Positions 1-33,280 of a stretch of 33,280 nucleotides of DNA are shown piece by piece. Numbering within the stretch: the stretch's first letter is position 1; every line of letters starts with the position of its first letter. A program made the position numbers and the translations under genes. Source of the stretch: Chloroflexota bacterium (lineage in GTDB: Bacteria > Chloroflexota > Dormibacteria > Dormibacterales > Dormibacteraceae); NCBI GenBank assembly GCA_005880855.1, contig VBGM01000024.1, positions 1-33,280 of the forward strand. Reading direction: 5' to 3'. The notes beneath the pieces were generated by a model, which searched no databases, was not told the origin of the DNA, and was given only the letters and a program-made list of their open reading frames with translations.

Positions 1-614
1 AGCTGGGCCAAGGTGTCGACCTCGACCTCGACCGGCATCCCGGTCCTGCGCGCGCGCTCGATCGCGGCGCGAACGCCGCCCGCGGCGGCGACGTGGTTGT
101 CCTTGATCAAGATCGCGTCCCACAGTCCCGCGCGATGGTTGTGGCCGCCACCTGCGCGGACCGCCGCGCGCTCGAGAAACCGAAGTCCCGGTGTGGTCTT
201 GCGGGTATCGAGAAGCACTGCGTTCTGGTACGGCGCGAGGGCGTCGGCATAGCGGCGCGTCAGGGTTGCAATGCCGGACAGCCGCTGGAGGAAGTTGAGC
301 GCGGTGCGCTCGGCGGTGAGGATCGAGCCCAGCGGGCCGACGATCCTCGCGGCCTCATCGCCTGGCTCGAGGGCGGCGCCGTCAGGCACGAGCGCGAAAT
401 ATTCGCACGGCGGGCGCACGGCCTCGAAAACGCGCGCGGACACATCCGCGCCGCTCAGGACGCCTCGGCTCTTCGCGATGATCTTCGCCTCGCCCATCAG
501 CTCCGGGTCGACTACGTACCGGGTGGTGACGTCGGCGTGTTGCATCACGCCGCCGAGGTCTTCCCTCAGCGCGGCTGCGACCAGATGGTCGAGCTCAGGC
601 TTCGATGAAACCAT
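1..614 (-). CDS. nadC: Quinolinate phosphoribosyltransferase (NadC), 3' end cut by window
   Basis: NadC decarboxylates quinolinate and joins it to PRPP to make nicotinate mononucleotide in de novo NAD synthesis. I translated the minus strand from an ATG at 612-614; about 204 codons are present and the frame runs off base 1, so the C-terminal third is missing. Family landmarks are in order: an N-terminal LREDLGG stretch followed by ADVTT, then ERTALNFLQRLSGIAT, LLDTRKTTPGLR, GGGHNHRAGLWDAILIKDNH and EVEVDTLAQ, which hold the substrate-binding Arg, His and Lys residues of the family. The start lies 20 bp inside the 3' end of the upstream nrtR gene, so the two are translated from one message and nadC is presumably under NrtR control. 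The identification is secure; the ATG choice is good because the nearby frame gives the usual N-terminus. Confidence 0.95.
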   Translation of the reverse strand, partial: MVSSKPELDHLVAAALREDLGGVMQHADVTTRYVVDPELMGEAKIIAKSRGVLSGADVSARVFEAVRPPCEYFALVPDGAALEPGDEAARIVGPLGSILTAERTALNFLQRLSGIATLTRRYADALAPYQNAVLLDTRKTTPGLRFLERAAVRAGGGHNHRAGLWDAILIKDNHVAAAGGVRAAIERARRTGMPVEVEVDTLAQ

Positions 615-1371
615 CGGGCTCTTCACGCAGGCCGAATGCCTGCTGGGTGAACCGGAAGAGATATGCGCGCTTACCTCGCACGCTGCGCTCCTTGCCGGTT
701 GGCTCGATGACGCCGCGGTCGACGACCTTGCGCCAGAAGTTGCCGCGGTTGATCGAGAGGCCGAGCACCGCTTCGTACACGTGCTGGAGCTCGGAGATCG
801 TGAATTCCGAAGGCAGCAGCTGGAAGCCGAGAGACGAGTAGCCGACCTTGCTGCGCAGGCGGCGCACCGCGTAATCGACGATCTCGCGGTGGTCGAACGC
901 CATCTGCACCGGGAGGCGGCGCACAGGATGCCACTCCTGGTCGCTCCCATCGCCCGCCGCGGTGCAGCTCTCCGCTTGAGCGCTGGGCACGATCGCGATG
1001 TAGGCGACAGCGATCACATCACCCCGCGGGTCGCGGCCCGGCACGACCACCTGCCCGGACCGGTCTGTCTGTTGCGGCCGGTGAAAGGTCTTGAGCTGCT
1101 CGATCCAGCCGGCTTCGAGCCCGGTGATGCCCTGGTGCAGAGAACGGGCCTGGTCGTCGAGCGAAGTGCCCGGTCTGTGCAGGCCGCCGGGGAGCGCCCA
1201 GAACCCGGGGTAGGGCGCCTCGCGCCTCTGGCTCAGCAGCACGCTGAGCTCGCGACCGGCCAGGGTGAACACAGCCAGGTCGACTGCCACCGGGCAGCTT
1301 GCGGCATCGAGTGCCGCCTGCCCTTCGGAAGCGCCATGCCTTGGCAAGTGCTCCACCATCTCGTGCTTCAT
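595..1371 (-). CDS. nrtR: NrtR-type Nudix-fold transcriptional regulator of NAD synthesis
   Basis: 258 aa. An N-terminal Nudix fold (about residues 25-165) is followed by a winged-helix domain (about 180-250) with the NrtR hallmark LLPSEFTISELQHVYEAVLG and the later GNFWRKV and PTGKE. NrtR proteins bind ADP-ribose-like ligands and repress NAD genes. The Nudix box starts GGLHRPG at residue 62 but reads RSLHQG where REXXEE is expected, so the catalytic glutamates are gone. That fits a ligand sensor rather than a hydrolase. It overlaps nadC by 20 bp, which supports the assignment through context. The ATG at 1369-1371 lies 1 nt from a small inverted repeat. Alternative: a generic Nudix hydrolase, unlikely given the missing residues and the DNA-binding domain. 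Confidence 0.88.
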   Translation of the reverse strand: MKHEMVEHLPRHGASEGQAALDAASCPVAVDLAVFTLAGRELSVLLSQRREAPYPGFWALPGGLHRPGTSLDDQARSLHQGITGLEAGWIEQLKTFHRPQQTDRSGQVVVPGRDPRGDVIAVAYIAIVPSAQAESCTAAGDGSDQEWHPVRRLPVQMAFDHREIVDYAVRRLRSKVGYSSLGFQLLPSEFTISELQHVYEAVLGLSINRGNFWRKVVDRGVIEPTGKERSVRGKRAYLFRFTQQAFGLREEPDGFIEA

Positions 1372-1372
1372 C

Positions 1373-1383
1373 TTATCTCATAA
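1373..1383 (-). promoter_or_regulatory. Candidate NrtR operator/-10 region (TTAT-N3-ATAA)
   Basis: The sequence TTATCTCATAA is an inverted repeat with 4-bp arms around 3 nt, in an otherwise GC-rich stretch, and stops 1 nt before the nrtR start codon. It could be an autoregulatory operator, part of a -10 element, or chance. The arms are short, so this is weak. Confidence 0.3.
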
Positions 1384-1404
1384 CGAAGCGTCAGTGGACT
1401 GCGG

Positions 1405-2079
1405 TCAGATCTGGCGGCGAACGGCGAGGGCGACGGCGAGCCCGACGAGGGCGGCGGTGTCGGCGCGCAGGTTGCGCGGCCCCAGCCCGGCCTTCAGCGG
1501 GACCGCACCGAGCTCGCGCTCGGACCAGCCGCCCTCGGGGCCGATGAGCAATGTGAGGTCGCGTGGCTCGGTCACGGCGGCGAGGGCGATCGGCGCCCCG
1601 CGCACGAGCAGCACCGGATGCTCCGCCTCTGCCACCACCTCGTCGAAGGTCGAAGGGCCGTCAACCTGCGGCACCCTCGTGCGCCCGGCGAGCATCGCGG
1701 CCTCCCGGCAGATGGTGTTCCAGCGTTCGAGCTTGGCGCCCCGAGCGACGCTGCGGTCCGCCGAGAGGATGCGAAAAGAGAAGGCGCCGATCTCGGTGCA
1801 CCGCGAAAGCACCAGCTCCAATGCGGGCGCGGGCAGTTGCGCGATGGCGACCGTAATGCGTGCCTCCGGTTCCGGCCTGTGCTCTTGCTCGGCGACGATT
1901 ACGCCTTCGACGCGGTCCGCGGCGACGCGGTCGAGTCGAACGGTGAGGAGCGAACCGGCGGGGTCGACGACCTGGATCTCCTCCCCCACTCGTGCCCGCA
2001 GCGAGCGGGCCAGGTGGCGGGCGTCGCCGCCGGTGATGACGGCGCGCCCACCTTCACGCTGTGCGAAGAACGACGGCAA
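1405..2079 (-). CDS. rsmE: 16S rRNA (uracil1498-N3)-methyltransferase RsmE
   Basis: 224 aa SPOUT-class enzyme that methylates N3 of U1498 in 16S rRNA using SAM. The N-terminal PUA-like part reads FFAQREGGRAVITGGDARHL, matching the usual RsmE start, so the TTG at 2077-2079 is very likely the true start; a stop codon lies two codons upstream. The knot region shows LLIGPEGGWSERELG (about residues 177-191) and LGPRNLRADTA (199-209), where most relatives have LGPRILRTETA. No clear Shine-Dalgarno precedes the TTG. It begins 17 bp after the stop of the YCII gene on the same strand, so the two are probably cotranscribed. Length is slightly short for the family (about 240) but nothing essential seems missing. 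Confidence 0.93.
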   Translation of the reverse strand: MPSFFAQREGGRAVITGGDARHLARSLRARVGEEIQVVDPAGSLLTVRLDRVAADRVEGVIVAEQEHRPEPEARITVAIAQLPAPALELVLSRCTEIGAFSFRILSADRSVARGAKLERWNTICREAAMLAGRTRVPQVDGPSTFDEVVAEAEHPVLLVRGAPIALAAVTEPRDLTLLIGPEGGWSERELGAVPLKAGLGPRNLRADTAALVGLAVALAVRRQI

Positions 2080-2096
2080 AAATCAGCCGACCCGGG

Positions 2097-2417
2097 CTAC
2101 ATCATGCTCAAGGTTTCGTAGACCGCGATCTGCCCGCCGCTCTTCAGAATGGGGCAGCCTTTCGCCATCTTGGTGGCGGCATCAAGCGACCCCGCATCGA
2201 CGATGGTGTACCCGCTGGCCCTCTGACCTATGGGCCCCTTCGCCGCGGTGCCATCTGCCTTGATCTTGTTGACCGCACCCGAAAACGGGTTGCCCATGTC
2301 GACAACCGCGGAGCCGAGCTTTCCGTACCACGTGCCCCACTGCTTCAACACCCGTGCCTGCGCGGCCGGTGTTTCAGGCATTCCGCCGCCGTAGAAAACG
2401 AGCAGGTACTTCGCCAT
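2097..2417 (-). CDS. YCII-related (DGPF-type) domain protein
   Basis: 106 aa, a single YCII/DGPF-type alpha-beta domain. It opens with KYLLVFYGGGMPE, has the central LDAATKMAKGCPI helix and ends in a IAVYE strand, the usual order in this family. Members are small ferredoxin-like-fold proteins, often encoded beside ECF sigma factors or stress genes; their chemistry is mostly unknown and I assign none. The ATG at 2415-2417 is preceded by a strong Shine-Dalgarno (GAGGAGGGAG, minus strand), unlike most genes in this window. It is followed after 17 bp by rsmE. Confidence 0.8.
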   Translation of the reverse strand: MAKYLLVFYGGGMPETPAAQARVLKQWGTWYGKLGSAVVDMGNPFSGAVNKIKADGTAAKGPIGQRASGYTIVDAGSLDAATKMAKGCPILKSGGQIAVYETLSMM

Positions 2418-2455
2418 TCACTCCCTCCTCTTTGCTGCCGAAAATGCGGTGGCCG

Positions 2456-3121
2456 TCAGCCTAGCGGATGCTCGCGCGCGTGTCCCATGTGGATTTTCTT
2501 CTGTGGATTTTCCTCCCATCCGGCGCGCAGCTTTTTGATCAGCGTCAAAGCTCGTTCCAGACGCTTGCGATTGAGCGGATCGTTGAGCCAGCGGCTCTGT
2601 CCGGACGGGTGGGGTAGCGGGACCATCACCGGGCTCTCGCCGAATGAGCGGCCGACGCGCTGCTCCAGCGGCCCGGGTCCGAGAAACCGGGTGATCGCCA
2701 TCTGGCCGACCAGGATGATCACCTGCGGCTCGAGCAGCTCGAGCTCGGCGTCGAGCCAGTGCGCGCAGTTCTTGACCGCCGCCGGCGGAGGCCTGAGGTC
2801 GCCGGTGCCGGTTTTATTGCGGCCGGGAAAGCAGCGCATCAAGGCCGCGATGTACGTGAGATGCCTGAACTCTTCGGCGCTGGCGAAGCCGGCGCGCAGC
2901 ATCCAGCGGTCGAGCTCCTTGCCGGCGCGACCTGAAAACGGTCGCCGTGTCTCGCGCTCGGCGGGTCCAGGCGCTTGCCCGACCAGGAAGAAGGGAGCGC
3001 CCCACTCGCCGGCGAAAGTCGGGTTGGCCTCGGCGATGATGCCCGCGTCCACGCACACGTGGCAAGCGCGACATGCGGTCTGCAGCTCGCGCAGCGCTGC
3101 CGGCCCGGGCCGAGAAACCAT
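2456..3121 (-). CDS. Uracil-DNA glycosylase superfamily protein (family 4-like, probable Fe-S)
   Basis: 221 aa. It probably removes uracil from DNA to start base excision repair. Motif 1 is GQAPG (residues 48-52), close to the GEAPG of family 4, and motif 2 is HPSGQSR from residue 171. Cysteines 17, 20 and 23, then C97 and C119, are placed where family 4 enzymes bind a 4Fe-4S cluster. GQAPG instead of GEAPG and HPS instead of HPA put it between families 4 and 5, so I leave the family open. The gene is divergent from mrp: the starts are 68 bp apart. A TAGCTT hexamer ends 6 nt before the ATG, suggesting a leaderless transcript. Confidence 0.85.
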   Translation of the reverse strand: MVSRPGPAALRELQTACRACHVCVDAGIIAEANPTFAGEWGAPFFLVGQAPGPAERETRRPFSGRAGKELDRWMLRAGFASAEEFRHLTYIAALMRCFPGRNKTGTGDLRPPPAAVKNCAHWLDAELELLEPQVIILVGQMAITRFLGPGPLEQRVGRSFGESPVMVPLPHPSGQSRWLNDPLNRKRLERALTLIKKLRAGWEENPQKKIHMGHAREHPLG

Positions 3122-3127
3122 GCACCG

Positions 3128-3133
3128 AAGCTA
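3128..3133 (-). promoter_or_regulatory. Leaderless -10 box (TAGCTT) for the uracil-DNA glycosylase gene
   Basis: On the minus strand TAGCTT is followed by 6 nt and then the ATG at 3121. It matches the TANNNT pattern seen repeatedly in this window. Confidence 0.5.
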
Positions 3134-3176
3134 CATCGCCTGATCAGACGATCCAAGGTCCGATCTCGAGTCCCGG

Positions 3177-3182
3177 TAACAT
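3177..3182 (+). promoter_or_regulatory. Leaderless -10 box (TAACAT) for mrp
   Basis: TAACAT ends 7 nt before the ATG at 3190. The surrounding 12-mer GGTAACATCCCG is repeated exactly before the ABC-F gene (26341-26352). No good -35 hexamer is visible. Confidence 0.6.
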
Positions 3183-3189
3183 CCCGGCC

Positions 3190-4266
3190 ATGGCCCCAAC
3201 GTCGCAACAGGTGCTCGACGTGCTCGCCACCATCCAGGACCCCGACCTGGGTCGCGACGTCGTCAGCCTCGGGATGATCAAGGAGCTCGAGGTGAGCCCG
3301 CAGGGCGCGGTCAGCTTCACCTTCGAGCTCACCACGCCGGCATGCCCGGTCCGCGATCGCTTCAAGACCCAGGCCCAGGATCTCGTCGGTGAGATTCCCG
3401 GCGTCAGCGAGGTCCAGGTGCGAATGACCGCCAACGTCCGCCCGTCCTTCATGCGGCCCAAGCCCAGCGAGATCCTTCCCGGCGTAAAGCAGACGATCGC
3501 GGTCGCGTCGGGCAAGGGCGGCGTCGGTAAGTCGACGGTGGCCGTCAACCTCGCCGCGGCCCTGAGCAAGGCGGGCGCGGACGTCGGCCTTCTCGACGCC
3601 GACATCTACGGACCATCGGTTCCGGCGATGACCGGATCACGCACTGTGCCCGAGCAGGTCAACGGGCTGCTGCAGCCGATCGATGCGCACGGCCTCAAGG
3701 TGATGTCGTTCGGCCACATCTATCCGGGCGATCAGCCCACCATCTATCGCGGGCCGATGGTCGGCAAGGCGATCGAGGCGATGATGACCCAGGTCGATTG
3801 GGGCCGCCTCGACTACCTGGTCATCGACCTCCCGCCCGGCACCGGCGATGCGTCCCTCACCCTGGCGCAAGCGATACCAATCACCGGCGTCGCCATCGTC
3901 TGCACGCCACAGGACGTCGCCACGGACATCGCCGTCAAAGCCCTGCAGATGTTTCGCAAGCTGAACGTCACCCCCCTCGGGCTCATCGAGAACATGAGCT
4001 GGTACATCTGCCCGAGCTGCGGGCACCGGCACGAGATCTTCAGCCACGGCGGCGCCGAGGCCGCCGCCCAGCGCCTGGGCGTGCCCTTCCTCGGCGCGGT
4101 GCCGCTGGAGGAAGGAATTCGCGAGGACGCCGACACCGGCACGCCGGTGGTGATCTCGCGTCCGGAGTCGGCCGGCGCGCGCGCCTTTGTGGAGATCGCC
4201 TCCCAGGTCGCCGCCCGAACGTCGATCCAGTCCTTCCGGCAGCTGCCGGTCATCAGCGTCCGGTAG
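3190..4266 (+). CDS. mrp: Mrp/NBP35-family Fe-S carrier P-loop ATPase (ApbC)
   Basis: 358 aa. Mrp proteins carry and transfer Fe-S clusters to apoproteins. An N-terminal MIP18/DUF59 domain (about residues 1-85, with DPDLGRDVVSLGMI and TTPACPVRD) precedes a deviant Walker A SGKGGVGKST near residue 108. Further motifs are LLDADIYGPS, LVIDLPPGTGD and, near residue 274, the CPSC pair that holds the bridging cluster in dimers. I chose the ATG at 3190 because it gives the standard N-terminus and has a leaderless -10 box 7 nt upstream; a longer frame back to 3073 would overlap the divergent glycosylase gene. The DUF971 gene follows at once, a very common pairing. Confidence 0.95.
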   Translation: MAPTSQQVLDVLATIQDPDLGRDVVSLGMIKELEVSPQGAVSFTFELTTPACPVRDRFKTQAQDLVGEIPGVSEVQVRMTANVRPSFMRPKPSEILPGVKQTIAVASGKGGVGKSTVAVNLAAALSKAGADVGLLDADIYGPSVPAMTGSRTVPEQVNGLLQPIDAHGLKVMSFGHIYPGDQPTIYRGPMVGKAIEAMMTQVDWGRLDYLVIDLPPGTGDASLTLAQAIPITGVAIVCTPQDVATDIAVKALQMFRKLNVTPLGLIENMSWYICPSCGHRHEIFSHGGAEAAAQRLGVPFLGAVPLEEGIREDADTGTPVVISRPESAGARAFVEIASQVAARTSIQSFRQLPVISVR

Positions 4267-4270
4267 AGCG

Positions 4271-4615
4271 CTGAAAGACCCCGACCCCTTTCCACTGACG
4301 GTCGACGTCGACCGGGAACGCCAGGTCATGGTCATCGCGTGGGAAGACGGTCACCGAAGCAGCTACTCAGGTGAGCGCCTGCGCTGGGCCTGCCCGTGCG
4401 CCGAGTGCCGTGGCGAGGCCGGCTCGCCTGGCCGCCTCGCTCGTGTCAAGAGTCTCGACGCGAAGGAGCTGAGCGTGCAGAACGTCGCGCTGGTCGGGCA
4501 GTACGCGCTGCAGATCGCGTTCGAGAGCGGCCACTCCACGGGTCTCTACACGTTCGCGCTCCTGCGTGCCCTGTGCGATTGCCCGGAGTGCCGGGCACGG
4601 AAGTCGACCACGTAG
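4271..4615 (+). CDS. DUF971 protein (GBBH-like N-terminal domain), start uncertain
   Basis: About 114 aa. The domain runs from LTVDVDRERQVMVIAWEDGH through LRWACPCAECRG to YTFALLRALCDCPECR. The CPCAEC and CDCPEC clusters probably bind metal. DUF971 is the N-terminal domain of gamma-butyrobetaine hydroxylase-like proteins, and stand-alone forms are often next to Mrp, suggesting a role in Fe-S metabolism. The start is a problem: between the mrp stop (4264-4266) and the first strand there is no ATG, GTG or TTG in frame. Options are a CTG at 4271, a TTG at 4187 that overlaps mrp by 80 bp, or an ATG at 4328 that would cut off the first strands. I give the CTG as the left limit; the stop is certain. 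Confidence 0.75.
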   Translation: MKDPDPFPLTVDVDRERQVMVIAWEDGHRSSYSGERLRWACPCAECRGEAGSPGRLARVKSLDAKELSVQNVALVGQYALQIAFESGHSTGLYTFALLRALCDCPECRARKSTT

Positions 4616-4636
4616 TCGGAACGTGGGGCGAAATGG

Positions 4637-4642
4637 GATAAT
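4637..4642 (+). promoter_or_regulatory. Probable -10 element (GATAAT) for the DUF3048 gene
   Basis: GATAAT, one mismatch from TATAAT, lies 12 nt before the TTG at 4655 and 63 nt before the ATG at 4706, in the gap after the DUF971 stop. Confidence 0.4.
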
Positions 4643-4654
4643 CCCCGCGCTCCG

Positions 4655-6244
4655 TTGTCCTCACCTACGTCCCTGCAAGAAACCGAGCCCTGGGCCCCCG
4701 CGGCCATGTCTTTCAAGCGCCCTCGCCGCAGGCGCCGCTTAGCCGGCCGAGCCTGGATCGCCCTGGCCGCTGTAATCGCCGTCATCCTGACAGCGGGCGG
4801 CGGGGTTCTCGCCTTCGAGAACGCAACGCCGACCTCGGTCGGCCTCAACCTGACCAATGGCGCGAAGGATGTGCCGACCTACGCGCGAGTGGTGTTCACG
4901 TTCAGCCGCCCGGTGGGCATCAACGACGTCGCGAAAGCGTTCTCCATCGCGCCGGCTACAGACGGCGACGTGGAGTCGATCTCAGGACAGACCCAGTACG
5001 CCTTCTCGCCCACGAAAGCGCTGACGGACCTGACGACCTACACGGTGGCGCTGGGACCGATCACCGACCTCAGCCATCATCGGATGCCCGGTGGACGCTG
5101 GACATTCACGACCAACATCGTGCCGAGGATCACGTCGGTGACTGCGCCAGGCGGCGCCGCGCTCACCGATGGCTCCGAGATGGATCCGGGTACGCCCATC
5201 ACGATCAACTTCAACGACGCGATGGAACCGACCACCATCCGGCTCGACGCCGGCACGACGCAAGTGAACCTGACCTGGGCCGCTGACGCTCGCAGCGCCA
5301 CGATGTCCACGGAAGGAATGCCTTCGGGTCCGCTGATCCTGCAGATGGGGCCGGGCGGACGCGACCAGAGCGGGCACCACGTGCCAGGGACGTTCGCGCT
5401 GAAAACCGGCCTGTACTACCACGACCACGAGCACACGACCGCCCTCAAGTACCCGGCTCTGATCCAGATGCCCAACGACTACTACGCGCGCGACCAGAAC
5501 GGCCTCCAGGCCGCTGCCATCGTCTTCGAGTACCTGGCCGAAGGTGGGATCACGCGCTGCACCGCGATCTTCCAGAACGCGCCCGACCTCATCGGGCCGA
5601 TGCGCTCCAGCAGGTTCATCTCGCTGAAGATCGCGCGGCACTACGAGGGCCTGCTGTTCCAGTCCGGCGAGTCGCAAGCGACTCGCAACCGCGCGGCAGC
5701 GGATCCCGTGCCGCAGTTCTTCGATACGATCGGTTACACGTACCGAACCAGCGCCCGGTATGCGCCTGACAACCTGATGATCAAAGGGCCATCGGTCAAC
5801 GCCGCGGAGCAGAACTACTTCTCCGGAATCGCACCGTTCACGATCGCCAAGGCCCGACCCGATCTGGTGGGCGGCAGCGTGGCGGGGACCGTGAGCATCC
5901 CAGAGCACTACTCGGTCTATTCCTACGATCCGCTGATGGGGACTTACCAGAAATCGGAGGAGGGGCATGCGTACCAGGACGCCAGCCTCAACAAGCCGCT
6001 GCGCATCGAGATGTTGATTCAGCTGCACACTGCGGAGTCGCTGGTCAACGTCGGCGATGGACATGGGGCCCACATCCACGATTTCAACCTGGACTCAGGC
6101 GGGGCAGCGCAGATCTTCTACAAAGGATTGGGCTACCAGGCCACGTGGAATGCCCCTGACCACAACGGCCCGCTCACGTTCACCCTCAACGGCAAGGTCG
6201 TCTTGTTGCCGCCCGGCCTGGTCTGGATCGACGTCGTCGCATAA
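4655..6244 (+). CDS. Membrane-anchored DUF3048 (YerB-like) protein with Ig-like N-terminal region
   Basis: 529 aa if started at the TTG (4655), 512 aa from the ATG at 4706, which begins MSFKRPRRRRR. A basic stretch and one hydrophobic segment (AWIALAAVIAVILTAGGGVLAF) make an uncleaved anchor or signal peptide; the rest would be outside. The next 200 or so residues resemble bacterial Ig-like (Big_5) repeats, with NGAKDVPTYARVVFTFSRPV and again GTPITINFNDAM. The C-terminal part is a DUF3048 domain: AAAIVFEYLAEGGITRCTAIF, then GPMRSSR, FDTIGYTYRTS, and a C-terminal lobe ending NGPLTFTLNGKVVLLPPGLVWIDV. DUF3048 lipoproteins are cell-envelope proteins of unknown chemistry. The stop codon lies inside repeat copy 1 at 6243. 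The start remains undecided. Confidence 0.85.
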   Translation: MSSPTSLQETEPWAPAAMSFKRPRRRRRLAGRAWIALAAVIAVILTAGGGVLAFENATPTSVGLNLTNGAKDVPTYARVVFTFSRPVGINDVAKAFSIAPATDGDVESISGQTQYAFSPTKALTDLTTYTVALGPITDLSHHRMPGGRWTFTTNIVPRITSVTAPGGAALTDGSEMDPGTPITINFNDAMEPTTIRLDAGTTQVNLTWAADARSATMSTEGMPSGPLILQMGPGGRDQSGHHVPGTFALKTGLYYHDHEHTTALKYPALIQMPNDYYARDQNGLQAAAIVFEYLAEGGITRCTAIFQNAPDLIGPMRSSRFISLKIARHYEGLLFQSGESQATRNRAAADPVPQFFDTIGYTYRTSARYAPDNLMIKGPSVNAAEQNYFSGIAPFTIAKARPDLVGGSVAGTVSIPEHYSVYSYDPLMGTYQKSEEGHAYQDASLNKPLRIEMLIQLHTAESLVNVGDGHGAHIHDFNLDSGGAAQIFYKGLGYQATWNAPDHNGPLTFTLNGKVVLLPPGLVWIDVVA

Positions 6245-6280
6245 GAATCGCGGTGGGGACAGATGTCCCCTGCGCGGACC
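6243..6280. repeat. 38-bp intergenic repeat, copy 1, with palindromic core
   Basis: Bases 6243-6270 are identical to 6381-6408, and the next 10 bases differ at two positions. The core at 6255-6270 is a perfect palindrome, GGGGACA-GA-TGTCCCC. Copy 1 begins inside the TAA stop of the DUF3048 gene. Confidence 0.9.
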
Positions 6281-6303
6281 AACCCCGCTCCTCAGCCACG
6301 CCG

Positions 6304-6374
6304 GGTGCCGTCTGGAAGGTGGCGTGCCGGGGGGACGGCCGGAGTAAATCCGTCCTGAAGCTCCACACGGCACC
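6304..6374. repeat. Long inverted repeat between the two 38-bp repeats
   Basis: Arms 6304-6316 (GGTGCCGTCTGGA) and 6362-6374 (TCCACACGGCACC) pair with one mismatch in 13. Inside them, GGACGG at 6333-6338 pairs with CCGTCC at 6350-6355. The whole gap between these convergent genes could fold as one branched structure. It may help termination, but has no T-tract. Confidence 0.7.
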
Positions 6375-6380
6375 GCCGAG

Positions 6381-6418
6381 AAGAATCGCGGTGGGGACAG
6401 ATGTCCCCTCCGCGGGCC
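6381..6418. repeat. 38-bp intergenic repeat, copy 2
   Basis: Direct repeat of 6243-6280, same orientation, 138 bp away. It holds the same GGGGACA-GA-TGTCCCC palindrome at 6393-6408 and ends two bases before the stop codon of trxB. Confidence 0.9.
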
Positions 6419-6420
6419 GG

Positions 6421-7353
6421 CTAGGCCCGGGCAGCGTCCTTCAATGAGGTGACGTATGCCGCTGCCGCCACCGCTGCCGTGGTGCCGTCACCGACAGCGG
6501 TCGCGATCTGCTTGGTCAGCTGCTGACGGACGTCGCCGACCGCCCATATCCCCGGTTCAGAGGTCTGCAGGTTGCGGTCGGTGATGATGTACCCGCCCTC
6601 GTCGTGGTTGACGTGAAACTTGAACAGGCCGGAGTTGGGCACGAACCCGATGAAGATGAACACCCCGCCGACCGGTAGCTCTTTGTTCGCGCCGAACTGC
6701 TCGTACTTGACGGCCTGCACCTTGCCGTTGCCGACGATCTCTTTGACGCCGGCCTCGAGGATGAACTCGATCTTCGGGTTGGCGCGCGCCCGGTCGATCA
6801 GGATCGGCTGTGCGCGCAGCTGGCCCCGGCGATGGAGGATGTAGACCTTCTTGGCGTACCGGGTCAGGAAGTCGCCCTCCTCGACGGCGGCGTCGCCGCC
6901 ACCGACCACCGCCAGCTCCTGGCCCTTGAAGAAGGCGCCGTCGCAGACCGCGCAGTAGCTGACGCCGCGGCCCCAGAGCTCCTTCTCCCCGGCGACGCCG
7001 AGGTAGCGAGGCAGGCCGCCCGCGGCCATGATCAGGGCCGGGGTGCGGATCTCGTCACCGGACTCGAGGCGGATGACCTTCGTCGTCCCTTCCTTGTCGA
7101 TCTCCTTGACCGGGTCGAACTCCCGGACGTCGAGGCCAAATTTCCGGGCGTGGTCGCCCATCTTGGTCGCCAGCTCGGTGCCCAGGATCGACTCATAGCC
7201 CGGGTAGTCCTCAACCAGCTCGGTGTTCAGCAGCTGCCCGCCGAGCGGGCCCCGGTCCAGCAGCAGGGTCTTGAGGTTCATCCGGGACGTGTAGAGGCCG
7301 GCCGCCAGCCCGGCGGGGCCGCCTCCGACGATGACGACATCGTGATTGCTCAT
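6421..7353 (-). CDS. trxB: Thioredoxin reductase (NADPH)
   Basis: 310 aa flavoprotein that passes electrons from NADPH to thioredoxin. FAD-binding GGGPAGLAAGLYTSR starts at residue 10; the redox-active pair is C134 and C137 in SYCAVCDGAFF (usually CATC); the NADPH-binding GGGDAAVEE is near 153; and the C-terminal AVGDVR motif binds FAD again. I used the ATG at 7351-7353, where the Rossmann fold begins in the normal place; the open frame continues 45 codons upstream into the spacer and the ferredoxin gene but has no family similarity. The ferredoxin-like gene ends 49 bp upstream on the same strand, so they may share a message. No thioredoxin gene is in the window. Confidence 0.95.
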   Translation of the reverse strand: MSNHDVVIVGGGPAGLAAGLYTSRMNLKTLLLDRGPLGGQLLNTELVEDYPGYESILGTELATKMGDHARKFGLDVREFDPVKEIDKEGTTKVIRLESGDEIRTPALIMAAGGLPRYLGVAGEKELWGRGVSYCAVCDGAFFKGQELAVVGGGDAAVEEGDFLTRYAKKVYILHRRGQLRAQPILIDRARANPKIEFILEAGVKEIVGNGKVQAVKYEQFGANKELPVGGVFIFIGFVPNSGLFKFHVNHDEGGYIITDRNLQTSEPGIWAVGDVRQQLTKQIATAVGDGTTAAVAAAAYVTSLKDAARA

Positions 7354-7402
7354 TCCATCAAATCCAAGTGCGGCAGGGTGGTTGGTATTCCTCCCGGCGT
7401 CC

Positions 7403-7690
7403 CTACCCAAACTTGTACTGGGCGCCAAAGCCGCCCCGGGGGCTATGGCAGGCAATGTTGTCGAACGGGCAGCCGATCGAGCATGCACCGCATTCGATGC
7501 AGTTACCGGAGCTGACGAGGGTCTTCTTCTGCTCCTCGTTCCACTCGTAGACGCCCGCCGGGCAGAAATGGGTGCAGTACTTGCCCTTGCAGTCGTTGGC
7601 GCAGACGGCCTGGTCGGTGATCTCGATGTGGGGCCGCCCGGTGTCCTCTTTGTACTTGACTGTGAAGAGCTTCTCGGTGAGCTTCTCCAT
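7403..7690 (-). CDS. FixX-like ferredoxin
   Basis: 95 aa. It has a C-terminal 4Fe-4S motif C64-X2-C67-X2-C70-X3-C74 and a second set C30-X3-C34-X4-C39-X3-C43, with CANDC, FCPAGVY and CIECGACSIGCP as in FixX. FixX works with FixC (ETF-quinone oxidoreductase homologue) and the FixAB flavoprotein in electron transfer or bifurcation. None of fixA, fixB or fixC is present here, so its partner is unknown; TrxB next door is a flavoprotein but known TrxB does not use ferredoxin of this type. It starts 9 bp after the M20 peptidase stop and is probably in one transcription unit with it and trxB. Confidence 0.85.
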   Translation of the reverse strand: MEKLTEKLFTVKYKEDTGRPHIEITDQAVCANDCKGKYCTHFCPAGVYEWNEEQKKTLVSSGNCIECGACSIGCPFDNIACHSPRGGFGAQYKFG

Positions 7691-7699
7691 GCGACCAGT

Positions 7700-9058
7700 C
7701 TATCCGGCGCCGAATCGTTCCCAGACGCGGCACATCAAGCGGATGGTGTTGATGTAGTCCGCTGCGTGGATGTTCTCGTTGGGAGCGTGGATCCGGTTGT
7801 CCGGGCGGCCGACGCCGACGGGCAGTACGGTCGGCACGCCAAGGTCTGAGACCACCGGGTGCATCGGTCCGGTCGCAGGCATGAACGGCCAGAGGACCGG
7901 CTCGCCGTGGAGCTCCTTGACGCAGTCGATCACGGTGCGAGCCACCGCCGAGTTGGGGTCCGAGCGGACCGGTTTCTCGCCGTCATGCGAGACGATCTCG
8001 ACCTTCTCGAAACCGTGGGAGTCCAGGTGAGCTCGCAGCCGGGCGAGAATGTCGTCGGGGTCCTGGTCAGGGATCAGCCGGAAATCCAGCTTGGCCGATG
8101 CCTCGGCCGGCAGCACCGTCTTCGAACCAGGGCCCTGGTAGCCGGTTGTGATGCCGGCGATGTTGCACGTTGGCGTGAACAGAAGCTGCTCGATGACGTG
8201 CTCGGGAATGGGATCGCGGATGAGGCGTTCGAATCCGACGAGCTTTTTTCGTTTCTCGATCTCCGGATCGATCCTGGCCATCATCTGCCGGTCGGCGTCG
8301 GTGGGCTCGACAACCCGCTCGTAGAAGCCGTCGACGCGGATGTTCATGTCCTGGTCGCGCAGGCTGGCCAGCGCCTCGACGAGGTACGCGGGCGCCGATG
8401 GATAGATGGACGCGAAGCCCGAGTGCTGGTCGTACCCGAGCAGCTTCAAACGCAGCTCCACATAGAGAAGACCGCGGCAGCCAAACTGCAGGGTCGGCCG
8501 GCCGGCGTCGTCGAAGGACGAGCCCGACTCCCACAGGCAGCCGTCGGCTCGCAGCTTGTCGGCGTGTTTGTGCGCGATCTTCTCGAAAGTCTTCGAGCCG
8601 ATCTCCTCCTCGCCTTCCACCAAGAACCGCAGCGTGACCGGGATCTCGCCCAGCCCTTTCAACGTCTCGAGCGCGTGGATCCGCGCCATCACATCCGCCT
8701 TGTCGTCGGCCACGCCTCGGGCGATGATCCGGCCGTCCTTCTCGGCCGGCTTGAACGGGTCCGAGTCCCACAGCTCGATCGGGTCGACGGGCTGCACGTC
8801 GTAGTGCTGGTACAGGAGCAGCTTTCGCTTCCCGCCGCCGGGCACCTCCGCGTATAGGGCCGGCATGCCGCCTTCGTCGAGGGTTTCGACCCGGTCGGTG
8901 AACCGGCTCAGGCTCCGAGCGATCCAGTCTCGTGCCGGCCGTAACGCATCCAAGCCGTGGTTGGAAATGCTCGGGAAGGCACAGAGCTCCTCGAGCTCCT
9001 CGACGAAGCGGCGCGAGTTCTTCTCGATGTACGCGTCGACGGCGCTGGTTGAGATCAC
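7700..9058 (-). CDS. M20-family metallopeptidase (dipeptidase)
   Basis: 452 aa cytosolic zinc-dependent exopeptidase, probably cleaving dipeptides or N-acylated amino acids. Metal-site motifs are in order: LLYQHYDVQPVDP (H85, with D87 beside it), GVADDKAD (D118), EGEEEIGS (catalytic and metal Glu at 150-151), then a C-terminal RIHAPNENI near the final metal His. The lid domain sits between about residues 205 and 330. The start is GTG (9056-9058), divergent from the DUF255 gene with 28 bp between starts. A TAGCGT hexamer overlapping the DUF255 -10 box lies 17 nt upstream. Substrate cannot be told from sequence. Confidence 0.9.
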   Translation of the reverse strand: MISTSAVDAYIEKNSRRFVEELEELCAFPSISNHGLDALRPARDWIARSLSRFTDRVETLDEGGMPALYAEVPGGGKRKLLLYQHYDVQPVDPIELWDSDPFKPAEKDGRIIARGVADDKADVMARIHALETLKGLGEIPVTLRFLVEGEEEIGSKTFEKIAHKHADKLRADGCLWESGSSFDDAGRPTLQFGCRGLLYVELRLKLLGYDQHSGFASIYPSAPAYLVEALASLRDQDMNIRVDGFYERVVEPTDADRQMMARIDPEIEKRKKLVGFERLIRDPIPEHVIEQLLFTPTCNIAGITTGYQGPGSKTVLPAEASAKLDFRLIPDQDPDDILARLRAHLDSHGFEKVEIVSHDGEKPVRSDPNSAVARTVIDCVKELHGEPVLWPFMPATGPMHPVVSDLGVPTVLPVGVGRPDNRIHAPNENIHAADYINTIRLMCRVWERFGAG

Positions 9059-9074
9059 GGCTTCATTCTTTCAC

Positions 9075-9081
9075 TACGCTA
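9075..9081. promoter_or_regulatory. Symmetric -10 element for divergent promoters (TACGCTA)
   Basis: On the plus strand TACGCT (9075-9080) ends 6 nt before the GTG of the DUF255 gene. The reverse strand of 9076-9081 reads TAGCGT, 17 nt before the GTG of the M20 gene. Both match TANNNT, so one 7-bp box could serve two divergent promoters. Confidence 0.5.
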
Positions 9082-9086
9082 ACCGT

Positions 9087-10760
9087 GTGAGCCAGACCGA
9101 GTTCCACTTCTCACCCAGGCCCAATCGTGCGCACGAGATCAACTGGCACGGGTGGTCCGAGGATTCCTTCGCGGAGGCCGGCAGGCTCAAGCGGCCAATA
9201 CTCCTTTCTATATCCGCCGTCTGGTGCCACTGGTGCCACGTCATGGACGAGACGACTTACTCGCACCCCGGCGTCATCGACCTCATCAATCGCGAGTACC
9301 TCCCCATCCGTGTCGACAACGATCTTCGGCCCGACATCAACCAGCGCTACAACATGGGCGGCTGGCCGACCACTGCGTTTCTCACCTCGACCGGCGAGAT
9401 CCTCACCGGCGCGACGTACCTGCCGGCAGACCAGATGGCCGACGCCCTTGCGCGTGTTTCCAATTACTACCGCACGCATCAGCCGGAGATTGCCAACAAG
9501 GTGCTCGAGGGAAAAAAGCGCGGCACGTCCGCCGTCGCGCGGAGCGCCGGCACACTCGATGAAGCGGCGGTCGACGCCATCGTCGAAGCGACAAAGAACG
9601 CGTACGACAGCGAGTACGGCGGTTTCGGATCCGCACCCAAATTTCCGCAGACCGACGCCATCCTCTTGCTGCTCGAACAGGCGCAGCTGCGCTCAGACCC
9701 CACGCTGCGCGGAATGGCCACGCACACGCTCGACCGCATGGCGGCGGGAGGAACGTACGACCACGTCGAGGGCGGTTTCTTCCGCTACTCGACGACGCAG
9801 GACTGGAGCGTGCCGCACTTCGAGAAGATGCTCGAAGACCACGGGGGACTGGTCAGTGCGCTGTCGCTTGCCGGCCTGAAGACGGCGCTGGACAGCACCA
9901 CCGGCTACCTCGACCGGGTGTTGCGCGATTCAGCGAGCGGACTCTATGCGGGCAGCCAGGACGCCGACGAGCACTACTACTCGCTGGACGTCGAAGGCCG
10001 CGCCGGCGCTTCCGCACCGTACGTCGACCGCCGCATCTACACATCATGGAATGCAGCGCTCGCGATCGCGTATCTCGATGCGGCCCGCCGGTGTGAGCGG
10101 CCGTCGCTGCGCGATAGCGCGAGCGTGGTGCTGGAGCGACTGTTCGCCGATCGCTACAGGCCAGGCGCCGGCCTCACGCACGCGGAGGGCGTCGACGGCC
10201 AGCTGCCCGACCAGGTCTGGGGGCTGTGGGCCGCGGTCCGGGCACACCAGGCGGGGCTGTCAGGTGATTGGCTCGGCACAGCCCGCGACATCGCCGGGCA
10301 CCTCGACGATCGCTACGGCGACCGCGAGCTCGGCGGTTACTTCGACCACGCCGGCGCCGACCAGCTCGGGCGCTTGAGCGAGCGCATCAAGCCGCTCACG
10401 GAGAACTCGATCGCCGCAATGGCGCTGGCCGAGCTCGACGTGCTCGACGGCGATCCCGAGCAGCCGTACCTGGTCCGCGCCCGCCGCGCCCTCGAGTCGG
10501 TCGCTGCGCTCCCGCGCCAGTACGGGTTGATGGCCGCGGTCTTCGCGCGCGCCCAGGATCGTCTCGGCCACATCATCAAGGTCAGCACCGGCAATGAGGA
10601 GCTGGCCCGTGCGGGCGTGCTCGCGCATCCCTATGCCGTGATCGACCCCAACGGCGACTCTCGCGCCGTCGTGTGCGTCGGGACCATATGCTTGGCGCCG
10701 GTGTCAACACCAGGCGCTGTCGGCGAGGCGATCCTGGAAGCACGTCAAGCGCGTGCCTGA
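9087..10760 (+). CDS. DUF255 thioredoxin-fold protein (YyaL/SPATA20-like)
   Basis: 557 aa. The N-terminal thioredoxin-like domain carries CHWCHVM (C47 and C50) after HEINWHGWSEDSFAEAGRLKRPILLSI, then NREYLPIRVDNDLRPDINQRY and GGWPTTAFLTSTGEI. The remaining part is the alpha-helical (six-hairpin glycosidase-like) region, with GGFGSAPKFPQTD, GGFFRYSTTQDWSVPHFEKML and TSWNAALAIAYLDAA. Length is below the family's usual 600-700. Function is not established for bacterial members. I chose GTG 9087 because a leaderless -10 lies 6 nt upstream and a longer frame would run through the divergent M20 gene. It overlaps the following lutBA gene by 8 bp. Confidence 0.88.
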   Translation: MSQTEFHFSPRPNRAHEINWHGWSEDSFAEAGRLKRPILLSISAVWCHWCHVMDETTYSHPGVIDLINREYLPIRVDNDLRPDINQRYNMGGWPTTAFLTSTGEILTGATYLPADQMADALARVSNYYRTHQPEIANKVLEGKKRGTSAVARSAGTLDEAAVDAIVEATKNAYDSEYGGFGSAPKFPQTDAILLLLEQAQLRSDPTLRGMATHTLDRMAAGGTYDHVEGGFFRYSTTQDWSVPHFEKMLEDHGGLVSALSLAGLKTALDSTTGYLDRVLRDSASGLYAGSQDADEHYYSLDVEGRAGASAPYVDRRIYTSWNAALAIAYLDAARRCERPSLRDSASVVLERLFADRYRPGAGLTHAEGVDGQLPDQVWGLWAAVRAHQAGLSGDWLGTARDIAGHLDDRYGDRELGGYFDHAGADQLGRLSERIKPLTENSIAAMALAELDVLDGDPEQPYLVRARRALESVAALPRQYGLMAAVFARAQDRLGHIIKVSTGNEELARAGVLAHPYAVIDPNGDSRAVVCVGTICLAPVSTPGAVGEAILEARQARA

Positions 10761-12816
10761 GTCGCGGCGCCACTTCACGGGGCGCGTCAACCGGGCCCTC
10801 GATGACGACAAGCTGCAGGGCGCGCTCATCCACGCGATGACCGGGCTGCGGAGCCGGCGCGACGCCGCATTCAAGAATTTCGACTTCGCGTCAGGCCGCG
10901 CCGACCTCAAGGAACGCCGCCGCGCGAACCTCGAGCGACTGCCCGAGCTGGTGGAGACATTCGCGGAAAGGCTGGAGGCGGTCGGTGGCAAGGCCCATTA
11001 CGCGAAGAACGCGGCCGAGGCGCGCGAGATCGTTGGGCAGATCTGCTGGAACGCCGCGGGTGGGCAGCAGCGTCCCGTGGTGACCAAGGTCAAGTCGATG
11101 GCCAGCGAAGAGATCGAGCTCAACCCATACCTCGAGTCGCTCGGGATGGAGGTCGTCGAGACGGACTTGGGCGAACGCATGGTGCAGCTCACGCACACGC
11201 ATCCCTCGCACATCATCGCCCCCGCGATCCACCTCACCAAAGAGGATGCGGCGCGGGTTTTCGGCACGGAGGCGACGGTGGAGGCGATCCAGGCTCACGC
11301 CCGCGACTCGCTGCGACAGAAGTTCATCAGCGCCGCGGTCGGCATCAGCGGCGCCAACATGGCCATCGCGGAGACGGGCACGATCGTGCTCGTCACCAAC
11401 GAGGGCAACGCCGACCTGACGACGACGCTGCCTCCGGTGCACATCGCGGTCTTCGGCATCGACAAGGTGGTCGCGTCCCTCGACGATGCGACATCGATGC
11501 TGCGCATGCTTCCACGCAGCGGCACCGGCCAGATCATGACCAGCTACGTGAACTGGATCACCGGCCCCTCGCGCTCGGCCGACATCGAGCAATCGTTGAC
11601 GATCGGGGTGCATGGGCCAAGAGAGATGCACTGCGTGATCCTCGACAACGGGCGCACCGACATGCTCGCGGATCCGATCTTTCGCGACGCCCTCACGTGC
11701 ATCAGGTGCGGTGCGTGCTCCAACGCGTGCCCGCCGTTCATGGCTGTGAGCGGGCACCAGTTCGGGCACATCTACAACGGTCCGATCGGGCTCGTGGTCA
11801 CGCCCTTTCATCACGGACTCGAGGAGGCCGACCTGCCCAACACGCTGTGCACGCAGTGCAATGCGTGCCAGGAGATCTGCCCGGTCGACATCCCGCTCCC
11901 TCGGCAGATCCTCGAGCACCGCCGGAAGGGCCGCAAGTCGCTGCGCAAGAAGGCCGTGCTCGGCGTGTGGAAGCGACCCCAGCTCGCCGACCGCCTGCTG
12001 CGGGCGGGCGCGTCCTTCAGCGGTCTCCTGCCGGGGACGCCGCGCCTGGCGCGTGTGCCGTATCGAGACCAGGCCCCCGCGACTTGGAAAGGCGATGGAG
12101 AACCCCTGACGATCTTCGCGTCGTGCATGGTCGATCGCATGCTGCCCGGGGCCGCCTCAGCCCTCGAGCAAATCGCCACCGCTGCAGGCTATGAGGTTGC
12201 TTTTCCCAAGGGGCAATGGTGCTGTGGGCTCATCTCTGCCAATGCCGGCGACTTCCGGGCTGCCGACAAATTGAATACAAAGCTCAGCGAAAGCCTTCGG
12301 GATTCCAAGGGTTTGATCGTGACTCCCTCAGCCTCGTGCTTCGGGGCCTTCACCATCGACGCGGCGGATTGGGGCGGGGCGCCCGATCCGGCGCTTCAGG
12401 CGCGCTTCCGCGATTCGACGCGCTTCGTCCTCGATCTTCTCGCCGGCCGGCCCGAGCTGGTGCGGACCGACCAGATGAGCCTCAAGATCGCCTACCACGA
12501 CTCCTGCCAGACACTCCGGCAGCTCGGCCTGAAGAGCGAGCCCCGCCAGCTGCTCGACCTCGCCGGTTACGAGGTCGAGAACATCCCCGACATCGCCAAC
12601 TGCTGCGGCTTCGGCGGGACCTTCAGCCTCGAGTGGCCGGGAGTGGCCGGCCGGCTGGCGGAGTGGAAGCTGGACGCGATCGCCAAGACCGGTTGCACCG
12701 TGGTCGCGTCGGACAATCCAGGGTGTCTCGTGCACATCGCCACTGCGGCGCGCAAGCGAGGCATGAAACTGCGAGTGGCGCATGTGCTGGAGCTGGTTGC
12801 GGAGCACCTCGCATAG
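10753..12816 (+). CDS. LutB-LutA fusion: LUD domain, 2x[4Fe-4S], two CCG domains
   Basis: 687 aa, equal to LutB (about 470) plus LutA (about 240). LutABC oxidises L-lactate to pyruvate through an Fe-S flavin-independent complex. Order: LUD domain (about residues 60-300, including SAAVGISGANMAIAETGTIVL), CIRCGACSNACP from residue 316, CTQCNACQEICP from about 366, then LutA-type cysteine-rich domains with SCMVDRM (about 458) and WCCG (about 490), DSCQTL (about 586) and CCGFGG (about 617). Start is GTG 10753, overlapping the DUF255 stop by 8 bp, so translation is coupled. No lutC is visible in the window. LldEFG-like electron transfer to another 2-hydroxy acid is possible; lactate is inferred from family. 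Confidence 0.88.
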   Translation: MPESRRHFTGRVNRALDDDKLQGALIHAMTGLRSRRDAAFKNFDFASGRADLKERRRANLERLPELVETFAERLEAVGGKAHYAKNAAEAREIVGQICWNAAGGQQRPVVTKVKSMASEEIELNPYLESLGMEVVETDLGERMVQLTHTHPSHIIAPAIHLTKEDAARVFGTEATVEAIQAHARDSLRQKFISAAVGISGANMAIAETGTIVLVTNEGNADLTTTLPPVHIAVFGIDKVVASLDDATSMLRMLPRSGTGQIMTSYVNWITGPSRSADIEQSLTIGVHGPREMHCVILDNGRTDMLADPIFRDALTCIRCGACSNACPPFMAVSGHQFGHIYNGPIGLVVTPFHHGLEEADLPNTLCTQCNACQEICPVDIPLPRQILEHRRKGRKSLRKKAVLGVWKRPQLADRLLRAGASFSGLLPGTPRLARVPYRDQAPATWKGDGEPLTIFASCMVDRMLPGAASALEQIATAAGYEVAFPKGQWCCGLISANAGDFRAADKLNTKLSESLRDSKGLIVTPSASCFGAFTIDAADWGGAPDPALQARFRDSTRFVLDLLAGRPELVRTDQMSLKIAYHDSCQTLRQLGLKSEPRQLLDLAGYEVENIPDIANCCGFGGTFSLEWPGVAGRLAEWKLDAIAKTGCTVVASDNPGCLVHIATAARKRGMKLRVAHVLELVAEHLA

Positions 12817-12893
12817 CGCCCACCGGCCATACTGGAGAGAGTGTTGATCCGGGCGCCGCAACCCATCAACCCCTCGACGCGTTAACAAGAGAC

Positions 12894-14786
12894 ATGGCCA
12901 TTCTCGAGACGATCAACTCACCCGCCGACCTCCGGCAGCTCGACCAGAGCCAGCTCGCACAGCTTGCAGGCGAGGTGCGCGCGTTCCTGGTCGAACAGAC
13001 GTCCAGAACGGGCGGCCACCTCTCGCCCAACCTCGGCGTCGTCGAGCTCACCTTCGCGTTGCACCGCGTTTTCGACAGCCCCAAGGACGCGATCGTTTGG
13101 GACACTGGCCACCAGGCGTACGTCCACAAGATCGTGACCGGCCGGGCGCGTGGCTTTGCGCGCCTCCGCCAGGCGAATGGGCTGTCGGGCTATCCATCGC
13201 GCAAGGAATCCGAGCATGACGTCGTCGAGAACAGCCACGCCTCCACGTCGCTGAGCTACGCGCTCGGAATCGCCGAGGCGCGATTGCGCAAGAGAGTCGA
13301 CGGTTTCGTGGTCGCGGTCATCGGCGATGGAGCGCTGACCGGCGGCATGGCATACGAGGCCCTCAACCAGATCGCCCATCTGCAGCCGCCCAATCTGATC
13401 ATCGTCATCAACGACAACGGCCGCTCATACGCACCGACCGTTGGCGGCCTCGCGCGGCACCTCTCTCAGCTCCGCATCGACCCGCGCTACGAGCGCGTCA
13501 AGGTGGAGATATCGCGCATCCTGCGCGACCTCCCACTGGTCGGCTCGACTGCAGACCAGGCCGCATATCGCGTGAAGGAAAGCCTCAAGCAGCTCCTGCA
13601 GCCGTCGACCGTGTTCGAGAGCCTCGGCATCAAGTACGCCGGAGTGGTCGACGGCCACGACGAAGCCGAGCTCGAGGCGGTTTTCTCGCGGGCCAAGAAG
13701 CTGAAGGCGCCGGTCGTCGTGCATGTCGTCACCGAGAAAGGGCACGGGTACGGTCCCGCGGTCGAGGACGAGATCGACAAGCTCCACGGTGTCAGCGCTT
13801 TTGATCCGTTGACGGGGCGCCCGCGCTCAACCGACGTCAAGTACACCGACGTTTTCGGCGAGGCGCTGATGACCGCAGCCACGCGCAAGCCTGAGGTATG
13901 CGCGATCACCGCGGCGATGGCGTCCTCGACCGGCCTCCTCAGTTTCGCAAAGGAATTTCCCGACCGCTTCTTCGATGTCGGTATCTGCGAGCAGCACGCG
14001 GTCACATTCGCGGCCGGCCTTGCGATGTCCGGGATGCGCCCGGTGGTGTGCATCTACTCCACGTTCCTGGCGCGCGCGTTCGACCAGACGATCATGGACG
14101 TCGCCCTCCACAAGCTGCCGGTGGTCTTCGTCATCGACCGCGCCGGGGTCACGGGGCCCGACGGCTCGTCCCATCACGGCATGCTCGACCTCTCGTACCT
14201 TCGCTTGATCCCGAACATGAAGGTCGCAGCGCCGGCGGACGCGACCGAGCTGTGCGCGCTACTCGAGACAGCGCTCGCGACGGACGGCCCGGTGGCCATT
14301 CGATTTCCCAGCGGCGCCGTGCCCGCCCCGCCGGACCTGCCGGTCGAGCCGCTGCCGGTCGGCCGTTGGGAAGAGCTGCGCAAAGGCTCGGATGCGGCCA
14401 TCTTCGCGGTCGGACGAATGGTCGAGGTCGCGAAGGAAGCAGCGGAACGCCTCGCGCTGCAAGGCTTCGAATGCACCGTGGTCAATGCGCGCTGGGTAAA
14501 GCCTGTTGATCCACGAATCGTGGATTGGGCCAGGCGCCACCCGATCGTCATGACGGTCGAGGACAACGTCGGCAGCGGTGGATTCGGCGGCGCGGTGCTC
14601 GAGGCGCTAGCGCCTCATGGTTTGGCCGGCCGCGTGCGCACCATCGCCCTGCCGGACCAGTTCCTGCCTCAAGGCAAGGCGGCGGACATCCTGAAAGAGT
14701 TCGGCCTCGACGCCGCTGGGATCGCCCAGGCCACGTTCGCGGCGATCAAGGGAATGGTGCCAACCGAAACCGGGAGCGAGCCCTAG
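12894..14786 (+). CDS. dxs: 1-deoxy-D-xylulose-5-phosphate synthase
   Basis: 630 aa TPP enzyme joining pyruvate and glyceraldehyde 3-phosphate, the first step of the MEP isoprenoid pathway. Landmarks: TRTGGHLSPNLGVVELT, DTGHQAYVHKIVTGR, the TPP/Mg motif GDGALTGGMAYEALN followed by NDNG, and the transketolase-like DVGICEQHAVTFAAGLA with its catalytic Glu. The C-terminal part reads HPIVMTVEDNVGSGGFG. The ATG at 12894 gives the family N-terminus and has AAGAG five bases upstream. The frame stays open back to 12216, through the lutBA gene, but that part is antiphase reading and not protein. A hairpin follows the stop. Confidence 0.96.
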   Translation: MAILETINSPADLRQLDQSQLAQLAGEVRAFLVEQTSRTGGHLSPNLGVVELTFALHRVFDSPKDAIVWDTGHQAYVHKIVTGRARGFARLRQANGLSGYPSRKESEHDVVENSHASTSLSYALGIAEARLRKRVDGFVVAVIGDGALTGGMAYEALNQIAHLQPPNLIIVINDNGRSYAPTVGGLARHLSQLRIDPRYERVKVEISRILRDLPLVGSTADQAAYRVKESLKQLLQPSTVFESLGIKYAGVVDGHDEAELEAVFSRAKKLKAPVVVHVVTEKGHGYGPAVEDEIDKLHGVSAFDPLTGRPRSTDVKYTDVFGEALMTAATRKPEVCAITAAMASSTGLLSFAKEFPDRFFDVGICEQHAVTFAAGLAMSGMRPVVCIYSTFLARAFDQTIMDVALHKLPVVFVIDRAGVTGPDGSSHHGMLDLSYLRLIPNMKVAAPADATELCALLETALATDGPVAIRFPSGAVPAPPDLPVEPLPVGRWEELRKGSDAAIFAVGRMVEVAKEAAERLALQGFECTVVNARWVKPVDPRIVDWARRHPIVMTVEDNVGSGGFGGAVLEALAPHGLAGRVRTIALPDQFLPQGKAADILKEFGLDAAGIAQATFAAIKGMVPTETGSEP

Positions 14787-14801
14787 ATATCGTCGCCAGT
14801 A

Positions 14802-14820
14802 GGCCTGGTTTCACCAGGCC
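14802..14820 (+). terminator. Stem-loop after dxs
   Basis: GGCCTGGT-TTC-ACCAGGCC, a perfect 8-bp stem starting 15 nt after the dxs stop. There is no T-tract after it, so it may be a Rho-assisted terminator or an RNA-protecting hairpin. Confidence 0.55.
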
Positions 14821-14925
14821 GTCCCCAGCGCTGCCTCACATCTCCAAGCGTCGCCGGGCAAATATTTCGGAAATCCCAACCGTGGGAAAGAGAGCAGCCG
14901 CGCGCGAAGCGCCCGGCGATGAGAA

Positions 14926-14941
14926 GGAACCGACAGGTTCC
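14926..14941 (-). terminator. Stem-loop terminator after the DUF2203 gene
   Basis: Read on the minus strand: GGAACC-TGTC-GGTTCC followed by TTCTC, beginning 3 nt after the TAA of the DUF2203 gene. Six-base perfect stem with a short pyrimidine tail. Confidence 0.55.
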
Positions 14942-14944
14942 CTC

Positions 14945-15349
14945 TTATAACTTCTTGCGGCCTGCGAAACCCTCGCCGACGTGGTGCCAGTGCTCGACGC
15001 GTTCCTCGCCGAGCTTCCAGCACAGCTCGACGAGCTCGCCATCCCGATATGAGGGAAAGTCGATCAGGCCCTCGAGCGGACCCTTGAGTTGGATGCCCAT
15101 CCCGTTGAGGCTCGCCACGGCTTTGAGGAGTTCGAGCTCAGCGCCGCCCACTGCGTCGCGTGCTTGCTGATGACGGTCGCGATCCTCTTCGCCGGCACCC
15201 GCGCGCTTGGACTCGTACTCCGCGATCCGCGCCTGGTCTTCGAGCTCGGGCAGCAACGCCGACAGCTCCGCGATCTGAGCGACGATTCTCCGTACGCGAG
15301 GCAGCTCGTTGTTCGCCTCTTCGACGGTATACGTACGGAGCCTTTGCAC
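14945..15349 (-). CDS. DUF2203 protein
   Basis: 134 aa. It matches DUF2203 from end to end: YTVEEANNELPRVRRIVAQI at the start, a charged helical centre, then GIQLKGPLEGLIDFPSYRDG, ELCWKLGEERVEHWH and GFAGRKKL at the end. The family is widespread in actinobacteria, chloroflexi and cyanobacteria and has no known function; the conserved WH and CW residues look like a binding site. Start is GTG at 15347-15349, with TATCGT ending 6 nt upstream, the leaderless pattern. It is divergent from the PPOX gene with 30 bp between the two starts. Confidence 0.85.
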   Translation of the reverse strand: MQRLRTYTVEEANNELPRVRRIVAQIAELSALLPELEDQARIAEYESKRAGAGEEDRDRHQQARDAVGGAELELLKAVASLNGMGIQLKGPLEGLIDFPSYRDGELVELCWKLGEERVEHWHHVGEGFAGRKKL

Positions 15350-15355
15350 CGCTCA

Positions 15356-15361
15356 ACGATA
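15356..15361 (-). promoter_or_regulatory. Leaderless -10 box (TATCGT) for the DUF2203 gene
   Basis: On the minus strand TATCGT is followed by 6 nt and the GTG at 15349. The overlapping ATATAG on the plus strand may serve the divergent PPOX gene. Confidence 0.5.
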
Positions 15362-15379
15362 TAGCAGCAGACTTGCCGC

Positions 15380-15799
15380 ATGAATACGACTGACACGCAA
15401 GAGATGCGCCGTCGTATCGAGGGCGCGCGGGTGGCGCGGCTGGCGACGGTAGCTCGCGACGGCCGCCCGCACATCGTGCCGATCACGTTCGTGGCCACGG
15501 AGGACGCGCTGTACTTCGCGGTCGACCAGAAACCCAAGAGGTCCGCGGATCTGCAGCGACTTCGCAACATCGAGGCCAACCCAGCGGTCTCGGTCCTTAT
15601 CGATCATTACGAGGACGACTGGACCCGGCTGTGGTGGGTGCGTGTCGATGGCCGCGCACGCCTTGTTCGCGAGGGCGCCGAGCTGGAAATTGCGATCACG
15701 TTGCTGAGCCATCGCTACCCTCAGTATCGTTCCGCCCCGCCGGTCGGACCGGCTGTGGCGATCGAGATCGAACGCATGACAGGTTGGTCGGCGTGGTGA
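15380..15799 (+). CDS. PPOX-class F420-dependent oxidoreductase (TIGR03668-like)
   Basis: 139 aa split-barrel flavin/deazaflavin-binding protein. The N-terminus RIEGARVARLATVARDGRPHIVPITFV is the phosphate-binding strand pair of the pyridoxamine oxidase-like fold. The later VDQKPKRSADLQRLRNIEANP, LWWVRVDGRARLV, RYPQYRSAPPVGPAVAIEIERMTGWSA matches the TIGR03668 type that is thought to use F420. If so, the host makes F420, typical of actinobacteria and several chloroflexi-related phyla. The substrate is unknown. It faces the secreted-protein gene tail to tail with only 4 bp between stops. Confidence 0.85.
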   Translation: MNTTDTQEMRRRIEGARVARLATVARDGRPHIVPITFVATEDALYFAVDQKPKRSADLQRLRNIEANPAVSVLIDHYEDDWTRLWWVRVDGRARLVREGAELEIAITLLSHRYPQYRSAPPVGPAVAIEIERMTGWSAW

Positions 15800-15803
15800 A
15801 TGG

Positions 15804-17072
15804 TCAAATGCGCAGCAGCTCCGGCTGCGCCTGCTCGACCTGGTAGCGAACGGATTTCGCGGGCTGCAACAACTCGCTCATCGGGTACGGGCCCGCGCTG
15901 CGACCCGCAATCGAAGCCATCCACGCCACCTGGTACCTCACCGATGCTTGCACGAGGTATCCATCCTGGTTGTGCGCCTCGAAAACGTGGGTGATCGGCG
16001 ATTGGCGCGGGTAGGGCAGCCCGAAGCCGTAGGCGCCCGCGACATCGGCGCGGCCGCCATCGCCGAAATCCCAATGGGCAGAAAGGGGCGTGGCGGTGAT
16101 TGCGTAGTCGATCCCTCCGACGATTTCGTGAATGGTCACCGCACGCGGAGCCGGAGCCAGCCAGAACCATGAGTCCAACCCGACCAGCCCGAGCGCGCTG
16201 GGATTGGCCATCACCCGAGACGACAGCTCGGTCCAGCCCGGCATCGGAGGCGCGGCCAGCGCACGCGAGCATGCGACCTGCTCGGGGCTTGCGTTTTGCA
16301 CCTTGTCGAAGGCCTGCACATGGATGCAGCCGACATCAGCCGGCAGCATGCCTCTCTGCGTGATCGTCCGGGGCTGCGGGGTCGAAAGCAGCTGCAGCCG
16401 CTCGGGCCGCCCGTCGACGGTCAGCCACGACGTGTAATGGTCCATGCCGGCCACGAAGTAGTCCGCCCCCGCGCCATCGCCCACGTCGAAGACCGGATCC
16501 CACGTGAACGAGACCGTGCCGGCGGTGATGAGCGACACCCGCGGCTGCGGGGACTGGGGGGGCACCGAGTCGACATAGATGTCGACGACGGGATAGCCGT
16601 ACTGGTCCGCCATGTACGGAGGTGGCGTCGCGCTGCGATAGCGTCCGAACCCGCACTCTCCGCCGAATGTCCAGTTGTAGTACGCGATGTACTGCTTGAC
16701 GTGTCCATGGACCGCCCATCCATTGCTCGCGAAATTCCAGTGGTAGTGGTCTGGGTAATCCTCGTGCAGGAGCCACACCCAGCCCGAGGTGTCACCCGGC
16801 TTGCCCCTGAAGTCGCCGTAGAAATACCCATACCAATCGTCGTAGCCGGGATTCGGATGAAAGCCGTAGAAGGTCTCACGCTCGGGGTTGGTGGGCACCA
16901 ACGGGTCGTTGGTGATGACGGTTGCCGTCCACATGTCGGAATGGTTGGTGCACCATCCCGGCGGATCGCCGTATCGGGAACTCCCCCACGCCGACTCCGC
17001 CAGCACGTGCGACGGAATCAGCGTCGGAGAGCTCAGGAGCACGAGGAGCGCGGCCACGAGAGCACCGGTCAT
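15804..17072 (-). CDS. Secreted protein of unknown function with PKD-like C-terminal region
   Basis: 422 aa. An N-terminal signal peptide (GALVAALLVLLSSPTLIPSHVLAESA) marks it as exported. The next 140 residues are unusually rich in Trp, Tyr, His and Gly (YDDWYGYFYGDFRG, DYPDHYHWNFASNGW), with cysteines in GWCTNHSDMW and GGECGFGRY. A middle fibronectin-like part (VSFTWDPVFDVGDG) and a C-terminal PKD-like part (HWDFGDGG, then THVFEAHNQDGYLVQASVRYQV) suggest beta-sandwich modules used in extracellular binding. No catalytic motif is apparent. Start ATG 17070-17072 has TAGGTT ending 9 nt upstream. It is divergent from the TetR gene. Confidence 0.7.
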   Translation of the reverse strand: MTGALVAALLVLLSSPTLIPSHVLAESAWGSSRYGDPPGWCTNHSDMWTATVITNDPLVPTNPERETFYGFHPNPGYDDWYGYFYGDFRGKPGDTSGWVWLLHEDYPDHYHWNFASNGWAVHGHVKQYIAYYNWTFGGECGFGRYRSATPPPYMADQYGYPVVDIYVDSVPPQSPQPRVSLITAGTVSFTWDPVFDVGDGAGADYFVAGMDHYTSWLTVDGRPERLQLLSTPQPRTITQRGMLPADVGCIHVQAFDKVQNASPEQVACSRALAAPPMPGWTELSSRVMANPSALGLVGLDSWFWLAPAPRAVTIHEIVGGIDYAITATPLSAHWDFGDGGRADVAGAYGFGLPYPRQSPITHVFEAHNQDGYLVQASVRYQVAWMASIAGRSAGPYPMSELLQPAKSVRYQVEQAQPELLRI

Positions 17073-17081
17073 CTCGAGCCC

Positions 17082-17087
17082 AACCTA
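17082..17087 (-). promoter_or_regulatory. Leaderless -10 box (TAGGTT) for the secreted-protein gene
   Basis: Minus strand TAGGTT, 9 nt before the ATG at 17072. Confidence 0.45.
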
Positions 17088-17133
17088 AAGCTGCGAGCGC
17101 AGGGCGCCAATCCTGCCTGTTAAGAATTGGCAC

Positions 17134-17162
17134 TTGACGAGACGCGACGTCTCGTCTAGTCT
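17134..17162 (+). promoter_or_regulatory. Promoter of the TetR gene (TTGACG-17-TAGTCT)
   Basis: -35 TTGACG at 17134-17139 and -10 TAGTCT at 17157-17162 with the ideal 17-nt spacing. The -10 ends 8 nt before the ATG, so transcription should begin at or next to the start codon. Confidence 0.75.
17136..17156. promoter_or_regulatory. 21-bp palindromic operator of the TetR regulator
   Basis: Arms GACGAGACG and CGTCTCGTC are perfect reverse complements (9 bp each) around CGA. The palindrome fills the space between -35 and -10, where a bound repressor would block RNA polymerase, so autorepression of the tetR-ABC operon is likely. Confidence 0.8.
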
Positions 17163-17170
17163 CGCCGCAA

Positions 17171-17951
17171 ATGGCGGCGGGCACTCGCGAGCGGATCCTC
17201 AGCGAGGCGCGCGGCCTTCTGGTACGGGGCGAGATAGCTACGGTGGGCCAGATCGCGGCGGCGGCGGGCGTGTCACGAACGAGCTTCTACCGCGCGTTCG
17301 ACTCGAGGGATGAGCTGCTGGCGGCCCTCGACGTGCAGCCGGAACCCGCCGCCCGGGAGCGCATCCTCGACGCGGCCCTGGACATGGTCGGCGAGGGCGG
17401 CCTGACCGCGCTGTCGATGGACGACCTGGCGACCCGATCCGGCGTCTCGCGTGCCACGCTATATCGGCTCTTCCCAGGCAAGCCGGCATTGTTCGCGAAC
17501 CTTCTGCGGACCTACTCCCCGCTCGAACCAGTCAGCCGGGTCGTGGAATCGATGCGCGACCAACCGCCGGACGAGGTCATGCCGGAGATCGCACGCGTGG
17601 TGTTCAAGGCCGTCTACGGTCCCGGAGCCCCGCGCATCGGAGTGCTCAGGGCGATATTTCTCGAGGTCAGCACGTTGAGCCCCGACGCCGAAGAGGGCGG
17701 GCGCGACCTCGCGGGCATGATCTTCGCTTCCGTGGGCGGCTACGTGATGTCCCAGATGTCAGAGGGACGCCTGCGCCGGATGCATCCCCTGCTCGCGATG
17801 CAGTCCTTCATCGGACCGATCTTCTTTCACCTGCTGACTCGGTCGATGGCGGAGCGCCTGCTGGGACTGGATATCGATGGCGAGCAAGCTGTGGTCGAGC
17901 TGGCGCGGGCCTGGTTGCGCGCGATGAAACCGGATGAGGAGGTGGATTCCA

Positions 17952-17959
<8 letters not shown>
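17171..17959 (+). CDS. TetR-family regulator with two tandem HTH domains
   Basis: 262 aa, longer than the usual 190-220. Residues 5-52 form one TetR_N domain (TRERILSEARGLL, then VGQIAAAAGVSRTSFYRAF) and residues 61-112 form a second (ARERILDAALDMV, then MDDLATRSGVSRATLYRLF). The C-terminal ligand-binding part (about 115-255) follows the second copy. Two complete recognition helices in one chain are unusual; the first may have arisen by duplication or fusion. The 8-bp overlap with the ABC ATPase gene and the palindrome in its promoter indicate control of the exporter. The ATG at 17171 is close behind a strong promoter and has no leader. Ligand unknown, probably a hydrophobic compound. Confidence 0.88.
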
Positions 17960-18667
<708 letters not shown>

Positions 18668-18671
<4 letters not shown>

Positions 18672-19768
18672 GCGGGCACCGCGTCGCCGCCATCACGCGA
18701 AGGCTGATGCAGCAATTCCGCCGCGACCGCAGGACGCTGGCGCTGCTGTTCGTCGCGCCGATCGTCATCCTCGCCTTGCTGGGTTACATGATCAGGGGCT
18801 CGTCGTCGACCCCGGCAGTCGGTATCGCGAACGAGGACCAGGGCCCGCTCGGAGCCATGTTCGCATCGGCCCTCGAGCACTCGTCGTTGATCAGCGCGAG
18901 CACGATCCAGGCCCCTGATGGGGACGCCAAGCTCAAAGATGGCTCGCTCGCCGCGTACATCGTGTTCCCCAGTGATTTCAGCCAGCGCGCGCAGGCGGGC
19001 ACCATCGCGCCCGAGGTCCACCTCGAAGGTTCGCAGCCTGGCACGTCGGTGCCGGTGCTCCAGGCGCTGCAACGGGCGCTCGCGTCCGTGGCGTCGACCG
19101 GCCCGGGCGCTGGACTTCGCTTCGCTCCGCAGGTGCATTACCTGTACGGCGGGCCCGACCTGGACACGTTGGATTACTTTGGGGCGGCCTTCATCGGACT
19201 CATCGTCTTCTTCCTGGTGTTCGTGATCACGATCGTCGCTTTCCTCAACGAGCGCTCGCTCGGCACCCTCGAACGCTTGATGGCGAGCCCGCTGCGCCGC
19301 GGTGAGATCGTGCTCGGCTACATGCTCGGGTTCACCATCCTCGCGTTGGTCCAGTCGGCCGAGGTGCTCACCTTCGCGCTGGCCGTGCTCAAGGTGCACA
19401 ACGAAGGCAACGTGCTCCTGATCTTCGGGCTGGAAGCCCTCATGGCTCTCGCGGCGGTGAACCTCGGGATCTTCCTGAGCATGTTCGCGCGCACCGAGTT
19501 TCAGGCCGTGCAGTTCATCCCGCTGGTGGTCGTGCCGCAGTTCCTGCTCTCGGGGATCCTCTTCCCCGTCTCGACGGAGCCGAAGCCGCTGCAGGTGGTG
19601 TCGGACGTGCTCCCGCTGACGTACGCGGTCAACGGGCTTCGCGACCTCATGATCAAAGGCGCCGACCTGACCTGGCCTTCGCTGCAGCTGGACATCGGCG
19701 TCGTCGCCGGGTTCTGCGTGCTGCTCATCGCTGCCGGGGTCGCGACTTTGAGACGGCGTATCGCCTAG
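18668..19768 (+). CDS. ABC-2 type permease, DrrB-like
   Basis: 366 aa membrane subunit. One N-terminal segment (TLALLFVAPIVILALLGYMI, about residues 23-42) is followed by an external domain of some 125 residues (VGIANEDQGPLGAMF and further). Five more segments follow: FIGLIVFFLVFVITIVAFL, IVLGYMLGFTILALVQSAEVL, LLIFGLEALMALAAVNLGIF, FIPLVVVPQFLLSGILFPV and GVVAGFCVLLIAAGVATL. The ERSLGTLERLMASPLRRGEIVLGY motif between TM2 and TM3 is typical of ABC-2 permeases. The start ATG overlaps the ATPase stop (ATGA), with GAGGGGG just upstream. Likely exports a small hydrophobic compound with the ATPase. Confidence 0.92.
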
Positions 19769-19795
19769 GCGTTTCGGCGTGGGGTCGCCGCCTCG

Positions 19796-19801
19796 TAAGC
19801 T
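19796..19801 (+). promoter_or_regulatory. Leaderless -10 box (TAAGCT) for the zinc-ribbon gene
   Basis: TAAGCT ends 6 nt before the ATG at 19808, in the gap after the permease stop, so the gene has its own promoter. Confidence 0.45.
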
Positions 19802-19807
19802 GCGGAG

Positions 19808-20119
19808 ATGATGCTCGCGTGCTCTCGGCGGTGTGGCGGAAGGCTGTTCCGCGCCCTATTCGCCGAGGTCGAGCTGGACGCCTCTGGCGAATTTCAGGAT
19901 TTCCGAATCGCCCAGCCAGGCTACATCTGCCTGAACTGCGGCTCGCCCGCCTTCGACCTCGGCGAGGTGCCGGCCGAGATGGCGGCCGAGGCGCAGGCGG
20001 AGGCGGACGAGGCGAAGCCGGCGGCGGTGGACATCCTGTGCCCGGTGTGCGAGACGCTGGTCCAGGTCGACGAAGGCATGGAGTGCCCGAACTGCGGGTC
20101 GCCGCTGGAGGTCGCCTGA
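19808..20119 (+). CDS. Small zinc-ribbon protein
   Basis: 103 aa. Cysteine pairs occur in CSRRC near the N-terminus, CLNC at about residue 41, then CPVC (about 78) and CPNCG (about 94). An Ala/Glu-rich linker (AEMAAEAQAEADEAKPA) separates the two halves. The C-terminal CPVC...CPNCG is a classic zinc ribbon; the N-terminal half may make a second one from CSRRC and CLNC. No family name can be given. Such proteins often act as adaptors or in RNA or DNA binding. It follows the ABC genes on the same strand but with its own -10 box, and faces the ligase gene tail to tail with 3 bp between stops. A second ATG three bases on is an alternative start. Confidence 0.7.
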   Translation: MMLACSRRCGGRLFRALFAEVELDASGEFQDFRIAQPGYICLNCGSPAFDLGEVPAEMAAEAQAEADEAKPAAVDILCPVCETLVQVDEGMECPNCGSPLEVA

Positions 20120-20122
20120 CCC

Positions 20123-21367
20123 CTAGGTGAGGGAGGCGGTGCCGGCGAGGATGCCCATCATCCATCGCACGGCCGGCGCGTCGCCCTCGCGGACCGCCGC
20201 ACGCAGAACGCGGATCGCGCGAGGGGTATCGAGGTCGTCGGCCAGCGCGCGGTTGAACTGATCGAGTAGCCGCCGCGTCCCCGCCGCCATACTTTTTAAG
20301 GGTCCCACCCCCACCACCTCAGGTTGAGTAGGTCCCACCCCCGCCCGCTCACCTGCCAACAAAGCGTGCACGCGCTCAGCCAGCCGGGCGGCCTGCGCCA
20401 GCCCCGACCACCTGAACTCCCAATCACGCCCATATCGATGCGAGGCCAGATAGAGCCGCACCGCGGCCGCGGGCGCCCGCTCCAGCGCCTGGGGGATCAG
20501 CACCAGGTTGCCGAGCGATTTGCTCATCTTCCGGTCCTCGTATTGGACGAGGTTAGTGTGCATCTAGGTGCGGGCGAAGGGAATCTTGCCTGTTAAGCAC
20601 TCCGACTGGGCGCGTTCCGACTCGTGGTGGCTGAAGGCGAGGTCGCGGCCGCCGCCGTGGATGTCGATCTGCTCGCCCAGGTAGCGCATCGCCATCGCCG
20701 AGCACTCGATGTGCCAGCCGGGCCGGCCCTCCCCAAACTTCGACGGCCACGCGGGTTCCTCAGGTTTCGATGAGCGCCACAGCGGAAAGTCGAGCGCGTC
20801 CTGCTTCGCACCCGGGCCTACCGTGCCGAGCAAATTCTCCTCGCGCAGCTTGCGGATCATCGACCGCCGCGTCCGGTGCGACAGCTTCCCGTAACCGCGA
20901 TAGCGGCTCGCGTCGAAATACAGCCCGTCCGTCTTGTACGCGTAGCCCTGCGCATGCAGCTTCGAGGCGGCACGAAGAATCGTCGCGATCTCACCGGACA
21001 CGCGCGGCATGAAATCAGGTACACGCCACCCCAGCGCGCCCATGTCGCGGAGGTGAATTGCCAGCTCGTGTTCGGCGAGCTCTCTCCAGTCGACGCCATC
21101 GCGTCGCGCGCGCTCGAACAGCGGATCGTCCACATCGGTGACGTTCTGCACGTACCGCACCCGCACGCCCCCCGCCTCCACGAAGCGAACCATGACGTCG
21201 TACGTGCAGAAGGTGAAGGCGTGGCCCATGTGGCCGGAGTCGTAAGGGGTCACGCCGCACACATACAGCCGCAGCAGCTTGCGGCCCCGCTCAACCCCCG
21301 GGTCGATTCGCACCTTCCGCCCGGTCAGCGTGTCGTGGACGCGCAGCGCCAGACCGGTGTCAGGCAA
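20123..21367 (-). pseudogene. MshC/CysS-like class I ligase interrupted by an in-frame TAG
   Basis: The full frame is 414 codons if the amber codon at 20564-20566 is read through. The first part (267 aa) has YVCGVTPYDSGHMGHAF (nucleotide-binding HxGH), YVQNVTDVDDPLFERA, GRPGWHIECSAMA and HHESERAQSE (zinc ligands); the second part (146 aa) begins MHTNLVQYEDRKMSKSLGNLV with KMSKS intact. Length and the DVDDPLFERARRDGVDWREL signature favour MshC (cysteine to GlcN-inositol in mycothiol synthesis) over the longer cysteinyl-tRNA synthetase, but I keep both open. The amber replaces the aromatic residue of the FxRxWMH/FARHYVH motif. The reading frame is otherwise uninterrupted. Start is TTG 21367, with TAGGGT 9 nt upstream. 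It may be a recent nonsense mutation, readthrough, or a sequencing or assembly error. Confidence 0.75.
20301..20342. repeat. 12-bp direct repeat (30-bp period) inside the ligase gene
   Basis: GGTCCCACCCCC occurs at 20301-20312 and 20331-20342. In the minus frame it duplicates GVGP (GVGPTQPEVVGVGP). The AT-rich ACTTTTTAAG just left of the first copy is unlike the rest of the gene, so a short inserted or expanded repeat in a linker is likely. Confidence 0.65.
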
Positions 21368-21376
21368 CCGAACCCG

Positions 21377-21382
21377 ACCCTA
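21377..21382 (-). promoter_or_regulatory. Leaderless -10 box (TAGGGT) for the MshC/CysS-like gene
   Basis: Minus strand TAGGGT, 9 nt before the TTG at 21367, in the 29-bp gap after metK. Confidence 0.4.
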
Positions 21383-21396
21383 AGACTGCCAGCCTG

Positions 21397-22626
21397 CTAA
21401 TCGACGGCGCGCGAGAGAACCGTTGCGTCGGCGCGCAGGGCCTCGACCCTGTTCGTGTCCTCCCAGGGCACGCCCAGGTCGTCGCGACCGAAGTGACCGT
21501 ATGCGGCGGTCGGCCGGTAGATCGGCCGCAGCAGGTCCATCTTCGCGATGATCGCCGCCGGCCGCAGATCGAAATGGCGCCGGACGAGCTCGAGCAGCTC
21601 GCGCTCGGGCACCGCGCCGGTGCCAAACGTCTCCACTGCGATCGAGGTCGGGTGCGCGCGGCCGATCGCGTACGACACCTGGACCTCGCAGCGCTCCGCG
21701 AGCCCGGCGGCGACCAGGTTCTTGGCCACGTGCCTGGCCGCATAGGCTGCCGACCGGTCGACCTTGCTCGGGTCCTTGCCGCTGAACGCGCCGCCGCCAT
21801 GACGGGCGACGCCGCCATACGTATCGACGATGATCTTGCGTCCGGTCAGGCCGGCATCCGCCGCGGGGCCGCCGACGATGAACTTCCCGCTTGGGTTGAC
21901 CATGATCTTCGTGTTGGCATCGATGACCATGCCCTCGAGCACCGGGTCGATGACCAGCGCGCGCACGCCGTCGTCGATCTCCTTCTGGCTCGCGCTGGCC
22001 GCGTGATGCGTCGAGACGACGATCGCCTCGATCCGCTTGGGCTTCCCTTGTTCGTACTCGACGGTGACCTGCGTCTTGCCATCCGGCCGCAAGAAGGGAA
22101 GCGATCCATCCTTGCGTGTCTGCGAGAGGCGCCGCGCCAGCCGGTGCGCGAGAGAGATGGTGAGCGGCATCAGCTCGGGGGTCTCGCGGCACGCAAAGCC
22201 GATCATCATGCCCTGGTCGCCGGCGCCCTGCAGCTCGAACGGGTCGTCCTCCAGGGTCCCTTCGCGCTCTTCCAGCGAGTGGTCTACGCTCGCCGCGATG
22301 TCAGGAGATTGCTCCTTCAAGTAAACCTGAATGAGCGCGTGGTCCGCGTCGAAGCCGATGTCCTCCGAGTTGTACCCGATGCCGCGAATGGTGTCGCGGA
22401 TAGTGCGCTGGATGTCGAGCTCGGCGTGTGTGGTGACCTCGCCGATGACCACGCACAGGCCCTTGGTGATGGCGGTCTCACATGCCACGCGGGCGTGAGG
22501 GTCCTGAGCGAGCATGCCGTCCAGAACCGCATCGGAAACCTGGTCGCACACCTTGTCCGGGTGGCCCTCGGTAACCGATTCCGAAGTCAGCAGGAACGAA
22601 TGTGAAGAGCCGAAGGAAGTAGCCAC
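21397..22626 (-). CDS. metK: S-adenosylmethionine synthetase
   Basis: 409 aa enzyme making SAM from methionine and ATP. Motifs: [22 protein letters not shown] near the N-terminus (His and Asp for ATP and Mg), [12 protein letters not shown], and [23 protein letters not shown]; the C-terminus has GHFGR and PWE as in other MetK proteins. The start is GTG at 22624-22626, with TATGAT 11 nt upstream and no Shine-Dalgarno, so the leader is at most a few bases; this leaves no room for a SAM riboswitch. It lies 29 bp upstream of the MshC/CysS-like gene on the same strand. Divergent from a lipoprotein gene. Confidence 0.96.
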
Positions 22627-22637
22627 AACAGTGAGAG

Positions 22638-22643
22638 ATCATA
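22638..22643 (-). promoter_or_regulatory. -10 element (TATGAT) of metK
   Basis: Minus strand TATGAT, one mismatch from consensus, 11 nt before the GTG start. Predicted leader of about 4-5 nt. Confidence 0.6.
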
Positions 22644-22715
22644 TCGATCCCGGCGAACCGGCCCCCCGGGCGCGGGCGTTACCCGTTCGCAAACCGCCGC
22701 GTTGCGTCCAACACG

Positions 22716-23267
22716 ATGAAGAGGTTTGTGATCGTCATTGCGATGGTGTTGGTGCAAGGTTGTGACGCTCCGTGGGCGGGGCCAACCTTGCCCGACGGCT
22801 CGCACGCGCTCAACCTGACCGAGCTCAGCGTCCGGGGACCTTTCGATGTGGCTCCCGCCATCATTGCCTCGACCTCGCTTGTGGAGGTGCGGGATCAGGT
22901 GATCGCACATGCGGTTGGAATTCGCCGCCGAACCCCGGGCGAGGTCTGCCAGGCGTACGAGACCGTTCCGGACCCATGCTGGGCCCAGCAGGTCGACCAG
23001 GCCGGACATGTGTATGTGGCCGTGATCATCAATTACGAGTGCACGAGCTCGACCAAGGACGCCTCAGCCGCCGGCGGGCACACCCTCTACTACATCCATT
23101 GGGTCGGCAGTCCTCAGGGCGTGTGCAACGCATCGATGGCACAGCCGATGTGGCGCCTCTATTCCGCATCGAGAAGCGACCTGCCCAGCTCAGGGATGCT
23201 GAGGGTGCGTCTCGTGTTCCAGGGCTCAGCCCAAGGCGATATCGACACTCAGGTCCAGCTGACCTAG
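22716..23267 (+). CDS. Predicted lipoprotein of unknown function
   Basis: 183 aa. The signal peptide MKRFVIVIAMVLVQGC has a lipobox (VQGC, C16), so the protein should be lipid-anchored at the outer face of the membrane. Five further cysteines occur in the mature part, including EVCQAYETVPDPCW, YECTSS and GVCNAS, and could form disulfides. No conserved domain is recognised. The ATG at 22716 has no clear Shine-Dalgarno, and I see no TANNNT box in the preferred position. It ends 2 bp before the minus-strand small gene. Confidence 0.65.
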   Translation: MKRFVIVIAMVLVQGCDAPWAGPTLPDGSHALNLTELSVRGPFDVAPAIIASTSLVEVRDQVIAHAVGIRRRTPGEVCQAYETVPDPCWAQQVDQAGHVYVAVIINYECTSSTKDASAAGGHTLYYIHWVGSPQGVCNASMAQPMWRLYSASRSDLPSSGMLRVRLVFQGSAQGDIDTQVQLT

Positions 23268-23269
23268 CG

Positions 23270-23533
23270 TCAGGTCCCGTTGCGCTGGCGGCGGTCCTCG
23301 GGCGCCTGGCCGAGGAGCTGGGCCTGCAGCGCGAAGATGTCGTCGAGGACGCGGTCGATCCGCCTTCCCTCGAGACGGTGGTCGGCAATCACGCCGGCGC
23401 GCTCGAGATGCCGGCGCAAGGACGTGCCCAGCGGGCCGTCGACGCGCGTCTTGCCTCCGACCTGTGCCTCCTCGAGGAGCTGGAGGCAGCGATCGAGCGC
23501 GAGCTGGCGAAGCCTGTGCTCACGGACGGTCAT
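23270..23533 (-). CDS. Small protein coupled to the Rieske gene
   Basis: 87 aa from an ATG at 23531-23533 that overlaps the Rieske stop as ATGA. It is a soluble, charged, mostly helical protein: REHRLRQLALDRCLQLLEEAQ at the start, a glycine-containing middle (VDGPLGTSLRRHLERAGV) and a helical end (LDDIFALQAQLLGQAPEDRR). I do not recognise a family. It is the third gene of a sigma-Rieske-small protein operon, so a regulatory or assembly role with these two is plausible, but that is inference from position only. A longer frame (to 23689) overlaps the Rieske gene and is rejected. Confidence 0.6.
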   Translation of the reverse strand: MTVREHRLRQLALDRCLQLLEEAQVGGKTRVDGPLGTSLRRHLERAGVIADHRLEGRRIDRVLDDIFALQAQLLGQAPEDRRQRNGT

Positions 23534-24189
23534 GTTCCGAGGACCTCTACCCGTCCCGCCGCGGTGATCCGTGCCTTGACCTCGTTGAGGGCCGGCAGCG
23601 GGTAAGCCGGGCTGCTCGGCTTGCCGTCTGCTGCGAACGAGACCGGGTGGCAAGGGCACTCGAGCAGCCTTGTCCCCCCATCCCACCACAGCTCACAAGG
23701 CAGGTGCGAACAGATCGAGGAGACCGCCGTCACCGACTCGCCACGACGAAAGACGAAGGCGCCCACCGCGCCCGCTTTGACCAGCTTGCCCTGGCCTTCG
23801 GCGAAATCCGTGAGCGCTCCCACGTCCGTCCATTTGCCACCCAACGGCAGCACCGGCTTCGACGCCACCCGCGGCGCTGATCCCGCTGCCGGAGCGAGCG
23901 CCTTGCCCACCGCTCCGCCTGCAAGCGCCCCTGCAGCAACCCCCAGGCCGGCGACGAGCGCCGCCCGCCGGGTCAACCATGTCTCTTTCGGGGTGGATTC
24001 GAGGATCTGAGCCAGATGGCGGCGAAAGGCGGGGCTCATCCGTTGCGGGCCTTGCCGGGCAGCAGCGAACCGGGCCGCGGCCGTGATCGCCTCCTTTTCC
24101 TCTGCATCGCCGGCGCGCAGCCTCAACCGCCTGCCGTGCAGCAGGTCGTCCACGATGCGCTCTATCCGGTTCTCGGGTTTCTCACGCAT
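23530..24189 (-). CDS. Tat-anchored Rieske [2Fe-2S] protein with cytoplasmic N-terminal region
   Basis: 219 aa. Residues 1-70 are hydrophilic and helical (IERIVDDLLHGRRLRL, ending SPAFRRHLAQILES). A twin-arginine LTRRAAL (RR at 74-75) starts a hydrophobic anchor (76-97). The C-terminal Rieske domain has C160 and H162 in SICSHLPC and C178 and H181 in CPCH, so all four cluster ligands are present; C165 and C180 would make the usual disulfide. Rieske proteins serve in bc complexes, but no cytochrome b gene is near. Its ATG overlaps the sigma stop by 8 bp. The N-terminal region recalls anti-sigma proteins of this group, so a redox-sensing anti-sigma function is a hypothesis. Confidence 0.82.
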   Translation of the reverse strand: MREKPENRIERIVDDLLHGRRLRLRAGDAEEKEAITAAARFAAARQGPQRMSPAFRRHLAQILESTPKETWLTRRAALVAGLGVAAGALAGGAVGKALAPAAGSAPRVASKPVLPLGGKWTDVGALTDFAEGQGKLVKAGAVGAFVFRRGESVTAVSSICSHLPCELWWDGGTRLLECPCHPVSFAADGKPSSPAYPLPALNEVKARITAAGRVEVLGT

Positions 24190-24733
24190 CCGGATCCACC
24201 TTCGCGGCCGCGCGCAGGGCGCGCAGCTGCATGACCTTGACCGCACCCACGGTTGAACGCATCTCAGCGGCCACTTCCCTCAGGGAATACCCGTGCAGGA
24301 AACGCAGCTCGAGCACGCGCCGATAGTTGTCGCTGAGCGCCGCCAGGATTCGCTGGGCTCGCTCAGTCGATTCATCTGACGGCGGACCCTGCGGCACCGC
24401 CATCGCCAGGTCCTCGTGCAGCTCAGCCTGCGAGAGACCGAGGCGCGTGCTCCAGAAGGCACCTAGCACGGAGCGCGCAGTCGCGAAGAGGTAGCCGCGG
24501 ATCGCGCTCGCCGGCGCCCCCTGACGCAGGCGCGGGATTGCCTTCAGCGCCACCTGCTGGGTGAGGTCTTCAGCGTCGGCTCGATTGCCCACCCGCGCGT
24601 AGATGAACGCGTACACCAGCTCGAGCTCGTCGAGCGCGATGTCGGTGGCGCGGGTCGCGCTTGGGAGCTCGACGACCTCTCCCGGCTCGGAAGGCGCACC
24701 TGTATCGCTGGAGCTCCCCTGTTCTGTGGTCAT
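24182..24733 (-). CDS. ECF-type RNA polymerase sigma factor
   Basis: 183 aa. Sigma region 2 covers about residues 36-95 (ELVYAFIYARVGNRADAEDLTQQVALKAI, with the DAEDLTQ core), and region 4 covers about 125-178 (LSDNYRRVLELRFLHGYSLREVAAEMRSTVGAVKVMQLRAL, a helix-turn-helix that reads the -35). ECF sigmas direct polymerase to stress promoters and are usually held by a linked anti-sigma. The overlapping Rieske gene is the only candidate partner. The ATG at 24731-24733 is used because the reading frame upstream has no family similarity and runs into the lipoprotein gene, which ends 7 bp away on the same strand. Confidence 0.9.
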   Translation of the reverse strand: MTTEQGSSSDTGAPSEPGEVVELPSATRATDIALDELELVYAFIYARVGNRADAEDLTQQVALKAIPRLRQGAPASAIRGYLFATARSVLGAFWSTRLGLSQAELHEDLAMAVPQGPPSDESTERAQRILAALSDNYRRVLELRFLHGYSLREVAAEMRSTVGAVKVMQLRALRAAAKVDPDA

Positions 24734-24740
24734 CGTGGGG

Positions 24741-25208
24741 CTAGGCGAAAAGGTTCCCGCAGAGCAAATAAGACGCGTTCGAACCCTGCATGTCCGGTCC
24801 CGCGTGGACGACCACATACCACGTCCCGGACGCCGGAGGGTAAGTCGCGGTGAGAGTCGATCTCGTGTCGGCCTCGCCATTCCCATCGGCGACGACCTGG
24901 TTCAGGGCCAGCGATATGTTGCCGACCTGCTGGCAGCTGCCGATGTGTATGTGCGACACATGCGACGAGTTGGGTTGGAGGCCGGTGATCTTGAGCTCGA
25001 TCGATACGCTGTGGGGCGCCGCGATCAGCGTGATCGTCCCCGAAGCTACGGTCTTGATCCCGTTGAGCTTGAAGCTGAGGGGAGATGGCGACGGGCTTGG
25101 GCTGGCGGCGGCCGGGCTCGGTGAGGGCGAGGTTGTAGCGGTGGCTGGGGACGAGCCACAGGCGGACGCGATCGCGGCCAGTGTGACCAGCGCCATCCAG
25201 CTTTTCAA
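24741..25208 (-). CDS. CHRD-like lipoprotein
   Basis: 155 aa. The signal peptide MKSWMALVTLAAIASAC has a lipobox (ASAC, C17), followed by a Ser/Pro/Ala/Thr-rich linker (about residues 20-43). The C-terminal domain has SVSIELKITGLQPNSSHVSHIHIGSC, then DGNGEADTRSTLTATYP and SGTWYVVVHAGP, which resembles CHRD and Cu/Zn-SOD-like beta-sandwich modules, with several histidines that could hold metal. The TTG at 25206-25208 is preferred because it supplies the lysine needed in the signal peptide; an ATG four codons later would lose it. It starts a minus-strand cluster with the sigma and Rieske genes. Confidence 0.72.
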   Translation of the reverse strand: MKSWMALVTLAAIASACGSSPATATTSPSPSPAAASPSPSPSPLSFKLNGIKTVASGTITLIAAPHSVSIELKITGLQPNSSHVSHIHIGSCQQVGNISLALNQVVADGNGEADTRSTLTATYPPASGTWYVVVHAGPDMQGSNASYLLCGNLFA

Positions 25209-25298
25209 CCCGGAAAGTCCGACCCAAGAATGCTCAAGGCGTTACCCGAGCAGGTTACTGGAGGAGCACCGGGCATCAACCCTCACTAGAAAGGCGGA

Positions 25299-25321
25299 GC
25301 TCCCCACTTCCGGTGGGGAGC
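25299..25321 (-). terminator. Terminator hairpin after the DUF4349 gene
   Basis: GCTCCCCAC at 25299-25307 and GTGGGGAGC at 25313-25321 form a perfect 9-bp stem with a 5-nt loop, about 10 nt after the DUF4349 stop. On the minus strand it is followed by TCCGCCTTTCT, a weak T-tract. Confidence 0.65.
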
Positions 25322-25331
25322 CCCGAGGTAA

Positions 25332-26243
25332 TTACGCGCGCCGCCAGCCGGGCCGGCCGGCGCGTCGCCAGACCAGGAACCCAAGGCCGAGCAGGATCAG
25401 GACCGGACCGATCGCGCCCAGGCCGGTGATCAAGTAGTTGATCGTAGTCACGAAGTTGTGCGCGGCGTCGCTGAGCGCCGACACGAAGCCCCAGTTGTCG
25501 GACGGCGCGGTGGTCACCGGCGCGCCGGCTTCCGTGATCTGCACGGTGATGGTGCTGAAGGCGACGTTGTGGTCGATGTACTGGATCTGGCCTTTCAGCT
25601 GCTCGATCTGGCCGGTGATCTGGCCGAGCTGGTTCTGGACTGCAATGATGTCGGAGACGCTTTGCGCCTTGGCGAGCAGCGCGATCATGGCATTCCGCTG
25701 CGCTTCCTCGTTTGCGAGCCGGGCCTGGAGATCGACGTATTGCGCGCTGACGTCCTGGCCACTGATGTGTTCGGTCTGGACCTTGCCGAGGCCGGCCATG
25801 GCGTCGATCGCGGCATCGAACTTCGATGCCGGGACCATGAAACTGATGACGCCGGTGCGAATCCCCTCGTTAGCCTGAGGGTTCGCCTGTGCGTCCGTAC
25901 CGGAGACGTAGCCACCCATGCCTTCGACCAGCGTGCGCACCGCGGAGAGGCTGGAGTCGAAGGCGCCCGACTTCACGCTGATCGCCAGTTGGGCCTGGCG
26001 GATGACCTGCGGGCCCTGAATGGCGGGCACGACGTTGGCCGGGTTGGTGGCGGTTCCGCCGCCGCTGCTCTGATCGGGCACACCCTTGGTGGTCGACGAC
26101 CCATTCGTCAAGGCCTGGCTCGAGCCGTATTGGGCCACTGCCGGACCGTGGCTGCTGGTCGAGCCGGCTCCGCCTCCGCCGCAGGCGGCCGCCGCCATAA
26201 GAACGCCAGTGAACAAGGCAAGGACGACTAGCAACCGTTTCAT
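25332..26243 (-). CDS. DUF4349 lipoprotein with C-terminal membrane segment
   Basis: 303 aa. The signal peptide ends in a lipobox (AAAC, C21) and is followed by a long Gly/Ser/Thr-rich low-complexity region to about residue 75. The DUF4349 core runs from VIRQAQLAISVKSGAFDSSLSAVRTLVEGMGGYV to FSTITVQI, with an Ala/Gln-rich predicted coiled coil in the middle (LQARLANEEAQRNAMIALLAKAQSVSDIIAVQNQLGQI). The C-terminal segment IGPVLILLGLGFLVWRR crosses the membrane. Family role unknown; such proteins are envelope-associated. The ATG at 26241-26243 has a good Shine-Dalgarno (GGGAGG). A large hairpin lies in the 5' leader. Confidence 0.85.
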   Translation of the reverse strand: MKRLLVVLALFTGVLMAAAACGGGGAGSTSSHGPAVAQYGSSQALTNGSSTTKGVPDQSSGGGTATNPANVVPAIQGPQVIRQAQLAISVKSGAFDSSLSAVRTLVEGMGGYVSGTDAQANPQANEGIRTGVISFMVPASKFDAAIDAMAGLGKVQTEHISGQDVSAQYVDLQARLANEEAQRNAMIALLAKAQSVSDIIAVQNQLGQITGQIEQLKGQIQYIDHNVAFSTITVQITEAGAPVTTAPSDNWGFVSALSDAAHNFVTTINYLITGLGAIGPVLILLGLGFLVWRRAGRPGWRRA

Positions 26244-26266
26244 GCGACCGCCTCCCGATTTAGGGT

Positions 26267-26310
26267 CCCCGCGAACTTAAGGCGAAGCCTGCGAGTTCGC
26301 GGGGCCTTTT
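26267..26310. other. Nested hairpin between DUF4349 and the ABC-F gene, T-tail on plus strand
   Basis: CCCCGCGAACT at 26267-26277 pairs perfectly with AGTTCGCGGGG at 26294-26304 (11 bp). Inside, AGGC-GAA-GCCT (26280-26290) makes a second stem. CCTTTT follows at 26305-26310, so it looks like an intrinsic terminator on the plus strand, yet no plus-strand gene ends nearby. On the minus strand it would lie in the leader of the DUF4349 gene. Confidence 0.6.
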
Positions 26311-26342
26311 GATGCAGACCAAACGCTGCCGCGCGGCCTAGG

Positions 26343-26348
26343 TAACAT
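26343..26348 (+). promoter_or_regulatory. Leaderless -10 box (TAACAT) for the ABC-F gene
   Basis: TAACAT ends 8 nt before the GTG at 26357, with the same 12-base context as the mrp promoter (GGTAACATCCCG). Confidence 0.6.
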
Positions 26349-26356
26349 CCCGACTC

Positions 26357-27943
26357 GTGCTCCAGGTCCGCAACCTCGCCATCGACGTCGCCGCGCGCCG
26401 GGTTCTGTCCGACGCTAGCTTCACCGTGGCCGCGGGCGACAAGGTCGGGCTGGTCGGCCGCAACGGCGCGGGCAAGACCAGCCTGCTCAAGGTCCTGGCC
26501 GGGGAGCACGACCCCGAGGCTGGATTGGTACTACGGCGGGGCACCCTCGGCTACGTGCCTCAGAATCCCCGCCCGCGAGCAGAGGCCGCCCAAACAGCCC
26601 TGTTGCACATCCTCTCCGGACGCGGCCTGGACAAGGCGGCCGCCCGGCTCGAAGAGCTGCACCGCGAGCTGGAAAAGGATCACGCGACCGCCAACGTGCA
26701 GCGCTTCTCAGACGCGGAGGAGCGTTTCCGGCTCGATGGCGGCTATTCCGGCGAATCGGACGCCCGCCGCATCGCGACCGGCCTCGGGCTGAAACCCGAT
26801 CGCGTCGACCTGCCCTTGAGCGTGCTCTCGGGTGGCGAGCGCCGGCGCGTCGAGCTCGCGCGCGTCCTCTTCGCAGACGCCGACCTGATCCTGCTCGACG
26901 AGCCAACCAACCACCTGGACAGCGACGCCAAGACCTGGCTGATGGGATTCCTCCGCGACAATCGCGGCGCGGTGATCGTGGTCAGCCACGACCTTGTCCT
27001 GCTCGACTCGGCGATCACGCGGGTGCTGCACCTCGACGGGGGTCGAATGGTCGAGTATCGAGGGACATACTCGCAGTACCAGCAGGCGCGGGCTCTGCAA
27101 GAAAAGCGGCTCGCATCCCTGGCCCAGCGGCAGGAGGCGGAGATCAAGCGCCTGAGCCTGCTGGCCGAGGTCATGCGCCGCCAGACTGAGAAGCGCGCGC
27201 GCACGGCGAAGTCGATCTTCAAGCGCGTCGACCGGCTGAAGGCGCAGCAGGTGACCGCGCCGCGACGGGAGCGCAAGGTCAAGGTCCACTTCCCGGATCC
27301 GCCGCACGGCGGGCGCGTCGCCATCACCGTCGAGAAGCTGGCCAAGGGTTATGGAGGCCCGCTGGTATTCCGCGACGTCACCTTCGAGGTCGAGCGCGGC
27401 CAGCGCCTGCTCGTGATGGGGCTCAACGGCGCCGGCAAGACGAGCCTGCTGCGAATCCTCGCCTCCGAGTCGCAGCCCACGTCGGGCTCCTTTCGCCTTG
27501 GTCACAACGCCTCGCTCGGTTACTACGCGCAGGAGCACGAGGGCATCCAAGCCGGCGTCACCGTGCTCGCCCACATGCGCCAGCAGTCGGACGCAGAGGA
27601 GCGCGTCCTGCGCGCTCTGTTGGGGAGCTTCAGCCTCACCGGCGATATCGCGCGCCAGGACGCCGGGACCCTGTCCGGTGGTGAGAAGACGAAGCTGGCG
27701 CTGGCGCAGCTGGTCGCGGGCCGGCACAACCTGCTGCTCCTCGACGAGCCGACCAACAACCTCGACCCACCCTCGCGCACCGGTGTTGCGCTCGCCCTGG
27801 CTGAGTGGCCAGGCACGATGATCATCGTCAGCCACGACCCCGAGTTCGTCGAATCGCTGAAGCCTGGCCGAGTCCTCTTCATGCCCGAGGGCCGGCTCGA
27901 CTACTGGGAAGAAGACCTGCTCGACGTCGTCTCGCTGGCCTGA
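26357..27943 (+). CDS. ABC-F family ATPase (Uup/EttA-like)
   Basis: 528 aa with two ABC domains and no membrane segment. First Walker A GRNGAGKT (about residues 34-41), signature LSGGERRRVELAR, Walker B LILLDEPTNHLD. The charged linker (QEKRLASLAQRQEAEIKRLSLLAEVMRRQTEKRARTAKSIFKRVDRLKAQ) is the P-site tRNA-interacting motif region of ABC-F proteins. The second domain has GLNGAGKTSLL, LSGGEKTKLALAQ and LLLLDEPTNNLD. ABC-F proteins act on the ribosome as translation factors or give antibiotic protection; which applies here cannot be said. Start GTG 26357 follows a leaderless -10 box. The lipoyl-domain gene follows after 14 bp. Confidence 0.92.
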   Translation: MLQVRNLAIDVAARRVLSDASFTVAAGDKVGLVGRNGAGKTSLLKVLAGEHDPEAGLVLRRGTLGYVPQNPRPRAEAAQTALLHILSGRGLDKAAARLEELHRELEKDHATANVQRFSDAEERFRLDGGYSGESDARRIATGLGLKPDRVDLPLSVLSGGERRRVELARVLFADADLILLDEPTNHLDSDAKTWLMGFLRDNRGAVIVVSHDLVLLDSAITRVLHLDGGRMVEYRGTYSQYQQARALQEKRLASLAQRQEAEIKRLSLLAEVMRRQTEKRARTAKSIFKRVDRLKAQQVTAPRRERKVKVHFPDPPHGGRVAITVEKLAKGYGGPLVFRDVTFEVERGQRLLVMGLNGAGKTSLLRILASESQPTSGSFRLGHNASLGYYAQEHEGIQAGVTVLAHMRQQSDAEERVLRALLGSFSLTGDIARQDAGTLSGGEKTKLALAQLVAGRHNLLLLDEPTNNLDPPSRTGVALALAEWPGTMIIVSHDPEFVESLKPGRVLFMPEGRLDYWEEDLLDVVSLA

Positions 27944-27957
27944 CGGACAATTAGCCC

Positions 27958-28206
27958 GTGAGTTCGACGCGCCTGGAAGAGATCGTCATGCCCGACCTCG
28001 AGGGCGCCGAGGAGATCACGGTCGGCGCCTGGAGCAAGAAGAAAGGCGAGCATGTCGACCAGGGCGAGACGCTGATGGAGGCGCTCACAGACAAGGTCAA
28101 CGCCGAGATCCCATCCCCCGTCGGCGGTGTGGTCGAAGAGCTGCTGCTGAAGGAGGGCGATCCCGTAAGGCCGGGGCAGCCCATAGCGAGGGTGAACCCC
28201 GACTAG
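27958..28206 (+). CDS. Stand-alone lipoyl/biotinyl-type domain protein
   Basis: 82 aa, almost entirely one lipoyl domain: VMPDLEGAEEITVGAWSKKKGEHVDQGETLMEA, then the swinging-arm motif ALTDKVNAEIPSP with the lysine that is lipoylated in E2 proteins, and VGGVVEELLLKEGDPVRPGQPIARV. In 2-oxoacid dehydrogenases this domain is the N-terminus of E2, but here no catalytic or subunit-binding domain follows and no E1, E3 or lipoate gene is nearby. Its stop TAG (28204-28206) overlaps the DedA stop on the other strand. Start GTG 27958 is 14 bp after the ABC-F stop, so both are probably cotranscribed. It may act in trans as an acyl or one-carbon carrier. Confidence 0.85.
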   Translation: MSSTRLEEIVMPDLEGAEEITVGAWSKKKGEHVDQGETLMEALTDKVNAEIPSPVGGVVEELLLKEGDPVRPGQPIARVNPD

Positions 28207-28847
28207 ATCTTGCCGGTCGTGAGAACCTTCTCTTCCTCTTCCCCAAGCTTGCGGCCGAACCACCACGCCACCACCAGCAGGATGACGACGCCGATCGCGA
28301 TCGGGATCGCAAACGGCGCGAGGGTGGCGGCGACCGTTTCGTAGTGCTGGCCGAGCTTGTAGCCCGCGTACGCGAGCGCGAAGTTCCATGGGATTGCGCC
28401 CGCCAGCGTGGCCAGGATGAACATCACATAGCCGATCTTCGAGACCCCGGCCGGAAACGAGATATACGTGCGCACGATCGGGAGCAGACGGCCGACGAAG
28501 ACGGCCCACAGGCCGAATCGCGAAAAGAAACGGTCAGCGAGTCGTAGGTGGCCGCGGCTCAAGCCCATCCAGCGGCCGAGGCGGCTGAGCACGACCCGCT
28601 CGCCGAAGCGGCGCGCGAGGTAGAAGGCGATGAGGGACCCGGCGAGGTTGGCAAGGCTAGAGACAAGGACCACAAGGAGAAAAGCCGTCACTGGCGGGAA
28701 AATCAGCTTTCCCTGCGACGCGAGCGCACCCCCGAGGGGCACCACGATCTCGCTCGAGATCGGCAGGCCCGCGCTCTCGCCGGCCATGGTCACGAAGATG
28801 GCCGGCAGCCCCCACGTGCCGACCAGGCTGATCAGCCACTGAGTCAT
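28203..28847 (-). CDS. DedA family membrane protein
   Basis: 214 aa. DedA proteins are involved in undecaprenyl phosphate and phospholipid recycling across the membrane. The family signature is present: ESAGLPISSEIVVPLGG near the N-terminus and FVGRLLPIVRTYISFPAG in the middle, with about five hydrophobic segments (for instance VTAFLLVVLVSSLANLAGSLIAFYL, YVMFILATLAGAIPWNFALAYAGY, AIPIAIGVVILLVVAWWFG). The ATG at 28845-28847 overlaps the upstream stop as ATGA, so it is translationally coupled to the unknown 141-aa gene. A cytoplasmic Glu-rich tail (GEEEEKVLTTGKI) ends it. The stop codon shares four bases with the convergent lipoyl gene. Confidence 0.92.
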   Translation of the reverse strand: MTQWLISLVGTWGLPAIFVTMAGESAGLPISSEIVVPLGGALASQGKLIFPPVTAFLLVVLVSSLANLAGSLIAFYLARRFGERVVLSRLGRWMGLSRGHLRLADRFFSRFGLWAVFVGRLLPIVRTYISFPAGVSKIGYVMFILATLAGAIPWNFALAYAGYKLGQHYETVAATLAPFAIPIAIGVVILLVVAWWFGRKLGEEEEKVLTTGKI

Positions 28848-29269
28848 GACTCGGTCCGCGGAGGACGGACGGCGCGAAAAGGCAACGTGCGCACCTGCTG
28901 GTCGTCGATGAGGATCTCGAATCGATAGAGGCCGGGTTTTGGAATCGGCACCTGCGCCAGGTTGATCACGATGTTGGCGGCGAGGTCCCACCCCTGCGGG
29001 TGTTCGCTGGTGACAGTTCGTGGCGGCAGCCCAAGGACCACCGGCTGCTGCAGGACCGCCTTGCCATCCTCATCGCTGCAGTGCACCTCCACCTTGTGCG
29101 CTCTCTCCGACTCGAGCCTGCTCGACAGAACGCGCAGCACCATCGCGCCACCGAACGGCGCGGGGTAGTCGTCACGCCACAGCGTGTCGATGCCGGCGCC
29201 GAGGATGTAGACGAGACCGTTCGGCGGACTCTCCGCGGCGTTGGCGAGCAGTGCCCAGTCGAGCCTCAT
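28844..29269 (-). CDS. DUF6941-like protein of unknown function
   Basis: 141 aa, soluble. It opens MRLDWALLANAAESPPNGLVYILGAGIDTLWRDDYPAPFGGAMVLRVLSS, a pattern I associate with DUF6941-type proteins, then has beta-rich stretches (HKVEVHCSDEDGKAVL, AANIVINLAQVPIPKPGLYRFEILIDDQ). It may be a beta-sandwich of the phage/toxin-associated or transport-accessory kind; there is no catalytic motif. The ATG at 29267-29269 overlaps the amidohydrolase stop and its own stop overlaps the DedA start, both as ATGA, so all three are translated in series. A 401-codon open frame that extends further upstream is antiphase to the amidohydrolase and rejected. Family label uncertain. Confidence 0.65.
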   Translation of the reverse strand: MRLDWALLANAAESPPNGLVYILGAGIDTLWRDDYPAPFGGAMVLRVLSSRLESERAHKVEVHCSDEDGKAVLQQPVVLGLPPRTVTSEHPQGWDLAANIVINLAQVPIPKPGLYRFEILIDDQQVRTLPFRAVRPPRTES

Positions 29270-30495
29270 CGGGAGGACTTGACGACTTCGCCGCCTTTGA
29301 CCACCAGCTGGATGTTCGCCGGGTCGGCGAGCAGGTTCAGGTCCTTCAGCGGATCGCCGGCCACTCCGATGAGGTCGCCCCACGATCCCGGCGCCAGCGA
29401 CCCGACCCCCTTCATCCCGATCGTCTGCGCTGCCACGGTCGTCGCCGAGCGGATGCAGTCGATCGGTTCCATGCCGAGCTGCTGCATGAGGAGGAATTCT
29501 TCGCCGTTGCTCCCATGCGGCCCGACGCCGGTGTCGGTGCCGAACGCAATCTTCACGCCCGCTTCGATGGCCATGCGAATGCTGTCGGTGTGGTCCTTGC
29601 CCACCGCCCGCGCCTTGTCTGCGGCGTAAGCCGGCATCTTCCCCGCCTCGGCGTGCCGGATGACCCACTGCGGCGCCACCAGCGTCGGTATCAGCGCGTT
29701 GCCGCCGTCGAGCATCATCTCGATGGCGTCGCCGTCGAGCCAGATGCCGTGCTCGATGGTGGCCACGCCGCCCTGCAGTGCGTTCTTGATGCCGGCGTTG
29801 GCCTGGGCATGCGCCATCACCTTGAGACCGTGGGTGGCCGCCTCTTCGACAGCAGCCCTGATCTCGTCGAGCGTGAGCGCCGAGTGGTGCGGCTGGTCGC
29901 CCGGCGAAAGCACGCCGCCGGACGTGCAGAGCTTGATCCAGTCGGCGCCCGCGCGAATCACCTCGCGCACGCGCAGCCGCATCGCCTCGACCCCGTCGAC
30001 CACCATGTATGGCCGGTCCGGGAGCGGAACCTCGAGGTCGACGCCGCACATGAAATGTGAGTCCGTGTGGCCGCCGGTCTGGCTCAGCGCGCTGATGGTG
30101 ACGAACATCCGAGGGCCCGGGAAATACCCGGCGTCGATGGCCATCCTGATCCCCGCCGGCGAGCCCGCCGCGTCCCGAACCGCGGTGAAGCCGGCGTCGA
30201 GAGTTCGGCGTGCGGTGCGAACCGCCCGCATCAGCTCCAGCGTCGGCGGGGTGCTGAGCTCGCGGGCAAAATCGAGGCCCTCGCCGAGCATGGTCAGGTG
30301 CACGTGGCAGTCGATCAGCCCGGGCAGAATGGTGAGGCCGGAGGCATCGATGGCCTCGGCATCACGCGGGACTGTGGTCCCACCACGCTTGCCGGCGTGC
30401 GTCACGTGGCCGTCATCGATGACGACGGCGGCTTCGCGCGTGGTCTCGCCGGTGGCCGGGTCGAGAAGCCCATCTGCGTAGACGGCGCGAATCAC
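29266..30495 (-). CDS. Metal-dependent amidohydrolase (imidazolonepropionase/prolidase-like)
   Basis: 409 aa TIM-barrel hydrolase. It shows DCHVH (H64 and H66), the probably carboxylated lysine K188 in ADWIKLCTSGG, H229 in VMAHAQ, H249 in ATIEHG and D321 in FGTDTG, which together form a binuclear metal site. The N- and C-terminal strands (IRAVYADGLLDP, GVGSLAPGSWGDLIGVAGDPLKDL) make the usual beta-sandwich. The set resembles Xaa-Pro dipeptidase-type and similar amidohydrolases; the substrate is unknown. Start GTG 30493-30495 is preceded by a TAACAT box 6 nt upstream in the 26-bp gap after the ArsR stop. It leads an operon with the 141-aa protein and DedA. Confidence 0.9.
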   Translation of the reverse strand: MIRAVYADGLLDPATGETTREAAVVIDDGHVTHAGKRGGTTVPRDAEAIDASGLTILPGLIDCHVHLTMLGEGLDFARELSTPPTLELMRAVRTARRTLDAGFTAVRDAAGSPAGIRMAIDAGYFPGPRMFVTISALSQTGGHTDSHFMCGVDLEVPLPDRPYMVVDGVEAMRLRVREVIRAGADWIKLCTSGGVLSPGDQPHHSALTLDEIRAAVEEAATHGLKVMAHAQANAGIKNALQGGVATIEHGIWLDGDAIEMMLDGGNALIPTLVAPQWVIRHAEAGKMPAYAADKARAVGKDHTDSIRMAIEAGVKIAFGTDTGVGPHGSNGEEFLLMQQLGMEPIDCIRSATTVAAQTIGMKGVGSLAPGSWGDLIGVAGDPLKDLNLLADPANIQLVVKGGEVVKSSR

Positions 30496-30501
30496 GAACC
30501 G

Positions 30502-30507
30502 ATGTTA
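30502..30507 (-). promoter_or_regulatory. Leaderless -10 box (TAACAT) for the amidohydrolase operon
   Basis: Minus strand TAACAT, 6 nt before the GTG at 30495, the same hexamer as for mrp and ABC-F. Confidence 0.6.
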
Positions 30508-30521
30508 ATGGCCCGCGAGAT

Positions 30522-31556
30522 TCAGCCCTTGAGGAAGCTGTCGAAGAGAGCGTTCAGGTCAGGGCGGTCGTTTAGCACGTAGCCCTTGACCCCATCCCCG
30601 ACCACCGATCGGGTGATGCCCGCGCCGCGCAGGATGACCATATGGCCATGGACCGTCGACTTGGCGAGCCCGAGGCGCTCGGCGATGTCGGTGAGGCCCG
30701 TCACACCTGAGGCAAGCAGGCGGAGGATACGAAGCCGGGTCTCGTCGCCCAGTGCCTTGTAGACGTCGGCCAGCTGCGCATCGGATCCCTCGCCTGCCGC
30801 CACCGCCGGGTAGAAAATGATCTTCGACCCGCGATGCTCCGCAAGCGTGACCCATGGGCGGTTGAGCTGGCTCGGTACCAGGACCACCGTGTGGATCCAG
30901 CTCTCGAGGCGATACTCAACCCCGCGCGTAGCGCGGATCATCAACCTGTCAGCAGGGAGTTGATCCTTCAGGCGCGAGATGGTTCGCCAGGATTCCTTGA
31001 GGCCCGGCTGTAGGGATGGAGCCAGGTCGGCGAACACGTCCCGCTGCCAGAGCTCGACAAGCTCGGCGATCTGCCTCGCCACATCGCGTGGATCGGCCTC
31101 GAGCAGTCGTCTCTGGAGGGCGCGTGCATGCGACTGCTCGAGATACTCGCGCTTTGCCGCCGCGTCGCCGCGAAGTGCCGCGTCGACAATATCCATCTTG
31201 TTCGTGTGGTGGGCGAGCAGGGTCCGCTGCACATCGCCGGTACGGTCGCCGCGCAGGCGCTCGACGAACCGGGCGACAGAGCGGCCGTCGGTATCGTGAA
31301 CCAGACCCGCCAGGTTGTTGAACACGTAGCCGTGGCCTTTGAAGGGCTTGGCTGCACTGCGCAGCTCGGGTGATGCTCTCTGACGCGCGGATCGGAACCA
31401 ATCCAGTCCGACCTCGTAGCTCGACTCGTTCTCCTCTCCGGTGAACATGATCAGACCGACCAGGGCTTCGTAGGCCAGGCCCCAGTCGACCTCGAGGCGC
31501 AGCGGCTTCGCGGCTCGCTGGGCCGGATTTCTATGCAATTTGGCTGGAATAGCCAT
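30522..31556 (-). CDS. ArsR-type winged-helix regulator with a large N-terminal domain
   Basis: 344 aa, far longer than the usual 100-aa ArsR. The winged helix is at the C-terminus (about 260-335): ADVYKALGDETRLRILRLLASGVTGLTDIAERLGLAKSTVHGHMVILRGAGITR. The first 250 residues are helical, rich in Arg and Leu and carry no recognised domain; they may sense a ligand. No metal-binding cysteines are present, so it is not a metal sensor of the ArsR/SmtB type. The start ATG at 31554-31556 faces a small gene 65 bp away, and a perfect 20-bp palindrome lies between them, so repression of both is likely. A TATACT -10 element is in the gap. Confidence 0.85.
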   Translation of the reverse strand: MAIPAKLHRNPAQRAAKPLRLEVDWGLAYEALVGLIMFTGEENESSYEVGLDWFRSARQRASPELRSAAKPFKGHGYVFNNLAGLVHDTDGRSVARFVERLRGDRTGDVQRTLLAHHTNKMDIVDAALRGDAAAKREYLEQSHARALQRRLLEADPRDVARQIAELVELWQRDVFADLAPSLQPGLKESWRTISRLKDQLPADRLMIRATRGVEYRLESWIHTVVLVPSQLNRPWVTLAEHRGSKIIFYPAVAAGEGSDAQLADVYKALGDETRLRILRLLASGVTGLTDIAERLGLAKSTVHGHMVILRGAGITRSVVGDGVKGYVLNDRPDLNALFDSFLKG

Positions 31557-31567
31557 TCGCCTGTTAC

Positions 31568-31573
31568 AGTATA
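31568..31573 (-). promoter_or_regulatory. -10 element (TATACT) of the ArsR-type gene
   Basis: Minus strand TATACT lies 11 nt before the ATG; an overlapping TACTGT would be 9 nt away. The plus-strand TATAGA in the same bases may serve the divergent small gene. Confidence 0.5.
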
Positions 31574-31576
31574 GAT

Positions 31577-31596
31577 CGTTCGGTACTTACCGAACG
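31577..31596. promoter_or_regulatory. Perfect 20-bp palindromic operator
   Basis: CGTTCGGTA and TACCGAACG are exact reverse complements separated by CT. It lies between the ArsR-type gene and the small plus-strand gene, just after the -10 region, so binding would block transcription of the small gene and probably of the regulator. Binding by the ArsR-type protein is inferred. Confidence 0.8.
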
Positions 31597-31621
31597 TCGT
31601 GGAGAGCAAGGAGGCAGAGTC

Positions 31622-31822
31622 GTGGACCCCTACTCATTCGACTTCATGGTCAAGGATCGCATCCAGGAGCTGGTGGGCGAAGCCGCCGGCGAGCAGCGAA
31701 TGGCGAACAGCAAGAAGCGCCATTTGACGACGTGGCTCACGACGGTGATTCATCTGTGGACGCCCGCCCCATCGGAAACCCGCGACAGCGTCGAAGAGCA
31801 CGAAGAGGGCGTGTCCGCCTAA
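31622..31822 (+). CDS. Small protein divergent from the ArsR-type regulator
   Basis: 66 aa. The GTG at 31622 has a near-perfect Shine-Dalgarno (AAGGAGG, about 7 nt away), one of the strongest here, which argues for real translation. The protein is charged, with a helical first half (MDPYSFDFMVKDRIQELVGEAAGEQRMANSKKRH), then a hydrophobic or amphipathic stretch (LTTWLTTVIHLW) and an acidic tail (SVEEHEEGVSA). No family recognised. The position behind the palindrome suggests it is a target of the ArsR-type regulator. A membrane-peripheral helix is possible. Confidence 0.65.
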   Translation: MDPYSFDFMVKDRIQELVGEAAGEQRMANSKKRHLTTWLTTVIHLWTPAPSETRDSVEEHEEGVSA

Positions 31823-31848
31823 GCCCTCTCGGGATCGCAAACCGCAGA

Positions 31849-31854
31849 TAGAGT
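31849..31854 (+). promoter_or_regulatory. Leaderless -10 box (TAGAGT) for the VOC gene
   Basis: TAGAGT ends 7 nt before the GTG at 31862, in the gap after the small gene. Confidence 0.5.
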
Positions 31855-31861
31855 TTTAGCC

Positions 31862-32248
31862 GTGGCCTCCCCCATCAAGGTCGGTTCGGTGGTCATCGAC
31901 TGCGTCGACTTTGAGGCGATGATGGCGTTCTGGCAGGAAGCCCTTCACTACATTGCCCGGCGGCCGCCGACCGAAGACTGGGTGATTCTTTCAGACCCCG
32001 AGGGCAAGAACGTCAACGTGTCGCTGCAGAAGCAACCGGCGAGCCGCATGGGCAAAGGCCGCAGCCGTATCGGCAAGAACCGGTTGCACTTCGACCTTTA
32101 CGCAAAGGACCAGCCGCACGAGGTCGAGCGGCTGTTAGCACTCGGGGCTACCCGTCATCCGCGCGCACCGGAGCCCGATGAGGATTTCGTCATGCTGGCC
32201 GATCCGGAGGGCAACCTGTTCTGCGTGATCGACGCGAGCATGGACTGA
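31862..32248 (+). CDS. VOC superfamily (glyoxalase-like) protein
   Basis: 128 aa with two beta-alpha-beta-beta-beta modules. The first has IKVGSVVIDCVDFEAMMAFWQEALHYI and WVILSDPEGKNVNVSLQKQ; the second has NRLHFDLYAKDQPHEVERLLALGATRHPRAPEPDEDFVMLADPEGNLFCVID. The repeated DPEG and the ends of both halves are typical of the vicinal oxygen chelate fold; H96 (LHFD) and the final Glu-type positions could bind metal. Substrate unknown; resistance or ring-opening roles are possible. Start GTG 31862 fits a leaderless transcript. It may be expressed apart from the small gene upstream. It ends tail to tail with the following gene. Confidence 0.85.
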   Translation: MASPIKVGSVVIDCVDFEAMMAFWQEALHYIARRPPTEDWVILSDPEGKNVNVSLQKQPASRMGKGRSRIGKNRLHFDLYAKDQPHEVERLLALGATRHPRAPEPDEDFVMLADPEGNLFCVIDASMD

Positions 32249-32265
32249 AGCAGCTCCGAGCCCCG

Positions 32266-32943
32266 CTAAGGCGCGGCGGCGTACTCGGTGCGCAGGATTG
32301 TTGGCACCCGCGTCGTAAGGCCGTCCATGAACCTGAACAGCACCTCGAACTCGACTGGCTCGGTTGGTTGATGCGCCGGCTGCGTGGCGCGATTCACGAA
32401 GGCGAGCACCTTGTCGCCGACCATGTCGAAATTCACGTCGTCGCAGTCGAGCAGTAGCTGCATCACGCCCGGGTCCAGCAGCATCACTGCGGCGCGGCGG
32501 TCCTTGGCCTTGACTGTGAAGTGATTCTCGAAGTCGATGGACTCGAGCTCCACTTCCGGCGGCCCGCCCAGGACAACGCCGAGCAAGTCACGGCGCGTCA
32601 CGGCGACAAAGGGAACGTTCACGCCGGCAACCGTGAAGGCAAGCACGGAGAAGAATTGCGTGTGCTTGCCGGCGGGACGGGTGAAATCTGCAATCGCCAC
32701 GGCATGGTCAGGGGACGAGAACGAGTTGGTAAACCAGCGGTGGTCGATAGGGCCGAGGATCGCGAAATCACTGGGCGCGGGGTTCGCTACCAGACCACGC
32801 CGGGTGCACAGCTCCGCGATGGCTTGCGCCCGGGCGCGCACCAGTGGAGCGGCTCGGCGTGCAGTCACGACGAGTACGACGGCGCCTGCGATCACCGCCA
32901 GTAAAGCAACCGCCGGCACGACCAGCAGAAGGACGCCGCTCAC
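32266..32943 (-). CDS. Membrane-anchored protein, DUF3137-like
   Basis: 225 aa from GTG 32943. One N-terminal hydrophobic segment (VLLLVVPAVALLAVIAGAVVLVV, about residues 4-26) anchors a soluble domain. The domain has VELESIDFENHFTVKAKDRRAAVMLLDPGVMQLLLD, which I find similar to DUF3137 proteins (FEKRFTVYG and similar), then a strand-rich end (EFEVLFRFMDGLTTRVP). Function unknown. The GTG start is supported by TACGCT 9 nt upstream; a longer open frame to 33207 runs through the tRNA gene and must be non-coding. It faces the VOC gene tail to tail. Confidence 0.7.
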   Translation of the reverse strand: MSGVLLLVVPAVALLAVIAGAVVLVVTARRAAPLVRARAQAIAELCTRRGLVANPAPSDFAILGPIDHRWFTNSFSSPDHAVAIADFTRPAGKHTQFFSVLAFTVAGVNVPFVAVTRRDLLGVVLGGPPEVELESIDFENHFTVKAKDRRAAVMLLDPGVMQLLLDCDDVNFDMVGDKVLAFVNRATQPAHQPTEPVEFEVLFRFMDGLTTRVPTILRTEYAAAP

Positions 32944-32952
32944 GGCGCGCCG

Positions 32953-32958
32953 AGCGTA
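32953..32958 (-). promoter_or_regulatory. Leaderless -10 box (TACGCT) for the membrane-anchored protein gene
   Basis: Minus strand TACGCT, 9 nt before the GTG at 32943; the same hexamer as before the DUF255 gene. Confidence 0.45.
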
Positions 32959-33056
32959 ACGGGGTCGGCCCCGCGGATATGACCAGGTGGGCACGAATGG
33001 CGGTATCCGCAGGGTGCGGATGCGACCAAATTTGCACACATGGGAAACATTCGGAG

Positions 33057-33131
33057 TGGGCCTGGATGGATTCGAACCATCGACCAGCCGATTATGAGTC
33101 GGCCGCTCTAACCGGGCTGAGCTACAGGCCC
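33057..33131 (-). tRNA. tRNA with CAT anticodon (Met or Ile2)
   Basis: 75 nt on the minus strand. Acceptor stem GGGCCTG pairs with CAGGCCC, the D arm has GCTC and GAGC, the anticodon stem GCCGA/TCGGC encloses loop CTCATAA, and the T arm GATGG/CCATC encloses TTCGAAT. Discriminator A; CCA is not encoded. The anticodon CAT could be elongator Met or the lysidine-modified Ile2. The GGGCC start and ACTCATAATC anticodon region favour neither decisively. A TAGACT box at 33146-33151 (minus) lies 14 nt upstream, a good promoter position. Confidence 0.95.
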
Positions 33132-33145
33132 TCGCCGGATTCAAG

Positions 33146-33151
33146 AGTCTA
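33146..33151 (-). promoter_or_regulatory. -10 element (TAGACT) of the tRNA gene
   Basis: Minus strand TAGACT, 14 nt before the mature 5' end, fitting a short 5' leader trimmed by RNase P. It shows the same TANNNT consensus as the protein genes. Confidence 0.5.
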
Positions 33152-33228
33152 TTCCGGCCACGCCGGGCGTTTGGAGGGAGCCTCGCGTAGGGTATGTGCG
33201 TAAGCAACTAAAGCGTGGGGGATTCGAA

Positions 33229-33280
33229 ATGATCGCTCTTGGACTCTTGATTCTTCGACTGGTGGTCGGGCTCACCATCG
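33229..33280 (+). CDS. DoxX-like membrane protein, 5' end only
   Basis: Only 17 codons are in the window: MIALGLLILRLVVGLTI. This is the typical first transmembrane helix of DoxX-family proteins (LGLLLLRLVVG...), which are four-helix membrane proteins linked to redox homeostasis. The ATG at 33229 has GGGGGA about 6 nt upstream as Shine-Dalgarno. A TAGGGT at 33188-33193 could be its -10. The assignment rests on one short hydrophobic motif, so confidence is limited. Confidence 0.5.
   Translation, partial: MIALGLLILRLVVGLTI

Follow-up and report, generated by a model that had tools for sequence, protein, structure and literature searches.

Rieske centres are known as electron carriers and normally form part of respiration. 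In Streptomyces the sigma factor BldN has RsbN as its anti-sigma partner, which is anchored in the membrane, acts through three helices and is the founder of the class III anti-sigma domains (PMC8103513, PMC7406223), and the reported BldN site reads CGTAAC-N16-CGTTGA (PMC2375139). Iron-sulfur clusters have been described within anti-sigma factors as well: RsmA and RshA are soluble proteins reported to carry [2Fe-2S] clusters, with cysteine ligands in the case of RshA (PMC3427169). A further point of reference is Sinorhizobium meliloti, for which the available sections of one report describe a 'lipoprotein 15' gene in the rpoE1 operon and a pseudoazurin in the RpoE4 regulon, in connection with a sulfite response (PMC3511301). 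Full-text literature queries combining Rieske with ECF or anti-sigma factors returned unrelated papers only; the gene context described here may be listed in a large ECF classification of 2021, which was beyond the scope of these queries.

The locus described here lies in a stretch of 33,280 nucleotides from a Chloroflexota bacterium (the window) and comprises overlapping genes for an ECF sigma factor, a Rieske protein with an N-terminal extension and a small protein of 87 aa (Table 1). The original prediction, made from this stretch, had described three overlapping ORFs, and its overlaps are exact to the base: 8 bp are common to the sigma stop and the Rieske ATG, and 4 bp to the Rieske stop and the ATG of the 87-aa gene (ORF reading, minus strand). 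A CHRD lipoprotein gene stops 7 bp short of the sigma ATG and is probably the first gene of the operon, one gene ahead of sigma; presence and absence across relatives show that only part of the family has it. On the plus strand, between metK and the operon, lies an ORF for a predicted lipoprotein of 183 aa (22716-23267) without family match, which is shared by few relatives. We consider it likely that sigma factor and Rieske protein form a cognate pair of an ECF sigma and a membrane-anchored anti-sigma factor, with the Rieske domain as extracytoplasmic sensor.

Table 1. Features of the sigma/Rieske locus in the window (positions on the forward strand).
Feature	Position	Strand	Evidence
ECF sigma factor, BldN-like, 183 aa	24182-24733	-	Pfam Sigma70_r2/r4_2
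NT + Tat/TM anchor + Rieske protein (candidate anti-sigma), 219 aa	23530-24189	-	Pfam Rieske, conservation, alignment
NT domain, residues 1-72, cytoplasmic, candidate sigma-binding	23974-24189	-	profile A3, low-confidence model
Twin-arginine signal anchor + transmembrane segment, residues 73-98	23896-23973	-	RR census, hydrophobicity
Rieske domain, residues 119-192	23614-23835	-	Pfam, ligand census, Foldseek
Small helical protein, 87 aa, family-specific accessory	23270-23533	-	ORF; no Pfam match
CHRD-domain lipoprotein, 155 aa	24741-25208	-	Pfam CHRD 2.6e-5
Promoter-like element AGTAACCTGCTCGGGTAACGCC (GTAAC-N8-GTA), candidate autoregulation site	25238-25259	-	conservation upstream of CHRD/sigma

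The sigma factor consists of regions sigma2 and sigma4 only, without sigma3 (Pfam r2 at residues 37-89 and r4_2 at 125-174). Among NCBIfam models the BldN family TIGR02952 matches best, its 63.7 bits (1.9e-17) being far under the 206-bit cut-off of that model and outside BldN equivalog membership. The closest solved structure is sigma-BldN in PDB 6DXO with 1e-11, the next best match reaching 9e-5. Judged by these matches the sigma factor is related to BldN and is not a BldN equivalog.

The Rieske protein is built from a helical N-terminal domain (NT), one transmembrane segment and an extracytoplasmic domain, as seen by alignment, hydrophobicity and model. The Pfam Rieske match has an E-value of 1.6e-9, and Foldseek aligns the domain with soluble Rieske proteins, the best being 8HN2 from Chlorobaculum tepidum. 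All four cluster ligands named in the original prediction, C160, H162, C178 and H181, are present, and the disulfide pair C165/C180 is found in addition. The twin-arginine anchor that had been placed at residue 74 was recovered as R74/R75, followed by the most hydrophobic 19-residue window of the protein at 76-94. This Tat anchor suggests a topology with NT in the cytoplasm and the Rieske domain outside. In a ligand census of 118 unique pairs RR is kept in 116, and neither the four Cys nor H181 are substituted in any aligned column. In 8 of 117 sequences Asp takes the place of H162, and these eight stem from several lineages (L014, L023, L027, L028, L055, L078, L083 and L169); a canonical Rieske centre is therefore not universal among Rieske proteins carrying NT (NT-Rieske proteins). 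The redox regulator RsrR with its Cys2-His-Glu ligation is a precedent for ligation other than by Cys and His (PMC11138216).

We determined how constantly this protein is accompanied by a sigma factor. By protein search almost every genome of the same family was found to encode a Rieske protein with the N-terminal extension, identities being mostly 45-92%; in other families of the class they were about 30-40%. Neighbourhoods were inspected at about 100 loci. Loci of the own family (type A) show the order sigma, Rieske, small protein within a syntenic metK-cysS-ABC-F region, where the CHRD gene and the lipoprotein gene at 22716-23267 come and go while sigma and Rieske stay paired. Type B pairs are found in other families, and some genomes of the own family have one in addition to the first pair; in each case the surroundings are unrelated and lack the small protein. 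The association also extends to other classes of the phylum. Since the pair is conserved throughout family, class and phylum, it is not due to chance.

When 400 genomes of the phylum were screened with a profile of residues 1-72 (A3), 82 gave a match, and in 39 of 40 loci taken from this search NT was fused to Rieske beside a sigma gene. The original prediction had proposed to count how often homologues of the N-terminal region are fused to Rieske and lie next to an ECF gene. A sigma gene is directly upstream of 167 of 169 NT-bearing ORFs (including loci counted twice; 123 unique pairs), nearly all of which have NT fused to Rieske. The exceptions are L082, an NT-Rieske gene without sigma beside it, and L143. 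Around the 17 Rieske genes that lack NT, flanks of up to 1.5 kb were free of sigma genes (0/17), although a very different sigma could escape a profile built from NT-paired sigmas. Plasmid relatives gave Rieske-domain matches only, none with NT.

In nearly all pairs examined start and stop codons overlap, by 4 bp (commonest), 8, 11 or 14 bp, which makes co-transcription of sigma and NT-Rieske probable. Translational coupling of this kind would also suit a membrane-bound co-activator or stabiliser of sigma, and the inhibitory sign of control is one that we infer. To our knowledge, however, adjacent and co-transcribed membrane partners of ECF sigmas are nearly always inhibitors. The nearest characterised sigma, BldN, likewise has a membrane anti-sigma (PMC8103513), and we regard a stabilising role of NT-Rieske as very unlikely. 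Distances were also compared among the three parts. Partial correlations were 0.62 for NT and sigma, 0.48 for Rieske and sigma and 0.24 for NT and Rieske; NT distances track those of sigma more than Rieske distances do, which is suggestive of a link between NT and sigma, and only that. Mean-field DCA on 118 pairs (Neff 75) did not clearly favour sigma-NT couplings over those between sigma and Rieske or between NT and Rieske.

In the AF model of the Rieske protein of the window NT comprises helices at residues 5-19, 29-46 and 53-65, modelled with low confidence (pLDDT about 50-60). Comparison of the NT profile with PDB and Pfam gave chance matches only and no known anti-sigma domain, RsbN included. 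With a BldN-like sigma and three predicted helices NT would resemble a class III anti-sigma domain in layout and partner. The genome of the window itself encodes a natural fusion, a diverged sigma-like protein with an in-frame C-terminal NT and without Rieske domain (L080 6186-7172, minus strand, contig C123), which matches the sigma profile with 8e-22 and NT with 2e-12 and is located directly upstream of a type B sigma/NT-Rieske pair. Two relatives (L053 and L054) also carry a sigma-NT fusion without Rieske. NT is therefore tied to sigma independently of Rieske.

Some NT arrangements deviate from the common scheme. L143 contains a stand-alone NT-like ORF of 123 aa (2360-2728, plus strand), which lacks a Rieske domain and is not accompanied by a sigma gene. 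In L060 an extra short NT-like ORF is located between the sigma and NT-Rieske genes, and the gap between the sigma and Rieske genes of L064 is unusually long; both may possibly reflect a tandem duplication of NT.

The cytochrome b gene of the genome is located on another contig (C33), beside a different Rieske gene; NT-Rieske is therefore not needed to explain the bc complex. Among the genes examined near the operon none encodes cytochrome b. This agrees with the original prediction, according to which no cytochrome b or other bc gene is nearby, and the placement of NT-Rieske with cytochrome b/c genes in relatives, which would have spoken against it, was not seen: the neighbours are not bc genes. 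NT-Rieske as a subunit of the bc complex was rejected on both grounds, the other Rieske gene adjoining cytochrome b and the neighbours of NT-Rieske not being bc genes. A related reading takes the protein for a respiratory or oxidase-type carrier that is merely transcribed by the adjacent sigma, with a role of NT unrelated to sigma, e.g. in membrane targeting. An apparently functional Rieske domain and an operon that probably drives its own transcription would fit such a carrier, and the contact between sigma and NT is one that we infer, but a bc Rieske beside its cytochrome b is encoded elsewhere in the genome, NT goes with sigma and not with Rieske in general (0/17), and it is also fused to sigma where Rieske is missing. 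We therefore think this reading improbable.

The 87-aa gene is present in 38 of 42 genomes of the family (f1), where it almost always comes after the Rieske gene; outside the family two marginal matches were obtained. With 54-99% its conservation is above that of the Rieske protein within the family. The AF2 model is helical with a pLDDT of 83, no Pfam family matched, and the best hit of the fold search, Rex repressors with an E-value of 0.27, was not significant. The original prediction had counted the 87-aa protein as a further partner of the system. This part could not be upheld: because the protein is confined to one family it is not a core partner, and it was rejected as a core component given that sigma/NT-Rieske pairs persist across the phylum without it. 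High conservation and the overlap with the Rieske gene in many loci might also be explained if the 87-aa protein were the real sigma regulator and the Rieske protein its target, but restriction to one family and the pairing of sigma with NT-Rieske elsewhere in the phylum leave this idea with next to no probability.

The intergenic alignment of type A loci revealed a strictly kept block, AGTAACCTGC-N3-GGTAAYGCC, which in the window corresponds to the element in Table 1. Searching with GTAAC-N7/8-GTA, we found this element upstream of the sigma operon in 105 of 120 loci, where about 0.4 were expected. It is present in 37/38 type A, 27/31 type B and 41/51 more distant loci, as compared to 0.03, 0.10 and 0.23 expected from dinucleotide shuffles, and on the reverse strand in only 3/120. 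The window carries a single site. Each of the four genomes tested has a single copy of the long type A consensus, always located at the operon, and the copy in the window is the only one in its genome. Classical ECF motifs (GGAAC-N15/18-CGTC and similar) were not in excess upstream of sigma, and addition of a T (GTAACC-N6-CGTA-N4-T) did not raise the pattern above control.

CGTA is a common core of ECF -10 elements, and the first half of the element, GTAAC, equals the core of the BldN -35, CGTAAC. Only 7-8 nt separate GTAAC from GTA, about 9 nt less than the usual spacing of ECF promoters, and a -10 at normal spacing is conserved neither in the window element nor in the about 105 loci related to it. 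Many loci have their first in-frame start codon 17-33 nt past the start of GTAAC, too close for a normally spaced -10 to fit. With half-sites so close, recognition by the sigma factor stays a candidate. The simplest reading of the element would be autoregulation by the adjacent sigma, because the sigma-Rieske pair is all these loci have in common. Taken together, the sigma-NT fusion, the relationship to BldN/RsbN and the putative autoregulatory element point to sigma regulation, in line with the original prediction of the Rieske protein as sigma-regulating partner.

We also analyzed the element at other genomic positions. In the second class, the class of G240, TGTAACC-N6-CGTA has 57 sites in 20 genomes; in the larger genomes of this class the reversed pattern gives comparable site numbers. 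In five genomes of one genus (G154, G205, G226, G240 and G170) all 14 of 14 sites are located upstream and in correct orientation of three kinds of genes: the sigma operon, a Lipoprotein_15 gene and a cupredoxin lipoprotein. Each of the five has one Lipoprotein_15 gene, marked by the element, and in G212, which has two, both carry it. Further sites precede cupredoxin genes and genes of Tat-secreted ferritin-like proteins. Outside the sigma operon 16 of 45 sites precede Lipoprotein_15, cupredoxin or Ferritin_2 genes, a count in which related species are not independent observations; 15 of these 16 were checked by Pfam and the last, L280, through its similarity to L263. The remaining 29 of 45 sites are in many cases probably due to chance. 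The kinds of genes predicted as targets recur beside the pair: in other lineages genes for Lipoprotein_15 and cupredoxin, and also for YtkA-like and DoxX proteins, are found directly downstream of it, and the only Lipoprotein_15 gene of the genome of the window (C123:3683-3997) follows its type B pair. YtkA-like genes directly after NT-Rieske are seen in many genomes of the class of G240 (e.g. L151, L164 and L165), suggesting a copper or oxidase-related output.

Cofactor proteins that are exported by Tat are proofread beforehand. It is conceivable that NT acts as anti-sigma domain while the Rieske centre is an electron carrier working with the co-regulated cupredoxins and not a sensor, its own abundance or assembly, e.g. 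Tat export or cluster insertion, being coupled to the release of sigma. Proofreading would suit such a coupling, the predicted targets as well as the genes that follow the pair encode electron carriers or copper proteins, and the cluster ligands are conserved as much as in respiratory Rieske proteins. A constant gene for an electron-transfer partner is lacking, however, the downstream genes varying by lineage, and we regard a carrier of this kind as unlikely, if worth keeping in mind.

In the preferred model, the cognate sigma/anti-sigma pair, NT would bind the BldN-like sigma and sequester it at the cytoplasmic face, while the Tat anchor would keep the [2Fe-2S] centre of the Rieske domain on the extracytoplasmic side. 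This centre, of the high-potential, disulfide type, could report electron flow or oxidants through its redox or cluster state. A change at the centre would then release sigma, which would transcribe its own operon from GTAAC-N8-GTA and, in lineages with more sites, also a few genes for secreted redox proteins (Lipoprotein_15, cupredoxins and ferritin-like proteins). The pair appears to be an uncharacterised signalling system which senses electron flow on the outside of the cell and governs genes for small secreted copper proteins and lipoproteins. Whether it represents a new class of one-protein transmembrane redox sensors seems to us an even question: here an extracytoplasmic Rieske domain would control an ECF sigma via a new anti-sigma domain, in a feedback loop by which the state of high-potential carriers sets the expression of cupredoxin and Lipoprotein_15 genes from promoters whose -35-like and -10-like boxes lie unusually near each other. 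If true, bacteria with a Rieske domain as sensing end could follow the redox poise of the electron transport that they run outside the cytoplasm. The system is found widely among Chloroflexota, uncultured soil lineages included, and hints at the regulation to which the uncharacterised Lipoprotein_15 family may be subject. As it provides predictions for an anti-sigma domain, a promoter element and a regulon, each claim is directly testable.

Among known systems sigma-BldN with RsbN (class III, 6DXO) is the nearest solved relative of the sigma factor and shares with the present pair a membrane-anchored partner encoded by the adjacent gene, a three-helix cytoplasmic part, which is predicted here, and GTAAC as the core of the BldN -35 (PMC2375139). 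It differs in that NT has no sequence match to RsbN, that the extracytoplasmic domain is here a Rieske domain, that the half-sites are 7-8 nt apart as compared to 16 for BldN, and that the regulon, as predicted here, comprises redox lipoproteins, as compared to chaplins for BldN. RsmA and RshA have in common with our proposal that an iron-sulfur cluster is proposed to control an anti-sigma factor; their cluster is reported to reside in the soluble anti-sigma itself, whereas here it would sit in an extracytoplasmic Rieske-fold domain with Cys/His ligands, separated from the part that is the candidate for sigma binding. The ECF26 factors RpoE1 and RpoE4 of S. meliloti are similar in the secreted 'lipoprotein 15' and the blue-copper protein and in the anti-sigma gene beside sigma, but belong to another ECF group and have a sulfite dehydrogenase as output, and no Rieske domain is seen in the available sections of that report (PMC3511301). 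The Rieske subunit of the cytochrome bc1/b6f complexes shares the Tat signal anchor, the Rieske fold, the Cys-X-His and Cys-X2-His ligands and the disulfide pair; the proteins described here differ from it by the additional NT, a partner encoded by a sigma gene instead of cytochrome b, and an Asp in place of the first His in some members.
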